Shown: one piece after another, positions 1 through 64,000 of the stretch
Layout: each line of letters begins with the position of its first letter
Numbering within the stretch: the first letter of the stretch is position 1
DNA from: Mucinivorans hirudinis
Lineage (GTDB): Bacteria > Bacteroidota > Bacteroidia > Bacteroidales > Rikenellaceae
Direction: 5' to 3'
Assembly (NCBI GenBank): GCA_000723505.1
Contig: HG934468.1
Coordinates: forward strand, 1,396,798-1,460,797
DNA: 64,000 bases
Translations under genes and position numbers: made by a program
The notes under the pieces: generated by a model
What the model saw: the letters and a program-made list of their open reading frames with translations, nothing else
Told to the model about the DNA's origin: nothing
The model's database searches: none

Positions 1-854
1 CCATATAATTTTGTCATTTCATCATAATAGACCTTTGCGATTTCTGCAAAGCGAGGGTCTTCGGGTTGTAAAAAGGCAGGGCGGGGATATCCGCACCAAA
101 GACCCGGGTCTTGAACCTTCAGTCCTAGTTTCTCACCCGCATTTCGGGGTACCATACCTGCATAGCCTGCAAAAACAGGCTCAATGCCCCATTCTCGGTA
201 ACGTTCATTTATCTGCTTGGCAAGCGCCTCCTCATTCTTGAAGAACGATTCCGGAATCGGGTCATCCGCCCCCTCAAGGTTGTTCATAAGCCACCACGCC
301 TGATGTGCAGGTCCGGCAATAAACGCTGTAGCCTCCTCTTTCGAGTATCCGAGTTTCATTAATGTGTTGCGCCAAACAACGCTCGTGCCCGTCAATGCCA
401 ACGGCAGATTTATGCCGTGCATAGCCATAAAGTCTATCTCCTGCTCCCAGCGTTTCCAATCCCAGAAAGCCATCGAGTAGGAAAAAGTGCAGTAATTGAA
501 GTAGTAGCGCGTGAGAAGCTCGGTGCTGCGCCGTTCCACCTTTTTGACCTTTGGCAGATTCTCGAGCACTTGGCGCGGATTATTCCAAGTAATCTGAATA
601 TTGGCGTGATACTTCAAGTACCAGTTGAGTCCCGTTGCGATGCTCACATTCGAGTTACCGCGAATCCACACCCGCGAACCTTTTTGGTCTAGCTCAAAGA
701 AATCGACATCGGATTGCGGGTCGGTAATATCGAACAAAAATAGTTTGGATGCCCCCTTGTTTATGCGTTCAACAAGTTCATATACAGGTTTTTGCGCCGA
801 AACGGTTGCTATAAACAATAACAACAATGTTAATGTAACACCTATTTTTTTCAT
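1..854 (-). CDS. Alpha-N-acetylglucosaminidase, GH89 (NAGLU-like), 3' end cut by window edge
   Basis: The reading frame is open from an ATG at 854 to the window edge (284 codons seen). The protein starts with a Sec-type signal peptide (MKKIGVTLTLLLLFIATVSA). Residues about 110-170 carry the GH89 hallmark stretch: a tyrosine-rich segment (YYFNYCTFSYSMAFWDW), then EIDFMAMHGINLPLA and GPAHQAWW, closely matching the human NAGLU family. The enzyme removes terminal alpha-linked GlcNAc, as found on gastric mucin or heparan, and probably acts in the periplasm or on the surface. It lies 108 bases downstream of SusD in the same direction and so looks like the enzyme of this PUL. The catalytic glutamates lie beyond or near the cut and were not checked. 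The family call is firm; the exact substrate is inferred. Confidence 0.9.
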   Translation of the reverse strand, partial: MKKIGVTLTLLLLFIATVSAQKPVYELVERINKGASKLFLFDITDPQSDVDFFELDQKGSRVWIRGNSNVSIATGLNWYLKYHANIQITWNNPRQVLENLPKVKKVERRSTELLTRYYFNYCTFSYSMAFWDWKRWEQEIDFMAMHGINLPLALTGTSVVWRNTLMKLGYSKEEATAFIAGPAHQAWWLMNNLEGADDPIPESFFKNEEALAKQINERYREWGIEPVFAGYAGMVPRNAGEKLGLKVQDPGLWCGYPRPAFLQPEDPRFAEIAKVYYDEMTKLY

Positions 855-962
855 ATTATTGGCAATAATTATTTTCCAAAATTAGCAATTATTCTTGATA
901 AAACATAACTAAGGGGAGTTAATTCTTGCGATTACCCCCCTCACACTATTAATTCGGAATTA

Positions 963-2816
963 CTACCAACCGGGATTTTGGATTAGGTTGTAGTTGATAT
1001 TAACATAGCTTTGTGCAATCGGATAGAGGTATTGGTGGTCGTCGAATATAATCGGACGTTCGGGCATTTTACGTTCTACATAGTAATCTTCCAATGTTGT
1101 CGCCAACGAATTCAGACCCGACATACCACCACGGTCGGCAGCATAAAATTCTGTAGCTTTCTTCCAACGGCGCAGGTCATACATCCATTTGCCTTCGAAC
1201 GCAAACTCAATCATACGTTCGCGACGAATCACCTCAATAAGTTTCGCACCCGTGGGGTTGCCAAAAGAGGTGGATAGGGATGGAAGTCCCGCCTTTGTAC
1301 GGATAGCGTTGAAGTAGGTTGTAGCATCTTGGTCTAACGAGCCGTTGAACTCGGCGCACGCCTCAATGTAATTCATATACAACTCGCCCAAGCGGAAGAT
1401 TGGGAAAGGATACAGTACGAGATTGACAGTGCCCGAGGACAACACTTGGGTCGAGGGATGAACGCCTTTCTTGACTGCGTATCCGGTGTACAGATGGTCG
1501 GCATTGCCTTGTGTTTGAGTCATTTCCAAGCCGTTTTGTTCGCCACGACAAAGTTTCAGCTCATACGTTTGGTCGTTCAACTCGTAGGGTCCGCGGTTGA
1601 AACCGATGGCTGCGTAGAAACGTGGCTCTCGGTCGCGGTGTAGGTATAGGGTATTGTCGCCGTCCTTCACCTTCATAGAGTTAGCGTAGTCGTAAGCCGG
1701 GTCGCTCTCGATAGGTAGACCATTTTTAGAATAGAACATCCTCACGGCTGTGAGGGTGGGACCGATGCCGCCGAACGGATAGACGCCGCGTGGGGCAAAG
1801 CCCTTAGGGATAACGTGTGTTTGGTACGAGCCACCATCTCCCTTTACCTCTTTCCAACCGGAGTAGCCCCAAATCAACTCTTGATTCCAAGGGTCTACCA
1901 TCGTATAACGTGCCGTCTTTACCGCTTTGTCAAAGGCAGAAAGTCCGGTCTCTTTTGTGTATTCATACAGTTTCGCACCACCGGCTTCAGCCATTTGGAT
2001 AGCGATTTTAGTCTCATTCATAGCTTTCTGCCACTTGCTTTTATCAAAAACTTGGTTGATAAGCGCCTTACCGTCCTTATCCTTGAAGTCAGCATAGTAT
2101 GTATTGCCGTTGAAGAGCGGGCTTGCTGCATAGAAATAGAGTTTAGACTTGATTGTCTGAGCAATAACCTTCGTAGCACGCCCATAGTCGCTACGCGATA
2201 CGGTGGTGGGAAGGTCTTTCATAGCCTCGTCGAACATATCGGCAACTATTGTTACGCACTCATCGTAAGATTTGCGAGGGCGGAAGAAATCATCACCCGA
2301 GCCGTCAAGCATAATCTCAGTATCTACAATCACCACCGGTCCGTAGTGCTCCATCAAAACAAAGTGATAGTAAGCGATAAGGAATTTCGCCTCGGCAATC
2401 CACACCTTCTTTTTGGCATCGAAGTCGGCTTGGCTGATAATAAGCGGTTTAACCTTTTCTATGTTGTTCAAGAAAATATAACACTGCTTAATTCCTTGGT
2501 AGCATCTTTGCCAAATATCCAGCACCGGAGAACTGGCACTATACATACGATTCTGCATTTGTAGGAACGCAAAATACTGCGCGCCCCAGTGCTTGGATGC
2601 TGTGGTTTCATTTGACATAAGCCAACCGAAATTTTCGCGACAGTGGAGGTAGTTCGGAATATAGGCGTAGCAAGTGTACACAAAAGCCTCGGCAGTACTC
2701 TCATTTTTGAAAGCTTCGTTCATAGTGGGTGTATCATCCGGAACGATATTCAAAAAGTTACAACTATTTAGTGATATTGCAACTGTGGCTGCAATAAGTA
2801 ATATTATTTTTTTCAT
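963..2816 (-). CDS. SusD/RagB-family glycan-binding outer-membrane lipoprotein
   Basis: 617 aa, normal length for SusD. The N-terminus is a lipoprotein signal (lipobox around LNSC, lipidated Cys19), followed by the SusD-like N-terminal domain and TPR-type helices (IKQCYIFLNNIEKV, WIAEAKFLIAYYHFVLME). The C-terminal RagB/SusD signature includes RLGELYMNYIEACAE and VIRRERMIEFAFEGKWMYDL. SusD proteins sit on the cell surface as a lid on the SusC transporter and bind the incoming glycan. It starts 23 bases after the SusC stop, so the two are surely co-transcribed, and the GH89 gene follows. The ligand cannot be read from sequence; the GH89 neighbour suggests alpha-GlcNAc-capped host glycans. Confidence 0.96.
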   Translation of the reverse strand: MKKIILLIAATVAISLNSCNFLNIVPDDTPTMNEAFKNESTAEAFVYTCYAYIPNYLHCRENFGWLMSNETTASKHWGAQYFAFLQMQNRMYSASSPVLDIWQRCYQGIKQCYIFLNNIEKVKPLIISQADFDAKKKVWIAEAKFLIAYYHFVLMEHYGPVVIVDTEIMLDGSGDDFFRPRKSYDECVTIVADMFDEAMKDLPTTVSRSDYGRATKVIAQTIKSKLYFYAASPLFNGNTYYADFKDKDGKALINQVFDKSKWQKAMNETKIAIQMAEAGGAKLYEYTKETGLSAFDKAVKTARYTMVDPWNQELIWGYSGWKEVKGDGGSYQTHVIPKGFAPRGVYPFGGIGPTLTAVRMFYSKNGLPIESDPAYDYANSMKVKDGDNTLYLHRDREPRFYAAIGFNRGPYELNDQTYELKLCRGEQNGLEMTQTQGNADHLYTGYAVKKGVHPSTQVLSSGTVNLVLYPFPIFRLGELYMNYIEACAEFNGSLDQDATTYFNAIRTKAGLPSLSTSFGNPTGAKLIEVIRRERMIEFAFEGKWMYDLRRWKKATEFYAADRGGMSGLNSLATTLEDYYVERKMPERPIIFDDHQYLYPIAQSYVNINYNLIQNPGW

Positions 2817-2839
2817 TTGATTATTCTGAATTTAGAGGT

Positions 2840-5800
2840 TTAGAATGTAGCTTGAATACCTATTGTAGCCGTACGAAGGTTAGGATAGCTCAAACCACGA
2901 CCGCCGCCGAGCTCGGGGTCCCAATGTTTGAACGGAGCCCAGGTCAAAAGGTTTTGTCCGGATACGAATACGCGGAATTTCCCCACATTGTACCCCAATT
3001 CCACACTCTTCAAACGTATGAACGAACCGTCTCTCATCCAAAATGTCGAAGTCCTTACGTTGTTGTGAGTCGATTGGTTGATGTTATCTACCAATCGAGG
3101 ATATGCTGCATTTGGATTGTCCTCGCGCCAGTAGTCCTGCGCTACAAAGTCCAAAAGCGTGTTTTGGTCAGGGGTAAACGGATGGAAACTGTTCATATTC
3201 AAGCTAGTTCGCGCGACGCCTTGAAAGAACAAAGAGAATGAAAGTTTCTTGTACTGTAGCGATGCTCCCAGACCGTAAACAATCTGCGGTACGGTCGGGT
3301 AGCCGATAGTTGTGCGGTCGTTGTCATCAATCTTACCATCCTCGTTTAGGTCTTTATATTTAACATCACCTGCTCTAAGGTTTGGAGTGTAAGTTTGATT
3401 AGGACTATTTTTTACCTCCTCATCGCTTTGGAATAGACCCTCGGCGATCAAGCCGTAATAGCAGTTCAGAGGCTGTCCGATAGATGATTGGTAATCCCAC
3501 TTGTACATTGGTTCGTCGCGGTCGAGAAGTTCGTTCTTTGCAAATGTGAAGTTCCCACGAACAGAAACCAACCAATCTGAGCCGATAGCTTTGTTATACT
3601 CCAAGGAAGCCTCGATACCCTCGTTCTTGACACGTCCAAGGTTTGCATAAGGCTTCAATGAGCCCGTAATGCCCGATTCAGCAGGAATGATATTACGCTG
3701 CATAAAGATATCGTTACGCTCCTCATTAAATACATCCACGCTTAGTGACAGGCTGTTGAAAAGAGTCAAATCCAAACCTATGTTTGCCTTTACACCTCTT
3801 TCCCAACGTGCACCCGCGGCGCCGTAAGTGGTTACAATAGCGCCTGTTTGTGAGGTCTGCCATTGGTCGCCGAATGTGTATCCCGCACCATTGAGATTTA
3901 CAAGAGTGAGGTATGGGAAACGAGAAGCGGTTGAAGAGTTACCCACCAAACCGTATGAGCCGCGAAGTTTCAACTGATTGACCACAGAGCGAAGGGATTC
4001 GAAATATGCCTCATTAGCAATATTGTAACCCACAGAAAAAGAAGGGAAGAGACCAAAACGGCTGCCTTCTGCAAAATTTTCGGAACCGTTATAACCTGCA
4101 TTCAGTTCCAGCAGGTAACGGTTGTCGTAGCCGTAGGTTACACGTGCGGCAACACCTTGGTTTCTCGTGGGAAGAGTTGCATAGAACGTTCCGGGAGCAT
4201 TGGTATTATAGTCACGTTGGAGGTAAACCAACATAGCGCTCACATTATGTTTTTCGGCGAACGTGCGATTATAGTCTAACGAGAACTGCAGGGTTGTAAG
4301 GCGGTCACCACCGTTTGAGGTCGATGTAGAGAGGGCATTAGAACCCTTGTTGATTACTCCGTAATTATAGAGATATTCACCATTTTCCACTCGCCAGTCC
4401 GTCACGCCGTAGTAGTAAGGGGTAAAGCGACGAGTGACGCTTGTCGTAGACCAGTTTTTGAAAGAAACCATACCCTTGGCACTAAGTCCCTCGGTGATGA
4501 ATTTAAGATTTTGATCTATATCAAAACTCGAAATAACGGTAGATTGGCTGTTGTTTGAGTAGCCGCTGACCATCTCGGCATAGGGGTTACGGAAACGTCC
4601 GGAAACAGGACCACCATTCTTGCTCCCGAAGAGTATGTGGTCTTCGTTCTTCTGAGACGGAAGAACCGGAGCAAACATTACGCCCGGAGCCTCGAACATA
4701 CATTGATAGATGTATGCCGAAGACGTTTGTGAACCATTGTATTCTAGAATATTAGAGTTGATACGAACATTAGCCTTTGTCGTAGGAGTCAGAAGCACGC
4801 CTACGTTAGCCTGTAATGAGAGGCGCATATTCTGAATGTTGTTATCAAACTTGTTATTGGGGTCTTTTTTGAACATACCGAACTCGTTGTTGAGCGTAGC
4901 ACTGATAAAGTAGTCGGTGCGTTTACCGCCACCTGTTACATTCATATTGAGAGCTTGAGTAGTTGTCCAATCTTCGAATAGATAGCTTTGCCAATCCGTA
5001 TTCGGAAAAATATAAGGATTCAGATTATTCTTAACACCCTCTATCTGTTGTTCCGAGAAGTATGGCGTGGCGTTAGGGTTACGATTAAGAATGGCATAGT
5101 TACGTGCATTCATATAATCTACACCATCTGCAATCTTAACAACCTGAGTAGGTTGAGTAAATGTGTTTTGGAAACGAATGTTGATTCTCGCCTTCTCCAT
5201 ATCCTTGCCGTTACGTGTGGTAACAAGGATGACGCCATTCGCACCGCGTGCTCCGTAAAGAGCCGTAGCCGAGGCATCTTTCAAGATAGAAAATCCCTCG
5301 ATAACCTCCGGAGCAAGAGCGTTAAGGTCTCCCGAGGAGACCTCCACCCCGTCTATATATATAAGAGGAGAGGTAGAACCCGAGAAGGTAGAGATACCTC
5401 GAATCCAGAAACTTGCACCGTCCGCACCTGGCTCACCGCCGCGCTGAACAGCTATCACACCGGCGATACGACCGGCAAAAGCGTTGCTAAGTGTAGCATT
5501 GGTTACGCGAAGCTCCTCGCCCTTGACAGTAGACACAGCACCCACCACACTTGCTTTTTTCTGCTTACCGAAACCCACAACCACCACATCTTCGATGGCC
5601 TGTGCAGCCTCTTTCATCACAATAGTGATTTGTGTCCTTTCGTTGATGGCAATGTTTTGTGTCTCCATACCCAGAAACTCCACCACAAGCGTTCCGTCCG
5701 CAGGCACGCCTGTCAGTTTTGCCACACCATTTACGTCAGAAACTGTTGATTTTTGATGGTTCGACTGTAGGAAGATTACAGCGCCCACAAATGGTGTCTC

Positions 5801-5938
5801 TCCGTCACTCTCGACAACTTTCAGAGTTACGTTGATGTTCTTGCTCTGCAAGTAGGGTGTTGTAGCAACAGCCGACACATTTGCAAGCGAGAAAACAGCT
5901 AACATAATAGCAGTAATCCATCGTAGTTTTTTTGTCAT
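2840..5938 (-). CDS. SusC/RagA-family TonB-dependent outer-membrane transporter
   Basis: 1032 aa from the ATG at 5938. A longer frame to 6004 exists, but MTKKLRWITAIMLAVFSL is a clear signal peptide and the extension has none. After the signal comes a carboxypeptidase-D regulatory-like domain (about residues 35-110), then the plug with the SusC signature VVVGFGKQKKASVVGAVS and the conserved LSNAFAGRIAGV and GGEPGADGASFWIRG segments, then a large beta-barrel ending in an aromatic residue (IGIQATF). There is no N-terminal STN domain, so signalling through an anti-sigma factor is not expected from this protein. It imports glycan fragments using TonB energy and heads the SusC-SusD-GH89 unit. Its promoter and a structured leader lie upstream. 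Confidence 0.97.
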   Translation of the reverse strand: MTKKLRWITAIMLAVFSLANVSAVATTPYLQSKNINVTLKVVESDGETPFVGAVIFLQSNHQKSTVSDVNGVAKLTGVPADGTLVVEFLGMETQNIAINERTQITIVMKEAAQAIEDVVVVGFGKQKKASVVGAVSTVKGEELRVTNATLSNAFAGRIAGVIAVQRGGEPGADGASFWIRGISTFSGSTSPLIYIDGVEVSSGDLNALAPEVIEGFSILKDASATALYGARGANGVILVTTRNGKDMEKARINIRFQNTFTQPTQVVKIADGVDYMNARNYAILNRNPNATPYFSEQQIEGVKNNLNPYIFPNTDWQSYLFEDWTTTQALNMNVTGGGKRTDYFISATLNNEFGMFKKDPNNKFDNNIQNMRLSLQANVGVLLTPTTKANVRINSNILEYNGSQTSSAYIYQCMFEAPGVMFAPVLPSQKNEDHILFGSKNGGPVSGRFRNPYAEMVSGYSNNSQSTVISSFDIDQNLKFITEGLSAKGMVSFKNWSTTSVTRRFTPYYYGVTDWRVENGEYLYNYGVINKGSNALSTSTSNGGDRLTTLQFSLDYNRTFAEKHNVSAMLVYLQRDYNTNAPGTFYATLPTRNQGVAARVTYGYDNRYLLELNAGYNGSENFAEGSRFGLFPSFSVGYNIANEAYFESLRSVVNQLKLRGSYGLVGNSSTASRFPYLTLVNLNGAGYTFGDQWQTSQTGAIVTTYGAAGARWERGVKANIGLDLTLFNSLSLSVDVFNEERNDIFMQRNIIPAESGITGSLKPYANLGRVKNEGIEASLEYNKAIGSDWLVSVRGNFTFAKNELLDRDEPMYKWDYQSSIGQPLNCYYGLIAEGLFQSDEEVKNSPNQTYTPNLRAGDVKYKDLNEDGKIDDNDRTTIGYPTVPQIVYGLGASLQYKKLSFSLFFQGVARTSLNMNSFHPFTPDQNTLLDFVAQDYWREDNPNAAYPRLVDNINQSTHNNVRTSTFWMRDGSFIRLKSVELGYNVGKFRVFVSGQNLLTWAPFKHWDPELGGGRGLSYPNLRTATIGIQATF

Positions 5939-5979
5939 TTTGTGAATAATTATCCTTGCAACTCTTAAAGTTGGGTTAG

Positions 5980-6020
5980 TCGTCCAAAAATAGAAGAGCT
6001 GCACGCCTACTTTTGGACGA
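5980..6020 (-). promoter_or_regulatory. Stem-loop in the SusC mRNA leader
   Basis: A perfect 10-bp inverted repeat (TCGTCCAAAA at 5980-5989 and TTTTGGACGA at 6011-6020) sits 42 bases upstream of the SusC start, within the predicted transcript leader. It has no U-tract, so it is not a standard intrinsic terminator. PUL leaders in Bacteroides are known targets of antisense RNAs and RNA-level control; a role here is inferred. Confidence 0.5.
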
Positions 6021-6096
6021 TTCGGTTACGTTTTTCGAGACGAGAACCTAAAAATAGTCACTCCGCTTCCGAAGGGACGAAGTTGCTATTTTAGTA

Positions 6097-6104
6097 CAAA
6101 TGTA
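6097..6104 (-). promoter_or_regulatory. Predicted -7 element of the SusC/SusD/GH89 operon
   Basis: TACATTTG on the minus strand fits the Bacteroidetes -7 consensus TAnnTTTG exactly. A TTGTG lies about 20 bases upstream as a weak -33. The resulting leader would be about 155 bases. The rest of the gap from 5939 to 6417 holds the leader hairpin, a dispersed repeat copy (6302-6328) and a terminator; no gene was seen. Confidence 0.6.
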
Positions 6105-6301
6105 TTAAAATATTTTCATAACACAACACTTAAATTGAAATTTATTATTCTAACAGATAGAGTAATGCCAATGTTACATTGCTTATATGGGCAAAAATCG
6201 AAATTAATAATAAGTTTACACAAATAGTATACATCTATTTTATTGCTTCAACATTTTTATGTGCGATAAGAGGTTTACGAATAGATTACTTTTCGCCACT
6301 T

Positions 6302-6328
6302 ATTAACTCGGCATTAAACAATTTGGAT
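6302..6328 (+). repeat. Dispersed intergenic repeat, copy 1
   Basis: An exact copy of a 27-base unit beginning ATTAACTCGGCATTAAAC and ending AATTTGGAT. Further copies lie at 30500-30526, 44867-44893, 47200-47226, 48209-48235 and 57611-57637. It is followed by TAGTTTTG, which fits the -7 promoter consensus, but reads toward the 3' end of a minus-strand gene. Confidence 0.85.
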
Positions 6329-6343
6329 AGTTTTGGTAGATAA

Positions 6344-6377
6344 AGAAAACAAAACAAGCCCTGTAATTCAGGACTTG
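6344..6377 (-). terminator. Intrinsic terminator after the K+ channel gene
   Basis: Read on the minus strand, CAAGTCCTG pairs with CAGGGCTTG around a 5-base loop and is followed by a T-rich run (TTTTGTTTTC). It lies 41 bases after the channel stop codon. It is nearly identical to the terminator at 7186-7222. Confidence 0.85.
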
Positions 6378-6417
6378 TTGAACGCAAAGAGGAATATTAA
6401 GTTGTTCCTTTGGTTTT

Positions 6418-7143
6418 TTATCGAGAATCTGAACGGTGCTGTCTTTTTAACTCTTCAAGATAACTGGCTGTAATGATACCTGATGGAAGTGCTATTATTG
6501 CAACACCAAACAATGCTGAAAGCATACTTATAAGTCGCCCCAAATTCGTATGAGGAAATATATCGCCATATCCTACCGTCGTTAGTGTGGTCGTTGCCCA
6601 GTACAATGCATCGAAGAAATTCTCGAAATACATATCAGAGTTGAACATTATCAATGCCGTAATAAATATATATCCGATTGCCAACGCAAGAACAGACAGC
6701 AACACGTTACACTCCTTTTTCAAGACCGCAAGCAGCACGACCAAATGTTTTGAATATCGTATTAGTTTCAGAACTCGGGTAATACGCAGCAATCTGGTAA
6801 TTCTTAATAACTTGAAAGAGTTATTAATCAAACTCAATCCCGGCAAAATTGACAATAGGTCAATGATAGCCATAAAAGTAAACGGATATTTTATATAAGC
6901 AGAAAGATTGTTATGCTCTGCTGCCAATCCTGCCGTATACCACCGAAATAAATAATCGACAATGAATATCAAGACAGCAGTTATTTCCATTACCTGAAAT
7001 ATCTGGTAATTCCCCCTAAACATAAGGGGAACTATGCTGGCAAAAATAGCCAAAAGCATCAGGACATCATACACTACACTAGGTGGGTATTTACTGTTAT
7101 CCGCCTGCACCATTCTAAGGATTTGCTTCTGTAAATCAACCAT
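6418..7143 (-). CDS. Voltage-gated-type potassium channel (Kv-like, 6 TM)
   Basis: 241 aa from the ATG at 7143. A longer frame to 7200 would begin inside the upstream terminator (its first codons translate the U-tract), so the shorter start is preferred. The protein has six hydrophobic segments, an S4-like helix with regularly spaced arginines (LLRITRLLRITRVLKLIRY), a pore loop with the K+ selectivity filter TTVGYGD, and an S6 helix. It would form a tetrameric inner-membrane K+ channel that sets membrane potential or K+ balance. No cytoplasmic RCK or cyclic-nucleotide domain follows S6. It stands alone between two near-identical terminators. Confidence 0.93.
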   Translation of the reverse strand: MVDLQKQILRMVQADNSKYPPSVVYDVLMLLAIFASIVPLMFRGNYQIFQVMEITAVLIFIVDYLFRWYTAGLAAEHNNLSAYIKYPFTFMAIIDLLSILPGLSLINNSFKLLRITRLLRITRVLKLIRYSKHLVVLLAVLKKECNVLLSVLALAIGYIFITALIMFNSDMYFENFFDALYWATTTLTTVGYGDIFPHTNLGRLISMLSALFGVAIIALPSGIITASYLEELKRQHRSDSR

Positions 7144-7185
7144 ATCAAAATCTATTTTGTTTATAAATTCAAGGTTATCAATTTT

Positions 7186-7222
7186 ATCAAAACAAAACAA
7201 GCCCCGAATAAATCAGGGCTTG
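7186..7222 (-). terminator. Intrinsic terminator of the nqr operon
   Basis: On the minus strand, CAAGCCC and GGGCTTG form a 7-bp stem with an 11-base loop, followed by a T-rich run (TTTTGTTTTG). It lies 8 bases after the nqrF stop codon and ends the nqrABCDEF transcript. Confidence 0.87.
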
Positions 7223-7229
7223 TTGAAAA

Positions 7230-8474
7230 TTAACTTCCGAAGTTATCGAACATAATGTTCTCGGGGGGAACGCCCAGTGAGTCGAGCATTTTCACTACTG
7301 CATCAATCATCATAGGAGGACCGCAGAGGTAATACTCAATGTCCTCCGGTGCTTCGTGATTTTTCAGGTATTCATCATAAATAACTTGGTGAATGAAACC
7401 CGTTTTACCCTTCCAGTTATCCTCGGGCAGTGCGTCCGATAGTGCCACCGTATAGTTGAAGTTAGGGAACTCGGCTGCTATGCGGTCATAATCTTCCTGA
7501 TAGAACATTTCGCGAAGTGAACGAGCTCCATACCAGAATGTTGCCTTCTTGTCCCACCTCTTAGTAAGGAACAGGTCGAAGATATGAGAACGCATTGGTG
7601 CCATACCCGCACCACCGCCGATAAACATCTTTTCGGCAGGTGTCTCACGCATAAAGAACTCGCCATAAGGACCAGAAATGGTCACCTTATCTCCCGGTTT
7701 ACGCGAGAATATATAGGAAGAGCACACACCCGCCGGAACATTCATAAAGTTACAAGCCGCTCTGTCCCAAGGCGGAGTTGCGATACGGATATTGAGCATC
7801 ACGATATTGCCCTCGGCGGGGTGGTTAGCCATAGAATATGCACGGAAGGTCTCCTCCGTATTTTTCATCTTCAAATCCCAAATCTTCATTTTGTCCCAGT
7901 CCTCGCGATATTCGGGTTGAATATCGAAATCCTTGAAATCAACCTCATATTTAGGAACATCAATTTGGATATAACCGCCGGCACGGAAATTAAGAGTCTC
8001 ACCCTCGGGTAGTTTAACCACAAACTCCTTGATGAAGGTGGCAACATTGTCATTCGACACAACCTCACACTCCCACTTCTTCACACCCAGAACCTCCTCC
8101 TCGATATGAATCTTCATATCCTCCTTGACCTTAACCTGACAACCCAAACGCCACTTTTCAGCTTGCTGACGACGGGTAAAGAAGTTGGTTTCGGTTGGCA
8201 AAATTTCGCCGCCACCCTCCATAATCTGGCACTTGCACATACCGCAAGAGCCGCCACCGCCGCAAGCAGATGGCAAAAAGATGCCGTTATTGCCAAGCGT
8301 AGAGAGCAGCGTGCCGCCCATTTCGGACTCAAACACTCGCTCGCCGTGGTTGATGTCAATGGTCACATTGCCGCTCGGCATAAGCTTCTTCTTGGCATAG
8401 AGAAGCACCGCCACAAGCACCAACACAACTACAAGAAAGGCGATTATCGCCACTATTATTGGTAAGTAATTCAT
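7230..8474 (-). CDS. nqrF: Na+-translocating NADH:quinone reductase subunit F
   Basis: 414 aa, the usual NqrF length. One N-terminal membrane helix is followed by a 2Fe-2S ferredoxin domain with cysteines in [14 protein letters not shown] and a later WRLGC. The FAD-binding module (RAYSMANHP) and the NADH-binding ferredoxin-reductase domain ([24 protein letters not shown]) complete it. NqrF is the electron entry point: NADH reduces FAD, then the 2Fe-2S centre, and electrons pass on to the membrane subunits to pump Na+. It is the last gene of the operon, 18 bases after nqrE. Confidence 0.97.
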
Positions 8475-8492
8475 ATTTTTTTTAATTGTGAA

Positions 8493-9119
8493 TTATAGTT
8501 GTATACCCATAAATATCATAAATGCCATACCCATCAACCCTGTTACAATAAATGTAATACCAAGCCCTTTCAAAGGAGCGGGGATGTGAGAGTATGCCAA
8601 TTTTTCACGAATCGCTGCAATGCCGATTATCGCCAGCCACCAACCTATACCCGAGCCGAGTGCAAAGGCAATCGCCTCCCAAATGTTGGTATAGACCGTG
8701 CCTGCGCGCTCCTGCATAAAGAGCGAACCACCAAGGATGGCACAGTTTACGGCAATGAGCGGCAGGAAGATACCGAGTGAGCTGTAAAGAGCCGGAGCAA
8801 ACTTCTCCACAACCATCTCCACCAATTGCACAATCGAGGCAATCACGGCAATAAAGATGATGAAGCTCAGAAAGTTCAAATCGACATCGGCAAGGTCGGG
8901 TGAAATCCACGCCAACGCACCGGGTTGCAACACATATTCATTGAGAAGATAGTTTATGGGCACTGTTACCACCAGCACGAAGATAACCGCCAAACCAAGT
9001 CCCATAGATGTTTTTACAGTCTTGGACACGGCAAGGTAGGAACACATACCGAAGAAGAAAGCAAAAACCATATTGTCGATAAAAATCGACTTGACAAATA
9101 TACTTAATAGATTTTCCAT
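8493..9119 (-). CDS. nqrE: Na+-translocating NADH:quinone reductase subunit E
   Basis: 208 aa from the ATG at 9119 (MENLLSIFVKSIFIDNM), which matches the NqrE family start; the longer frame to 9197 only translates the ATCACAA repeat. It is a six-helix membrane protein with the conserved NMVFAFFFGMCSYLAVSKT and AVNCAILGGSLFM segments; the two half-repeats, each with a cysteine (FGMC, VNC), are typical of NqrE/RnfA. It pairs with NqrD in the Na+ channel. An unusual 105-base repeat-filled gap separates it from nqrD, while the other nqr junctions are short. Confidence 0.96.
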   Translation of the reverse strand: MENLLSIFVKSIFIDNMVFAFFFGMCSYLAVSKTVKTSMGLGLAVIFVLVVTVPINYLLNEYVLQPGALAWISPDLADVDLNFLSFIIFIAVIASIVQLVEMVVEKFAPALYSSLGIFLPLIAVNCAILGGSLFMQERAGTVYTNIWEAIAFALGSGIGWWLAIIGIAAIREKLAYSHIPAPLKGLGITFIVTGLMGMAFMIFMGIQL

Positions 9120-9129
9120 TTTTATTAAT

Positions 9130-9225
9130 TTGTGATTTGTGATTTGTGATATTGTGATTTGTGATTTGCTTCTAAATATTTTAGTGAGGCGCATCACAAA
9201 TCACAATATCACAAAATCACAAAAT
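9130..9225 (-). repeat. Heptamer-repeat stem-loop between nqrD and nqrE
   Basis: Units of TTTGTGA repeat along 9130-9168 and the complementary units (ATCACAA) along 9192-9225, so the transcript can fold into a stem of about 30 bp with a loop of about 25 bases. The end of the right arm touches the nqrD stop codon; the left arm ends 10 bases upstream of nqrE. It could stabilise or process the mRNA and could vary in unit number. Confidence 0.75.
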
Positions 9226-9854
9226 TACTTTTCTTGCAGTTCTTTACTTTTGCTACGGTGTACCCATATGATAATGCCCACAATAATGAGAGCCATCGGA
9301 GGCAGGATTATCAGACCATTATTTTGGTATCCTATTTCGTAGAATGATTGAGGAATCACCTGAAAACCCCAAAGCGTTCCCGAACCAAACAATTCGCGAA
9401 CGAAACCGACAATCACAAGGATGATACCGTAACCGATACCGTTACCAAGACCGTCCAATACCGAGGGGAAAGGTTTATTGCCGAGGGCAAACGCCTCCAA
9501 CCGCCCCATAATGATACAGTTGGTGATAATCAGACCAACAAATACGGAGAGTTGTTTCGATACGTCATAGACAAATGCCTTGAGCACTTGGTCTACAAGG
9601 ATAACCAATGCCGCCACCACAACCAACTGCACGATGATACGAATGCGCGAGGGTATAGTATTGCGCATCAGCGAGATAATCAGGTTCGAGAACATACACA
9701 CCGCCGTAACGGAGATAGCCATAACCACGGCAGGTTCTAACTTAGCCGTAACAGCCAATGCCGAACAGATACCCAACACCTGAACAATAACCGGGTTATT
9801 CTTCCCGAAGGGAGACATCAGAGTCTCCATATTCTTTTTAGATAGTAGTCCCAT
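9225..9854 (-). CDS. nqrD: Na+-translocating NADH:quinone reductase subunit D
   Basis: 209 aa six-helix membrane protein, normal for NqrD/RnfE. Conserved features are NPVIVQVLGICSALAVTAKLEPA near the N-terminus and VGLIITNCIIMGRLEAFA in the middle, each with one of the paired cysteines that hold the intramembrane Fe-S centre between NqrD and NqrE. It starts 5 bases after the nqrC stop codon. Confidence 0.97.
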   Translation of the reverse strand: MGLLSKKNMETLMSPFGKNNPVIVQVLGICSALAVTAKLEPAVVMAISVTAVCMFSNLIISLMRNTIPSRIRIIVQLVVVAALVILVDQVLKAFVYDVSKQLSVFVGLIITNCIIMGRLEAFALGNKPFPSVLDGLGNGIGYGIILVIVGFVRELFGSGTLWGFQVIPQSFYEIGYQNNGLIILPPMALIIVGIIIWVHRSKSKELQEK

Positions 9855-9859
9855 AGTTG

Positions 9860-10612
9860 TTAGTTATTTTCGGGCTGTTCTACATTTTTCATCATCTTCT
9901 CAAAGTATGGCACATAGTCGCCAATGCAGGTTTTTAGCATATCGCGCACTCCGTTAGAGGTTAGCGTTCCACCCGAAATGGCATCAACGGCATAGGGATT
10001 TCCCTCGGATGAACCCTTGCCTTTTGTCAATGAAATTGAGGCGAATTTACCATTCTCGAAAATTTGTTTGCCAACAAATTGGTCGCTGAATACGGGCGTG
10101 GCAATCTCGGCACCCAAACCGGGTGTTTCGCTTTTGTGGTCAAAAACTGCACCGTTGATTGTGGTACAATCTTGGTTCAAAGCAATATATCCCCATACCG
10201 GACCCCAAAGACCCTTGCCCGTGAGTGGAATAACATAGAGTATTTTGCCGCTGACCTCGGCTTGGAAAACGGGCATAGCCTCTTTTTTCCCGAAAACCTC
10301 GGGCAGGCGGCTCAGCGCATCCAGAGCCTCGCGCGCCTCAACTGCCGTAGCATCTCCCGCAGCATTTACAAAGTAGCTCGCCTTGATATATTTATCATAC
10401 TGAGCATCAATGTATTTATCCTTGCCCTCGGGAGCCGATGCAGCATCTTTACCCTCGCCGATTGAGGCAAGGATAGCCCCTTTCTTTTCGATGAGCACAT
10501 TCGCCTCCTGTTTTGGGCGGAGCGAAATTGCCGCATACGAAAGAACGGCTGCCACAACCACCACCAGAATGGTGGAGTAGGCTATAATATAAGTGTTACT
10601 ATTTTTGTTCAT
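9860..10612 (-). CDS. nqrC: Na+-translocating NADH:quinone reductase subunit C
   Basis: 250 aa. One N-terminal membrane helix (TYIIAYSTILVVVVAAVLSY) is followed by a periplasmic FMN-binding domain. The segment DAISGGTLTSNGV contains the threonine to which FMN is covalently attached by ApbE-type flavin transferase (not in this window). Its start codon lies inside the last codons of the ParE-like frame (14-base overlap), so translation of nqrC may be coupled to that frame rather than directly to nqrB. Confidence 0.96.
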   Translation of the reverse strand: MNKNSNTYIIAYSTILVVVVAAVLSYAAISLRPKQEANVLIEKKGAILASIGEGKDAASAPEGKDKYIDAQYDKYIKASYFVNAAGDATAVEAREALDALSRLPEVFGKKEAMPVFQAEVSGKILYVIPLTGKGLWGPVWGYIALNQDCTTINGAVFDHKSETPGLGAEIATPVFSDQFVGKQIFENGKFASISLTKGKGSSEGNPYAVDAISGGTLTSNGVRDMLKTCIGDYVPYFEKMMKNVEQPENN

Positions 10613-10921
10613 TGTAGAGTTTTTTAATTCTCGGTAGATTGTTGAAATCCATTGAACTATGTACGACCAAATAAATCAATACATCTTCATTGTCTGCAAT
10701 AAAATATACTACTCTATAATTGCCTGATATTAACTCTCTAACTTTTTCATCATCTATTATTTCTACTTTTATTCCCAAATATGGATTTTCAATGAGTAGT
10801 TTTGCCTGCTGAAAAAGTCTCTCCGCAACCATTATTCCATAATGCCTGCTATCAGTTGCAATATTTCGTACATAGAATCGACATCTCTTTGAGCTTTGGC
10901 ACTCCAAACTAATCTGCCCAT
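10599..10921 (-). pseudogene. ParE/RelE-type toxin gene with a single-base frameshift
   Basis: From the ATG at 10921 the frame reads MGRLVWSAKAQRDVDSMYE, a typical ParE start, then runs into a stop. A second frame, offset by one base, carries the rest of a ParE toxin: IATDSRHYG, AERLFQQAKLL, then VRELISGNYRVVYFI and the closing beta strand LIYLVVHSS, ending at 10599. One extra A in the short A-run at 10864-10866 (TTT on plus) would restore one frame of about 107 aa. Without it only an N-terminally deficient product from the TTG at 10907 could be made. It is either a real inactivating deletion or a base-call error. It overlaps the upstream antitoxin by 13 bases and nqrC by 14. Confidence 0.75.
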
Positions 10922-11085
10922 TTTTCGTAAAATTGTCTGACTACTTCGTCGTGTGTGATAACCGTACCGTTTTTGTACTCATCCGGTGCACCCCGAAGTC
11001 TTTGCGACATTACCAACTTTTCGATAGTTTTATCTAATGTAACTCCTTCTCTCTGTTGGTGATTGTTGAAACATCTCAACAACAC
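10909..11085 (-). CDS. Probable small antitoxin partner of the ParE-like toxin
   Basis: A 58-codon frame from a GTG at 11085, or 33 codons from an internal ATG at 11010, ends at 10909 and overlaps the toxin start by 13 bases, as in many parDE-type operons. The C-terminus (NGTVITHDEVVRQFYEKWAD) resembles the toxin-binding tail of small Bacteroidetes antitoxins, which often end in a VI-S/T-H-E/D-EV pattern. The N-terminal DNA-binding part looks short, and the sequence upstream is in another frame, so the gene may be truncated. The identification rests on gene order and the tail motif. Confidence 0.5.
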   Translation of the reverse strand: MLLRCFNNHQQREGVTLDKTIEKLVMSQRLRGAPDEYKNGTVITHDEVVRQFYEKWAD

Positions 11086-11109
11086 TTTTTACTAAAATTT
11101 ATTGTGTTG

Positions 11110-12285
11110 TCATTGTTTTGCCCGTTTAAGCCTGCGGCTAATGTTCGCCTGAACAACGTAGTGGTCAATGAGTGGCACCATTGCATTCATAAAGAGAATG
11201 GCAAGCATCATACCTTCGGGGTAGCCGGGGTTCAACACGCGTATAACAACTGCAAAGAAACCCACAAGGAATCCATAAATCCACTTGCCGCAGTTGGTCT
11301 GAGAAGCGGTAACCGGGTCGGTCGCCATAAAGACTGCTCCGAAGGCAAAACCACCAATAAGCAGGTGATAATATGCCGGCATATCCATATAGGTATTCGC
11401 GCCGATGAGGTTGAATAGTAAGCCTGTGAGCAGACCACCCGCAAAGACGGACACCATTATTCTCCACGACCCAATACCAGTTGCAAGCAAAATAGCAGCA
11501 CCTATCAAAATCGCCAGAGTCGAAGTCTCACCGATAGAACCGGGCATAAAACCATAGAACCAATCTACCACCGGCATTGAACTCCAATCGACAGTCGTGC
11601 CGTTGGACATAGCCTCGGGAGCGATTGCCAGCGGAGTTGCCCCCGAGAAGCCATCCGCAACCTTTGCCGAACCGTCGGTCATACCTGCAATCCAGATGGT
11701 ATTACCCGAAATTGAAGTCGGGTATGCGAAGAAGATAAAAGCACGAGTGAGCAGCGCAGGATTGAAAATATTCATCCCCGTTCCACCGAACACCTCCTTG
11801 CCGATAATCACGGCAAAGGCAGTAGCCACAGCCACTATCCAAAGCGGAACATCCACGGGCATCACAAGCGGTATCAACATACCACTCACAAGAAAGCCCT
11901 CATTCACTTCGTGGTGGCGAATCTGAGCAAAGATAAACTCGATGCCAAGACCCACGCCATATGATACAATGATGATTGGCATAACTTTAAGGAAGCCGAA
12001 CCAAAAATTTTCAAAGATTGATGCAGCAACGCCTGTTGCCAGAGAGTGTTGGTATCCGACGTTGAACATACCGAAAAGCAGCGACGGAACCAAAGCGATG
12101 ATAACCACAACCATTGTCCGTTTGAGGTCCATCGCATCGCGAATCGAAGCTCCCTTATGGGTAACCGTATCGGGAACATATAAAAAAGTTTCAAAGGCAT
12201 CGAAAGTCGAATGAAGTTTTTCGAACTTACCGCCTTTTTCAAAGTTGGGTTTTACCTTATCGAGGTAGTTGCGTAAAAATTTCAT
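11110..12285 (-). CDS. nqrB: Na+-translocating NADH:quinone reductase subunit B
   Basis: 391 aa, ten-helix membrane subunit. Conserved features include DAMDLKRTMVVVIIALVPSLLFGMFNVG near the N-terminus, GKEVFGGTGMNIFNPAL in the middle, and DGFSGATPLAIAP, whose threonine carries covalent FMN. NqrB also holds riboflavin and is part of the Na+ pathway and quinone site. It begins 4 bases after the nqrA stop codon. Downstream, where nqrC normally follows directly, an antitoxin/toxin pair is inserted. Confidence 0.97.
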   Translation of the reverse strand: MKFLRNYLDKVKPNFEKGGKFEKLHSTFDAFETFLYVPDTVTHKGASIRDAMDLKRTMVVVIIALVPSLLFGMFNVGYQHSLATGVAASIFENFWFGFLKVMPIIIVSYGVGLGIEFIFAQIRHHEVNEGFLVSGMLIPLVMPVDVPLWIVAVATAFAVIIGKEVFGGTGMNIFNPALLTRAFIFFAYPTSISGNTIWIAGMTDGSAKVADGFSGATPLAIAPEAMSNGTTVDWSSMPVVDWFYGFMPGSIGETSTLAILIGAAILLATGIGSWRIMVSVFAGGLLTGLLFNLIGANTYMDMPAYYHLLIGGFAFGAVFMATDPVTASQTNCGKWIYGFLVGFFAVVIRVLNPGYPEGMMLAILFMNAMVPLIDHYVVQANISRRLKRAKQ

Positions 12286-12289
12286 CTTC

Positions 12290-13597
12290 TTATAACTCTT
12301 TAATCATTTTTGTAATACCCTCGCGTAGAGTAGTTTGCCATTCCACCTTCGATGGGCAAATAAATTCGCACAGTGCGATATCCTCCTCCACTACTTCATA
12401 GATACCCAGTTGCTCCATTTTGTCTACATCACCCGCCATAACCGCCTTTATCAGATACATAGGATAGATGTCCATCGGAACAACATTCTCGTAGATTCCC
12501 GTAACCACAAAGGCACGTTCGCCACCATTGAGATTGGTATCCAACTCATATTTTTTCTTGGGGCAGAGCCACGAAGGGTAGCTGCGGCTGATAGAGAATT
12601 TGCCGAAACGGGGCATCGCCCAACCCAGAAATTCGTGATAATTACCCTCGGGAATTGCCGTGATTTGATTGTGATAGAAACCCAGGTAATCGCTCTTGTA
12701 GCCCGTCAGGGGGTTTCCCGAAAGAATACGCGCATTATCATTTGCTTTGACAAGGCTTTTTACACAAGCACCGCTCGTGCACTCAACATACTGAGCTTTT
12801 CCACACTCAGAGCCAACAACTGCGATGGTTTTTTTCATCGACAACTTGCCATCCAACGCCGTACGCCCAATCATCACAAGGTGTTGCAGGTTGATTGTCC
12901 AGACCGTTTCGCCTTTGTTCACAGGCTTGGTGTTGGCAATCTGAACGCCGACATTACCCGCCGGGTGCTTGCCCGAGAAAGTTGTTACGGTTGCGCCCTT
13001 CACCGCGGCAAACGCCGAAGCCGGCTTTACACCCAAGTGTACCGGTGCGATTTTCGAGAGCAGTTCGATAGCCTTTTCAATTTCGCCTCTGTTTTTTGCC
13101 AATGTGTAGTCAAAATCGGGTGCGAGTGGTGCAGAATCGAACGCCGAAACATAGATGTCGCGCACAGCGGCTTCGGGGTCGGCAATGATTCCGAATGGAC
13201 GCTGAATGATTGTCGCCCACAGACCGGAGGTCAATAAAAACTCCTTGACCTGTTCGGCAGTAGGATTTTTGGGCAAATCGAATGCAACGGCTTCGTTACG
13301 TCCGTTCGGAGTAATTGTAATGGCAAGGATTTTGCGTTTTTCGCCTCGCACAATCTCTTTAATCGTACCGCTCACGGGGGCGGTAAAGAGAATTTGCGGC
13401 TTCTCCTTGTCGAAGAAGACGGGCTGCCCCGCCTTGACCTCCTCACCCTCCTTGACCAATGGCTTGGGCGTAACACCAATGTAGTCTGCCGGCACCAGAG
13501 CATATAACTCCGCCGTGGCAGCCTGCACGGTCTGCTGCTGAGCCGCTCCCGCAAGGAAAATGTCGAGTCCTTTTCGTAGTTTAATTACTTTCGACAT
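12290..13597 (-). CDS. nqrA: Na+-translocating NADH:quinone reductase subunit A
   Basis: 435 aa cytoplasmic subunit, typical length. The start MSKVIKLRKGLDIFLAGAA and the following lipoyl-like fold (VKEGEEVKAGQPVFFDKEKP) are characteristic, as are GSECGKAQYVECTSG and PRFGKFSISRSYPSWL. NqrA contributes to quinone binding. It is the first gene of the nqr operon; the likely promoter lies about 340 bases upstream, with a tiny frame in between. Confidence 0.97.
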   Translation of the reverse strand: MSKVIKLRKGLDIFLAGAAQQQTVQAATAELYALVPADYIGVTPKPLVKEGEEVKAGQPVFFDKEKPQILFTAPVSGTIKEIVRGEKRKILAITITPNGRNEAVAFDLPKNPTAEQVKEFLLTSGLWATIIQRPFGIIADPEAAVRDIYVSAFDSAPLAPDFDYTLAKNRGEIEKAIELLSKIAPVHLGVKPASAFAAVKGATVTTFSGKHPAGNVGVQIANTKPVNKGETVWTINLQHLVMIGRTALDGKLSMKKTIAVVGSECGKAQYVECTSGACVKSLVKANDNARILSGNPLTGYKSDYLGFYHNQITAIPEGNYHEFLGWAMPRFGKFSISRSYPSWLCPKKKYELDTNLNGGERAFVVTGIYENVVPMDIYPMYLIKAVMAGDVDKMEQLGIYEVVEEDIALCEFICPSKVEWQTTLREGITKMIKEL

Positions 13598-13736
13598 AGT
13601 TTATTAATTATATTATTATTTTGTATATTTCTTTACGTTTCGCGTCTCTGCTCGTTCCCTTCGCTCGCCCCAGCCTCGGCGCGGGGTCTACGCGGAGAAT
13701 TATTACCCGAGAAAATAATTTTGCTATTGCGTCCCC

Positions 13737-13865
13737 TCACCCTGCTGCAAAGAGTGAATCGACAAGAGCGGTTGCCCCACTTCGTACAACACCCGAAACC
13801 TTGCTCTGCCCTAACCAAAACATAGAACAAAACAAGGCTGCCAAAACTAATAACTCTCTTATCAT
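13737..13865 (-). CDS. Possible 42-residue leader-type small protein upstream of nqrA
   Basis: An ATG at 13865 opens a 42-codon frame with a plausible membrane or signal helix (LLVLAALFCSMFWLG) and a short polar tail (SKVSGVVRSGATALVDSLF). It lies between the predicted nqr promoter (13938-13945) and nqrA, in the same direction. No family is recognised. It may be a real small membrane protein, a gene remnant or chance. The rest of the 13598-14005 gap shows only the promoter-like site. Confidence 0.3.
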   Translation of the reverse strand: MIRELLVLAALFCSMFWLGQSKVSGVVRSGATALVDSLFAAG

Positions 13866-13937
13866 AAGCTATATAAAAACAACAACACAAGCAACAAACC
13901 TCCCTCGGTGAGCTACAAGTTGCCATTGGATAAAGCG

Positions 13938-13945
13938 CAAATGTA
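13938..13945 (-). promoter_or_regulatory. Predicted -7 element upstream of nqrA
   Basis: TACATTTG on the minus strand matches TAnnTTTG exactly; a TTGG about 22 bases upstream is a weak -33. Transcription would run through the small frame at 13865 into nqrA. Confidence 0.5.
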
Positions 13946-14005
13946 GTAATAATCCGCCAAAATCATCCAATTTTTTATATGCAACGATAACTTTACGGCA
14001 AAAAA

Positions 14006-15187
14006 TTATCTCTTATAAAAGTACTCCGCACCTCCCTGTTTAATAACCAGTTCCGAAGCCTCTGCCGAGCACCCCTCCACATAGCCGATAATCTGAGCAT
14101 CAACCCCCAACGAACGGCTAATCTCCACAATCTGGGCTGCCTCCTGAGCCGTGGTATAAATCTCCATTCGGTGTCCCATATTGAAGACACGATACATCTC
14201 CTCGTATGATGTTCCCGACTCCTGCTCAATAATTCTAAACAGAGGCGGAATCTCAAACATATTATCCTTAACGATTCGCACACCCGCTTTGGAGAAGTGT
14301 AAAATTTTGGTCTGCCCCCCGCCCGTGCAGTGAATCATACCTTTGATAGCCCTTGGGCACTCCTTCAATATCCGCGTAATAACGGGTGCATAGGTACGGG
14401 TGGGTGAAAGTACAAGTTCGCCGACGGTCAAGCCGCCCACACCCTCGATTTTGTCCGTAAGGCGATATTTACCCGAGTAGACAAGCTCCTCGGGGGTGCC
14501 GTCATCAAAACTTTCGGGATATTTCGCGGCAATCTCCTTGCAAAATACATCGTGGCGTGCCGAGGTCAAACCATTACTCCCCATCCCCCCATTGTAACGG
14601 CTCTCGTAGTGAGCCTGCCCATAACTGCACAGCCCCACAATCACCTGCCCCTCACCAATTTCATCACAGGTAATCACCTCGCTGCGCCGAAGACGTGCCG
14701 TGACGGTGGAATCGACAATAAGCGTGCGCACAATATCACCCACATCGGCAGTCTCGCCACCGGTGGAGTGTATATTAACGCCAAAGTCGCGCATAGTCTG
14801 CAAAAACTCCTCCGTGCCGTTGATAAGCGCCGAAATAACCTCGCCGGGGACAAGTCGTTTATTGCGCCCAATGGTGGAGCTGAGGATGATGTTATCCACA
14901 GCTCCAATGCAAAGAAGGTCATCCGTATTCATCACAATAGCATCCTGAGCAATGCCGCGCCACACATCCAACGAGCCAGTTTCGCGCCAATAGAGGTAGG
15001 CGAGGGATGATTTTGTACCTGCTCCGTCGGCGTGCATCACAAGGCAGTGGTCTGCCGACCCTGTGAAAACATCGGGCACAACCTTACAAAATGCTCGCGG
15101 AAAGAGTCCCTTGTCCACGTTTTTAATAGCTTTGTGTACATCTTCTTTGCCGGAGCTAACGCCCCTGCCTGCATAACGGTCTTTCAT
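14006..15187 (-). CDS. purM: Phosphoribosylformylglycinamidine cyclo-ligase (AIR synthase)
   Basis: 393 aa, the longer form seen in Bacteroidetes. The N-terminus has the substrate-binding segment RYAGRGVSSGKEDVHKAI. The dimer core includes HADGAGTKSSLAYLYW, the metal-binding DAIVMNTDDLLCIGA, and HSTGGETADVGD. The C-terminal half has IHCTGGGQTKILHF and MGHRMEI. It catalyses the ATP-dependent closure of FGAM to AIR, step 5 of purine synthesis. It starts 2 bases after the KilA-N gene stop codon, so the two are very probably co-transcribed; no other pur gene is adjacent. Confidence 0.95.
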   Translation of the reverse strand: MKDRYAGRGVSSGKEDVHKAIKNVDKGLFPRAFCKVVPDVFTGSADHCLVMHADGAGTKSSLAYLYWRETGSLDVWRGIAQDAIVMNTDDLLCIGAVDNIILSSTIGRNKRLVPGEVISALINGTEEFLQTMRDFGVNIHSTGGETADVGDIVRTLIVDSTVTARLRRSEVITCDEIGEGQVIVGLCSYGQAHYESRYNGGMGSNGLTSARHDVFCKEIAAKYPESFDDGTPEELVYSGKYRLTDKIEGVGGLTVGELVLSPTRTYAPVITRILKECPRAIKGMIHCTGGGQTKILHFSKAGVRIVKDNMFEIPPLFRIIEQESGTSYEEMYRVFNMGHRMEIYTTAQEAAQIVEISRSLGVDAQIIGYVEGCSAEASELVIKQGGAEYFYKR

Positions 15188-15189
15188 TC

Positions 15190-15999
15190 TTATTTTAATA
15201 TTTTTCTGTTTTCAATATTTGTAAGCACCTCCATTTGGCGGATTGCCACCTTGTTAAGTTTTATCAGCCTCTCCCTCTGTTCAATACCCTCGTTTATGAG
15301 TACTGCATTGATATTTTCCATATTAGAGAGACAAATCAGCTCATTGATAGTCGAATAATCTCGTATATTGCCCCTAAGCTGAGGGTTTGCTTCACGCCAC
15401 TGCTTGGCGGTAACACCATACAACGCGACATTGAGCACATCCGCCTCATTAGCATATATCACCGTCGTTTGGGCAGTAGTCAATTCGGACGGTATCAGAT
15501 TTTGTTTGATTGCATCCGTATGAATGTGGTAGTTGATTCGTGCAAGTTCTCGCTTTGCCGACCAACCTATCTGCTGCTGCTCCTGCTCTTTGAGGCGTTG
15601 GAACTCCTTGATTAAGTACAATTTGAATTCAGGGCTTAACCAAGAACCAAACTCAAAAGCAATATCTTTATGCGCATAAGTACCGCCATATCGTCCTTGT
15701 TTGCTAATAATTCCAATGGCATTTGTCTTTTCAACCCACTGTTTTGGGGTGACTACAAAAGAGTTTAGACCCGCATTTATTTTAATTCCATCGAATTCGA
15801 TGGAATTAAAATTAGGATTGTTAAAACTTTCCCACAAACCCAAAAACTCAAGGGCAAATCGAGTTCTTATCCAGTTTTGTATTATGTAGTCGGTACGAAC
15901 AGAATCTCTCTCTTTAGCCATATCCGATAGTGAAATATAATCCATATCATTCACTTTTAGAATGGTTACATCTCTCTGTTTTACAACAATCTTTGCCAT
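15190..15999 (-). CDS. KilA-N domain protein
   Basis: 269 aa. The N-terminal half fits the KilA-N DNA-binding fold: YISLSDMAKERDSVRTDYIIQNW, then NSFVVTPKQWVEKTNAIGI and GGTYAHKDIAFEFGSWLSPEFKLYLIKEF. The C-terminal half is helical with ANEADVLNVALYGVTAKQWREANPQLRGNIRDYS, found in chromosomal KilA-N proteins of Bacteroidetes. KilA-N domains are typical of phage antirepressors and large DNA virus proteins. Here the gene sits alone upstream of purM with no other phage gene. DNA binding is likely; the target is unknown. A palindrome about 55 bases upstream (16054-16070) may be its own operator. Confidence 0.88.
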   Translation of the reverse strand: MAKIVVKQRDVTILKVNDMDYISLSDMAKERDSVRTDYIIQNWIRTRFALEFLGLWESFNNPNFNSIEFDGIKINAGLNSFVVTPKQWVEKTNAIGIISKQGRYGGTYAHKDIAFEFGSWLSPEFKLYLIKEFQRLKEQEQQQIGWSAKRELARINYHIHTDAIKQNLIPSELTTAQTTVIYANEADVLNVALYGVTAKQWREANPQLRGNIRDYSTINELICLSNMENINAVLINEGIEQRERLIKLNKVAIRQMEVLTNIENRKILK

Positions 16000-16053
16000 T
16001 TGATTATCTATAAAAATTTCAATTACTGCTCACTCCGCGGCTGGCTCGAAATG

Positions 16054-16070
16054 GCAATACAAGGTATTGC
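16054..16070. promoter_or_regulatory. Palindrome upstream of the KilA-N gene
   Basis: GCAATAC and GTATTGC form a perfect 7-bp inverted repeat with a 3-base spacer, and the right half overlaps a second inverted pair (GGTATT / AATACC, 16063-16080). It lies in the 120-base gap between paaK and the KilA-N gene, near a weak minus-strand -7 site. This is the layout of an autoregulatory operator; the role is inferred. Confidence 0.45.
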
Positions 16071-16119
16071 ACAGAATACCAATATATTAAAAACTTTTCA
16101 ACTATCCACTGACCCATTT

Positions 16120-17418
16120 CTAGTACTTCCGATTATCCACAACCCTCTTAGCCTTGCCCTCGCTGCGGGGGATGGTCTGAGGCTCGACAATACGAACATC
16201 CACGCCCAATCCCAAAAGGCTTTGAAGTTTGTGGGTGAGTTTGCGGCGAATCTCCACAATGCGGTTAATCTGGTCGGTATAATACTCGGGGCGCATCTCG
16301 ACCTGCAACTGAACGGTATCTAAGTTATTGACCCTATCCACAACAATGAGGTAGTGAGGCTCGAACTCCTCCATCTCCAGTATCACACACTCGAACTGCG
16401 AGGGGAAGACATTCACTCCGCGGATAATCAACATATCGTCCGAACGACCCATAATGCGCGACATCCGAACATTGGTACGACCGCAACTGCACGGCTCATC
16501 CGTGAGAGAGCAAAGGTCTTTGGTGCGGTAGCGCAACAGCGGAATACCCTCCTTGGTGATGGTAGTGAATACAAGTTCACCCTCCTCTCCACAGGGAAGC
16601 TGCTCAAAGGTTACGGGGTCTACTATCTCTGCAAAAAAATGGTCTTCGACAATGTGCGAGCCATTCTTAGCCGAGCACTCATAGGAGACTCCGGGACCCA
16701 TAATCTCCGACAAACCATATATATTATAGGCGTTTATGCCGAGCTTCGCCTCTATCTCGCGGCGCATACTTTCGCTCCACGGCTCAGCGCCGAAGATGCC
16801 GATTCGGAGCTTAAATTCGTCCAAATTGTACTCCGAAGCCGCGATAGCCTCCGCCAGATATAGTGCATATGAAGGGGTGCAGGCAATAGCCGTTGGGGCG
16901 AAGTCGTGCATCAACTGAATCTGCTTTGCTGTGTTGCCGCTACTCATCGGAATAACCGTACCGCCAAGATTCTCCACACCATAGTGCAGCCCCAAACCTC
17001 CCGTAAACAACCCGTAACCGTAAGCCACCGAAAAAATATCGTGCTTATCTGCTCCAAAAGCCGTTAGGCAGCGGGCAATAGCCTCCTGCCAAACACTTAT
17101 ATCCTTGCGCGTATAGCCCACAACCGTGGGAATGCCCGTTGTCCCAGATGAGGCGTGCAGACGGATAATCTCGCTCATAGGCACGGCAAAAAGCCCATAG
17201 GGATAGTTATCTCTGAGGTCTTGTTTGGTTGTAAAGGGCAGTTTTACAATGTCGTCAATGCTCTTAATATCGTCGGGCGTGACACCCATCTGTTGCATCC
17301 GTTCACGATAGAAAGGTGTATTATGATATACCTTATGAACCGTCTTACGCAGGCGTTCGCCCTGCAAGGCTCGCATCTGCTCGCGGCTCATACACTCCTT
17401 TGTTTTATTCCAAATCAT
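16120..17418 (-). CDS. paaK: Phenylacetate-CoA ligase
   Basis: 432 aa, normal for PaaK-type AMP-forming ligases. Key motifs are the AMP-binding loop LHASSGTTGIPTVVGYT, YNIYGLSEIMGPGVSYEC, LRYRTKDLC and MGRSDDMLIIRGVNVFPSQ, with the conserved C-terminal lysine in RSEGKAKRV. It activates phenylacetate or indoleacetate-type aryl acids with CoA and ATP; in gut Bacteroidetes this often serves aromatic amino acid metabolism. Its leader contains an octamer repeat array and its promoter overlaps the sulfatase promoter. Confidence 0.94.
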   Translation of the reverse strand: MIWNKTKECMSREQMRALQGERLRKTVHKVYHNTPFYRERMQQMGVTPDDIKSIDDIVKLPFTTKQDLRDNYPYGLFAVPMSEIIRLHASSGTTGIPTVVGYTRKDISVWQEAIARCLTAFGADKHDIFSVAYGYGLFTGGLGLHYGVENLGGTVIPMSSGNTAKQIQLMHDFAPTAIACTPSYALYLAEAIAASEYNLDEFKLRIGIFGAEPWSESMRREIEAKLGINAYNIYGLSEIMGPGVSYECSAKNGSHIVEDHFFAEIVDPVTFEQLPCGEEGELVFTTITKEGIPLLRYRTKDLCSLTDEPCSCGRTNVRMSRIMGRSDDMLIIRGVNVFPSQFECVILEMEEFEPHYLIVVDRVNNLDTVQLQVEMRPEYYTDQINRIVEIRRKLTHKLQSLLGLGVDVRIVEPQTIPRSEGKAKRVVDNRKY

Positions 17419-17421
17419 ATT

Positions 17422-17477
17422 GATTGTGATAGTGTGATGGTGTGATGGTGTGATGGTGTGATTTGTGATTTGTGATT
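17422..17477 (-). repeat. Octamer tandem repeat in the paaK leader
   Basis: GTGTGATG repeats 3.9 times at 17432-17462, flanked by shorter TTGTGAT units up to 17477. On the minus strand it reads as ATCACA/CATCACAC units ending four bases before the paaK start codon. It sits between the predicted promoter and the start, where changes in unit number could alter translation. Confidence 0.75.
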
Positions 17478-17534
17478 TTCAGAACCGACCTGCAAGTCTC
17501 ATAAGTACTAAAATAATCCCAAACCCCGACGCAA

Positions 17535-17564
17535 CAAAGGTAATAATTTTTGAGCGAACGCAAA
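17535..17564 (-). promoter_or_regulatory. Predicted paaK promoter (divergent, overlapping)
   Basis: On the minus strand TTTG (17564-17561), 18 bases, then TACCTTTG (17542-17535). Both boxes match the Bacteroidetes sigma factor consensus. It overlaps the plus-strand promoter at 17549-17579 almost fully. Confidence 0.7.
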
Positions 17565-17579
17565 ATTTTATTACCTTTG
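17549..17579 (+). promoter_or_regulatory. Predicted sulfatase promoter (divergent, overlapping)
   Basis: TTTG (17549-17552), exactly 19 bases, then TACCTTTG (17572-17579): a textbook Bacteroidetes promoter 28 bases upstream of the sulfatase start. Together with the minus-strand promoter it forms a 45-bp near-palindrome (17535-17579). Confidence 0.8.
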
Positions 17580-17607
17580 ACCCTAACCGAATAGACCTAA
17601 TTATTAG

Positions 17608-19164
17608 ATGAAAACACCCAACCTTTTACTACTCGCCGGAGCACTAACGCTCACGGCTCAAGCGCAGCAAAAGAGACCTAACATCATACTATTCCTCGTG
17701 GACGATATGGGGTGGCAAGATACCTCTCATCCATTCTATGAAGATACCACCAATTTCAACCGTATCTACCACACCCCCAATATGGAGCGGTTGGCAAAAA
17801 TGGGTGTAACTTTCACCAACGCCTATGCCTCGGCGGTGAGTTCGCCCACGCGTACCTCGCTGATGACGGGTATGTACCCTTCCTCTCACCGCGTTACCAA
17901 CTGGACGCTGCGTCGCGACCAAAGCCCCGACAATATCTCGGGACTCAACTCCATAGAGCTGCCTTCGTGGAACGTAAACGGACTCCAACCCATCGGCGCG
18001 GGCATCAACAACTCTGTGGAAGCCACCACCTTGCCCTCGCTATTGCAACAAAACGGATACTTCACAATCCATTGTGGTAAAGCACACTGGGGCTCAAAGG
18101 GAACTCCGGGGGCAAACCCGCTAACGCTTGGCTTCGATGTCAATATTGCAGGTTTTGAAGCAGGAGGTCCCGCCTCTTACCTTGCCTCAGAAAATTTCGG
18201 CTTCGACGAAAACGGAATGCCCAAAAACGACTTCGCCATACCCGGGCTGGAACAATATTGGGGACAAAACATATTTCTCACCCAAGCACTCACCATAGAG
18301 GCAACCAAAGCTCTGGACAGGGCAGTTAGAGAGAACAGACCCTTCTATTTATATATGAGCCACTACGCCATTCACGTGCCCCTGAACAAGGATGACCGCT
18401 ATTACCAAAAGTACAAGGATGCCGGTTTGGACGACTCTCAGGCACGATATGCAGGGTTGATAGAGGGTATGGATAAGAGCTTGGGCGATTTGATGGATTA
18501 TATTGAACAAAAGGGAGTTGCTGATAATACCATTATCCTTTTTATGTCCGACAACGGCGGACTGAGCAACCACGGGCGCAGCGGCACCCCCGAAACGCAC
18601 AACAAACCGCTGGCAAACGGCAAAGGTTCGCCCTATGAGGGTGGTGTGCGTGTGCCGATGATTGCCTACCAGCCGGGTGTTACAAGGGCAGGTGGGCGCG
18701 ATGCGACTCCAATTAATATTGTCGATTTCTTCCCCACTATTCTCGAACTTGGCGGAGTGAAAGATTATAAAACCACCCAAAAGGTGGACGGGATAAGTTT
18801 TTCGACGATATTGAACGGGCGAGGCGATAAACGATTCGCAAAACGTGCCCAAGTGTGGCACTTTCCCAACCGTTGGATTCCATTTGGAGACCCACGCGGC
18901 AAGGGCTACGGAACATATAGCTCAATTCTGAAAGAGGGATGGAAATTGATTTACTACTACGATTTCGATTACGCGGAACTATATAACATCAACGAGGATA
19001 TTGGCGAGCAGAGGGATTTGGCATCCGACAAAAAATATGCAAAAAAGAGAGAGGCACTAGCCCAAGAGCTTACCGCAAAGCTCAAGGCAGACAATGCTCA
19101 ATTCCCGCGTTCAAAGAACGGCACGCCCTGCAAATATCCTAATGGAGAGGTGATTAAGAATTGA
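17608..19164 (+). CDS. Secreted S1-family sulfatase (serine type)
   Basis: 518 aa with a signal peptide (LLLLAGALTLTAQA). The metal-binding start NIILFLVDDMGWQD and the sulfatase signature SSPTRTSLMTGMYPSSHR are clear. The catalytic residue to be converted to formylglycine is Ser78 (S-S-P-T-R), so maturation needs an anaerobic sulfatase-maturating enzyme, which is not in the window. Further active-site parts include IHCGKAHWG, YLYMSHYAIHVPL and LFMSDNGG. It is probably periplasmic and acts on sulfated host glycans; the exact sulfate position cannot be told. Confidence 0.95.
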   Translation: MKTPNLLLLAGALTLTAQAQQKRPNIILFLVDDMGWQDTSHPFYEDTTNFNRIYHTPNMERLAKMGVTFTNAYASAVSSPTRTSLMTGMYPSSHRVTNWTLRRDQSPDNISGLNSIELPSWNVNGLQPIGAGINNSVEATTLPSLLQQNGYFTIHCGKAHWGSKGTPGANPLTLGFDVNIAGFEAGGPASYLASENFGFDENGMPKNDFAIPGLEQYWGQNIFLTQALTIEATKALDRAVRENRPFYLYMSHYAIHVPLNKDDRYYQKYKDAGLDDSQARYAGLIEGMDKSLGDLMDYIEQKGVADNTIILFMSDNGGLSNHGRSGTPETHNKPLANGKGSPYEGGVRVPMIAYQPGVTRAGGRDATPINIVDFFPTILELGGVKDYKTTQKVDGISFSTILNGRGDKRFAKRAQVWHFPNRWIPFGDPRGKGYGTYSSILKEGWKLIYYYDFDYAELYNINEDIGEQRDLASDKKYAKKREALAQELTAKLKADNAQFPRSKNGTPCKYPNGEVIKN

Positions 19165-19246
19165 TTATTATGTGGGGTTCTGAAAATTAGCCGTCTCTCA
19201 TTTCGGAATTTTTTACAAGCCCCCTTAATTCATACAACATAAGGTA

Positions 19247-21325
19247 ATGGACAGCGAAAAATTTCTTAACGGAATACTCAACAAGGTAAACCTTCTCTAT
19301 GTGGTGTTCGGTTTGGCACTTATAGCCATCATTGTTGCCATTCTATTCATCCAAAATGGAGATGATGCAAAGAGACTGCAAACTCGCGGAGAGGCTATCA
19401 GTTTCAGTTACGAGGAGATAAAAGCCGAGCGGGGTAATATACTCTCGGATGACGGGCGCATTCTGGCAACCTCCTATCCACAGTATGAGCTCAGGTGGGA
19501 CTTCGTTTTTCGCGGTAGTGTGGAGAGAGACCGCAAAAAGATGGATAGCATCTACAAACGTGATATTGATGCCCTCTGCACGGAGCTCAGCCGCTTCTAT
19601 GGCGACGCCTCCCCCGCTCAATACAAGAAACGAATAGAGGAGGCACGCGCCAAGGCTAACGCCTCGTTCAGAATAAATATTCGCCGCATCAACTACTTAG
19701 AACTGCAAAAGTTACTCACCTTCCCCATTTTTCGCGAAAAGAGAGTTTACAGCGGGTTGGAAATTAAGGAGTTCTCTCACCGCGAATATCCCTACAATCT
19801 GCTGGCAAAAAAGAGCATCGGTTATCGCAACGAAATAGGCGGAGCCGAGGGCATAGAGAGTAGCTTTGACCACTATCTGCGCGGAGTGGACGGGACGCGC
19901 CTGATGCAAAAGGTCTCCGGCAATTTTCGCATTCCCGTTGTGAGCGAGACCAACGTGGAGCCTGAGCGGGGCGCAAATGTGGTAACAACCTTCAATGTCG
20001 AGTTACAGGAGTTCGTGCAAAACGCGCTCTGCAACTGGGTGGCAGAGCAGGATGCCGAGTGGGGTTCGGTGGTGGTACTGGAGGCGGCAACGGCTCAGGT
20101 CAAGGCACTTGCCAACGCCGATAAGGAGGCGGGCGGAGTTGTTGCCGAGAAGACCAACCATATTGTGTCGGATATTATCGAGCCGGGTTCGACCTTCAAA
20201 GTAGCCTCGATGATTGTTCTGATGGAGGATGCCGGAGTCTCCATTTACGACAACATAGATGCCGGAGTCGGGGCAAAGGAGTTTGTCAATGGTACGGCGG
20301 TGAGCGAAGCAGCGGGGCGCAGGTATGGGGTGATATCGATGCAGCGGGCTATCGAAAAGTCATCGAACCTCGCCTTTGCACGGATGGTGGACAAACACTA
20401 TCGCACCAATCCGGCACGATTTGTGGATGCCGTCTACAACCTCAACCTGCTGGGTAAGCTATCACTCCAACTACCCGTGGAGGCAAGCCAGCTATACAAC
20501 CACCCCATAAGAAACAAGAGGGATTGGAGTCCCTCGAATCTTGTTACAATGAGTTATGGTTACGGCATCTCCTTCCCGATGATACGTATTGCGGCACTAT
20601 ACAATGCGTTGGCAAATAACGGAGTGATGCTTAAGCCTCAATTTATCAAGGAGGTGATTTTATCTCAGGATAGCGTCATTCGCTTTGCTGCCGACACACT
20701 CTCCCCGCGGATTTGCAGCCCAAAGACACTCGCCGACATTCGCGGGGCTATGGAGTTGGTAGCCGGAGCCGAGGGCACGGCGCGCTCGATACGTACCGAC
20801 AAATATCGCATCGCAGCAAAAACCGGAACCTCGCGCGAGTCGTTCGGACGCAGAGGCTATGCAGACGAAAACGGCTTGACCCATTTCAACGCCTCCATAG
20901 CCGGCTTCTTCCCCGCCGACAATCCTCAATACACCATCTACGTTGTGATGCACACCAAACGGCAGACCAACAACGGCGGTGGCTCACTGGCTGCCCCACT
21001 CTTCAAGCAGGTTTCTGACTTTATCTATCGCCGCGAAATTGAGCCCTCGCGAACACTTGCACAAAATATCAATGGAGATAAGAGATTGACGGTAAAGGGC
21101 GAAACGGCAAAGGCGGCAACTATTGTCCGCGATATGAATGTGGCTCAGATGGTCAATTACCGCAACGATTCAATAAAAAAAGGCGGGGTGCTAGGTTATC
21201 CGCTGGACGAGGCATTGGCAAAGTTAGAGGGGGCGGGATATAGAGTCGAGGCTGCCGGACGCGGTGTGGTGGTGGAGCAAAGAATAGACTCGATTCGTAG
21301 ATTGGCTAAAATATTTTTACAATGA
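19247..21325 (+). CDS. ftsI: FtsI-type penicillin-binding protein (division transpeptidase) with PASTA domain
   Basis: 692 aa. A short cytoplasmic tail and one membrane helix (LLYVVFGLALIAIIVAILFI) precede the PBP dimerisation domain (AERGNILSDDGRILATSYPQYEL). The transpeptidase domain has EPGSTFK with Ser315, SSN in EKSSNLAFARM, and KTGTS from residue 525. A C-terminal PASTA-like domain (GYPLDEALAKLEGAGYRVE) follows. It cross-links septal peptidoglycan. Bacteroidetes normally carry ftsI in the dcw cluster with ftsL and murE; here the neighbours are a sulfatase and a peptidase, so it could be a second class B PBP. Confidence 0.9.
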   Translation: MDSEKFLNGILNKVNLLYVVFGLALIAIIVAILFIQNGDDAKRLQTRGEAISFSYEEIKAERGNILSDDGRILATSYPQYELRWDFVFRGSVERDRKKMDSIYKRDIDALCTELSRFYGDASPAQYKKRIEEARAKANASFRINIRRINYLELQKLLTFPIFREKRVYSGLEIKEFSHREYPYNLLAKKSIGYRNEIGGAEGIESSFDHYLRGVDGTRLMQKVSGNFRIPVVSETNVEPERGANVVTTFNVELQEFVQNALCNWVAEQDAEWGSVVVLEAATAQVKALANADKEAGGVVAEKTNHIVSDIIEPGSTFKVASMIVLMEDAGVSIYDNIDAGVGAKEFVNGTAVSEAAGRRYGVISMQRAIEKSSNLAFARMVDKHYRTNPARFVDAVYNLNLLGKLSLQLPVEASQLYNHPIRNKRDWSPSNLVTMSYGYGISFPMIRIAALYNALANNGVMLKPQFIKEVILSQDSVIRFAADTLSPRICSPKTLADIRGAMELVAGAEGTARSIRTDKYRIAAKTGTSRESFGRRGYADENGLTHFNASIAGFFPADNPQYTIYVVMHTKRQTNNGGGSLAAPLFKQVSDFIYRREIEPSRTLAQNINGDKRLTVKGETAKAATIVRDMNVAQMVNYRNDSIKKGGVLGYPLDEALAKLEGAGYRVEAAGRGVVVEQRIDSIRRLAKIFLQ

Positions 21326-21339
21326 AATTGTCATAAGCT

Positions 21340-21353
21340 ATTAACTCGGCATT
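21340..21353 (+). repeat. Fragment of the dispersed intergenic repeat
   Basis: The first 14 bases of the repeat (ATTAACTCGGCATT) occur 14 bases after the ftsI stop, then the sequence diverges into short GC-rich hairpins (CACTCTGCGGAGTG and GCCGCCGGCGGC). No U-tract follows, so this is not called a terminator. Confidence 0.5.
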
Positions 21354-21455
21354 CATCACTCTGCGGAGTGCCGCCGGCGGCGGGATGCAGAAAATCAGCC
21401 TAGCAAACAACAACCCAAAACGCTAATAATAAATCATTTATAAAAGTACACCCAA

Positions 21456-22976
21456 ATGAAAAAACTACTTGTGATGGCATTGGCTATCATCATCTCGGGC
21501 TGCACCAATGTACAAAAAACAGCTTTCGAGAAGCACCAAAAACTATTCACAGATAAAAGCTACTCACGCCTTGCGTCCGGTGTCACGGCTAACGACATTG
21601 CTCAGATAGAAGATACCCTGCTGCGCGCAGCAGCACAGAAAATGTTGGCAGGGGAGTATCAAAGCGAGTATAGAACGCAAGAGTATAGTGCATATCCCAC
21701 ACCGGCAGCTCTCTCGCGCGATTGCAAACTGGGCGACGGATTTTCGAGATACGAAAATATGACGGGCATATACCTTCCCGCGGGCGAACATATTATCTGT
21801 ATGGAGGGGGTGGGACGAACTCCGATTTTTTTGATGTGTCCGGAGTTGATGCGCCAACCCACACCGGGATATAAACCAATGGAAGACCCGCAAGGTTGGG
21901 GGTTGAAGTGTGAGGGTTATCTCCTGAGTGAGGGTGTAAATGTGGTAAGAGTTGAAAAGGATGCCAACGCCTATATTTACTATTTCGACGACGAGCCGCA
22001 GAGCGCTCCCGCTGTAAAAGTACACTTCCTCACAGGCAAGGTGAACGGATATTTCGACATCACCCGCGGCGACACCAATGAGGATTGGGATAAGTTGCTC
22101 GCCAAAGCGGTTAGCCCGATTATGGACGCTCGCGGCAAACATATTCAGGTGGCATATGCCGTTGATTTTTTCAAGAAGTTTACCACAGGTAAAGGGGTAG
22201 AGCTTATGGAAGCCTACGATGCTATGCTCAATTCGCACTACACACTTATGGGGTTAGTTAAGTATAATAAAATACCCGATAATCGCATTTTTGCACGCGT
22301 AAACTTCAACTACTATATGTTCCGCGACGGAGACGGAGTGGCATATCTTGGCGATGATAACACAATGTATATGGTGGCATCGCCCGAAGTTGTAACGGTG
22401 GGAGACCCCTGCTGGGGATTCTCGCACGAGGTGGGACACGTTCTGCAAATGAACCCTACTACTTGGGGTGGAATGACAGAGGTGAGCAACAACATATTTT
22501 CGCTCTACACCTGCCGTGCAATGGGAGCATCAACAAGCCGACTACACGAGCAAAACAACTACGAAAGTGCACGCAAGTCGATAATCGAGGGGAAAATATC
22601 CTATCTGCAAGACCCCGATGTTTTCAACCGTCTTGTCCCCTTCTGGCAACTTCAACTATACTTTGAACAGAACGGACAACCGGACTTCTATGCCGACCTT
22701 ATGGAAGAACTTCGTAATACCGCCAAAGAGTACACAGGTAATGAAACCATTAACTATCAACTCGATTTCACAAAGGCTGCTTGTGATGTGACAAAAGTGG
22801 ATTTGACAGATTTCTTCGATAAGTGGGGGTTCTTTCGGGTCGGAAATATCAAGTTGGAGGATTACGCCTCCTACGACTTCGACATTACACAACAGATGGT
22901 CGATCAGACAAAAAGCTACATAGCCTCAAAGAACTACCCCAAACCCAAAGCGGACATCACATTAATCAATGATTAG
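21456..22976 (+). CDS. M60-family (mucin-type) zinc metallopeptidase lipoprotein
   Basis: 506 aa. The lipoprotein signal ends at SGC (Cys16). The central region has a carbohydrate/beta-sandwich part (GIYLPAGEHIICMEG), and the gluzincin active site H324-E-V-G-H328 is followed by the metal/third-ligand Glu in GGMTEVSNN. This matches the peptidase M60 family, whose gut Bacteroidetes members cleave O-glycosylated mucins. A surface location is likely from the lipid anchor. Its last codons overlap the start of the GT39 gene by 8 bases. Confidence 0.9.
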   Translation: MKKLLVMALAIIISGCTNVQKTAFEKHQKLFTDKSYSRLASGVTANDIAQIEDTLLRAAAQKMLAGEYQSEYRTQEYSAYPTPAALSRDCKLGDGFSRYENMTGIYLPAGEHIICMEGVGRTPIFLMCPELMRQPTPGYKPMEDPQGWGLKCEGYLLSEGVNVVRVEKDANAYIYYFDDEPQSAPAVKVHFLTGKVNGYFDITRGDTNEDWDKLLAKAVSPIMDARGKHIQVAYAVDFFKKFTTGKGVELMEAYDAMLNSHYTLMGLVKYNKIPDNRIFARVNFNYYMFRDGDGVAYLGDDNTMYMVASPEVVTVGDPCWGFSHEVGHVLQMNPTTWGGMTEVSNNIFSLYTCRAMGASTSRLHEQNNYESARKSIIEGKISYLQDPDVFNRLVPFWQLQLYFEQNGQPDFYADLMEELRNTAKEYTGNETINYQLDFTKAACDVTKVDLTDFFDKWGFFRVGNIKLEDYASYDFDITQQMVDQTKSYIASKNYPKPKADITLIND

Positions 22977-24471
22977 AGGCAAGCTCATAATATTGCTCGT
23001 GCTCTCTTTTGTCGTACGGGCGTTGGTGGCAACCTTCACCGAACTGGGCAACGACGAGGTATATTACCGAATATTCGGACTTTTCCCCGATTGGAGCTAC
23101 TTCGACCACCCGCCTATGGTGGCGTGGCTTGTGAGGCTTACAACATTTGGTGCGGAGGTTGTACCCGAATTTTTTGTAAGATTGGCTTCCGTGGTTATCG
23201 GAACGCTGAACACATATATAATATATCGCATTGCGGGCGGAGGCAAGGCGGGATTTGCAGCAGGGCTTCTCTACACAGGCTCTATCTATGCCTCTGTAAT
23301 TCTAGGTACTTTCATTATGCCCGATACGCCCTTGAGCCTCTTTTGGTTGCTATCACTGTGGATTTTCAGCCGGATTTTGGTAGAGGAACCCACCGCCAAG
23401 AATGGTCGATTGATGCTCGTTGCGGGAGTATTGGTCGGTTTGGCGATGCTCTCCAAATATACGGGAGCTTACCTCTGGGCTGCCGCGGGGCTTTTTGTGA
23501 TTATCTACAATAGAAAGTGGATGATAAGATGGGAATTATGGACAGCGGTCGTTATTAGCTGCCTGTTTCTGATGCCTGTGGTGGTATGGAATTTTCAAAA
23601 CGGGTGGATTAGCTTCACGTTTCACTCTGCACGGGTGGTTGCTGAGGACTCTTTTAATTGGCTCTATCTTGGACGAGAGTTGATGGGGGGAGTTTTTTAT
23701 AACAATCCGGTAAATTTCGTTTTGATAATTGGTGCTCTCTTTGGTGCGGCACGCTCGAGCGAGAAATCTCTGTTGATGATTTTTTCGCTTCCTATGATAA
23801 TTCTCTTCCTGGGCATCTCACTCACGCGTGAGACTCTGCCACACTGGGCAGCCCCCGCCTACTTTGCGTTGATAATCCTAGCAGCCAAGTGGTTGAAAAC
23901 TTTACGCTGGGCATATCTTTCAGTGGGACTAACTGCTTTTGTTCTGATTCTCGGCTTCGTGCAAATTCAAACGGGAGCCATTGACGTTGGTGGCAAAAAG
24001 GGTGGAATTGATATCGGACGTGGCGACTTTTCGCTGGATATGTACGGTTGGCGGTATGGCGGAGAGAGGTTTGCCGAGCTCCACAACCAATATGTTGCTG
24101 CGGGTTTGATGCCCGCCAATGCCACCCTACTGCAATACGGGTGGGACGATGCCGCACACATAGACACCTACTTCGGGCTACCCATAGGGCTGCAAACCAA
24201 GACAATAGCAGACACCGCTGCAACCCACTACTACGAGTGGATAAATCGCCGCCGCGGAGGATTTATCGAGGGGCAAGATTTTTACTTGATTAGCCCGAGC
24301 CGATATTTCTTCTCGGCAGAGGAGCTTTATTCAAATAAATTCGATTTCATTTCAAATGCCGATACAATAAAGATTTACCGTCGCGGCGAGCACGTGAGTT
24401 CATTTTACGTTTATCGGTTGAAGGGACTGCAAACGAAGGATTATGGGGAAAATAGTAACTATGAAAGGTGA
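22969..24471 (+). CDS. GT39/ArnT-like membrane glycosyltransferase
   Basis: 500 aa with about ten hydrophobic segments in the N-terminal two thirds. The first periplasmic loop has the GT39/GT83 catalytic acidic motif in NDEVYYRIFGLFPDWSYFDHPP; the DHPP pattern is typical of the PMT_2 family. A soluble C-terminal domain follows. Such enzymes move a sugar from a polyprenyl-phosphate carrier to protein or lipid A in the periplasm. Acceptor and sugar are unknown. It overlaps the M60 peptidase gene by 8 bases and is probably translationally coupled to it. Confidence 0.88.
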   Translation: MIRGKLIILLVLSFVVRALVATFTELGNDEVYYRIFGLFPDWSYFDHPPMVAWLVRLTTFGAEVVPEFFVRLASVVIGTLNTYIIYRIAGGGKAGFAAGLLYTGSIYASVILGTFIMPDTPLSLFWLLSLWIFSRILVEEPTAKNGRLMLVAGVLVGLAMLSKYTGAYLWAAAGLFVIIYNRKWMIRWELWTAVVISCLFLMPVVVWNFQNGWISFTFHSARVVAEDSFNWLYLGRELMGGVFYNNPVNFVLIIGALFGAARSSEKSLLMIFSLPMIILFLGISLTRETLPHWAAPAYFALIILAAKWLKTLRWAYLSVGLTAFVLILGFVQIQTGAIDVGGKKGGIDIGRGDFSLDMYGWRYGGERFAELHNQYVAAGLMPANATLLQYGWDDAAHIDTYFGLPIGLQTKTIADTAATHYYEWINRRRGGFIEGQDFYLISPSRYFFSAEELYSNKFDFISNADTIKIYRRGEHVSSFYVYRLKGLQTKDYGENSNYER

Positions 24472-24563
24472 TTTGGACGAAAGTATGACTTTGGAATTTC
24501 CGGAATTTCGCCATTTACGATGTGGTTGATAAGAGATTATGGTATTTTCTGAAATATTATTAT

Positions 24564-24571
24564 TATCTTTG
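24564..24571 (+). promoter_or_regulatory. Predicted -7 element of the beta-galactosidase gene
   Basis: TATCTTTG matches TAnnTTTG, 48 bases before the start codon; no clear TTTG is found at the -33 spacing. Confidence 0.5.
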
Positions 24572-24619
24572 TATAAACCACCACTCAAGACTATATAAGT
24601 AGTAGAAAATTATTATATT

Positions 24620-27600
24620 ATGAGTATCACAAAATTCTTCGCAGTGTTATTAGCCTCATCAATGGCTATGAGTACATTTGCGCAGCAGAGCAATTTAGAA
24701 GGTTTTGCCTACGGCACTCAAAAAGCCCCAGCGGGCAACGAGTGGCAATCGCCCGAAAACCTATCACTCAACAAGGAGCAACCACGCGCCTACTTCTTCC
24801 CTTTCCAAGATGTGGTGGCGGCACGGAAATTTCTGCCCGAAAACAGCAGCTACTGGCAATCGCTCGATGGGGATTGGAAATTCAACTGGGCTGCTGACCC
24901 CGACTCGCGCCCCAAGAATTTTTTCGAGGCAGGGTTCGATGTTTCAAAATGGGATAACATCGCCGTCCCCTCGAACTGGAACATAGTGGGCATTCAGAAG
25001 GATGGTACGCAAAAATATGGCGTGCCCATCTATGTGAATCAACCGGTTATCTTCTATCACGAACGCAAGGTTGATGACTGGCGCGGCGGGGTAATGCGCA
25101 CTCCGCCAACCAACTGGACAACATACAAACACCGTAACGAGGTGGGCTCTTACCGCCGCGATTTCTCTGTGCCAGCCGGTTGGGATGGGCGCGAAACGTT
25201 CATTAGCTTCGATGGTGTCGATTCGTTTTTCTACCTATGGATTAACGGTCAATATGTCGGTTTCTCGAAAAATTCGCGCAACGCGGCACGATTCAACATC
25301 ACTCCATATTTGAAAAAAGGTACTAACACTCTCGCCGTTGAGGTATACCGCAGCTCGGACGGTTCGTTCCTCGAGGCTCAGGATATGTTCCGCCTGCCGG
25401 GCATTTTCCGCACTGTTGCAATATATTCAACTCCAAAAGTTTATATAAACAACCTTGTGGCGATTCCCGATTTGGATAAAAATTACAAAGATGGCTCATT
25501 AAAAATCACTGCCGATATTCGCAACCTATCGGATAAGGAAGCGAAGGATTACAAGGTGGTTTATTCGCTATATGCCAACGAGTTATATTCGGACGAAAAT
25601 AGACTTGTGGCAAATGTTTCGGCTGTGACACCCGCAACAACAGTTGCCTCTGCAAAAACTGTTGCTGCAAAGGCTGTTATGAGCGTTTCAGCGCCAAAGT
25701 TATGGTCTGCGGAAGAGCCATATCGTTATACGTTGATTGCCGAGTTGAAGGACAGTAAGGGTAAAGTAGTGGAGACGACCTCTGTCATTGTTGGATTCAG
25801 AAAAGTGGAAGTTCGCGATACGCCTGCCTCTGAGGATGAGTTCGCTCTGGCTGGGCGTTACTACTATGTGAACGGCAAGCCGGTTAAGTTGAAAGGGGTC
25901 AATCGCCACGAATCGAACCCTGCGCTGGGACACGCGCTAACACGTAAGATTATGGAGGATGAGGTGATGCTGATGAAGATGGGCAACATCAACCACGTGC
26001 GCAACTCTCACTACCCTGATGCACCATACTGGTACTATCTTGCCGACAAATACGGCATCTACTTGGAGGATGAGGCAAACCTCGAATCGCACCAATATTA
26101 CTATGGAAAAGAGTCGCTTTCGCACCCCGTGGAGTGGCGTAAGGCGCACGTTGCCCGCGTGTTGGAGATGGTGAACTCAACCATCAACAACCCTTCGGTG
26201 GTTATCTGGTCGCTGGGCAACGAGGCGGGACCGGGCGAAAACTTTGTCCACGCCTACAATGAACTCAAAAGGGTTGATACCTCGCGCCCGGTTCAGTATG
26301 AGCGCAACAACGACATTGTAGATATTGGCTCAAATCAATACCCCTCTATCGCTTGGATGAAGGGTGCGGTTACGGGTAAATATAACATTAAGTATCCTTT
26401 CCACGTCTCCGAGTATGCCCACTCAATGGGTAACGCTGTGGGTAACTTGGTGGATTACTGGGATGCAATCGAGTCCACGAACTTCTTTATGGGTGGCGCG
26501 ATTTGGGACTGGGTAGACCAGTCGATGTATAACTACACCCCTGATGGTCTCCGTTATGCGGCTTATGGCGGCGACTTTGGCGACACCCCGAACGATGGTC
26601 AGTTTGTGATGAACGGCATTGTTTTCGGCGATTTGACTCCTAAACCCCAATACTGGGAGGTGAAGAAGGTTTACCAATATATCGGCGTGAGGGCGATTGA
26701 CTTGAAGCAAGGCAAGGTGGAGATTTTCAACAAAAATTATTTCACAGACCTTTCGGGTTACGATGTGGTGTGGTCTTTGTGGGAGGATGGCAAGCAGGTC
26801 AAAGAGGGTGTGGTCGCTATGCCCGAGGTTGCTCCGCGCAGGGGAGTAACAGTGACGTTGCCAATCTCGTCAATAACTCTGAAGAATGATGCCGAATACT
26901 TCGTAAAAGTTCAATTCCTCCTCAACACAGATATGCCGTGGGCAACGAAAGGTTTTGTACAGGCTCAGGAGCAGATGTTGCTGCGTAGCGCCGTCAATCG
27001 CGAGGCTCCGGTGGCAAGGGGCAATATCAATCTCAATGAAGGAGGAGATATTGCGACTGTTTCGGGTGTGGACTTTGAGGCTAAATTCGATATGGCGCAA
27101 GGCACAATCCACTCTCTCAAATACAAGGGCAGCGAGGTTATTGTGGCGGGCGAGGGTCCTCGTTTGGATGCGTTGCGCGCATTCACCAATAACGACAACT
27201 GGTTCTATGAGGCGTGGTTCGAAAACGGACTCCACAACCTAAAGCACAAATCGACAAGTAAATACATCGAAAAGATGGCAGACGGAAGAGTTGTACTCGC
27301 CTTCACTGTTGTTTCGCAAGCTCCCAATGCGGCTCAAATCAAAGGGGGGACAAGTTCGGGCAAAAACTCTGTCGTGGAACTCACAGAGAGACCATTCGGC
27401 GACAAGGATTTCAAATTTACTACCAACCAAGTTTGGACAATCTATCCCGATGGCTCTATCGAGTTGCAGGCATCGATAACCTCAAATAATCCGAGTTTGA
27501 TTCTACCTCGATTGGGTTATGTGCTGAAAGTGCCTGAGCAGTATCAGAACTTCACGTACTACGGACGTGGTGCAGCCGATAACTATAACGACAGAAAGAC

Positions 27601-28630
27601 GGGCTCGTTTATAGAAGTATTCAAAAGCACGATAGCCGATGAGTTTGTTCCATTTCCAAAACCGCAAGACACCGGTAACCACGAGGATGTTCGCTGGTGC
27701 GCGCTGACAAACAAGAGCGGCAACGGTGTGATTTTTGTAGCCACTGACCGTTTATCGGTTTCGGCGCTACCATACTCTGCTATGGATATGACCCTCGCCG
27801 GACATCCGCACCAACTGCCAAAAGCTAAGGATACATATCTACATTTGGACTACTCGGTTACGGGTCTGGGCGGCAATAGCTGCGGACAGGGCGGGCCACT
27901 CTCACCCGACCGCGTTCTTGCCACTGCTCACCAAACGGGATTCATTATTCGTCCGATTGCGGGAGACAATTTTGAGAAGATGGCAAACGTTGCCCCCTCG
28001 GGCGATGCTCCGCTTACCATAACACGTGCTCGCAACGGGATGTTGGAAATATATGGTAATAATCCGAGCAGGGATATATACTACTCTTTGAATGGCGGAG
28101 CTGCCGTAAAGTACGAACAACCGTTCCTAATGCGGGGTGGAGTCTCGATAAAAGCCTGGTATGAAAGCAATAAAAATCTCGCAACCACCGCTTCGTTCGA
28201 CAAGATTGAAAATGTTGTACTCGAGGTTATAAACGCCAGTAGTCAGGAGGCAGGCGAAGGTAACGCCTCGAACCTCACGGACAGTGACCCCAATACATAT
28301 TGGCACACAATGTACTCGGTAACCGTTGCAAAATTCCCCCATTGGGTCGATTTCGACGCAGGTGAGGTGAAACCCATCAAGGGCTTTGTGTACTTGCCGC
28401 GTCAAAATAGTCCGAATGGCAATATCAAAGATTATGAGGTCTTTGTGAGCACAGACGGCAAGAACTGGGGTGCGCCGGTGGCTAGAGGACAGTTCGAGGA
28501 TAATCGTCGCGAAAAACGGATAACATTGGACAAGCCGGTCAAGGGACGTTACGTAAGATTCAACGCTCTGAGCTCACAGAACGGTCAAGATTTCGCATCG
28601 GGTGCTGAGTTCACGGTGCTAGCAGAGTAG
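24620..28630 (+). CDS. GH2 beta-galactosidase with C-terminal discoidin (F5/8C) domain
   Basis: 1336 aa, secreted (signal ends near SMAMSTFAQQ). Domains in order: GH2 sugar-binding sandwich (YWQSLDGDWKFNW, residues about 75-250), Ig-like domain, TIM barrel, second Ig-like domain, a Bgal_small/domain-5 type beta-sandwich, a short chitobiase-C-like segment, and a terminal discoidin domain (about 1200-1336). Catalytic acid/base is Glu535 in SLGNEAGPG and nucleophile Glu598 in HVSEYAHSMGN. It removes beta-galactose from glycans such as mucin N-acetyllactosamine. The discoidin domain is likely to bind galactose or GalNAc and is longer than in E. coli-type LacZ. Confidence 0.95.
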   Translation: MSITKFFAVLLASSMAMSTFAQQSNLEGFAYGTQKAPAGNEWQSPENLSLNKEQPRAYFFPFQDVVAARKFLPENSSYWQSLDGDWKFNWAADPDSRPKNFFEAGFDVSKWDNIAVPSNWNIVGIQKDGTQKYGVPIYVNQPVIFYHERKVDDWRGGVMRTPPTNWTTYKHRNEVGSYRRDFSVPAGWDGRETFISFDGVDSFFYLWINGQYVGFSKNSRNAARFNITPYLKKGTNTLAVEVYRSSDGSFLEAQDMFRLPGIFRTVAIYSTPKVYINNLVAIPDLDKNYKDGSLKITADIRNLSDKEAKDYKVVYSLYANELYSDENRLVANVSAVTPATTVASAKTVAAKAVMSVSAPKLWSAEEPYRYTLIAELKDSKGKVVETTSVIVGFRKVEVRDTPASEDEFALAGRYYYVNGKPVKLKGVNRHESNPALGHALTRKIMEDEVMLMKMGNINHVRNSHYPDAPYWYYLADKYGIYLEDEANLESHQYYYGKESLSHPVEWRKAHVARVLEMVNSTINNPSVVIWSLGNEAGPGENFVHAYNELKRVDTSRPVQYERNNDIVDIGSNQYPSIAWMKGAVTGKYNIKYPFHVSEYAHSMGNAVGNLVDYWDAIESTNFFMGGAIWDWVDQSMYNYTPDGLRYAAYGGDFGDTPNDGQFVMNGIVFGDLTPKPQYWEVKKVYQYIGVRAIDLKQGKVEIFNKNYFTDLSGYDVVWSLWEDGKQVKEGVVAMPEVAPRRGVTVTLPISSITLKNDAEYFVKVQFLLNTDMPWATKGFVQAQEQMLLRSAVNREAPVARGNINLNEGGDIATVSGVDFEAKFDMAQGTIHSLKYKGSEVIVAGEGPRLDALRAFTNNDNWFYEAWFENGLHNLKHKSTSKYIEKMADGRVVLAFTVVSQAPNAAQIKGGTSSGKNSVVELTERPFGDKDFKFTTNQVWTIYPDGSIELQASITSNNPSLILPRLGYVLKVPEQYQNFTYYGRGAADNYNDRKTGSFIEVFKSTIADEFVPFPKPQDTGNHEDVRWCALTNKSGNGVIFVATDRLSVSALPYSAMDMTLAGHPHQLPKAKDTYLHLDYSVTGLGGNSCGQGGPLSPDRVLATAHQTGFIIRPIAGDNFEKMANVAPSGDAPLTITRARNGMLEIYGNNPSRDIYYSLNGGAAVKYEQPFLMRGGVSIKAWYESNKNLATTASFDKIENVVLEVINASSQEAGEGNASNLTDSDPNTYWHTMYSVTVAKFPHWVDFDAGEVKPIKGFVYLPRQNSPNGNIKDYEVFVSTDGKNWGAPVARGQFEDNRREKRITLDKPVKGRYVRFNALSSQNGQDFASGAEFTVLAE

Positions 28631-28652
28631 TTACGATATTATCTTTCTTTGT

Positions 28653-28690
28653 AGGGGGCGAGGCTTGCACCCGCCCCCTGTTTTATTATG
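28653..28690 (+). terminator. Intrinsic terminator after the beta-galactosidase gene
   Basis: AGGGGGCG and CGCCCCCT form an 8-bp GC-rich stem with an 11-base loop, followed by GTTTTATTATG. It begins 22 bases after the stop codon. Confidence 0.85.
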
Positions 28691-28692
28691 AT

Positions 28693-28891
28693 TAAGTGGG
28701 GAAAAAATAATTAATGGTACATTTTTTCGAGTCTATTTTTTAGCAGATTTTTTATTTTGAATCCGAAAATGTAGCGGGCTACATTGAGGATTTGAAATAA
28801 AAAATCTGCTAAAAAATAGACCGAAATATAAAAACAGTTCCTTAATCATTACCCCATTAAAAATGTACAATTAATTCTTTTTCACCACTTA
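28693..28891. repeat. MITE-like nested palindrome, about 200 bp
   Basis: The core (28731-28821) has two perfect 27-base inverted arms (28731-28757 and 28795-28821) starting GTCTATTTTTTAGCAG. Inside them are two more paired blocks (AATCC/GGATT and AATGTAGC/GCTACATT), so almost the full 91 bases can pair. Outside, imperfect inverted repeats of about 33 bases (28693-28726 and 28859-28891) start with TAAGTGG. No open frame is inside. It is a non-coding element bounded by inverted repeats, lying between a terminator and the next gene; mobility is inferred. Confidence 0.7.
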
Positions 28892-28894
28892 GCT

Positions 28895-29800
28895 ATGCAA
28901 CAGACCTTTATTTTACCCGACGATTACCAAGGCAGAGTTATTGCAACCCTTTTTGAGCGCATTGCGCCAAGCTCGGACAAGGCAATACTTTACATTCACG
29001 GTTACATTGACTATTTTTTTCAGGAGCACCTTGCCGAACACTTCAACAAGGCGGGGTATAACTTTTATGCTCTGGAACTTCGCAAGTACGGGCGCTCGCT
29101 CCTACCACACCAAAGAGCCTTTTACTGCCGCTCGCTCACAGAATATTTTCCGGAGATAGACCTTGCATTGCAGACCATCAACGGCGAGGGATGCAAAGAA
29201 ATATCTCTTATGGGACACTCCACCGGCGGGCTTACAACCTCCCTCTATATGAGCCAAGGCAGGGAACGCGGGCGAGTCAATAGCTTGATACTTAACAGCC
29301 CTTTCTTTGAGTTCAATACACATTGGTTCAATCGCAATATCTCGATTCCACTCTCTGCATTTATCTCACGACTCTTTCCATACGCCCACAAAGCGGGAGA
29401 ACTTTCCGAACATCTGGCAGCGAGTATGCACCTATCTATGAAGGGGGAGTGGGAGTATGACTTGGCGATGAAGCCTGCCGCGGATGTGCCGCTCGACTTT
29501 GCGTGGCTCGGGGCGGTGCGCGCAGGGCAGAGGCAGCTCAAAAAGGGGTTGCATATCAACGTGCCTGTGCTGGTAATGTACTCATCGAAAAGCATTTGGA
29601 GCAAACAATGGGGCGATGACTTTCTGCGCGGCGATTCGGTGCTAAACGTTAGAGATATAGCTCACTACGCGCCGCGATTGGGGGCGGATGTCACGCAAGT
29701 CGAGATTGAGGATGGGATGCACGACCTCACACTCTCGCGCAAGGATGTGCGCGAGAAAGTTTTTGAGACTATGCTAAACTTCCTTCAATCAAACCATTAA
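28895..29800 (+). CDS. Alpha/beta hydrolase (serine aminopeptidase S33 / monoacylglycerol lipase-like)
   Basis: 301 aa, no signal peptide, so cytoplasmic. It has the oxyanion region ILYIHGYIDYFF, the nucleophile elbow GHSTGG (Ser around residue 110), a cap region, and a late aspartate/histidine pair (VPVLVMYSSKSIW, DGMHDLTLSRKD). The family (Hydrolase_4) includes lysophospholipases and monoglyceride lipases; the substrate is unknown. Its 3' end overlaps the convergent sirtuin gene by 32 bases. Confidence 0.88.
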   Translation: MQQTFILPDDYQGRVIATLFERIAPSSDKAILYIHGYIDYFFQEHLAEHFNKAGYNFYALELRKYGRSLLPHQRAFYCRSLTEYFPEIDLALQTINGEGCKEISLMGHSTGGLTTSLYMSQGRERGRVNSLILNSPFFEFNTHWFNRNISIPLSAFISRLFPYAHKAGELSEHLAASMHLSMKGEWEYDLAMKPAADVPLDFAWLGAVRAGQRQLKKGLHINVPVLVMYSSKSIWSKQWGDDFLRGDSVLNVRDIAHYAPRLGADVTQVEIEDGMHDLTLSRKDVREKVFETMLNFLQSNH

Positions 29801-30467
29801 CCAGCTCGGGAACACCCTTGGCAGCTGTCTGGCGAATCACCACAATCGGATTGTTGCGCAGCGATAGTGGCGGAGCTTTCGGGTCTACCACATATACGGG
29901 CACCGCTTCGCGCAGGTAACATAGCAGCGAGGCAGCCGGATAGACCTGAAGCGAAGTGCCGATAACGACAAATATGTCAGCCTTTTGCACTATGTCGATA
30001 GCCTCCTCCAACATCGGCACCTGCTCGCCAAAGAAGACAATAAAGGGACGTAGAAGTGAGCCGTCGGCGTGCCGTTCATCCAATCGCTGCTCCCAACCTT
30101 CGATTTTCACGGTTTTAGAGGTGTCGCGCGAGCTGCACAGCTTGCCTATTTCGCCGTGAAGGTGGATGACATTATGGCTGCCGGCTCTCTCGTGCAAATC
30201 GTCCACATTCTGGGTTACGATTGTTGTATGAAAATGGTTTTCAAGTCTTTTCAAAGCCAGATGAGCATCATTGGGCTTTTTGGAGAGCACCTCGCGGCGA
30301 CGCATATTGTAGAAGTCGATAACACCGCCACGGTTGCGTGCGAGCGCCTGGGGCGTGCAGACATCCTCGATGCTGTAGTTTGCCCACAACCCATCGCTAT
30401 CGCGAAAAGTGGCAATGCCACTCTCGGCGCTAACTCCTGCGCCTGTAAATATTACAATGTTTTTCAT
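29769..30467 (-). CDS. cobB: NAD-dependent protein deacylase, sirtuin (class III-like)
   Basis: 232 aa, full sirtuin length. The NAD-binding motif GAGVSAESGIATFRD, the TQNVDDLHERAG stretch, the catalytic His in HLHGE and the late GTSLQVYPAASL are all present. FYNMRRR supplies the Tyr-x-x-Arg pair used by SIRT5/CobB-type enzymes to bind acidic acyl groups, so desuccinylase activity is plausible. The usual four zinc cysteines are not there: only one Cys (KLCSS) is seen in the zinc-domain region. Its promoter lies in the dispersed repeat copy that also ends the sialidase gene. Confidence 0.93.
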   Translation of the reverse strand: MKNIVIFTGAGVSAESGIATFRDSDGLWANYSIEDVCTPQALARNRGGVIDFYNMRRREVLSKKPNDAHLALKRLENHFHTTIVTQNVDDLHERAGSHNVIHLHGEIGKLCSSRDTSKTVKIEGWEQRLDERHADGSLLRPFIVFFGEQVPMLEEAIDIVQKADIFVVIGTSLQVYPAASLLCYLREAVPVYVVDPKAPPLSLRNNPIVVIRQTAAKGVPELVNGLIEGSLA

Positions 30468-30480
30468 AGGGCTCGCTTTT

Positions 30481-30526
30481 TGAAAGAGTTGTCAAAATTA
30501 TCCAAATTGTTTAATGCCGAGTTAAT
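30481..30526 (-). promoter_or_regulatory. Dispersed repeat copy 2, forming the sialidase stop and sirtuin promoter
   Basis: The 27-base repeat (30526-30500, minus) encodes the last residues of sialidase (L-T-R-H-stop) and is followed by TAATTTTG (30500-30493), a perfect -7 element, then GACAACTCTTTCA (30493-30481). The sirtuin ATG is 25 bases after the -7 box. The same 44-46 base cassette occurs at 47200-47243. Confidence 0.75.
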
Positions 30527-32139
30527 GTTTTGGGATTCTCAGAAGCCCCCATCATAATCTCATCAAGCCCAACCTTCATAAAGGTCATCTGCGCCTGACT
30601 GCCCTCGAAAAGTATGCCGATTGTCTCTTGGTCCACGCTCGTGATTGAGGAGTAGCCAAAGCTGTCGAACTCATCCAAAACCACCCGCTCGTGCCACGTG
30701 TTACCATCGTCAAAGCTCGCCTTGAGGGTCATATTGTTTCGGCGGTCGCGACTATTGGGATTTACGAACAACAGCACAGTGCCACCCCTGTATTTGTGCT
30801 TATGAAGGCTTGCCATACAGGTGGGTTCAATTAAGGCGTTGCGTGAGGTATGGTGCTCAGTCCAGGTTTTGCCCAAATCTTTTGAAACGGCTATCGCCCT
30901 GCCATTGCCCTCGCCCCTGCCGTTGTTGCCATTGAGGCGCATATTGAGCATCAGTGAGCCGTGAGAGAGTTCTACCACATTGCACTCGGTGGTGTTGTAA
31001 TACGCCGGTTTGCTCGTAGTCCAACTCTTGCCGCCATCCTTACTCCACGTAATATTCGAGAAGGGGTAACCCACCGAATCACGCCCCTGAGTGGGCATAA
31101 CCAAGGTGCCGTCTTCCATTGTAATACCACTTCCCGGCGCCGGCGCCCATAGCCACCAACTCTCCTGCTTACACATACGAGTGAGATTCACGGGTTCACT
31201 CCAACTCTTTCCATCATCCCCACTGGTGGTAATCAGAAATTGACTTGTCTGCTTCACATCAAAGCCGGCTTGCGACCCCCTATTACTCCACTGGTGATTC
31301 CACTCCTTCGAGTTTTCGTTGAGTCCCTCGACCCAAACACCCTCGGCATTTATCACCCCATACATCCACAATCCGGAAACGATAATCGTGCCGTTCTTCT
31401 TATCCACCATAACATTGGCATCGCTCACTCCATTGAATCTCGGGGGTAGCCCACCCCACTCGCCCATATCGAGTACCGACACCTGCTTGTCCCAGGTGTT
31501 GCCAGCGTCCGTACTTCGACGCATACCTATATCGATGTTGCCCTGCAAGTCGCGTGAATTTTCGATACGATTGTCCCACACCGCAATAAGCGTTCCGTTG
31601 TTGGTTGTGGCAATGCCGGGGATACGATATGTATCCACACCATCGTCACCGCGCTGACGCAGAGCCACGCCAAGGCGATACTCCCCCCTTCCCTCAACCC
31701 TCTGATAGCCTCGGTTCGTCTTTATGCCGACACACTCTACGGTGAGTTTGCCAAGCAGATCAACCTCATCGTTCAGTTGAACAAAAACTGTGAAGTAGAG
31801 CGTATCCTTTACCTCTAAATCACCTCTGAAAACCATCCTCTTGTGGGGGTTCTGTGCCATTGAAAAGCTATTCTCGGGGGTGAATTTCTTCGCCCCGTCC
31901 GAATATCCTACCCAAACCGATTTGACATCTCTCAAATCAGACGCTCCGCCCAATTCCAACACTATCTCCTTCACCTGCGTGGGTTTGTCGGTTATAAATT
32001 CCACCTCGAGAGTGGGATTCGTCTTCTTGAGGGTGAGAACCGGAATCCGGTAGATATTAGTGGTGGTCTTGGGTGCTCCGTAAATGGCACAAATGCCCAG
32101 CACGATACAAAGCACGGTAAAGGTTATTCTCTTCATCAA
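30511..32139 (-). CDS. Exo-alpha-sialidase, GH33
   Basis: 542 aa with a signal peptide (start at 32139 or the second Met at 32136). An N-terminal BNR-associated jelly-roll domain (about 25-150) precedes the six-blade propeller. The propeller opens with YRIP (of the F/Y-R-I-P arginine motif) and has five Asp-boxes: STDAGNTW, SGDDGKSW, SKDGGKSW, SKDLGKTW and SFDDGNTW. It releases terminal sialic acid from host glycoconjugates, normally the first step in mucin O-glycan breakdown. No nan catabolic genes are adjacent, so freed sialic acid handling must be encoded elsewhere. Confidence 0.95.
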   Translation of the reverse strand: MMKRITFTVLCIVLGICAIYGAPKTTTNIYRIPVLTLKKTNPTLEVEFITDKPTQVKEIVLELGGASDLRDVKSVWVGYSDGAKKFTPENSFSMAQNPHKRMVFRGDLEVKDTLYFTVFVQLNDEVDLLGKLTVECVGIKTNRGYQRVEGRGEYRLGVALRQRGDDGVDTYRIPGIATTNNGTLIAVWDNRIENSRDLQGNIDIGMRRSTDAGNTWDKQVSVLDMGEWGGLPPRFNGVSDANVMVDKKNGTIIVSGLWMYGVINAEGVWVEGLNENSKEWNHQWSNRGSQAGFDVKQTSQFLITTSGDDGKSWSEPVNLTRMCKQESWWLWAPAPGSGITMEDGTLVMPTQGRDSVGYPFSNITWSKDGGKSWTTSKPAYYNTTECNVVELSHGSLMLNMRLNGNNGRGEGNGRAIAVSKDLGKTWTEHHTSRNALIEPTCMASLHKHKYRGGTVLLFVNPNSRDRRNNMTLKASFDDGNTWHERVVLDEFDSFGYSSITSVDQETIGILFEGSQAQMTFMKVGLDEIMMGASENPKTLTRH

Positions 32140-32199
32140 TACTATTTTTATAGATTTGCATCATAACAAAATTCAAGGGCAAAATATAAAGGGACTTTC

Positions 32200-32225
32200 T
32201 AAAAAATTAGCCGTTGGCTATTTTG
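32200..32225 (-). terminator. Intrinsic terminator after the MscS gene
   Basis: On the minus strand AAAATAGCC, AAC, GGCTAATTTTTT forms a short hairpin with a 3-base loop and a T-run. It begins just after the mscS stop codon and separates it from the sialidase gene. Confidence 0.7.
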
Positions 32226-32242
32226 CATATTTTAGAAATCCT

Positions 32243-33577
32243 CTACAACACCTTGCGAAAATCTTCACCCGTTGGACTCTGGAAGAGGACTATCTCGAAT
32301 ATGCGGGTCGAAGCCACCACATACTCAACTATCATTCTCAGAATTGGGTCTAACTCAGTTGCGGTCTTTTTGTACGAAAAAGCATAAATTTCTATGCCGA
32401 TACCTTTGTCCGTAATCTCGGGCGTGTAGCGCACAAAGAGAGGCAGATTTTCGTTAATCTCGGGTATTGTCTTGACAAATAGTTCAATATGGGCACGGAA
32501 GAGGGCTAAATTGGTCATTGTCTCGCCGCAGCTCGACTGGCGCGCCAGCTCTACCATCTCTTGGTAATGGTTCTCCACCGCAACATCTTCGCGTATTCTG
32601 TCCAAGAATTTAGCGTCCGCAAACTTTACCGATTCTATATTAACGTGAAAGTTGCGGGTGAAGCGTCGCCCCCCACTCTGCTCCATTGCGCGCCAGTTTG
32701 TAAAACTCTCGCTCACCATACTGTAAATGGGTATCATTGTAACCGTATTGTCCCAATTCTGCACTTTTACCGAATTAACATTTATCTCTATGACCGTACC
32801 GTCAGCATTCTTGGAGGGCATAGAAATCCAATCGCCAATTCTAACCATATCCTGTGCCGAGAGCTGAATGGAAGCCACAAAGCCGAGTATAGTGTCCTTG
32901 AAAACCAAGGAAAACAACGCCGCCGCCGTTCCCAAACCTATCAGCAAAGTCGAGAGTTCTTTCTGAGCAAGGGTCGAGATGATGAGTATGCCGGCAATGA
33001 ATCCGAAGACTATCTTGGCGACTTGAATATACCCCTTGATATATTTTTGGTTGGAGAGCGGTCGGCGGCTGTGTAGTTCGTTCCATACATCCAGCAGAGA
33101 GTAGACCACCAATAATATCCCGAATATTATAATTGATTTCACCAAAAGATTGACCAATAGAATCATACCAGCCGAAAAGCCGGCAAAAATTATGTTTGCC
33201 AAGTAGAGAAGAACCACAAGGGGAACGAGTTGAAGGAGGCGATGAAAAAATTTGTGCTCAAAGAAAACATCATCAATATCTGAGTTGGTGCGCGAAACCC
33301 ACCTCTTGATTTTAGCAAGCGAGATCTTCACCAAAATTCTGTCAATGAACCACACAATAACAGTCAAAACCCCACAAGCGGCAACAAAAGCCAACAGGTC
33401 GGCAATCCGCTCACCCACGCCGTGGTCGGTAAGTATTTTATTAAAGTCGTTGATAAGCCAAAACTTCTCTTTACTCGCAGCTGCCTGGGCAATGTCGCGC
33501 GCGGCAGTGGTAAAAGTTTTGGAAACAGAGTCAATAACCTCTGATGTGGATGATAAAAAATTCAAAAAATATGCCAT
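32243..33577 (-). CDS. MscS-family mechanosensitive channel
   Basis: 444 aa. Five hydrophobic segments come first, then the pore-lining helix and beta domain of MscS: LSTLLIGLGTAAALFSLVFKDTILGFVASIQLSAQDMVRIGDWI, followed by GTVIEINVNSVKVQNWDNTVTMIP. It belongs to the YbdG-like longer forms. It opens under osmotic downshock to release solutes. It has no close operon partner. Confidence 0.93.
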   Translation of the reverse strand: MAYFLNFLSSTSEVIDSVSKTFTTAARDIAQAAASKEKFWLINDFNKILTDHGVGERIADLLAFVAACGVLTVIVWFIDRILVKISLAKIKRWVSRTNSDIDDVFFEHKFFHRLLQLVPLVVLLYLANIIFAGFSAGMILLVNLLVKSIIIFGILLVVYSLLDVWNELHSRRPLSNQKYIKGYIQVAKIVFGFIAGILIISTLAQKELSTLLIGLGTAAALFSLVFKDTILGFVASIQLSAQDMVRIGDWISMPSKNADGTVIEINVNSVKVQNWDNTVTMIPIYSMVSESFTNWRAMEQSGGRRFTRNFHVNIESVKFADAKFLDRIREDVAVENHYQEMVELARQSSCGETMTNLALFRAHIELFVKTIPEINENLPLFVRYTPEITDKGIGIEIYAFSYKKTATELDPILRMIVEYVVASTRIFEIVLFQSPTGEDFRKVL

Positions 33578-33595
33578 AATTTACGTAAAAAGGTT

Positions 33596-33603
33596 TATAT
33601 TTG
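33596..33603 (+). promoter_or_regulatory. Predicted -7 element of secDF
   Basis: TATATTTG matches TAnnTTTG, giving a leader of about 130 bases before secDF. The -33 region lacks a good TTTG. Confidence 0.45.
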
Positions 33604-33740
33604 CACTCTATTAAAGTGGGGTAAAGGGTTGTTTTTGAGGGTAATTAACTCAGAAGCAACTCAGTACCTGTTGTGTGTAGGTTGTTTTCTTGCTACAAAA
33701 TTACATATAAAAATAATAACAAATAAATAAATTAACAAAA

Positions 33741-36686
33741 ATGCAGAACAAAGGCGCATTCAGATTTTTTGCAATCCTGCTTGCCGTAGCTTGCGCATTC
33801 CAGTTATCGTTCACTTTTGTAACGCAGAGCGTGCAGAAGAAGAGCGAGGGAATGTCGGCGGAGCAACAGAGTGCTTATTTGGACTCAATGAAGTCTCAGG
33901 TGGTGTACAACCTCGGTTTCACAAAGTACACTTATGGCGAATGTCTCGAGAGAGAGATTAACCTTGGTCTCGACCTCCGCGGCGGTATGAACGTAACGCT
34001 CGAAATTGCCGTTGAGGACATCGTAAGAGCTCTTGCCGGCTCGAACGCTCAAACTCCCGCTTTCCAAGCAGCAGTTGCCGCAGCCAAAAAGGCACAAGCA
34101 AGCTCTACGGACGACTTTATCACTCTCTTTGCCAATGAGTTCATAAAGGCTAATCCAACAACGACACTTGCGTCGGTATTTGGTACAATGGAGCTTCGCG
34201 ACAAGGTGCTACCTTCATCCACTAACGACGAAGTTATCAAAGTATTGCGCGCAGAGGCAGATGGTGCTATCAACAATTCGTTCAACATCCTATCGCGCCG
34301 TATCGACCGCTTTGGTGTGGTACAGCCCAACATTCAACGTCTCGACCAATCGGGGCGTATCCTTGTTGAGCTTCCCGGCGTGAAAGACCCCGAGCGTGTG
34401 CGTAAACTGTTGCAAGGTACTGCCAACCTCGAGTTCTGGACAACTTACACAGCTGCCGAGATTGCACCTTATATGGTTCAGGCTAACTCGATTGTGACTT
34501 CGATGGCTGCCGATACAACTTCGACAACAACTGTATCGGAAGTTATTGAGCAGACTCCTGACACGGATTCCACCGATAATATCGTGGCATCGCTCACAGC
34601 AACAGACTCAACCAAGGTAGACCCCACACAGAGTTCGCTACTTAGCTACCTCCAAATAAGTCAAGGTGATTCACCCGTTATCGGTATGGCAATGTCTTTC
34701 GACACAACCAAGGTGAACCGCTACCTCAATATGCCTCAGGTACGCGCACTATTCCCCCGCGATGCCAAGTTTATGTGGTCTGTAAAGGGAATCAAGGGCA
34801 ATGCACAAGTGTATGAACTTTACGCAATCAAAGGTACTTCGGATGGACGTGCTCCGCTGGATGGATCGGCAATCGAAAGTGCATCGGGACAACACTCGGA
34901 TATGAGTTCGTCTTCGGAAGTTACGATGAATATGAATGCGGCGGGTGCAAGAACTTGGGCGCGACTTACGGCTGATAATGTAGAAAAGTTTATCGCCGTT
35001 GTCCTCGATGAGACAGTTTATAGCTGTCCACGTGTTAAAAGCGAAATCACAGGCGGACGCTCGCAAATCACCGGCGACTTCTCCCTGCAAGAGGCTAAGG
35101 ACTTGGCAAACGTACTCGAATCGGGTAAATTGCCCGCTCCGGCACGTATCGTACAAGAGGCGATTGTTGGTCCTTCGCTGGGTCAAGAGTCCATCAACTC
35201 GGGTATGACCTCGTTCATTCTAGCATTCGCACTGGTGCTTATCTATATGATTTTCTTCTACAGCCGTGCAGGTCTTGTATCGTCATTCGCACTTATTGCA
35301 AACTTGTTCTTCTTGTTCGGTGTCTTGGTTAGCTTCGGTGCGGTGCTCACGCTGCCCGGTATTGCCGGTATTGTCCTTACGATGGGTATGGCGGTGGATG
35401 CCAACGTTATCATCTTCGAGCGTATCAAAGAGGAACTGAAGGCGGGCAAGGGGCTTTCGCTCTCCGTGAAAGATGGTTTCAAGAATGCCTACTCGGCAAT
35501 TATCGACGGTAATATGACAACACTCATCACCGGTATTGTCCTCTTTATCTTCGGTACGGGTCCCGTGCAAGGTTTCGCAACGACACTTATTATAGGTATC
35601 ATCACCTCATTATTCTGCGCAATCTTTATCACTCGCCTTATTTTCGAACCTATGTTGGAAAAAGGAAAGGATATCAGCTTCAGCAATAAACTAACGCGTA
35701 ACTTCCTAGACAACACAAAATTCGACTTTATCAAGGCACGTAAGATTACCTATATAATTTCGGCTATCGTATTCTCTGTTACAATCATCTCGCTCGCAAC
35801 GCGCGGCTTGCAACAAGGTATCGACTTCACAGGTGGTCGCACATATATTGTACGCTTTGACAAGGATGTTACTGCCAATGAGGTTCGCACGGCGCTGCAA
35901 AATGTCTTTACGGACGACTGTCTTGTTAAACAGTTCGGTACCAAGGAGCAGATGCAGATGTCCATCACGACTCAGTATAAATATAACGATGATGACCCGG
36001 GCGTAACCAACGAAATCAACGTTATGATGTACAACGCGTTGAAGTCTTTCTACAATGGTAATATCTCGGAGTCGGACTTCACCACAACCGTTGCCAACCC
36101 TCTGGGTATAATCTCTTCACAGAAGGTTAATGCCTCCATAGCTCACGATATTGTTATCAACTCATACATCGCCGTATTCTTCGCGCTCATTATGATTGGT
36201 CTCTATATCGCGTTGCGCTTCCGCAAATGGCAATATGGTATGGGTGGTATCATATCGTTGTTACACGATGCGGTGATTACAATCGGTGTATTCTCGCTGT
36301 TCTATACCGTTATGCCGTTCAATATGTCGGTAGACCAGTCGTTCATTGCGGCGATTCTGACAATCATCGGTTACTCAATCAACGACACCGTGATTATCTT
36401 TGACCGTATCCGCGAGAATATCCACAACCATCCTCGCCGCACGCTCAAAGAGAATATGAACAATGCGATGAACCAAACTCTGGCACGTACGGTGAATACT
36501 GCCGGTACTACTATCGTGGTGCTTTTGGCAATCTTCATCTTCGGTGGTGAGGTTATCCGTGGCTTCATATTTGCGTTGTTGTTCGGTGTGTTTATCGGTA
36601 CATTCTCCTCTATATTTGTGGCTACACCGGTGGCTTACGACTTTATGATGAGAAAACTCAAAAAAGAGGAGGCTGCTAAGAAGTAG
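33741..36686 (+). CDS. secDF: SecDF fused protein-export membrane protein
   Basis: 981 aa fusion of SecD and SecF, the usual Bacteroidetes form. The SecD half has LGLDLRGGMNVTLEI and the P1 periplasmic domain with NILSRRIDRFGVVQPNIQRL, then six helices with GMAVDANVIIFERIKEEL. The SecF half has QQGIDFTGGRTYIV and IIGYSINDTVIIFDRIREN. It uses the proton or Na+ gradient to pull proteins out of SecYEG. The SecD domain carries a Ser/Thr-rich insertion (roughly residues 250-300). Confidence 0.97.
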   Translation: MQNKGAFRFFAILLAVACAFQLSFTFVTQSVQKKSEGMSAEQQSAYLDSMKSQVVYNLGFTKYTYGECLEREINLGLDLRGGMNVTLEIAVEDIVRALAGSNAQTPAFQAAVAAAKKAQASSTDDFITLFANEFIKANPTTTLASVFGTMELRDKVLPSSTNDEVIKVLRAEADGAINNSFNILSRRIDRFGVVQPNIQRLDQSGRILVELPGVKDPERVRKLLQGTANLEFWTTYTAAEIAPYMVQANSIVTSMAADTTSTTTVSEVIEQTPDTDSTDNIVASLTATDSTKVDPTQSSLLSYLQISQGDSPVIGMAMSFDTTKVNRYLNMPQVRALFPRDAKFMWSVKGIKGNAQVYELYAIKGTSDGRAPLDGSAIESASGQHSDMSSSSEVTMNMNAAGARTWARLTADNVEKFIAVVLDETVYSCPRVKSEITGGRSQITGDFSLQEAKDLANVLESGKLPAPARIVQEAIVGPSLGQESINSGMTSFILAFALVLIYMIFFYSRAGLVSSFALIANLFFLFGVLVSFGAVLTLPGIAGIVLTMGMAVDANVIIFERIKEELKAGKGLSLSVKDGFKNAYSAIIDGNMTTLITGIVLFIFGTGPVQGFATTLIIGIITSLFCAIFITRLIFEPMLEKGKDISFSNKLTRNFLDNTKFDFIKARKITYIISAIVFSVTIISLATRGLQQGIDFTGGRTYIVRFDKDVTANEVRTALQNVFTDDCLVKQFGTKEQMQMSITTQYKYNDDDPGVTNEINVMMYNALKSFYNGNISESDFTTTVANPLGIISSQKVNASIAHDIVINSYIAVFFALIMIGLYIALRFRKWQYGMGGIISLLHDAVITIGVFSLFYTVMPFNMSVDQSFIAAILTIIGYSINDTVIIFDRIRENIHNHPRRTLKENMNNAMNQTLARTVNTAGTTIVVLLAIFIFGGEVIRGFIFALLFGVFIGTFSSIFVATPVAYDFMMRKLKKEEAAKK

Positions 36687-36906
36687 AATCAGTTTTTTAG
36701 CGTAACACGCTGTTAATCAAATGGGGCATATTGGCAAAAACAGCAAATCCTACATAGGAGACTGCATAAAAGGTGTCTGAAGACCAGTGTTTAGAACCGC
36801 AAGGATAGAGCAATAATATCCAAATACAATAATCCTATTCAGACTCTTTTTAGAGGAAATATCATTATAAGAAGAGTTCGACCATTATGTAGCCTACCTA
36901 AAAAAC
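36687..36906 (+). other. Non-coding gap after secDF, possible structured RNA
   Basis: 220 bases without a credible frame, ending in a very strong terminator. Short complementary blocks are spaced through it: GCTGTT/AACAGC early, GTCTGAA/TTCAGAC across a 60-base interior, and a local CTCTTTTTAGAG hairpin. It may be a long 3' UTR of secDF or a separate small RNA. No promoter is evident and no known RNA family was recognised. Confidence 0.25.
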
Positions 36907-36960
36907 TACACCGGAACATTTACCGCTATTATACGGGGAATGTTCCGGTGTTCTTTTTTT
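36903..36960. terminator. Strong bidirectional intrinsic terminator
   Basis: ACACCGGAACATT (36907-36919) and AATGTTCCGGTGT (36938-36950) form a perfect 13-bp stem with an 18-base loop. TTCTTTTTTT follows on plus and AGTTTTTT on minus, so it serves both secDF and the convergent glycosyltransferase genes. Confidence 0.92.
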
Positions 36961-37016
36961 GATTATCAACCAATATGCAATATCGCTATTCTGGGTCGGC
37001 TGATTGATGGAAAATG

Positions 37017-37961
37017 CTATCCCAGCTTTGACGCAGTATGTATGGGAATTTTGAAGAGCAACTCGAAGACCCACCTCCGCCTCATTGGCAGCAGCAGGCT
37101 CATCGCGCCGGTGAGCGGTGGCAAAACATCTCGGTTGCAATACATTTTGCAGACACCGGTGGCAAATAGTTTTCGTAGAATTTCTTTGCGGTAATTCTTT
37201 GGAAAATCTGTTATGTAAATATTTTTAATCAGCGTAAGCGCCACGTAAACAGCCTTGTGCTGCTGGTTTTTGTCGGGGTTCGAGGCACAGATTCGTTCCG
37301 TAATTTTCAGCAGGGATTCGATTTTTGCTTCGCTATATCGGCTCATCATCGTCGAGCCTTGGCGCACATAGCGGATATAAACCGGCTTTTCTATGACCTT
37401 GATGGTCTGCACACGGCGGTATGCCTCCATTATCCAGAGCTCGTCCTCGAAATATATCTGCTCGTCGAAACGAATATCCTTCAAGCGACTGTTAAAAAGT
37501 TTGGCTGTAACGTTTGAAAAATTGAGCTTGTCGAAATTTCGTGCTACCTCCATCGCCGAAGAGTATCGCCCCTTGCTGTGGGATTGAATAACCGTTCTAT
37601 CCTCATACACAGTCTTAAACGCCCCCTCCACCCAATCTACATCCTCCTCAGCTGCCGCCACCAGCATATCTTGCAAAGCACCCTCAGCCAGTTCGTCGTC
37701 CGAGTCCAGAAAGAAGAACCATTCGCCTGTCATCACCTCCATCCCGACATTTCGCGCGGCAGCCTGCCGGCGATTTTGGGGCTGGCATATCAACCTCACC
37801 CGCTCACCATAGCCTCTGACAATCTCTCGCGAGGAGTCGGTGCTGCAATCGTCCACAACGATTATCTGAGCATCAACACCCTGCCCCAGAACCGAGTCAA
37901 TGCAACGACCAATATACTCAGCCGTGTTGTAGAGGGGAATTATAACGCTGATTTTCTCCAT
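37017..37961 (-). CDS. Glycosyltransferase family 2 (first of a tandem pair)
   Basis: 314 aa from the ATG at 37961 (MEKISVIIPLYN); an ATG at 37973 is also possible. GT-A fold motifs are clear: SVIIPLYNTAEYIGRCIDSVL, VVDDCSTDSS, ARNVGM and FFLDSDDEL with the metal-binding D-S-D. It transfers a nucleotide-activated sugar, probably to surface polysaccharide. It overlaps the upstream paralogue by 22 bases, so they are translationally coupled. Sugar and acceptor are unknown. Confidence 0.92.
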   Translation of the reverse strand: MEKISVIIPLYNTAEYIGRCIDSVLGQGVDAQIIVVDDCSTDSSREIVRGYGERVRLICQPQNRRQAAARNVGMEVMTGEWFFFLDSDDELAEGALQDMLVAAAEEDVDWVEGAFKTVYEDRTVIQSHSKGRYSSAMEVARNFDKLNFSNVTAKLFNSRLKDIRFDEQIYFEDELWIMEAYRRVQTIKVIEKPVYIRYVRQGSTMMSRYSEAKIESLLKITERICASNPDKNQQHKAVYVALTLIKNIYITDFPKNYRKEILRKLFATGVCKMYCNRDVLPPLTGAMSLLLPMRRRWVFELLFKIPIHTASKLG

Positions 37962-38917
37962 TTTTTGTAGCATAAGGCGAAGATTCGTATCGCGAAATCG
38001 GGTAGGTGGCGCATTCGGTAAATCGCGCGGGTGAAGGGTGGTAGCGTTGCCAAATCTTCGTGCATATCGATAGCCGCACCAAGTCTGAGTCGCGTCTCCC
38101 TCCTAAACTGAGCCGTGAAATCGCACACATACAAATCACGTAGTAAGCGTGGCACGCGGTTCGCCACAACTTTTCTGAGATTAACGTCCAAACCTTTCTC
38201 AGACAGCATATCCACAAAGCGCGAACCCCAAATCACCCCGGCAGGGCTGAAAACCTGTTTACTATTGGAGAGCGATGAGCAACGAACCAAATAGTTGTAT
38301 GTTATATCGCTTATTGTAACTATATTACACACACGATAGTAGGCGCAATGTTTCCAAATCAAATCCTCCCACACTGCCCCATCCCAAAATTGTATATCTA
38401 TCAATCGGCGGTTTATCAAGCAGTTATGCACCAGCTTAAATTCACTCTGTTCATACCCTGCCACTATTTGCTCGCGAGTGGTGAAGTGAGAATTTACGAA
38501 CTGTTTAAGCAGCACCTGCTCCCCTTGTTCATCCACAAAGCGATAGCTCCCCTGTACCCAATCAACCTCGGGCGAACAATTTTTATACAGTGTTTGTAGA
38601 GCACCGGTTTCTAACCAATCATCGCCGTCAATCAACAAAAACCACTCGCCCCGTGCCGCCGCCATTCCCGTGTTACGCGCTGCCGAAATGCCGCGATTCT
38701 CGTCGTGCCTTATCACTCTGACCCTCTCATCTCTAGCCGCATACTCCTCCAACTTTTCGAGAGTATTGTCCGTGGGCGAGGCATCGTCCACGGCTATTAA
38801 TTCAAAATCGACCCCCTGCTGAGCGAGAATCGACCCAAGGCACTTATCCACGTAAGCCGCCGAGTTGTAAAAAATTGCTATTATGCTGATTGTTGGCATA
38901 GTATATTGTGGCGTCAT
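37940..38917 (-). CDS. Glycosyltransferase family 2 (second of a tandem pair)
   Basis: 325 aa from 38917, or 319 from the internal Met at 38899 (MPTISIIAIFYNS). It shows SIIAIFYNSAAYVDKCLGSIL, AVDDASPTDNT, ISAARNTGMAAA and FLLIDGDDWL, the GT2 nucleotide and metal sites. It shares layout and wording with the neighbour (GEWF, DWV-GS/A-F/Y), so the pair probably arose by duplication. Part of the surface glycan cluster with FkbM and GtrA. Confidence 0.92.
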   Translation of the reverse strand: MTPQYTMPTISIIAIFYNSAAYVDKCLGSILAQQGVDFELIAVDDASPTDNTLEKLEEYAARDERVRVIRHDENRGISAARNTGMAAARGEWFLLIDGDDWLETGALQTLYKNCSPEVDWVQGSYRFVDEQGEQVLLKQFVNSHFTTREQIVAGYEQSEFKLVHNCLINRRLIDIQFWDGAVWEDLIWKHCAYYRVCNIVTISDITYNYLVRCSSLSNSKQVFSPAGVIWGSRFVDMLSEKGLDVNLRKVVANRVPRLLRDLYVCDFTAQFRRETRLRLGAAIDMHEDLATLPPFTRAIYRMRHLPDFAIRIFALCYKKWRKSAL

Positions 38918-38961
38918 CGAGTTGCAGTTGCGGGGAAAGTCGCAACGACATTAAAGGTTCT

Positions 38962-39867
38962 TCACACCTTTGCAAAAATCTTTTTCGGAGTATGATAAAT
39001 CTTATAGGCGGGATTTGCTTTCAAAATCAAGCCCTCAATAACCTCGGGGTCGTCCGGTAGGTGGTAGGTGCAAATTGCCAATCGCGGCGCAAATTTTTTG
39101 AGAGTCTCTTGCGCACCTTTCAGCATCAGTCGCTCTGCCCCCTCAACATCTGCCTTAATAAAGTCCACACGGTCAATGCCATTGCGCCCCACCCACTCAT
39201 CAACACTCACGCACCGCACACTCTCGCACCGTCCGCCCCGCTCAATGACAAAACTTGCAGCCGCACCCCCCTCCACAAACATCTTCACCGTGCACTCACA
39301 CTCACTCACCCCCAATGGCTCTATAATAACTTTATCTGTTATATTATTCAATTCCAAATTCCTACGTAGCTTCTCAGCCGAGGCTGCCACCGGCTCGAAA
39401 GCGTAAATCTTCGCCGCCCCCATTCGTGCCGCCATCACAGAAAATAGCCCCATATTTGCCCCTGCATCAATGACCGTATCACCCTCTTTTATAGCAACCT
39501 CCTCCGTTTGATAACAGCCATCCGCAATGTTCCATCCCAAAATCAGAGAAAGCAACCTATCTGTCTCAACCCTCTTCTCATCCACAAAAATATCGGCGTA
39601 CTCCATCGCCAAACTCTTATCGGCAACGAAACTCAACCCGTCAAATTCTATAATATTATCTCCGTAATGCTCGGCAATCAACTCATTTACAAAGTTATGC
39701 CACTCACCCTGAAATAGCCAATATTTGCGGCGCAGTTTTGCCAATACCTCGCAGGCAAAAATGGGGTCGGAGTTATCCTCGCGGATATATCGTTTAATAT
39801 CTCGTATAGCCCTGTTCAACTCACTATCAGAGCTTAGACGCATCATCAATGTTTTTTTCAGATTCAT
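38962..39867 (-). CDS. FkbM-family methyltransferase
   Basis: 301 aa from the ATG at 39867. A frame to 40038 exists but would run through the divergent gtrA gene, so the shorter start is used. The SAM-binding motif IDAGANMGLFSVMAARMGA, FEPVAASAEKLRRNLELN and the FkbM-typical SVDEWV...DFIKADVEGAERLMLKGAQ are present. It O-methylates a sugar or hydroxyl group, most likely in a surface polysaccharide given the GT2 neighbours. The start codon is only 22 bases from that of gtrA on the other strand. Confidence 0.9.
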   Translation of the reverse strand: MNLKKTLMMRLSSDSELNRAIRDIKRYIREDNSDPIFACEVLAKLRRKYWLFQGEWHNFVNELIAEHYGDNIIEFDGLSFVADKSLAMEYADIFVDEKRVETDRLLSLILGWNIADGCYQTEEVAIKEGDTVIDAGANMGLFSVMAARMGAAKIYAFEPVAASAEKLRRNLELNNITDKVIIEPLGVSECECTVKMFVEGGAAASFVIERGGRCESVRCVSVDEWVGRNGIDRVDFIKADVEGAERLMLKGAQETLKKFAPRLAICTYHLPDDPEVIEGLILKANPAYKIYHTPKKIFAKV

Positions 39868-39877
39868 TTTTCTTTTA

Positions 39878-39885
39878 TAACTTTG
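39878..39885 (+). promoter_or_regulatory. Predicted -7 element of gtrA-like gene (leaderless)
   Basis: TAACTTTG matches TAnnTTTG; TTTT lies exactly 19 bases upstream as a near -33. Only four bases separate the box from the GTG start codon, so the transcript is expected to begin at or next to that codon. Confidence 0.6.
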
Positions 39886-39889
39886 CCCC

Positions 39890-40312
39890 GTGAAATTGTC
39901 AATTACAAAATTTGTACGCTTCGGCTTGGTGGGTACTACGGGTTTTCTCGTAGACTTCTCGATGACGTGGCTATGGTTAAGCCTCATCGGAATCAATGAG
40001 TATGCAGCCAACACAATCGGCTTTACCGTGGCAGCCACAACAAACTATATCCTCAACCGCCGCTTCACCTGGCGCAGCAAAAACCCCAACATCCGCCGCG
40101 AATACCTGCGATTCTTAGCCGTATCCCTCGCCGGACTTGGCATCAACAGTTTAGTTATCTACCTCTTCCAGCTCCTGCTGAGCGACTTTGCAATAAACTT
40201 TGCGGGTGTGCAGCTCCAAGGCTTTTGGTTGGCAAAAATCATTGCTACGGGCGTAGTACTACTCTGGAACTTCTTTGCCAATAATTTCTTTACTTTTCGG
40301 GTGAGAGGCTAA
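39890..40312 (+). CDS. GtrA-family membrane protein (polyprenyl-linked sugar flippase-like)
   Basis: 140 aa with a GTG start and four membrane helices. The family signature is seen in FVRFGLVGTTGFLVDFSMTWLWL, ATTNYILNRRFTWRS and WNFFANNFFTFR. GtrA proteins move or assist polyprenyl-phosphate-linked sugars across the inner membrane in O-antigen or wall glycosylation. It is divergent from FkbM and appears to be transcribed without a leader. Confidence 0.93.
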   Translation: MKLSITKFVRFGLVGTTGFLVDFSMTWLWLSLIGINEYAANTIGFTVAATTNYILNRRFTWRSKNPNIRREYLRFLAVSLAGLGINSLVIYLFQLLLSDFAINFAGVQLQGFWLAKIIATGVVLLWNFFANNFFTFRVRG

Positions 40313-40367
40313 TCAGAGGGTCGGGAGGAGAGTGGGGCTTTATGAGTTTTGGGTGGCCAATGGGGGG

Positions 40368-41261
40368 CTATAATTCTATCTTGTAGAGTCGACTTTCCAC
40401 CAAATCGGGTAGGTATAGGAAGCCGTCCTTGATTGATATGTCGGCGGGTCCGCTCAAATCGAAACCTATGTCAATAAGTTGGTACTTTTCGCTGCCGTCC
40501 ACCTTCCATTTATAGAGTGCCCCTTTACCCTTTGCGCCGCCTATCCACGAGGTGAAATATAGCGTCTCGCCATCCTCGCTCAATGCAATGCCATCGTACA
40601 TACCCATTGGCAGATTCGGAATTAACTTCTCTGCCTGTGGTTGCGCCGCCGTCAAATCAATGGAATAAATCACATTGCTCTCGTCCGGTTTTCCACTCGG
40701 ATTATAGGATGCCACATAGAGCATATTGCCATTAACAACCATACCATTAGCTCCCGTAACGCTACCCAGCAGTTGCGGCTTACCGATGCTGCCCTTGGGC
40801 GCATTGATGCCGTAAATATTGCCCGTATTGGTGACCGACACTATCACCAAATCGCCGATATTGGTAATATCATTAACAAACGCCTCACCCGCGGGCATCT
40901 CCACAACCGTTGGTGTTGAGTAGTTCACCCGCTCCAGGTCATAAACCACAACCTTATTAACGTCAGCAATAAACAAGCGGTTATTCACCACTCGCATCCC
41001 TTTGGGAGCAGAGAGGTAGCCGTCGTTCTTGATAAAAATCTTACGAAAACCCTCCTCGTCAAAAGCTGCTATATAGCCCTTGCCCTTGTTATTGAGCGGG
41101 TCTAACTCGTCACAGCCGAAGTTGCTAACAAGCATCATACCCTTGTAGGGTGTTGTCCCCTCGCAGAATTTCAGGTTTTCGGTGAACACATCCACGTTGG
41201 GTTGCGCCCCGGCTATGGCAACTGTTGCCAGCAAGGCGAAAAGAAGTAGTGACTTTTTCAT
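40368..41261 (-). CDS. Secreted SMP-30/gluconolactonase-like beta-propeller protein
   Basis: 297 aa with a signal peptide (LLLFALLATVAIAGA). Repeating propeller blades are visible (KGMRVVNNRLFIADVNKVVVYDL, ANGMVVNGNMLYVASYN, DGIALSEDGETLYFTSW, PADISIKDGFLYLPDL). This fits SMP-30/NHL-like six-blade propellers, but no catalytic metal site could be assigned. It may bind or hydrolyse a small ligand in the periplasm. Its ATG overlaps the thyA stop codon by one base, which is an odd operon partner. Confidence 0.75.
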   Translation of the reverse strand: MKKSLLLFALLATVAIAGAQPNVDVFTENLKFCEGTTPYKGMMLVSNFGCDELDPLNNKGKGYIAAFDEEGFRKIFIKNDGYLSAPKGMRVVNNRLFIADVNKVVVYDLERVNYSTPTVVEMPAGEAFVNDITNIGDLVIVSVTNTGNIYGINAPKGSIGKPQLLGSVTGANGMVVNGNMLYVASYNPSGKPDESNVIYSIDLTAAQPQAEKLIPNLPMGMYDGIALSEDGETLYFTSWIGGAKGKGALYKWKVDGSEKYQLIDIGFDLSGPADISIKDGFLYLPDLVESRLYKIEL

Positions 41262-42055
41262 TATATTGCTATTGGTGCTTTAATTGCAGGATAAGGGTCG
41301 TAGTTTTCCAAGAGAAAATCTTCGTACTTAAAATCAAAAATAGACCGTACACCGGGGTTGATTTTCATTGTCGGTAGCGGGCGGGGCGCACGACTCAACT
41401 GCTCCTCGACCTGCTCGAAATGGTTGCTATATATATGCACATCGCCAAGGGTGTGGATAAACTCACCTGCCTCCAATCCTACCACCTGCGCCATCATCAT
41501 CGTGAGCAGAGCATAAGATGCTACATTGAAGGGTACACCCAAAAAGAGGTCTGCCGAGCGTTGATAGAGCTGGCACGAGAGTTTTCCGCCCGCAACGTAA
41601 AATTGGAACAGGCAGTGACACGGCGGCAACGCCATATTGTCAATGTCAGCCACATTCCACGCCGAGACAATGTGGCGGCGCGAATCGGGATTTTTTGTGA
41701 GCGACTCGACAACTTGTTTTATCTGGTCTATATGCTCTCCCTTTGGCGTACCCCAGCTGCGCCACTGATAGCCGTAGACGTGCCCCAAATCACCATTCTC
41801 ATCTGCCCATTCGTCCCAAATGGTAACGCCGTTTTCTCTCAAAAATTTGATATTTGTATCCCCCTTCAAGAACCAAAGCAGCTCATAGATGATTGACTTG
41901 AGGTGGAGTTTTTTTGTGGTCAAACACGGAAAACCCTCAGAGAGGTCAAAGCGCATCTGATGCCCGAAGAGGCTGCGTGTACCGGTTCCTGTGCGGTCTG
42001 ATTTGTCCGAACCCTCGCGGTAGACTTTATCTAACAATTCTAAATATTGTATCAT
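41261..42055 (-). CDS. thyA: Thymidylate synthase
   Basis: 264 aa, identical length to the E. coli enzyme. The catalytic cysteine is Cys146 in [12 protein letters not shown], the dUMP phosphate arginines are in [11 protein letters not shown] and [10 protein letters not shown], and [11 protein letters not shown] is the folate/dUMP site. It makes dTMP from dUMP using methylene-tetrahydrofolate. Its predicted promoter is so close that the mRNA may be leaderless. Confidence 0.98.
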
Positions 42056-42062
42056 AACAGAG

Positions 42063-42070
42063 CAAAGATA
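42063..42070 (-). promoter_or_regulatory. Predicted -7 element of thyA (leaderless)
   Basis: TATCTTTG on the minus strand matches TAnnTTTG and ends seven bases before the thyA ATG, so transcription should start at or within a few bases of the start codon. Confidence 0.55.
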
Positions 42071-42083
42071 ACAAAATTTTTAT

Positions 42084-42091
42084 TAATTTTG
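42084..42091 (+). promoter_or_regulatory. Predicted -7 element of the DPP-IV-type peptidase gene
   Basis: TAATTTTG matches TAnnTTTG, 29 bases before the ATG at 42121. No clear -33. Confidence 0.5.
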
Positions 42092-42120
42092 AAAATTGAT
42101 TTATACACACCAACAACGAT

Positions 42121-44616
42121 ATGAAAAAACTAATCCTGACTTTTGCTCTTTTGATCGCTGTGGTTGCAGTTGCGGCACAGCAGAAGATGACACCGGTAAC
42201 GAAGGCTAACTACGAGCTGCCGAACCGTTTCTCGCCCGACCGTACGGCTACAATGCTCTTTTCCACGATGGTAGACCCCCACTTTCTAAAAAACAGTCAG
42301 CAGTTTTGGTACTCTTATCAGACTCCTGCCGGCAGAAATTGGTACTTGGTGAACCCCGCAAAGGGCGCTAAAAAATTGTTGTTCGACCCCGCAAAGATGG
42401 CGGCAGCAATTACTGAAATCGTAAAAGACCCGTATGATGCTCAGCATCTCCCGATCACGAATATTAGCTTCAACGATGCCGAAACAGGTTTCTATTTTGA
42501 GATTATGAGCACGGTGGATATGACCAAAGAGGAGTTTGAGAACTGGAAAAAGGAGCAGACAATCCTCGAAATCAAACCCGAAAACGAGCACAAGTCCAAG
42601 AAAAAATCGTACTGGATGTTCTACGATTTGGCTACGGGCAAGGTGAGCGAAGTGCCCGACTATAAACGCCCCAAGGGCAACCCCTCGTGGGCAAGTGTCT
42701 CGCCGGATAGCACCAAGGTTTTATTTGCACGCAATTATAACCTCTACTGGATGACGGCAGAGGATATGGAGAAGGCAAAGAGGAACGAGAAAGACTCCAC
42801 AATCGTTGAGCACCAAATCACCACCGATGGCGAGAAAGATTTTGCGTGGGGTGGTGCGCGCTACTCGAATATTAATGCCGAGGAGCTCAAGCGCGAGGGG
42901 ACGCGTCAGAGCGCTTGGGCTATCTGGTCACCCGACAGCAAAAACTTTGTTTTGAGCCGCACCGACAACCGCAAAGTCGGAGACCTGTGGGTCATAGACC
43001 ACACAGCATCGCCCCGCCCAACGCTCGAAAGCTATAAATATCATATGCCCGGCGAGGCGAATGCCCCACAACAGTATGTATATATCTTTGACGTCGAGAC
43101 AATGACACCGCGAATGGTGGATGCTGCCGCCTTCAAAGACCAGACAATGGAAATATCGCCAAAGCCGACTCCCAAGAAATTCCGTGATGATATTGTCCGT
43201 CCTTCGACCACTTGGCCCGGTGACCATACTAAATTCTATATGACCCGCAAAAGCCGTGACTTGAAACGTATCGACATTTGCGTGGTGGATGTGGCTACGG
43301 GCAAGGTAACCACCTTGATAGAGGAGCGGATGAATACCTCGATGGAGTCACGTGCGATTTGGCCTGCCAACGGTGGGACGGATCTTATCGTCTGGTCACA
43401 GCGCTCGGGCTGGGCTAATCTCTATCTATACAGCGATGAAGGCACACTCAGAAACAAAATTACCGACGGTGATTTCCACTGCGAAACGGTTCTTGCCGCA
43501 GACGATGCAACCCAAACGGTTTACTTTCTGGCAAATGGCGTTGAGAAGGGTGAAAATCCATATTACACGCACATCTACTCGGTGAAATATGATGGCACGG
43601 GAATGAAACGGCTGAGTGAGCAGGATTTCGAGCACCAAATTTCGCTCAATGACGAGAATAAATATTTTATTGACAACTATTCGAGAGTCAATACCACTCC
43701 GCGCTCTGTGTTACGCGATAATACGGGCAAAAAAATTATGGATTTAGAGGAGGCTGATTTGTCGCTTTTGTTTGCGGCAGGTTACAAGTTCCCCGAGATT
43801 TTCACCTTCAAGGCGGCAGATGGCGTAACGGATATGTGGGGCACGATGTATAAACCCATCGACTTCGATTCGACTAAAATCTATCCTATAATTGAGTATG
43901 TCTATCCCGGTCCTCAGACCGAGGCTAACAACACAGCCTTTGCTCCACCCACCGCCCGTACCGACCGCTTGGCGCAATTCGGCTTCATTGTCATCACCCT
44001 TGGCAACCGCGGCGGACACCCCTCGCGTAGCAAGTGGTATCACAACTATGGTTACGGCAACCTACGCGACTATGGTTTGGCAGACAAAAAAACTGCCGTT
44101 GAGCAACTTGCAAACAAATATCCGTGGATTGACCGCGAAAAGGTGGGTATTCACGGACACTCGGGCGGCGGCTTTATGAGCACGGCGGCGATTTTGGTCT
44201 ACCCCAATTTCTTCAAAGTGGCAGTCTCTTGTGCGGGCAACCACCAAAATAACATCTATAATCGTTGGTGGAGCGAAAAACACCACGGTGTGCTGGAAAA
44301 GGTTGATGACAAGGGTGATACAACCTTTATTTACAACATTGCCAAGAATGCCGATGTGGCAGCCAACCTCAAGGGTAAGTTGATGTTGATTCACGGCGAT
44401 ATTGACGAGAATGTCCACGCGGCAAATACTCTTACGGTTGTTAAGGCGTTGATTAAAAACAATAAACGCTTCGATATGTTGATTCTGCCCGGACAACGCC
44501 ACGGCTTTGGCGATATGAACGAATATTTCTTCTGGACAATGGGCGACTACTTCACCGAGCACCTGCTGGGCGACAGCGAAAAGGGGCAGGTGGATATTAG
44601 GCAGATGAATAGATAG
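42121..44616 (+). CDS. S9B dipeptidyl-peptidase IV-like serine peptidase
   Basis: 831 aa with a signal peptide (LILTFALLIAVVAVAAQ). An N-terminal beta-propeller of the DPP-IV type (about 80-560) is followed by the alpha/beta hydrolase domain: nucleophile Ser681 in GIHGHSGGGF, aspartate in LIHGDIDENVH, histidine in GQRHGFG. It removes dipeptides from the N-termini of peptides in the periplasm; asaccharolytic and mucin-feeding Bacteroidetes use such enzymes for amino acid supply. It stands alone with its own promoter and terminator. Confidence 0.94.
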   Translation: MKKLILTFALLIAVVAVAAQQKMTPVTKANYELPNRFSPDRTATMLFSTMVDPHFLKNSQQFWYSYQTPAGRNWYLVNPAKGAKKLLFDPAKMAAAITEIVKDPYDAQHLPITNISFNDAETGFYFEIMSTVDMTKEEFENWKKEQTILEIKPENEHKSKKKSYWMFYDLATGKVSEVPDYKRPKGNPSWASVSPDSTKVLFARNYNLYWMTAEDMEKAKRNEKDSTIVEHQITTDGEKDFAWGGARYSNINAEELKREGTRQSAWAIWSPDSKNFVLSRTDNRKVGDLWVIDHTASPRPTLESYKYHMPGEANAPQQYVYIFDVETMTPRMVDAAAFKDQTMEISPKPTPKKFRDDIVRPSTTWPGDHTKFYMTRKSRDLKRIDICVVDVATGKVTTLIEERMNTSMESRAIWPANGGTDLIVWSQRSGWANLYLYSDEGTLRNKITDGDFHCETVLAADDATQTVYFLANGVEKGENPYYTHIYSVKYDGTGMKRLSEQDFEHQISLNDENKYFIDNYSRVNTTPRSVLRDNTGKKIMDLEEADLSLLFAAGYKFPEIFTFKAADGVTDMWGTMYKPIDFDSTKIYPIIEYVYPGPQTEANNTAFAPPTARTDRLAQFGFIVITLGNRGGHPSRSKWYHNYGYGNLRDYGLADKKTAVEQLANKYPWIDREKVGIHGHSGGGFMSTAAILVYPNFFKVAVSCAGNHQNNIYNRWWSEKHHGVLEKVDDKGDTTFIYNIAKNADVAANLKGKLMLIHGDIDENVHAANTLTVVKALIKNNKRFDMLILPGQRHGFGDMNEYFFWTMGDYFTEHLLGDSEKGQVDIRQMNR

Positions 44617-44631
44617 ACTGTCACATAGAAC

Positions 44632-44684
44632 GGGGAGTTGTCTCTTGTAGTAGTTTTGCTTGACTCTAACTCCCCATTTTTGAT
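44632..44684 (+). terminator. Intrinsic terminator after the DPP-IV-type gene
   Basis: GGGGAGTT (44632-44639) pairs with AACTCCCC (44668-44675), followed by ATTTTTGATTT. The remaining gap to 44924 holds repeat copy 3 and otherwise nothing recognisable. Confidence 0.8.
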
Positions 44685-44866
44685 TTACGTAATATCCACT
44701 ATATAGTGGCAACGCACATTATTAGTTGTAATGCAAGCCGCGGCACAACCATACAGCCCCACAATCTATGGACAGGGGTGCGTAAAATGAACATTTGGAG
44801 GACCTCACTCTGATTCCCTATGGGGTGGTACAAGGCTACTTATAAGTGAGCTCTCCGCAATCAAAA

Positions 44867-44893
44867 ATCTAAATTGTTTGATGCCGAGTTAAT
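44867..44893 (-). repeat. Dispersed intergenic repeat, copy 3
   Basis: Differs from the consensus by two changes (ATTAACTCGGCATCAAAC, ending AATTTAGAT) and is followed on the minus strand by TTTTGATTG. It lies 32 bases upstream of the DUF389 start but points away from it. Confidence 0.8.
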
Positions 44894-44924
44894 AACTCCT
44901 TCGCAGTATTTACAATTAACGGAA

Positions 44925-46277
44925 ATGGATAAGAAATCACTCCTCAGCCAACTCAAGGATTTCCTTGCAGACCGTTTTAACTTGGAAGCCGACAAGGCAG
45001 ACCAAGCAACCGTTACGGAGAACATAGCCAATGGCGTAAAGTTCAAAGGAATGAACCTATGGATTTTGATGTTTGCTATCGTGGTTGCTTCTGTGGGGTT
45101 GAATGTGAACTCTACGGCTGTCATTATCGGTGCAATGTTGATTTCGCCGTTAATGGGTCCGATAATGGGTGTTGGTCTGTCCATTGGGATTTACGACTTC
45201 GAGTTGCTCAAAAAATCTTTGAAAAATTTCGGGTTTGCCGTGGCGGTAAGTTTGGCTGTATCGACTGCATATTTTTCGGTAAGTCCCGAGCTCTCAGAGC
45301 AGAGCGAACTTTTATCACGCACCACTCCCACGATATGGGATGTGTTGATTGCATCTTTTGGCGGTCTGGCGGGCATCGTAGCACAGACAAGGCGCGACCG
45401 TACAAGCACGGTTATCCCGGGCGTGGCTATTGCCACAGCACTGATGCCGCCTTTGTGTACAGCCGGCTTCGGACTTGCTTCGGGCAACTGGAGCTATTTC
45501 TTCGGGGCATTCTATCTGTTTACAATCAATGCGGTATTCATCGCCTTGGCGACTTTCTTTATTGTCCGCTTTCTCAAATATCAACGTGTAGAATTTATTG
45601 ATGCACTACAGGCTAAACGTGTGCGCAGTTCAATGATTATAATTATCACGGCAACGTTGATTCCGAGCATTATTATTGCTTTTAGTGTTGTGGAAAAGGC
45701 TGTTTTTGAAAATGATGCCAAGAAATTTATCAAGAATGTGCTCACTTTTAACGATAGTGAGGTTGTCAATAGCGTTGTAAATTATTCGCGCAAGGGCAGC
45801 TCCATCGAGGTTTGGTTAATCGGCGCACCCGTGGCTTCCGACATCGTGAATATGGCGCGCAACCAGCTAAAAAATTATGGTTTAGACCAGACAACGCTCA
45901 TCGTACGCCAAGCCAACTCGGGCGAGGACATTAACCAAGGTCAGATGCAGAACCTACTGGTGAGTAACGCACAGCTTTTGCAGGATAAGAACAGCAAAAT
46001 TGCACAATTAGAGAGTAAAATAGCTCTATATGAACAACAAAGTGTACCGTCTGCTGACGTTGCGCGCGAGCTCTCCGCTTTGTGGAACAATATGAAAGAT
46101 TTTTCGGTAAGCAAAAATTTCATACTCAATAGTGAAGGAGAGACAGTGGATAGCATCTTGGTTTGTATTGTCACACCCATCAAAAAAGAAGAGTTGCCGG
46201 CTACCGAGCGTGAGAAGATAAAGAGCTGGTTAGGCGTAAGATGCGCAATGAAAAGTGTGAAATTAATTGTAGAGTAG
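44925..46277 (+). CDS. DUF389 family membrane protein
   Basis: 450 aa from the ATG at 44925 (MDKKSLLSQLKDFL); a TTG-initiated extension would run through the repeat and is not used. The DUF389 core is in the N-terminal half, with GLNVNSTAVIIGAMLISPLMGPIMGVGLSIG, RTTPTIWDVLIASFGGLAGIVA and VIPGVAIATALMPPLCTAGFGLA; about six helices. The C-terminal region (about 330-400) has a coiled-coil-like stretch. Transport or sensing roles have been proposed for the family, but the function is unknown. Its stop overlaps a GTG for the next gene. Confidence 0.88.
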   Translation: MDKKSLLSQLKDFLADRFNLEADKADQATVTENIANGVKFKGMNLWILMFAIVVASVGLNVNSTAVIIGAMLISPLMGPIMGVGLSIGIYDFELLKKSLKNFGFAVAVSLAVSTAYFSVSPELSEQSELLSRTTPTIWDVLIASFGGLAGIVAQTRRDRTSTVIPGVAIATALMPPLCTAGFGLASGNWSYFFGAFYLFTINAVFIALATFFIVRFLKYQRVEFIDALQAKRVRSSMIIIITATLIPSIIIAFSVVEKAVFENDAKKFIKNVLTFNDSEVVNSVVNYSRKGSSIEVWLIGAPVASDIVNMARNQLKNYGLDQTTLIVRQANSGEDINQGQMQNLLVSNAQLLQDKNSKIAQLESKIALYEQQSVPSADVARELSALWNNMKDFSVSKNFILNSEGETVDSILVCIVTPIKKEELPATEREKIKSWLGVRCAMKSVKLIVE

Positions 46278-47215
46278 TGAAGTTAATAGCAACATTAAGG
46301 GAAATTTTGAAGAGTGGTGATTTCGAGCAGCAATTCGAGATTGCCGCTTTTGCCAATGAGTGGTTTACGATAGAGGATATTGTGCGAGCACGTGACGCAA
46401 TAGTTGAGGAGTTTTTGGACCAAGCGAGGGTTGCGCGCTGGCTCGGCAAGTATCAAGAGGGGTTGCAAGACCAACGTGTCGGCATCGTTATGGCGGGAAA
46501 TATTCCGATGGTCGGCTTTTTTGATATGTTCTGCACGCTTCTAACAAACAATTATGCAATCATAAAACCATCTTCAAAGGATAGTGTACTGATTGGTTAT
46601 ATTGCAGAAAAATTGGCAGGTGCAGGTTTTGGCGTAGAGTTGTGCGATAAAATTCCGGACAACGTCCAAAAATTGCTGACAATGGGGGGTGAGCAGGCGG
46701 CACAATTTTATGGAACTAAATTTGCGCAACCACTCATCCGCTCCCACAGGAGTAGCATAGCGATAATCTCGCAAAATGATGATCCAGTGGGGATTAATGA
46801 TGATATGTTTCTATATTGGGGACTTGGCTGTCGCAATGTCAGTTTTTTGTATCTACCAATGGGGTATGAGCTTGAACGACTCCCTTACTTCACGACAGAC
46901 TTCAAGCCGTTCCGCGATAATTACCTCTATCAAAAGGCATTGCACACAATAAACGGTACTAGTTTTACTGACAGAGGGTACCTCCTGCGAGAGAGTTCGC
47001 CACGGGTGAAACAGCCTTTGGCTGTTGTCGGTTACTCTTTTTACGACACAATCGACGAGATTATGGTCGAAGAAGACCGCATTCAGTGTGTTGCCTGTAA
47101 CCATCCCCCCGAAAAATTCCCGCGCCAAACCCCCATCGGCACAACTCAGCGCCCCACATTAACCGACTACCCCGATGGCAAAGATATTATCGAATATCTA
47201 TTAACTCGGCATTAA
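46277..47215 (+). CDS. LuxC-type acyl-CoA reductase
   Basis: 312 aa from a GTG at 46277 that shares a base with the DUF389 stop; an upstream ATG at 46241 would give a 37-base overlap. LuxC-family signs are VGIVMAGNIPMVGFFDMFCTLL, IIKPSSKDSVLIGYI, FYGTKFAQPLIRSHRSSIAI and the segment with the likely catalytic cysteine (WGLGCRNVSFLYLP). It resembles Bacteroidetes acyl-CoA reductases that make fatty aldehydes, and is shorter than Vibrio LuxC. Its last codons (LLTRH and stop) are formed by dispersed repeat copy 4. Confidence 0.85.
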   Translation: MKLIATLREILKSGDFEQQFEIAAFANEWFTIEDIVRARDAIVEEFLDQARVARWLGKYQEGLQDQRVGIVMAGNIPMVGFFDMFCTLLTNNYAIIKPSSKDSVLIGYIAEKLAGAGFGVELCDKIPDNVQKLLTMGGEQAAQFYGTKFAQPLIRSHRSSIAIISQNDDPVGINDDMFLYWGLGCRNVSFLYLPMGYELERLPYFTTDFKPFRDNYLYQKALHTINGTSFTDRGYLLRESSPRVKQPLAVVGYSFYDTIDEIMVEEDRIQCVACNHPPEKFPRQTPIGTTQRPTLTDYPDGKDIIEYLLTRH

Positions 47216-47243
47216 ACAATTTGGATTTTTGACAACTCTTTCA
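47200..47243 (+). promoter_or_regulatory. Dispersed repeat copy 4 with promoter-like tail
   Basis: An exact 27-base repeat (47200-47226) supplies the stop codon of the reductase gene, then GATTTTTG (47224-47231) and GACAACTCTTTCA (47231-47243) lead to the next ATG at 47248. The cassette matches 30481-30526 except for a 2-base gap. Confidence 0.7.
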
Positions 47244-47247
47244 CCCA

Positions 47248-48213
47248 ATGAAAAGACTTCAAAATGTTCTCGTCCACGGCGCAAAAGCCGGCATCAAAAC
47301 CGCTTTTTGGGTTTTGAAGATGATGATACCCATAACCTTGGGTGTGACTCTGCTCAAGTGGGCGGGTGTAATCGCTCTCCTTGCCGAGTGGGCGCTACCT
47401 TTTTTCAAATATTTCGGACTCTCTGCCCAAGGGGTATTAGTATTTATAACCGCCTCACTCACAAACCTATACTCCGCCATAGCCCTCTTTGCTACATTGG
47501 AAATAGATTTTCGGATGGCAACAATCCTTGCCGCGGCTACTCTGATTTGCCATAACCTTATTGTTGAGACTGTTATCCAGCGAAAGGCGGGGGCATCGGC
47601 TCTCTATATGGTGTTGCTGAGAGTGGGCACGGGACTTTTGGTTGCATTTATGCTCAATATCATCCTGCCGACTGACTATTCGGGAACTCTTATCGTTGAT
47701 AAACATCCGGTTGCAGAAAGCACTCTGTGGGGAATTCTCTGGGAATGGGGCGTCTCGATGTTGAAACTCACGCCCATCATCTTGGGATTGATTGTTGCCC
47801 TGAACTGCCTGCAACAATTCTTGAAAGAGTTCAAGCTAATCAACCTCCTGGTAATACCTTTCAAGCCGTTGATGCGTCTTTTCGGACTTGCGCCCGAGAG
47901 CTCGTTTTTGTGGGCGGTGATGAATTCGCTGGGCTTAGCCTATGGCGGTGCGGTGCTCATTGCCGAGTACCAGGAGGGCGAGATAAACCCTTCACAGGCG
48001 CGCCTTCTGAACACTCACGTAGCCATAACGCATTCATTGCTAGAGGATACTCTGCTATTTGCGGCAGTGGGTATCGGGGCGTTTTGGTTGTTTGTACCGC
48101 GCTTGGTGCTGTCGGTGGCGGCGGTATGGATAGAGCGATTTTTCCGTGCCCAAGTTCTTGACACGTCACGCGTACTTAGTCCAAAGCCGGTACAACCACC
48201 CCAAGAGTATTAA
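47248..48213 (+). CDS. Nucleoside-recognition (Gate) domain membrane protein
   Basis: 321 aa with about eight helices in two halves, each carrying a Gate-type segment (FITASLTNLYSAIALFATL and WAVMNSLGLAYGGAVLIAEY...THVAITHSLLEDTLLF). This fits the YjiH/spore maturation A-B type of the Gate superfamily. A transport role is likely but the substrate is unknown. Its stop codon lies within repeat copy 5. Confidence 0.85.
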   Translation: MKRLQNVLVHGAKAGIKTAFWVLKMMIPITLGVTLLKWAGVIALLAEWALPFFKYFGLSAQGVLVFITASLTNLYSAIALFATLEIDFRMATILAAATLICHNLIVETVIQRKAGASALYMVLLRVGTGLLVAFMLNIILPTDYSGTLIVDKHPVAESTLWGILWEWGVSMLKLTPIILGLIVALNCLQQFLKEFKLINLLVIPFKPLMRLFGLAPESSFLWAVMNSLGLAYGGAVLIAEYQEGEINPSQARLLNTHVAITHSLLEDTLLFAAVGIGAFWLFVPRLVLSVAAVWIERFFRAQVLDTSRVLSPKPVQPPQEY

Positions 48214-48240
48214 CTCGGTATTAAATAATTTGGATAATTC
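48209..48240 (+). repeat. Dispersed intergenic repeat, copy 5
   Basis: The 27-base unit is present with two changes (GGTATTAAATAATTT) at 48209-48235 and here is followed by CCGAGTGAATA, which can pair with TATTAACTCGG at its start. It lies between two convergent genes and could act as a weak terminator. Confidence 0.75.
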
Positions 48241-48251
48241 CGAGTGAATAG

Positions 48252-50141
48252 TTACCTGAGCTGCCCGAAAAGTATCTTCAAAAAATTGACGAACTCGGCA
48301 CGAATCACACGCAGCGCCATTGCGGGCATCTCTATTTCGTTGCGAAGATTAACTTCTATCTGCCTTATTTGTATATCTTTACGCTGCGAAGCCTTGTAGA
48401 TAAACTCCGTATCGAAGAGGAAGCGGTCGATGGTGGTTTGCAGAAAAATTTCGCGCCCCACCTTATTGAAACCCTTCAAGCCGCCCTGAGCATCTGCATA
48501 TCGCATACCCAACAACTTGCGGTTCAAAGTCTGCGACCCCCACGACAGCAGACGGCGCAGGGGCGATAACTCCTTGTAATAGCTCTCGTTACGTTTGGAC
48601 ATCATTATATCGCACTCGCCACTTTCCAACTCGCGAATCATCCTTACCATACACTCTGTTTGGTAAGGAAAATCAATATCCGTGTATATAACCAACGGCG
48701 ATACCGCCTCCATAACTCCTCGTCGAACGGCTGCACCCTTGCCCATGTTTATCTTACAATCAACTATTTGCACTCCTTCCACGAGTTTTTTCAGGGTATC
48801 TGTCTCGGCTGTGGTAAAGTTGCGGTGCGAGCCGTCGTTGCTAACAATCAGGTTGAAGTTGTGGTCTGGTGCGGCGCGACGTAACTTCTCATAGTTAGTT
48901 GCCACAGCCTCCGCCCACCCCGCAGCAGGGTTGTAGCAGGGCAGAACCACATCTATATCGCACCCCGTAAGAGTCACCTCTGAGCGACGTGCGCTACCCA
49001 CACCCGCCTGCTCATCGCTTGTAAAAGTAGCGAAGTATAGTTCGTAAATAACACGCAACCAAACTATTGTAAAGGGAATTGCTTTGAGGGCGTATTGGCG
49101 AAAAACGTCGGCATAGAACCCCGATGGTAAAAGAAGGTTTGATGCCGAGGCTGCCACCGCAAAGCAGAGCATTGCCCAAGCAAGGCGACTGTGCCCCATT
49201 GTTGTCGCACCCCACCACACGCCAACTCCTACTATTGCAATAATGTACGAAACATTTTCGCTCCCCGTACTAAAGAGCGGAATAGCAATCAGCAGCGAAG
49301 CGAGCACCAGCAGTCGAAAATTGACACTCCTATATGCCTTGACTCGTAGGTAACTCACCAACAGCATTATCGCACCACCACCAACTATCCATAAATCGGA
49401 GTAAGAAGCCACACCCGTTACCTTTCGCACCAAGCCGAGCAGCGAAATATTTTGGTATTCGGCAAACATATTCTGCTTATTCTGTTGCACAATATCCGCC
49501 AACCACGCCCTGTATTGACCTATAACATAGTTATTGTCAGTGAAAACCATAGGCAGTGCGAAAAGCACTGCCGCAACAATAACCAGTGTGGCTACAAAAC
49601 GATACTTATTTCGGGCGAAGGGAAGAAAAGCGAGAGCTGCAATGCCGTAGATTTTCACCCCCGCTCCCACGAGCATCGAAACGGCGGATTTACTCTCCCT
49701 CCCCCACTCAATGAAGACAAACGGCAGGATGACAAGTGCGGTTGCGGCAATATTAAACTGTTGATAGATAGCGTTTCTATATAGCTCATTGAGGACTATC
49801 AGGAGTATGAGAGAGCGATATTTCTGCTCCAAGGGGAGCGCCTGCACGGCATAAAATAGCAACGCAGCTCCGGCAACGACCCACAGCGCCATCCCCAACC
49901 AGTCGGGCAGCCACGCAAAAGGGGCAATCAGGAAGGCGAAGATTATTCCGTAGTGATTCCTGTCTTCATACAGAGGCTTGCTGTTGGTAAAGTTTTCAAA
50001 AAGTTGCTTATACTGTTCATAGTTGGTGTAGTCCCCCACCGCATACTTGGTAAGCACACCCCACAGAACCACAACAAGCCATAGAACCAAAAGAAAATTT
50101 TGGTTCTCGAGCAGCGATTTCACCGTTCTCACATATTTCAT
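48252..50141 (-). CDS. Fusion of GT87-like membrane module and GT2 glycosyltransferase
   Basis: 629 aa. Residues 1-385 hold about ten membrane helices resembling GT87/DUF2029 polyprenol-dependent mannosyltransferases, with the loop YAVGDYTNYEQYKQLFENF...YEDRNHYGII and a Lys/Tyr-rich site (GAGVKIYGIAAL). Residues about 395-629 are a GT2 domain of the dolichyl-phosphate sugar synthase kind: CDIDVVLPCYNPAAGW, INMGKGAAVRRGVM, YTDIDFPYQTE with DxD, and QGGLKGFNKVG. One protein could thus make a polyprenyl-linked sugar and also use it. Single frame, no frameshift seen. Confidence 0.85.
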   Translation of the reverse strand: MKYVRTVKSLLENQNFLLVLWLVVVLWGVLTKYAVGDYTNYEQYKQLFENFTNSKPLYEDRNHYGIIFAFLIAPFAWLPDWLGMALWVVAGAALLFYAVQALPLEQKYRSLILLIVLNELYRNAIYQQFNIAATALVILPFVFIEWGRESKSAVSMLVGAGVKIYGIAALAFLPFARNKYRFVATLVIVAAVLFALPMVFTDNNYVIGQYRAWLADIVQQNKQNMFAEYQNISLLGLVRKVTGVASYSDLWIVGGGAIMLLVSYLRVKAYRSVNFRLLVLASLLIAIPLFSTGSENVSYIIAIVGVGVWWGATTMGHSRLAWAMLCFAVAASASNLLLPSGFYADVFRQYALKAIPFTIVWLRVIYELYFATFTSDEQAGVGSARRSEVTLTGCDIDVVLPCYNPAAGWAEAVATNYEKLRRAAPDHNFNLIVSNDGSHRNFTTAETDTLKKLVEGVQIVDCKINMGKGAAVRRGVMEAVSPLVIYTDIDFPYQTECMVRMIRELESGECDIMMSKRNESYYKELSPLRRLLSWGSQTLNRKLLGMRYADAQGGLKGFNKVGREIFLQTTIDRFLFDTEFIYKASQRKDIQIRQIEVNLRNEIEMPAMALRVIRAEFVNFLKILFGQLR

Positions 50142-50180
50142 ACAGGTCTCATTTTCTCGTCACCCAGAGCTCACAGATTT

Positions 50181-51677
50181 TTAATATTTTGGATAATTGG
50201 GCGAGAGTAAAATAGTTTTCTCAATCGTTTTGAGCTTACCATCAACCACATACCGCTCGCCCCGTTCACTTAAGTGCTCCACCATTCGCGTACGCCACCT
50301 CTTCAAAGTTTCGCCATATTCAGCCTGTGCGGATAGCTCGAAAAGCTCGTGGGGGTCGCTCTCCAAGCGGAAAAGTTGCTCTGCGCCATTGAAAAGATTA
50401 TACACATACTTGAACTTTCCGTCGGTGAGTGCAACCCAATAGTTAGCTTTGTCATAGGTTGTTGCGTGCTCCAAGTCTATATATTCACGCCATTTGGGCT
50501 CCGTGTGGCGGGCAATGGTCAATAGCGATTCTCCGTCTACGCAGGTGGGAATCTCAACTCCCGCAACCTCCAAGGCGGTAGGCATAATATCGCGCAACTC
50601 CACACACTGTTCCGCCGATGCACCCTTGGGCAGTGCGGTTTGTACTCCGGCTGGGAATTTTACGATATATGGGACGTGGGTCGAACCTTCGTAGGCATAT
50701 GTTTTTCGCCAATGGTAGTGGTCGCCTAGCATATCGCCGTGGTCGGAGGTGAAGATAATCACCGAGTTTTCGTACATCCCCCTATCCTTCAACTCCTTGA
50801 TAATCTCGCCAATCCAATCGTCAATAAACGTTATGTTGGCATAGTAGTTACGGCGCGAGGCAACGGCAAAGTCCACCCCGAAGTCGCCAAAGGCGGGGTC
50901 GGGCACGTGCTCTCTATCCTTGAAATCACTGCACCAGTTACCAATCCACGGCACCGGAATCTCAACCCCCTCGTACATATCCAAATAGCGCTGCGGAGCA
51001 TCATAGGGACTATGTGGGCGGGCAAATGAAATTTTCAGTAACAACGGTTTGTTCTGTTTATATGAGCGAATAAACTCGACTGCCTTTTCACCTGTCCACC
51101 ACGTAGGATGCAGATTTTCTGCAAGTTGATATGGCTTCTCTCGATTGTCATTCCAGCTGAGCCCCGTCTTGTCTGGGTCTTGGGACGAGGACTTTTGCAA
51201 GAACCAGCGGCGGTAGTCGCTCATAAAGTCAAAGGACTCCACCCTGCCGGACTCATCCAGCAGCACCGCATCGAAGCCGTGCATCTCCCGCTGCGGCGAA
51301 TAGTGCATCTTGCCGATAGCCATCGTGTAGTATCCAGCCTCAGAGAGCATTCGCGGCATCTCCACGGGATATTGCCGCGCAACTTGACTGTAACCCAACA
51401 TCCCGTGATGCCAAGGAGACATACCCGTGAGCAGGGCAGCACGAGCCGGCGTGGAACTCGGAGTCGAGGAGTAACCGTTCGTAAAGAAGAGTCCGTCGCG
51501 CGCCAGCGCATCCAAATTGGGTGTCTTTATGGAGCTATTGCCATAGTAACCGATACAATCGAAACGATGCTGGTCGGTCATAATCAATATTATATTGGGG
51601 CGGCTCTGCTGCTGCGCTGCCGCACCACCACTCGCCACGGCAAGGGGCAGCAACAATTTGGCTGTAGGGGCTATCAT
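50181..51677 (-). CDS. S1-family sulfatase (serine type), second copy
   Basis: 498 aa. The start IAPTAKLLLPLAVASGGAAA is a signal peptide, followed by PNIILIMTDQHRFDCIGYYG and the sulfatase signature with catalytic Ser75 (S-T-P-A-R-A-A-LLTG). Other active-site pieces are AIGKMHYSP, SFARPHSPYDAP and IFTSDHGDMLGDH. It belongs to a different subgroup from the one at 17608, with Asp-His-Gly in place of Asp-Asn-Gly at the metal site. It probably acts on host or algal sulfated sugars. Its ATG overlaps the phosphatase stop codon by four bases (ATGA). Confidence 0.94.
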   Translation of the reverse strand: MIAPTAKLLLPLAVASGGAAAQQQSRPNIILIMTDQHRFDCIGYYGNSSIKTPNLDALARDGLFFTNGYSSTPSSTPARAALLTGMSPWHHGMLGYSQVARQYPVEMPRMLSEAGYYTMAIGKMHYSPQREMHGFDAVLLDESGRVESFDFMSDYRRWFLQKSSSQDPDKTGLSWNDNREKPYQLAENLHPTWWTGEKAVEFIRSYKQNKPLLLKISFARPHSPYDAPQRYLDMYEGVEIPVPWIGNWCSDFKDREHVPDPAFGDFGVDFAVASRRNYYANITFIDDWIGEIIKELKDRGMYENSVIIFTSDHGDMLGDHYHWRKTYAYEGSTHVPYIVKFPAGVQTALPKGASAEQCVELRDIMPTALEVAGVEIPTCVDGESLLTIARHTEPKWREYIDLEHATTYDKANYWVALTDGKFKYVYNLFNGAEQLFRLESDPHELFELSAQAEYGETLKRWRTRMVEHLSERGERYVVDGKLKTIEKTILLSPNYPKY

Positions 51678-52156
51678 ATTTTTTTACTGCTCTTATAAAT
51701 AGCATACATATTTTCGACTATCCCCTCGCAGGCATCCTCTAAAATATCAAGCACCTCATCGAACCCCTCGCGCTTGTTATAATAGGGATCGGGTACGTGA
51801 TCGACTTTGTATCTGGTACAATATTTTGTTATACGCTCAACCTTTTCCTGACTCTGCGTATCGGGTGCAAGGCGCATAACATCATCGTAATTAGAGTCAT
51901 CCATAACAAAGATTTTGTCGAACTCCTCAAAATCCTCCGTGCGGATTTCTCGTGCACTGTGCTCCAAAACGTAACCTCGTTTGGCGGCGGCACGCAACAT
52001 TCTGGGATCTGGCTTTTCGCCATCGTGCCCTCCATATGTCCCTGCCGAATCCACATCAACATTGGGAATGCCAATGCGCTGAATCATTGTACGAAGGATA
52101 CCCTCTGCCGCCGGAGAGCGGCAAATATTACCTAGGCAGACAAATAAAAATTTCAT
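51674..52156 (-). CDS. Low molecular weight protein tyrosine phosphatase
   Basis: 160 aa. The P-loop VCLGNICRSP has the nucleophile Cys7 and Arg13 (C-x5-R-S), and the general acid Asp lies in HVPDPYY. It removes phosphate from tyrosine residues in the cytoplasm, often controlling capsule polymerisation; no cognate kinase is in the window. It is translationally coupled to the downstream sulfatase. Confidence 0.95.
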   Translation of the reverse strand: MKFLFVCLGNICRSPAAEGILRTMIQRIGIPNVDVDSAGTYGGHDGEKPDPRMLRAAAKRGYVLEHSAREIRTEDFEEFDKIFVMDDSNYDDVMRLAPDTQSQEKVERITKYCTRYKVDHVPDPYYNKREGFDEVLDILEDACEGIVENMYAIYKSSKKI

Positions 52157-52189
52157 TGTAGTAGTAATTTAGAAAAACGTTTGACATCT

Positions 52190-53164
52190 CTATGAATTTA
52201 GAAGTGAGAAGTCCGCTAATACAATGGCAGTTGCAGCCTCCAAAATCACCGGTGCGCGAAGCGCAATGCAGGCATCGTGGCGTCCTTTTATTTTAAGTTC
52301 CTCCACTTGATTACTTGCGAAATTATAGGTCTGCTGTCCCTGACTAATGCTCGCCGTCGGCTTCACAGCCACACGCACAACCAATTCATTACCATTAGTT
52401 ATTCCACCGGCTATTCCTCCGCCGTTGTTGGTTGCCGTTGTTCCGCAAGGGTCAATTATTGCATCATTATTCTCGCTACCCCGCATCCGTGCCACGCCAA
52501 AGCCCGTGCCAAACTCAATCCCTTTGATTGCGGGGATAGAAAATAACATATGGCTAAGAACGCTCTCCACCGAGTCGAAAAAAGGCTCGCCAAGACCCAC
52601 AGGCACACCCGCCGCACGACACTCTATCACCCCCCCCAAGGAATCTTGCTCCCTGATAACTCCATCTATGAGCTCTGCAATATTCTCACTACATCCGCCT
52701 ATCTCCAAAATTCGTGCCACAATATTGATGTCGGGGATAATTTTTTTCGCCACTACTCCCGCTGCAACCAATCCCAGAGTTATGCGTCCCGAGAAGTGCC
52801 CACCGCCGCGCGGGTCGTTGTAGCCACCATACTTCACACGTGCCACAAAGTCGCTATGTGAGGGGCGGGGATGGTCTGTGAGGTTGCGATAGTCGCCCGA
52901 GAGAGTGTTTTCGTTCCTGAAAAGAATTGTCAGGGGTGCACCCGTGGTCAAGCCGTTATAGATACCCGATACAATATGGGGAGCGTCGCTCTCCTTACGG
53001 GGAGTAGTTCCCTTTGCACCGGAGCGGCGGCGGTCTAGGTCTGCCGTGAAATCAGCCTCGGTCAGGGCAATGCCCGCCGGAGTGCCGTCTATGACAACGC
53101 CCACAGCATCACCGTGAGACTCGCCAAAGATTGAGATGCGATATTTTCTTCCGAAAGAGTTCAT
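52190..53164 (-). CDS. aroC: Chorismate synthase
   Basis: 324 aa, at the short end of the family. The start SFGRKYRISIFGESHG contains the first AroC signature; RPSHSDFVARVKYGGYNDPRGGGHFSGR and RMRGSENNDAII are further conserved blocks, with the basic and flavin-binding residues. It converts EPSP to chorismate with reduced FMN, the last shikimate step. Divergent promoters separate it from the L25 gene. Confidence 0.97.
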   Translation of the reverse strand: MNSFGRKYRISIFGESHGDAVGVVIDGTPAGIALTEADFTADLDRRRSGAKGTTPRKESDAPHIVSGIYNGLTTGAPLTILFRNENTLSGDYRNLTDHPRPSHSDFVARVKYGGYNDPRGGGHFSGRITLGLVAAGVVAKKIIPDINIVARILEIGGCSENIAELIDGVIREQDSLGGVIECRAAGVPVGLGEPFFDSVESVLSHMLFSIPAIKGIEFGTGFGVARMRGSENNDAIIDPCGTTATNNGGGIAGGITNGNELVVRVAVKPTASISQGQQTYNFASNQVEELKIKGRHDACIALRAPVILEAATAIVLADFSLLNS

Positions 53165-53172
53165 ACTTCCCG

Positions 53173-53180
53173 CAAAGTTA
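53173..53180 (-). promoter_or_regulatory. Predicted -7 element of aroC (near-leaderless)
   Basis: TAACTTTG on the minus strand, eight bases from the aroC ATG. Transcription would begin within a few bases of the start codon. Confidence 0.55.
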
Positions 53181-53187
53181 GTTTTTT

Positions 53188-53218
53188 TTTGCCAAATTAC
53201 CTAAAAGTATTAACTTTG
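53188..53218 (+). promoter_or_regulatory. Predicted promoter of the L25 gene
   Basis: TTTG (53188-53191), exactly 19 bases, TAACTTTG (53211-53218): both boxes perfect. The leader is about 63 bases. Confidence 0.8.
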
Positions 53219-53287
53219 CGCTCCTAAACGGTGTGATGGGGGCTGGGCACAAGGCTCAGACTGAGTAACGCCACAACAACAAAGACA

Positions 53288-53884
53288 ATGAAACACTTAC
53301 AAATTTCCGCCAAGAAACGTGAAGATTTTGGCAAAAAACATTCATCGGCAGTGCGCCGTGAAGAGTCTGTTCCCGTGGTGGTTTACGGCGGCGGCGAAGA
53401 GACAGTTCACGCATCTTTGAACACCACTGACCTTCGTAACTTGATTTACTCGCCTCACTCCTACATTGTGGAGCTGGATATTGAGGGCAAAAAAGAGATG
53501 TGCGTTATGCGCGAGGTGCAGTATCACCCTGTGACTGACGCTCCTCTGCATATTGACTTTTTCCGCGTTATTCCGGGTAAACCTGTCGTTATTGACCTTC
53601 CCGTGGAGCTATACGGTAACGCCGAAGGTGTCAAGGTGGGTGGTAAGTTGGCTTTGGCTAAGCGTAAACTTCGAGTGACGGCTTTGGAGGAGAATCTTCC
53701 GGATGCAATTCGCATTGATGTCTCTGCGTTGGAGTTGGGTAAATCTATCTTCGTGGGTGATTTGAATTTCGAGAACATCACCTTCCTCACTCCGGCAACG
53801 ACGGCGGTATGTGCTGTGAAGATGACCCGTGCGGCTCGCGGTGCACAAGCGGCAGCGGCAGCGGCAACCGGCAAGAAAAAATAG
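53288..53884 (+). CDS. rplY: 50S ribosomal protein L25, long (CTC) form
   Basis: 198 aa. The L25 domain comes first (KREDFGKKHSSAVRREESVPVVVYGGGEE, SYIVELDIEGKKEMCVMREVQYHP), then the TL5/CTC C-terminal beta domain (PVELYGNAEGVKVGGKLALAKRKLRV). It binds 5S rRNA. An alanine-rich tail with lysines ends the protein. Often followed by pth in this phylum, but here a terminator follows. Confidence 0.96.
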   Translation: MKHLQISAKKREDFGKKHSSAVRREESVPVVVYGGGEETVHASLNTTDLRNLIYSPHSYIVELDIEGKKEMCVMREVQYHPVTDAPLHIDFFRVIPGKPVVIDLPVELYGNAEGVKVGGKLALAKRKLRVTALEENLPDAIRIDVSALELGKSIFVGDLNFENITFLTPATTAVCAVKMTRAARGAQAAAAAATGKKK

Positions 53885-53986
53885 TTTCAACTCGGATTTT
53901 AACAGTCGTTCGGGATAAAAAATCGAAAGAACAACGGAACATTCCGCTGAAGAGCCCCCGGATGAGATTTAATATTTGATAGGTGA

Positions 53987-54023
53987 AAGAGCCACGGGTT
54001 TTATTACTCGCGGCTCTTTTTTT
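53987..54023 (+). terminator. Intrinsic terminator after the L25 gene
   Basis: GAGCC...GGCTC with additional pairs inside the loop region, followed by seven T. It lies about 100 bases after the stop codon; between them is a CGGAACATTCCG palindrome. Confidence 0.8.
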
Positions 54024-54098
54024 GTCCTATCGCCCCGGTGAGGAGAATGGAGGCAAGTCAGTGGCAAATCTGTCCATTGCGTTGTAAAGAATTATTAT

Positions 54099-54106
54099 TA
54101 ATTTTG
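54099..54106 (+). promoter_or_regulatory. Predicted -7 element of the SNF2 helicase gene
   Basis: TAATTTTG, with ATTG 19 bases upstream. It ends 13 bases before the ATG at 54120, so the leader is very short. Confidence 0.55.
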
Positions 54107-54119
54107 GCAAATTTTACAT

Positions 54120-57100
54120 ATGGCAAAAGATTTCGGCAATACGTGGTGGGGCAGGGAGTGGCTTCGCTCGTTGGATAATATCGACTATGACAACCGACTG
54201 CCGCGCGGGGCGAGTTATGCCCGTCGAGGGATGGTAAAAGAGGTTAAGATTAAGGATAATACGATTGTGGCTAAAGTTACCGGCTCGCGCCCCCGTCCCT
54301 ATAAGATTGACATTGTCGTACCGCCGTTTTTCGAGGATGATATCGAGCGACTGATGGCAGAGATTATACAGAGACCGACTATTATTTCCAAACTGCTCAA
54401 CCGCGAACTGGACTCCGAAATTCTGACAATCGCCGAAAGATTGGGGCTGAAGGTCTTTCCCCGTCAATGGATTGATTTCAAGATGAATTGCAGCTGCCCC
54501 GACTGGGCTGTCCCCTGCAAACACCTGGCGGCGGTTATCTATATGGTTAGCCGGGAGATTGATAACAACCCTTTTGTGGTTTTCGACATCCACAAGGTCA
54601 ATCTGCTGACGGAGCTCCGCAAGCGTGGTATACACATCGAGACCAAATCTTCGTTGGATATTCCTCGTTACAAAGATTTTCTCAAACGAACCACCGCGAA
54701 AACAGCAAATGCAGACCCATACAGAAGAGTCGACTTCACCTCGCTCCAGCCCATTGGCGATGCTTTGATTCAGATACTTGCCGACAATCCTCCATTTTAC
54801 GCTCAGGGTAATTTCAAGGACGTGTATAACAAGGAGTTATCACGTGCGATAAAGGTTGCTCAAAAATTTTTGAAGAAGAGAGAGGGTGGTGACCTCCTTT
54901 TTCCGCGAGCAGCTACGAGCACCATCACCCACCGCGATACCTTTTCGATAACAGTCAATGGCGATGCCGCGTGGGATGTTGGCGGGCGCTCCGATGAGTG
55001 GATGTGGGCATTGATGGCTCTTAACCCCGATCGCATACTTGACTATGAGCCGTCGGTCGCCTCTTTTCATCAGTTACTTATGGCTTCATTGCATCTATTG
55101 GCAAACGGTGCGGTGATTCCACAAATCGTCGAGCTGGAGGGGGCGGACTATGCAATCCGCTGGCTGCCGGCGACAATAGATAGCCGTGTGGCTAGTCTAA
55201 TGGAGCAGTTGGAACAGACGCTCGTGTCCAAACTCATAACCCCCGCCTCACGCAAAACTTCGTTAGGGAAGCAGGCTGAGTTGATTATCTCGCTCTTCTT
55301 GAATGAAATTATTGATAATGTAAGCCATAGCACATCGTCTGACGTTGGTGATATGTTTTTCCACAACGAGTCTATACTTTTCACCGGTGTTGGCCAGGGC
55401 GAGACCGCAGGAGGAATAAAGGCTTGGTTAGACAGATATTATATCGCACATCGCGATTCGCAAATCATCGTATCTGTGGAGGAAGAGGACGAGGAGTTCG
55501 AGGTGTCGGTGAATATCGACAATCCGGCGAAGGGGTTAGCCGAGATTCCCCTTGCCACGCTTCTCGCCAATGATGCCTATTCCGCTATGCGGTACGAAGT
55601 TCTCCAGCCGCTCACACTACTTTCCTCCTTTATCTGGGGGCTGGACAGCTACATAAATCGCGGAGCAACGCCACCCATAAAGTTGGACTCCACAGCCTTT
55701 GCACCCTTTTTGATGGATATTATTCCTGCTATAAAGCTGCTGAATATCAAAGTCATACTACCCAAGTCACTGGAGCATCTGTTGCGACCGCGCCCTACGG
55801 TTCGCCTCAAGGGGAAATCCAATGAGGGCAAGGGATTTGTCAATCTTTTGGATCTGCTTTGCTTCGATTGGCAGATTGCCATTGGCGAGGAGGTGCTCAC
55901 TGTGCAGGAGTATCAACGACTGCTCGGCAAGGCTTCTCGGCTGATAAAGTTCAAGGGTAAATACCTCTATGTGAGCGATGAAGATATAGCCAAAATTCAC
56001 AGGCAGCTAACCTCCGCCAAGGAGTTATCGCCCTATAAGTTGTTACAAACGGCTCTGATAGAGGAGTTTGATGGTGCGCCAATTGTGCTGAGCGACGAGG
56101 TTCGCGAACTGTTGAAACACTTTACCGAGCAGGAGGAAATACCGCTGCCGGCTAATATTCAAGCCACACTGCGCCCATATCAGGAACGCGGCTTTTCGTG
56201 GATGTATCGTAATCTGAAAATAGGTTTCGGCTCGGTACTGGCAGATGATATGGGTCTTGGTAAGACTTTGCAGGTGATAACCCTGCTGCTCAAGCTCAAG
56301 GAAGAGGAGGTCATTACGCCCAAACATAGGGCGATAATCATTGCTCCCACCGGGTTGCTTAACAACTGGTTGAGGGAGATTAACCGTTTCGCACCAACTC
56401 TCAATGCCGAGATTTACCACGGCACACAGCGCGATTTCGCAAAGGTGGAGGCAGAACTTGTCATAACAACTTATGGCACGGTACGTAGCGATGTCGAAAT
56501 GTTGAAAAAGAAAAAGTGGCAGGCTGTGGTGATAGACGAGGCTCAAAACATAAAAAACACAGAAACGGCACAGACAAAGGCAGTTAAGGCACTCAACGCA
56601 CCGCTGAAAATAGCGATGAGCGGCACGCCGGTGGAGAATCGTTTATCGGAATTTTGGTCTATAATGGACTTTTCAAATAAGGGTTATTTGGGGAATATCA
56701 AGAGCTTCAAAGATGAGTATGCCACTCCCATTCAGGTGTTTAATGACGAGCAGGCAGCGGGACGTTTTCGCCGTATAACCGCCCCCCTTATGATGCGACG
56801 GTTGAAATCGGACAAGAGTATCATCACTGACCTTCCCGATAAAATTGAGCAAAATCGCTTCGCACTCCTCACTAAGGAGCAGGCGGCAATCTACGACAAA
56901 ACCTTGCAGGAGGCAATGAATATCATCGAGGAGCATTCCGAAGCGGGCGAGGAGAGCCTCTTCAAACGGCAGGGGTTGATATTGCAGATGATATTATCAC
57001 TCAAACAGATATGCAATCATCCGGCGCAATTTCTAAAAAGCGGCGCAACGGCGGATGCCACCCTCTCGGGCAAGGCTATGATGTTGTTGGATTTGGTGGA

Positions 57101-57581
57101 GAGCATTACCGAAGCGAACGAAAAGGTGCTTATCTTCACGCAGTTTCGCGAAATGGGTGAGTTGCTGCAAAAGTTCATTGCAGATCGTTTGGGCGAAGAA
57201 CCGATGTTTTACCACGGCGGCTCGTCCGTCAAGGAGCGCGAAGATATGGTGCATCGCTTCCAGAACAGCCGCTCGGACAAAGTTTTTATACTCTCGCTGA
57301 AAGCTGCCGGAACGGGGCTCAATCTGACTGCTGCCACTCACGTCATCCACTACGACCTGTGGTGGAATCCTGCTGTGGAGGCTCAGGCGACCGACCGAGC
57401 CTACCGCATCGGACAGCATAATAACGTTCAGGTTCACCGCTTTATCACTCAAAATACATTTGAGGAGAAGATTGATGCAATGATTCAGAGCAAGCGTAAC
57501 CTCGCCGAACTCACCGTAGCCTCGGGCGAGAATTGGCTTGGTAAGTTAAGCAACAAAGAGCTACGCGAAATTTTCGGGTAG
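54120..57581 (+). CDS. SNF2-family helicase with N-terminal SWIM zinc finger
   Basis: 1153 aa. A SWIM zinc finger lies near residues 120-140 (CSCPDWAVPCKHLAAVIY, C-x-C...C-x-H). A long middle region precedes the SNF2 ATPase: Walker A in DDMGLGKT around residue 709, DEAQ box around 806 (VVIDEAQNIKN), then the helicase C domain with YRIGQHNNVQVHRFI at the end. Such proteins translocate on double-stranded DNA and remodel protein-DNA complexes. Similar SWIM-SNF2 genes are common in Bacteroidetes chromosomes and are not by themselves evidence for a defence system. Monocistronic. Confidence 0.93.
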   Translation: MAKDFGNTWWGREWLRSLDNIDYDNRLPRGASYARRGMVKEVKIKDNTIVAKVTGSRPRPYKIDIVVPPFFEDDIERLMAEIIQRPTIISKLLNRELDSEILTIAERLGLKVFPRQWIDFKMNCSCPDWAVPCKHLAAVIYMVSREIDNNPFVVFDIHKVNLLTELRKRGIHIETKSSLDIPRYKDFLKRTTAKTANADPYRRVDFTSLQPIGDALIQILADNPPFYAQGNFKDVYNKELSRAIKVAQKFLKKREGGDLLFPRAATSTITHRDTFSITVNGDAAWDVGGRSDEWMWALMALNPDRILDYEPSVASFHQLLMASLHLLANGAVIPQIVELEGADYAIRWLPATIDSRVASLMEQLEQTLVSKLITPASRKTSLGKQAELIISLFLNEIIDNVSHSTSSDVGDMFFHNESILFTGVGQGETAGGIKAWLDRYYIAHRDSQIIVSVEEEDEEFEVSVNIDNPAKGLAEIPLATLLANDAYSAMRYEVLQPLTLLSSFIWGLDSYINRGATPPIKLDSTAFAPFLMDIIPAIKLLNIKVILPKSLEHLLRPRPTVRLKGKSNEGKGFVNLLDLLCFDWQIAIGEEVLTVQEYQRLLGKASRLIKFKGKYLYVSDEDIAKIHRQLTSAKELSPYKLLQTALIEEFDGAPIVLSDEVRELLKHFTEQEEIPLPANIQATLRPYQERGFSWMYRNLKIGFGSVLADDMGLGKTLQVITLLLKLKEEEVITPKHRAIIIAPTGLLNNWLREINRFAPTLNAEIYHGTQRDFAKVEAELVITTYGTVRSDVEMLKKKKWQAVVIDEAQNIKNTETAQTKAVKALNAPLKIAMSGTPVENRLSEFWSIMDFSNKGYLGNIKSFKDEYATPIQVFNDEQAAGRFRRITAPLMMRRLKSDKSIITDLPDKIEQNRFALLTKEQAAIYDKTLQEAMNIIEEHSEAGEESLFKRQGLILQMILSLKQICNHPAQFLKSGATADATLSGKAMMLLDLVESITEANEKVLIFTQFREMGELLQKFIADRLGEEPMFYHGGSSVKEREDMVHRFQNSRSDKVFILSLKAAGTGLNLTAATHVIHYDLWWNPAVEAQATDRAYRIGQHNNVQVHRFITQNTFEEKIDAMIQSKRNLAELTVASGENWLGKLSNKELREIFG

Positions 57582-57610
57582 TACACCGCAGCGTGCAAAC
57601 GCTTTTTATT

Positions 57611-57637
57611 ATTAACTCGCCATTAAACAGTTTGGGC
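57611..57637 (+). repeat. Dispersed intergenic repeat, copy 6 (diverged)
   Basis: ATTAACTCGCCATTAAAC with a changed 3' end. A nearby GGAGTTAAT (57651-57659) can pair with its ATTAACTC. It lies between the helicase and mntP. Confidence 0.65.
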
Positions 57638-57668
57638 TGTTGGCTGATACGGAGTTAATCTTTTTTAT

Positions 57669-57676
57669 TAATTTTG
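57669..57676 (+). promoter_or_regulatory. Predicted -7 element of mntP
   Basis: TAATTTTG matches the consensus, 25 bases before the mntP start. No manganese riboswitch-like long leader is present. Confidence 0.5.
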
Positions 57677-57701
57677 CGGAACTTTTTACAAAACTCATCT
57701 A

Positions 57702-58301
57702 ATGAACCTGCTCACAATCCTCCTTTTTGCTGTCGGTCTCTGTTTCGATTCTTTTGCGGTTTCGCTTTCGTGCGGTATGGTCAAGAGTGGTCTTTCCGTG
57801 GGTAGGGGGATTCGCTTTGCGGCAATATTGGCTCTGATGCAGGGGGTTATGCCACTCGTTGGATGGCTTGTCGCAAGTGAATTTCAGCGGTTTATAGATG
57901 ATTATGACCACTGGGTGGCATTTCTGTTGTTGCTCTTTTTGGGTGGCAAAATGATTCTCGCAAAGGTTTTCGCGAAGGGTAGTGAGGCTGCCCCCGCAGA
58001 GGTTGGCGAGCACACCTTTTCCCTCCATAACTCATTCCTGTTGGGATTGGCAACAAGCATTGACGCGTTGATAGCCGGCGCAGCTATGGCATTGGTGAAT
58101 ATCTCGATTGCCGAGGTTTCACAGTTTTGGAATATGATGATTGCCGTGGGTGTAATTTTGGTAGTAACCTTTGCCGCCTCCGGTTTGGGTCTGATAATCG
58201 GGCGCAAAAGCAGCTCGCACATCGGCGACAAAGCAGAGATTATCGGGGGCGTTATACTCATTGCAATCGGTACGAAAATCCTTGTGGAACACTTGGCGTA
58301 A
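57702..58301 (+). CDS. mntP: Manganese efflux pump MntP
   Basis: 199 aa, six helices in two repeats. Conserved acidic membrane residues are in LCFDSFAVSLSCGM and LGLATSIDALIAGAAMAL, the DUF204/MntP signatures. It exports excess Mn2+ across the inner membrane. A loop of about 15 residues in the middle carries charged residues. Confidence 0.95.
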   Translation: MNLLTILLFAVGLCFDSFAVSLSCGMVKSGLSVGRGIRFAAILALMQGVMPLVGWLVASEFQRFIDDYDHWVAFLLLLFLGGKMILAKVFAKGSEAAPAEVGEHTFSLHNSFLLGLATSIDALIAGAAMALVNISIAEVSQFWNMMIAVGVILVVTFAASGLGLIIGRKSSSHIGDKAEIIGGVILIAIGTKILVEHLA

Positions 58302-58322
58302 TGAAATGTTTTTGTAACTTTG
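58293..58322 (+). promoter_or_regulatory. Predicted promoter of the AAA/TOPRIM gene pair
   Basis: TTGG (58293-58296), 18 bases, TAACTTTG (58315-58322). The AAA gene ATG at 58338 is 15 bases further on. The -33 box overlaps the end of mntP. Confidence 0.55.
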
Positions 58323-58337
58323 GGGAAAATTGCACCA

Positions 58338-59468
58338 ATGAAAATAATTTCGGTATCATATTGGGATAAAAAGCGTAATTGGGGATTTCGTAACTTCAGA
58401 CCCAATGACGATTTGACGATGCTCGTAGGCGCATCGGGTGTTGGCAAGACCAAAGTTCTTGATGCAATTGAGAATATAAAAAACATTGCCTTGGGCAGGA
58501 GTGATAAAGATTTTAGCGGATTAATTTGGGATATTGCATTTGTTATTGACAATAACACCTATAATTGGAACGGAGAATTTGCCATTGTACCCCAAAGTGA
58601 ATTTAATGTTGATGCTAATGTAAATAGGGTAATAAGAGAGACTATCAAAAAGTCAGGCAGTACGATAATCAAAAGAGAGGATGATTACATTGATTACAAT
58701 GGGGTGAGAATTAAACTCGACCAAAGTAAAAGTATCGTCAATCTAATAAATGAAGATTCTTTTAGATTGATTAGGGCTGGGTTTGATTCTATTCGTGAAA
58801 AAAGAGATGAAGTAGATTTTTTCTATACTTGCCTAAGAGTCTTCGATTGTCACGATCCCATATTCAAGGGTGCGATAAATCAAATTATTATAAAAGCCTG
58901 CCAAAACATACCTACACTAATTTTTATTGCCGGTAGCATTGAGGGTAGTGAATCCTACAAAAATATTAAAGAAAAATTTACCAACATCTTTCCGACAGTT
59001 GAGGATATTAGAGTTGTTTTTTCGGACGAAAATGATGAGGAGTATCGAAAGGATTCAACAATCCTTCAAATCAAGGAACGAGGAGTTGATAATTGGATTA
59101 GCCATAAAGATATTTCGGCAGGAATGGTCAAGACGCTCTACTACCTCTGTCAGACAGAGTTTGCGGCGGAGGGTACGGTTATTCTGATTGATGAGATTGA
59201 AAATAGCCTTGGTGTGAATTGCATCCGTGATATTGCCGATGAAATTACCGCTTCCAATCGTAACATCCAATTTATTATCACAAGCCACCATCCATATATT
59301 ATCAACAATGTGGACGCTGAGTATTGGCAGATTTTAACGCGAAAAGGAGGAGAGGTTGAATTTAACACGGCACAGGATTTGGAGATAGGTGGTTCTCGCC
59401 TCACTCTTTTTACCCAACTGAGCAACAGCAGCGCGTTTATTACCGGTCAAAGGGAGGTGAGAGAATAA
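58338..59468 (+). CDS. AAA (ABC-type/AAA_15-21) ATPase of a two-gene module
   Basis: 376 aa from the ATG at 58338; a TTG six codons upstream overlaps the -7 box and is unlikely. Walker A is GASGVGKT (31-38), after an RNFRPNDDLTMLV strand as in SMC/OLD-type ATPases. A signature-like helix (ISAGMVKTLYYL), Walker B with tandem acidic residues (VILIDEIENS, about 281-290) and an H-loop (IITSHHPYIINN) complete an ABC-like fold without a coiled-coil arm. The gene is visibly A+T-richer than its neighbours, suggesting transfer. It overlaps the next gene by one base (TAATG). It resembles the ATPase half of AbiL, RloA or PARIS systems. Confidence 0.85.
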   Translation: MKIISVSYWDKKRNWGFRNFRPNDDLTMLVGASGVGKTKVLDAIENIKNIALGRSDKDFSGLIWDIAFVIDNNTYNWNGEFAIVPQSEFNVDANVNRVIRETIKKSGSTIIKREDDYIDYNGVRIKLDQSKSIVNLINEDSFRLIRAGFDSIREKRDEVDFFYTCLRVFDCHDPIFKGAINQIIIKACQNIPTLIFIAGSIEGSESYKNIKEKFTNIFPTVEDIRVVFSDENDEEYRKDSTILQIKERGVDNWISHKDISAGMVKTLYYLCQTEFAAEGTVILIDEIENSLGVNCIRDIADEITASNRNIQFIITSHHPYIINNVDAEYWQILTRKGGEVEFNTAQDLEIGGSRLTLFTQLSNSSAFITGQREVRE

Positions 59469-60145
59469 TGAAGCTATACTTTTTGGTGGAGGGCAGCAGG
59501 ACTGAGATGAAAATCTACCCTTCGTGGTTGGGCTATATTTTGCCTGGTCTTAATCGTAAAAACCACCCTAAACACCTTGTAGACAGTGACTATTATATGG
59601 TCAGCGGCAATGGTATGCCTAATTTGCTCAACGAAATAGAAGGTGCTATCGAGGATGTAAGAGAGTACGGAATAGACTATTTGGTGTTAATTCTGGATGC
59701 GGAAAATGAGAGTGTTGCTAATCAAATTGAATTAATCAACAGCCATTTAGCCAAAGAGAATATTTCAATTCCCGATGGCTGCACTTTGAAAATTGTGGTT
59801 CAAAACCGTTGTATTGAAACGTGGTTGCTGGCGAATAGACGAATTTTCAAGAGTAATCCGCAGAGTGAAACATTGAATGACTATATTCATCACTACAACG
59901 TGAGTGAAAATGACCCCGAGGCTATGCCTCTCTGTGCCAAGTTCAAACAACACGCCCACTTCCACCTCAACTATCTTAAACTCATCTTTGAGGAGAGAAA
60001 CACCAACTATTCCAAAACAAACCCTCAGGGTGCAAGAGAACAACATTTTTTCGACCAACTTGTTGAGCGAAATAGGCAGAGTGGCGATATTGAATCTTTT
60101 GGTAGTTTTATAGATTTCTGTAATGAAATAAAGAAGAGATTATAA
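59468..60145 (+). CDS. TOPRIM-like nuclease-type partner (RloB/DUF4276-like)
   Basis: 225 aa. The N-terminus YFLVEGSRTE gives the TOPRIM-type glutamate (Glu8, with Glu13), and YLVLILDAENES gives the D-x-E metal site (Asp77, Glu79). A later CIETWLLAN segment is shared by DUF4276/RloB-like proteins. No other domain is seen. Paired with an SMC-like AAA ATPase directly upstream, it fits the effector half of AbiL, PARIS or OLD-like systems, where it would cut nucleic acid when triggered. The family assignment rests on motifs only. The stop codon directly abuts the ATG of the M49 peptidase gene. Confidence 0.7.
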   Translation: MKLYFLVEGSRTEMKIYPSWLGYILPGLNRKNHPKHLVDSDYYMVSGNGMPNLLNEIEGAIEDVREYGIDYLVLILDAENESVANQIELINSHLAKENISIPDGCTLKIVVQNRCIETWLLANRRIFKSNPQSETLNDYIHHYNVSENDPEAMPLCAKFKQHAHFHLNYLKLIFEERNTNYSKTNPQGAREQHFFDQLVERNRQSGDIESFGSFIDFCNEIKKRL

Positions 60146-62122
60146 ATGAAAAACCTAACACTTATTGCTATGGCAATCCTAACGGCGGCGTGTGCCCAGC
60201 CACAAAAAGAGTTTCAGTGGAAAGTAGACCGCTTCGACGATATTCAGGTTCTGCAATATCGCGTCAATGGCTTCGACGAATTGAGTTTAGACCAAAAGAA
60301 GTTGGTCTACTACCTCTCGCAGGCGGCACTCGCCGGGCGCGATATTTTTACCGACCAGAATTTTAAGTACAATCTGGATATTAGGAATCTTTTAGAGACA
60401 GTCTACACCAATTACAGGGGCGATAAAACGAGTAGTGATTGGTTAGCCTTTGAAAAATACCTCAAAAAGGTGTGGTTTGCAAACGGCATTCACCACCACT
60501 ACTCGAACGACAAGTTCACACCCGAATTTTCGCGCGAGTTTTTCGAGGCTCAAATCGCTAATATAGAAGGTGATAATAGCTATCTTGCGGAGATAATTTT
60601 TAATCCCGCGCTATTTTCCAAAAAAATCAACCAAGAGAGCGGCACCGACCTTGTTGCCTCTTCGGCAGTCAATTTCTACGAGGGTGTAACCCAAGAGGAG
60701 GTGGAGGCTTTCTATGGAGCAATGGTCAAGGAGAGTGATACGCAACCAATCTCTTATGGGCTCAATAGCAAGGTGGTAAAGGATGAAAACGGCAACCTCA
60801 CCGAGCAGGTTTGGTCGCTCAACGGAATGTATGGCAAGGCTATTGAGCAGATTATTTATTGGTTGGAGAAGGCTTCAGCGGTGGCTGAAAATGAGACACA
60901 ACTATCTACAATCGAGAAGTTGATTGAGTATTATCGAACCGGAAGTCTCGAAAAGTGGGATGAGTATAGCATTGTTTGGCTGGCAGATACTGTTTCGAGC
61001 GTCGATTTCCTAAACGGATTCATCGAGAACTACAACGACCCTCTCGGGTATAAGGCATCGTGGGAGGCACACGTCAATTTCAAGGATATCGAGGCGACTA
61101 AGCGCACGGAGATAATCAGCGAAAATGCGCAGTGGTTCGAGGATAACTCGCCTATCGACCCGCGCTTGCGTAAGGCAAAGGTCAAGGGTGTTTCGGCTAA
61201 GGTTATCACGGCAGCAATGTTGGGCGGCGATGGCTACCCTGCGACTCCGCTGGGTATCAACCTGCCCAATGCGGACTGGATTCGTCGCGACCACGGTAGT
61301 AAATCGGTTACTATCAGTAATATATCGGAGGCTTATGATGCAGCGGCGGCTGGTGGCGGTTTTGCGGAAGAGTTTTTGATAGACCCAGTGGAGAGAGAGA
61401 GACGTGCCAAATATTTGCCGATGGCGGGCAATCTACACACCGATTTGCACGAGTGCCTCGGGCACGGCAGCGGACAGCTTCTGCCCACAACCAAGGGTGA
61501 TGAACTCAAAAACTACGGCTCACCGTTGGAGGAGGCACGTGCCGACCTCTTTGCCCTCTACTATATTGCTGACCCCAAGATGGTTGAACTTGGCATCGTC
61601 CCCTCGGGGGAGGTTGCCAAGGCGGAGTATTACCAAACAATTCTCAACGGGATGATGACTCAACTCACACGCATTCAGGAGGGTAAAAATGTAGAGCAGG
61701 CGCATATGCGTTGTCGCAAGTTGATTGCCGAATGGGCTTATGAGCTTGGCAGGGAGGATAATGTGATTGAGATGGTCGAGGAGAAGGGTAAGAGTTACAT
61801 CAAAATTAACGATTACGACAAACTAAGAACAATCTTTGGCACGATGCTTGCAGAAATCCAACGGATAAAGTCGGAGGGAGACTACCTCGCCGGCAAGAAT
61901 CTGATTGAGAACTACGCTGTTAAGATTGACCCTGTGTTGCACAAGGAGGTTCTCACTCGTTATGCCGCCCTTGGCATTGCCCCTTACAGCGGCTTTGTCA
62001 ATCCTCGTTATACCCCCGTTTTGGACAGTGGTGGAGAAATTATAGATGTAAAGATTGAATACCCCGCCAACTACACCGAACAGATGTTGGAATATTCCAA
62101 AAATCACTCATTTCTCAAATAG
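60146..62122 (+). CDS. Dipeptidyl peptidase III, M49 family, lipoprotein
   Basis: 658 aa. The N-terminus (NLTLIAMAILTAACAQ) is a lipoprotein signal with Cys17. The M49 zinc motif is H435-E-C-L-G-H440 (HExxxH form), and the third ligand Glu is in EEARADLFALYY. It removes dipeptides from the N-termini of short peptides; as a lipoprotein it should act in the periplasm or at the surface. It starts with no gap after the TOPRIM-like gene, so it may be read on the same transcript although it is functionally unrelated. Confidence 0.94.
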   Translation: MKNLTLIAMAILTAACAQPQKEFQWKVDRFDDIQVLQYRVNGFDELSLDQKKLVYYLSQAALAGRDIFTDQNFKYNLDIRNLLETVYTNYRGDKTSSDWLAFEKYLKKVWFANGIHHHYSNDKFTPEFSREFFEAQIANIEGDNSYLAEIIFNPALFSKKINQESGTDLVASSAVNFYEGVTQEEVEAFYGAMVKESDTQPISYGLNSKVVKDENGNLTEQVWSLNGMYGKAIEQIIYWLEKASAVAENETQLSTIEKLIEYYRTGSLEKWDEYSIVWLADTVSSVDFLNGFIENYNDPLGYKASWEAHVNFKDIEATKRTEIISENAQWFEDNSPIDPRLRKAKVKGVSAKVITAAMLGGDGYPATPLGINLPNADWIRRDHGSKSVTISNISEAYDAAAAGGGFAEEFLIDPVERERRAKYLPMAGNLHTDLHECLGHGSGQLLPTTKGDELKNYGSPLEEARADLFALYYIADPKMVELGIVPSGEVAKAEYYQTILNGMMTQLTRIQEGKNVEQAHMRCRKLIAEWAYELGREDNVIEMVEEKGKSYIKINDYDKLRTIFGTMLAEIQRIKSEGDYLAGKNLIENYAVKIDPVLHKEVLTRYAALGIAPYSGFVNPRYTPVLDSGGEIIDVKIEYPANYTEQMLEYSKNHSFLK

Positions 62123-62181
62123 CCGTGGGGCGCATCCCCGCAGCTATACGTCCCTGTGAACAAGTAGGATTTAGTTTGTTG

Positions 62182-62212
62182 TTTGTTCCAAACAACTTTT
62201 TTGATATCTTTG
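62182..62212 (+). promoter_or_regulatory. Predicted promoter of the aminotransferase gene, with an overlapping palindrome
   Basis: TTTG (62182-62185), exactly 19 bases, TATCTTTG (62205-62212). A perfect inverted repeat, TTGTTTG TTC CAAACAA (62179-62195), covers the -33 box, as an operator would. The leader is about 110 bases and has a further inverted pair (ATTCGGA/TCCGAAAT). Confidence 0.7.
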
Positions 62213-62327
62213 TTTGGACACTGTAATAATTCGGAGATGAGGGTGAAGGGGGGTTATAAAAATTCCGAAATTCTTAACGAACCATTTGTATTCGGAAATA
62301 GTTTAAATTTTGTTTTCTAGTTTTAAT

Positions 62328-63635
62328 ATGGAGACCATTTACAGCAAAGAGTTAGTGGAGCAGGTGGTTGCCGAACTCGGCATCACTGACCTCTCGCGGG
62401 CAACCATTGGTCAGGTGGTGCTTTTGGCGGTGCGGCTACAGGAGCTTACGGGCATAAAATTTATAAGGATGGATCAGGGTGTGCCCGGTCTCGACCCCAA
62501 CGTTATTGGGCGCGAGGCTGAAAAAGCAGCACTCGACACCCACTGTGCGGCAATGTATCCGGCTGCCGAGGGTATTCCACCGCTCAAAAACGAAAGCTCG
62601 AGATTTATTAAAGCATTTCTCGACATAGACATTCCCGCCAAGTGTTGCATCCCCGTTGTGGGTTCGGTGCAGGGTTCTTATGGTTCGTTTATAGCTGTAA
62701 ATCAGCTTGATGCAGAGAAAGATACGGTGCTGTTCATAGACCCGGGTTTCCCCATTCAGAAGTCTCAGTTGAGAATAATGGGAGGAAAGTGGGAGGCTTT
62801 TGATATTTTTGAGTTCCGCGGCGAAAAACTTCGCAGCAAATTAGAGAGTTACCTTGCAAAGGGCAATATCTCTTCGATTATATATTCAAATCCGAACAAT
62901 CCTGCGTGGATATGTTTGGATGAGAGTGAATTACAAATAATCGGAGAGTTGGCGACAAAATACGACGTGATTGTGCTGGAGGATTTGGCATACTTCTGTA
63001 TGGATTTTCGCAAGGACCTTTCCAGACCTTTTCAAAAGCCGTTTGCCGCAAGCGTGGCGCGATATACGGATAACTACATTTTGATGCTATCGGGCTCAAA
63101 AATATTTAGTTATGCCGGTCAGCGCATTGGCATTCTTGCCATTGGCGAAAAGCTGTTCAACACCAAATATCCATTGCTGGCGGAGCGTTACGGCACTTCG
63201 GGGCTTTTTGGACAGACCCTTTCCGCCTCCATACTATATATGATAACCTCGGGCGCAACCCACACCACGCAATTTGCGTTGGCAGCAATGATGAGGGCGG
63301 CTTCGGATGGTGAGCTTAATTTTGTGGAAGAGACGCGCGAGTATGAACGCCGTGCGGCGAGGATGAAGCAAATATTTGAGGCTAATGGGTTTTACGTGGT
63401 ATATGATGAGGATGTGAACGAAAAGGTGGGTGACGGTTTTTTCTTTACCATCGGCTACCCCGGTATGACGAGCGGTGAGTTGATGCGCGAGTTGATTTAC
63501 TATGGCATAAGCTCCATAACACTCACAACCACAGGCAGCGAGCGCGAGGGAATACGAGCCTGCTGCTCGCGGATGAAGCCCGAGCGGTTCGGCGTGTTGG
63601 AGGAGCGGTTGAGAAAATTCAGAGAAAATCATTAA
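62328..63635 (+). CDS. Class I/II PLP-dependent aminotransferase
   Basis: 435 aa from METIYSKEL at 62328; a start at 62310 adds six residues. Fold type I features are NPNNPAWICLDESEL, VIVLEDLAYFCMDF, and the Schiff-base lysine in MLSGSKIFSYAGQRIG. It transfers amino groups between amino acids and keto acids; the substrate is not clear. It has its own strong promoter with an operator-like site. Confidence 0.9.
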   Translation: METIYSKELVEQVVAELGITDLSRATIGQVVLLAVRLQELTGIKFIRMDQGVPGLDPNVIGREAEKAALDTHCAAMYPAAEGIPPLKNESSRFIKAFLDIDIPAKCCIPVVGSVQGSYGSFIAVNQLDAEKDTVLFIDPGFPIQKSQLRIMGGKWEAFDIFEFRGEKLRSKLESYLAKGNISSIIYSNPNNPAWICLDESELQIIGELATKYDVIVLEDLAYFCMDFRKDLSRPFQKPFAASVARYTDNYILMLSGSKIFSYAGQRIGILAIGEKLFNTKYPLLAERYGTSGLFGQTLSASILYMITSGATHTTQFALAAMMRAASDGELNFVEETREYERRAARMKQIFEANGFYVVYDEDVNEKVGDGFFFTIGYPGMTSGELMRELIYYGISSITLTTTGSEREGIRACCSRMKPERFGVLEERLRKFRENH

Positions 63636-63705
63636 GAAGGAAAGAGCGCCACCTGAATGTGAACTTCGGGGAACAAGCCTGACGAACCTTAAAAACAATC
63701 ACAAA

Positions 63706-64000
63706 ATGTTGAAACGAGTAACCGGAAAAAAAACAATCAAGATGCAGGATTGGATGAACCTGCACCTATACAGCAACACCAGTTACATTGATCAGGAGTA
63801 TTTGGATGTGGCAAACGAGATATACTCCACCTTGCGCGCGTTGTGTCCTGCGGAGTATAAGAATGATCTTATCAAGGATATCGCCCTGATGAGCACAGCC
63901 TATTTAGAGGATGTGGTCTCCGACTTTGGGATATGGAACTCTTTTGGGGAGTTAAACCAAAAAAAGTATGGTAGGCGCTTGCCATTCTTTGATGTTGATG
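63706..64000 (+). CDS. Probable DUF3843-family protein, 3' end cut by window edge
   Basis: Open from the ATG at 63706 to the window edge (98 codons). It begins MLKRVTGKKTIKMQDWMNLH and contains DVANEIYSTLRALCP and LMSTAYLEDVVSDFGIWNSF. These resemble the N-terminus of the Bacteroidetes DUF3843 family, of unknown function. Family call from memory of its start pattern only. Confidence 0.6.
   Translation, partial: MLKRVTGKKTIKMQDWMNLHLYSNTSYIDQEYLDVANEIYSTLRALCPAEYKNDLIKDIALMSTAYLEDVVSDFGIWNSFGELNQKKYGRRLPFFDVD

Follow-up and report, generated by a model that had tools for sequence, protein, structure and literature searches.

A TA-bounded palindromic element upstream of a hydrolase gene in Mucinivorans hirudinis belongs to a multicopy family of probable MITEs

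A nested palindrome between a beta-galactosidase gene and a hydrolase gene

Mucinivorans hirudinis M3T, a member of the Rikenellaceae from the medicinal leech (PMC4319616), has a genome of 3,149,227 bases in a single contig. In the 64,000-nucleotide stretch of this genome that we analysed (hereafter the window), a 199-bp nested palindrome running from TA to TA is found between a beta-galactosidase gene and an alpha/beta-hydrolase gene (Table 1). A sequence-only reading had described perfect 27-base arms enclosed by imperfect 33-base outer repeats, with no coding capacity; on recheck the coordinates proved exact, and every frame of the 199-mer contains 3–7 stop codons. The 5' end of the element reads TAAGTGG and the 3' end ACCACTTA. 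The two terminal repeats are identical at 22 of 33 positions in an ungapped alignment and align better with a gap, the left repeat having one extra A. The RNA of the element folds into one long hairpin of -78.2 kcal/mol, compared to -29.0 kcal/mol for shuffled sequences (z -12.2; 0 of 200 shuffles as good), and the same hairpin is obtained with the reverse strand and with DNA parameters (z about -11 to -13).

Table 1. Coordinates of the palindromic element and of the adjacent features (positions in the window)
Feature	Position	Strand	Basis or remark
Terminator-like hairpin 3' of the beta-galactosidase gene, outside the element	28652..28680	+	fold -20.7 kcal/mol; then TTTTAT
Whole element	28693..28891	.	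limits are where homology to three other near-full copies stops (92-94%, BLAST)
Left terminal inverted repeat, TAAGTGGGGAAAAAATAATTAATGGTACATTTT	28693..28725	+	
Left inner arm, perfect 27 bp	28731..28757	+	
Central hairpin tip, ATGTAGCGGGCTACAT	28769..28784	.	sequence and fold
Right inner arm, perfect 27 bp	28795..28821	-	
Right-side stretch, mostly unpaired (bulge in the fold; limits approximate)	28824..28860	.	alignment and fold
Right terminal inverted repeat, minus-strand reading TAAGTGGTGAAAAAGAATTAATTGTACATTTTT	28859..28891	-	
Alpha/beta-hydrolase gene, outside the element	28895..29800	+	Pfam PF12146; several homologues align from residues 2-6

From its predicted fold, the hairpin that precedes the element looks like the terminator of the beta-galactosidase gene; it was not among the calls of an automatic consensus scan, and a scan of the region for sigma-70 promoter and terminator consensus sequences gave no matches. 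The window element itself holds no Bacteroidetes-type promoter motif, and near three other copies such motifs sit in the flanks, outside the copies. The hydrolase start codon is backed by homologues to within a few codons, and the right outer repeat indeed ends three bases before it (28891, with the ATG at 28895). The further claim that this repeat must contain the translation signals of the hydrolase gene is a positional argument, and nothing shows the element supplying such signals. The element would have inserted 3' of the beta-galactosidase terminator and just before the hydrolase start codon. Transcripts entering the hydrolase gene from upstream would then carry a long hairpin in their leader; any effect of the element on this gene is presumptive. 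No orthologue of the hydrolase gene was found in same-genus genomes, and the empty-site comparisons given below concern other loci of the family. Close to these genes, a by-eye reading of the translation alone predicts a sialidase-like gene (30511–32139, minus strand), in keeping with a mucin-degrading lifestyle.

A family of related elements of different lengths

The census of copies rests on pattern, BLAST and covariance searches; as the elements used to build the covariance model came from this genome, the scores it gives them are circular. About 35 related elements were found, with the common end TA-AGTRGKGAAAAA. Four are near-full copies (genome positions 765609, 1425490, which is the window copy, 1586997 and 2213411), which lie at unrelated loci and share 91–96% mutual identity. 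Three copies of 76–77 bp consist of the right 69 bp, including the right-side unpaired stretch, attached directly to the extreme left end. The junction is at GAAAAATAA, which in the alignment occurs at both places in one full-length copy, and these copies therefore look like deletions between GAAAAATAA direct repeats. Three sister elements (163, 164 and 228 bp) have a core related to that of the window element, with G-C in place of one A-T stem pair, both sides being changed. The remainder are about 25 mini-palindromes of roughly 30–58 bp, which contain little beyond the two ends joined; about a dozen solitary unpaired ends are also present. The copies lie at unrelated loci and nearly all run from TA to TA. 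A second, unrelated palindromic repeat of ~70 bp (CATAAATTCTGTCGTC...GCTTGC...AAGAATTTT), which contains CGTC and is possibly a CGTC-type REP, occurs in about 20 copies or more (L019:1374-1446; loci such as L250-L265) and is also nested within the 228-bp sister element. At genome positions 835777–836040 (L105), a 57-bp mini-palindrome precedes a degenerate long element, within which this second repeat is again present, in the other orientation.

Alignment of 29 elements gave the end consensus TAAGTRGKGAAAAA, with TAAGTRG on both sides. TA is present at both ends in 23 of them, and the palindrome halts at the TA, the flanks not extending the pairing; the reading-frame argument at one locus aside (see below), the terminal TA could belong to the element instead of being duplicated. 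Mini-elements were aligned as fixed 16-base arms around an artificial 4-base loop. The arms of the elements co-vary: 30 double-change cells were counted versus 14 expected from shuffles, and 11 of 16 pairs were changed on both sides versus 4 expected. Some stems are perfect over 15–21 bp with a non-consensus sequence. This co-variation may reflect either selection for the hairpin or template switching that corrects one arm from the other.

Neighbouring genes could be called for 33 elements, all intergenic: 21 between tandem, 7 between convergent and 5 between divergent genes. That all orientations are represented argues against a plain terminator. The one exception to the intergenic rule is a copy inside a Wzy-like gene. 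A few elements overlap the final codons of the adjacent gene and provide its stop codon, as expected if the TA within TAA were a tolerated target and the element restored TAA. One 77-bp copy (genome 135948–136024, L007) gives the upstream gene a TGA stop codon and an element-derived C-terminus. Another 77-bp copy (L008) sits 8 bases before the start of an MlaE-like gene. With the Bacteroidetes-type promoter motif TTTG-N20-TANNTTTG immediately 5' of it, just upstream of genome position 1527864, this copy probably forms the leader of that gene.

Among the genomes searched, the family is restricted to M. hirudinis. The end motif has 40 sites in the M. hirudinis genome, versus 0 for a reversed-pattern control; across 267 other Rikenellaceae genomes, only 4 stray one-mismatch matches occur. 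BLAST with the element against 60 relatives gave no convincing match, and no clear member turned up when 40 relatives were searched with a covariance model of the ends. The GTDB r220 species scan returned only 7 exact single-end matches, all isolated and with no convincing partner end; 5 viral matches were likewise isolated and lacked a convincing partner end. Plasmid and phage collections gave no match, and Rfam only generic miRNA-like hairpins below gathering scores. The palindrome is therefore neither single-copy nor a terminator conserved at this locus in distant relatives, the outcome that would have told against the sequence-only reading.

Insertion and mobilisation

Comparison with sister genomes and homologues showed that elements of the family are insertions. 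The ftcD-hutU gap contains a 197-bp copy in M. hirudinis, versus ~87 bp (G002) and ~22 bp (G003) between the aligned gene ends, with no element, in two sister genomes; likewise, the ctp-leuS gap of a third (G001) lacks the mini copy found in M. hirudinis. The sister genomes being incomplete and diverged, these filled/empty comparisons hold at the locus level, not to the base. In the strongest case, the 164-bp sister element (genome 2703295–2703458) lies inside a 660-aa Wzy/O-antigen-ligase-TPR gene (genome 2702590–2704572; L017:797-2779, minus strand). Homologues from several genera align on both sides of the element and lack residues ~372–425. When 162 bp (the element without one of its two TAs) are removed in silico, the frame is continuous again and encodes a protein of homologue length; the insertion amounts to 54 codons in frame. 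The frame would not survive a net gain of 164 bp, whereas it survives one of 162 bp, and the sequence at this locus therefore supports duplication of a TA target; this is one locus, at which later small changes could have restored the frame.

IS630-family transposases insert at TA and duplicate it. We consider it very probable that the window element is a MITE, one of the family in M. hirudinis M3T, mobilised in trans by a TA-target DDE transposase, likely of the IS630/Tc1 type. Such a transposase, acting in trans, would recognise both ends of the element and carry it to new TA sites, mainly intergenic, duplicating the TA. Deletions arising later inside the hairpin, some of them between short direct repeats, would then yield the 76–77-bp forms and probably also the mini-palindromes. 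We infer both the transposase family and the mobilisation in trans. The genome contains 15 DDE_3 (IS630-family) loci, among which no terminal repeat matching the element was found. IS630B, present in three copies (L065:940-2024; L064 and L066), has TA-flanked ends TAAGTATG and TAAGTACC and a transposase split over two short ORFs; its ends start with TAAGTA, the only part in common with the element, the overall similarity being no more than expected by chance. IS630A, IS630B and IS630C were each rejected as direct parent, as their ends and interior are unlike the element. More generally, the search of the genome for a full-length, autonomous IS sharing the terminal repeats, one of the checks proposed with the sequence-only reading, gave none, and no partnered ends appeared in the viral or genome scans either. 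The parent IS is probably lost or unrecognised, and a lost or distant parent would likewise yield no matching IS.

The proposal that the palindrome is a MITE is thus supported by the multicopy family, the TA ends and the evidence of insertion, minus an autonomous partner. The elements are short (199 bp for the window element) with no transposase or other coding sequence, are present in multiple copies at non-homologous loci, have terminal inverted repeats with precise ends, and occupy sites that are empty elsewhere at the locus level (ftcD-hutU, ctp-leuS and the Wzy homologues). These are the general features of MITEs, apart from target duplication, which a single locus supports, and the missing partner. 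Two further observations count against the MITE reading: the mini-palindromes fall short of the usual length of MITEs, and the co-variation of their arms exceeds what simple decay after insertion predicts.

Alternative readings and known palindromic repeats

A terminator or stem-loop regulator of the hydrolase or the beta-galactosidase gene, evolved in place, would account for a hairpin very stable on both strands, for the presence of some mini copies between convergent genes and for the co-varying arms. However, the near-identical copies at unrelated loci already largely refute it, and another hairpin, resembling a terminator, is found immediately 5' of the element, 5 copies sit between divergent genes, one relative of the element is inside a coding gene and the sequence is missing in relatives; we hold an origin of this kind to be highly improbable. 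The same low credence is given to a palindrome of the REP/BIME type moved by a RAYT (Y1) transposase. GTRG occupies positions 4–7 of nearly all ends, the mini copies are REP-sized and GTAG-tagged REPs have been described (PMC3733652). However, no match to Y1_Tnp (PF01797) was found in the genome by a search that was positive in E. coli and four other controls, GTRG is paired within the stem at both ends instead of forming a one-end tag, and the TA borders with a net insertion of 162 bp better fit a TA-target DDE element.

The long elements could be MITEs and the mini-palindromes a separate functional class, RNA-processing or protein-binding hairpins under selection, as suggested by the excess of double-change cells (30 versus 14) and two-sided pairs (11 versus 4) and by the perfect 15–21-bp stems of non-consensus sequence. 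This division is unlikely: the mini-palindromes have the TA borders and end consensus of the long elements and no consistent position relative to genes, and template-switching correction from arm to arm would yield the same pattern with no selection. Less probable still, and doubtful on present evidence, is a self-standing class of TA-bounded palindromes able to shrink to a bare 33–34-bp hairpin and still spread, with a stem actively kept palindromic and a transposase that recognises the hairpin rather than a classical terminal repeat.

Several known systems resemble the family in part. RUP, the repeat unit of pneumococcus, is a MITE linked to IS630-Spn1; it is ~100 bp long and, like the M. 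hirudinis element, has TA termini and occurs as many noncoding, intergenic copies, and its target is TA, as is probable for the M. hirudinis element (PMC2229807). In contrast to RUP, whose ends match a resident IS630, the M. hirudinis element has no matching resident IS; its terminal repeat is longer and the whole element is a hairpin. The Correia/NEMIS elements of Neisseria, which likewise end in TA, have ~24-bp terminal repeats, are transcribed into long stem-loops and fall into two main size classes set apart by an internal stretch (PMC2229807), but their sequence is unrelated. RNase III processing has been proposed for NEMIS. Rickettsia palindromic elements (RPE) are palindromes of ~150 bp found in frame within genes (PMC10969869), as is the 164-bp copy in the Wzy-like gene; however, the M. 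hirudinis elements are mostly intergenic, only one copy having been found within a gene, and the CGTC tag of RPE, present at one end (PMC3733652), contrasts with TAAGTRG at both ends here. GTAG-tagged REPs and BIMEs are likewise short palindromes of restricted distribution with GTRG near their ends, but the M. hirudinis genome has no RAYT, and the tag of its elements is base-paired and occurs at each of the two ends.

The genome paper of M. hirudinis mentions many repeats and does not describe this palindrome family (PMC4319616), and our literature search found no paper linking the genus Mucinivorans with MITEs. The probable MITE family of this cultured gut symbiont appears not to have been described before. 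Its most unusual feature is the copy inserted in frame in a gene for cell-surface sugars: here a palindromic element clearly contributes 54 in-frame codons to the Wzy/O-antigen-ligase-like protein, comparable to the cases documented for RPE. Because element lengths grade from 228 bp to ~34 bp and the arms co-vary, both the shrinkage and the upkeep of palindromes can be tested within a single genome.
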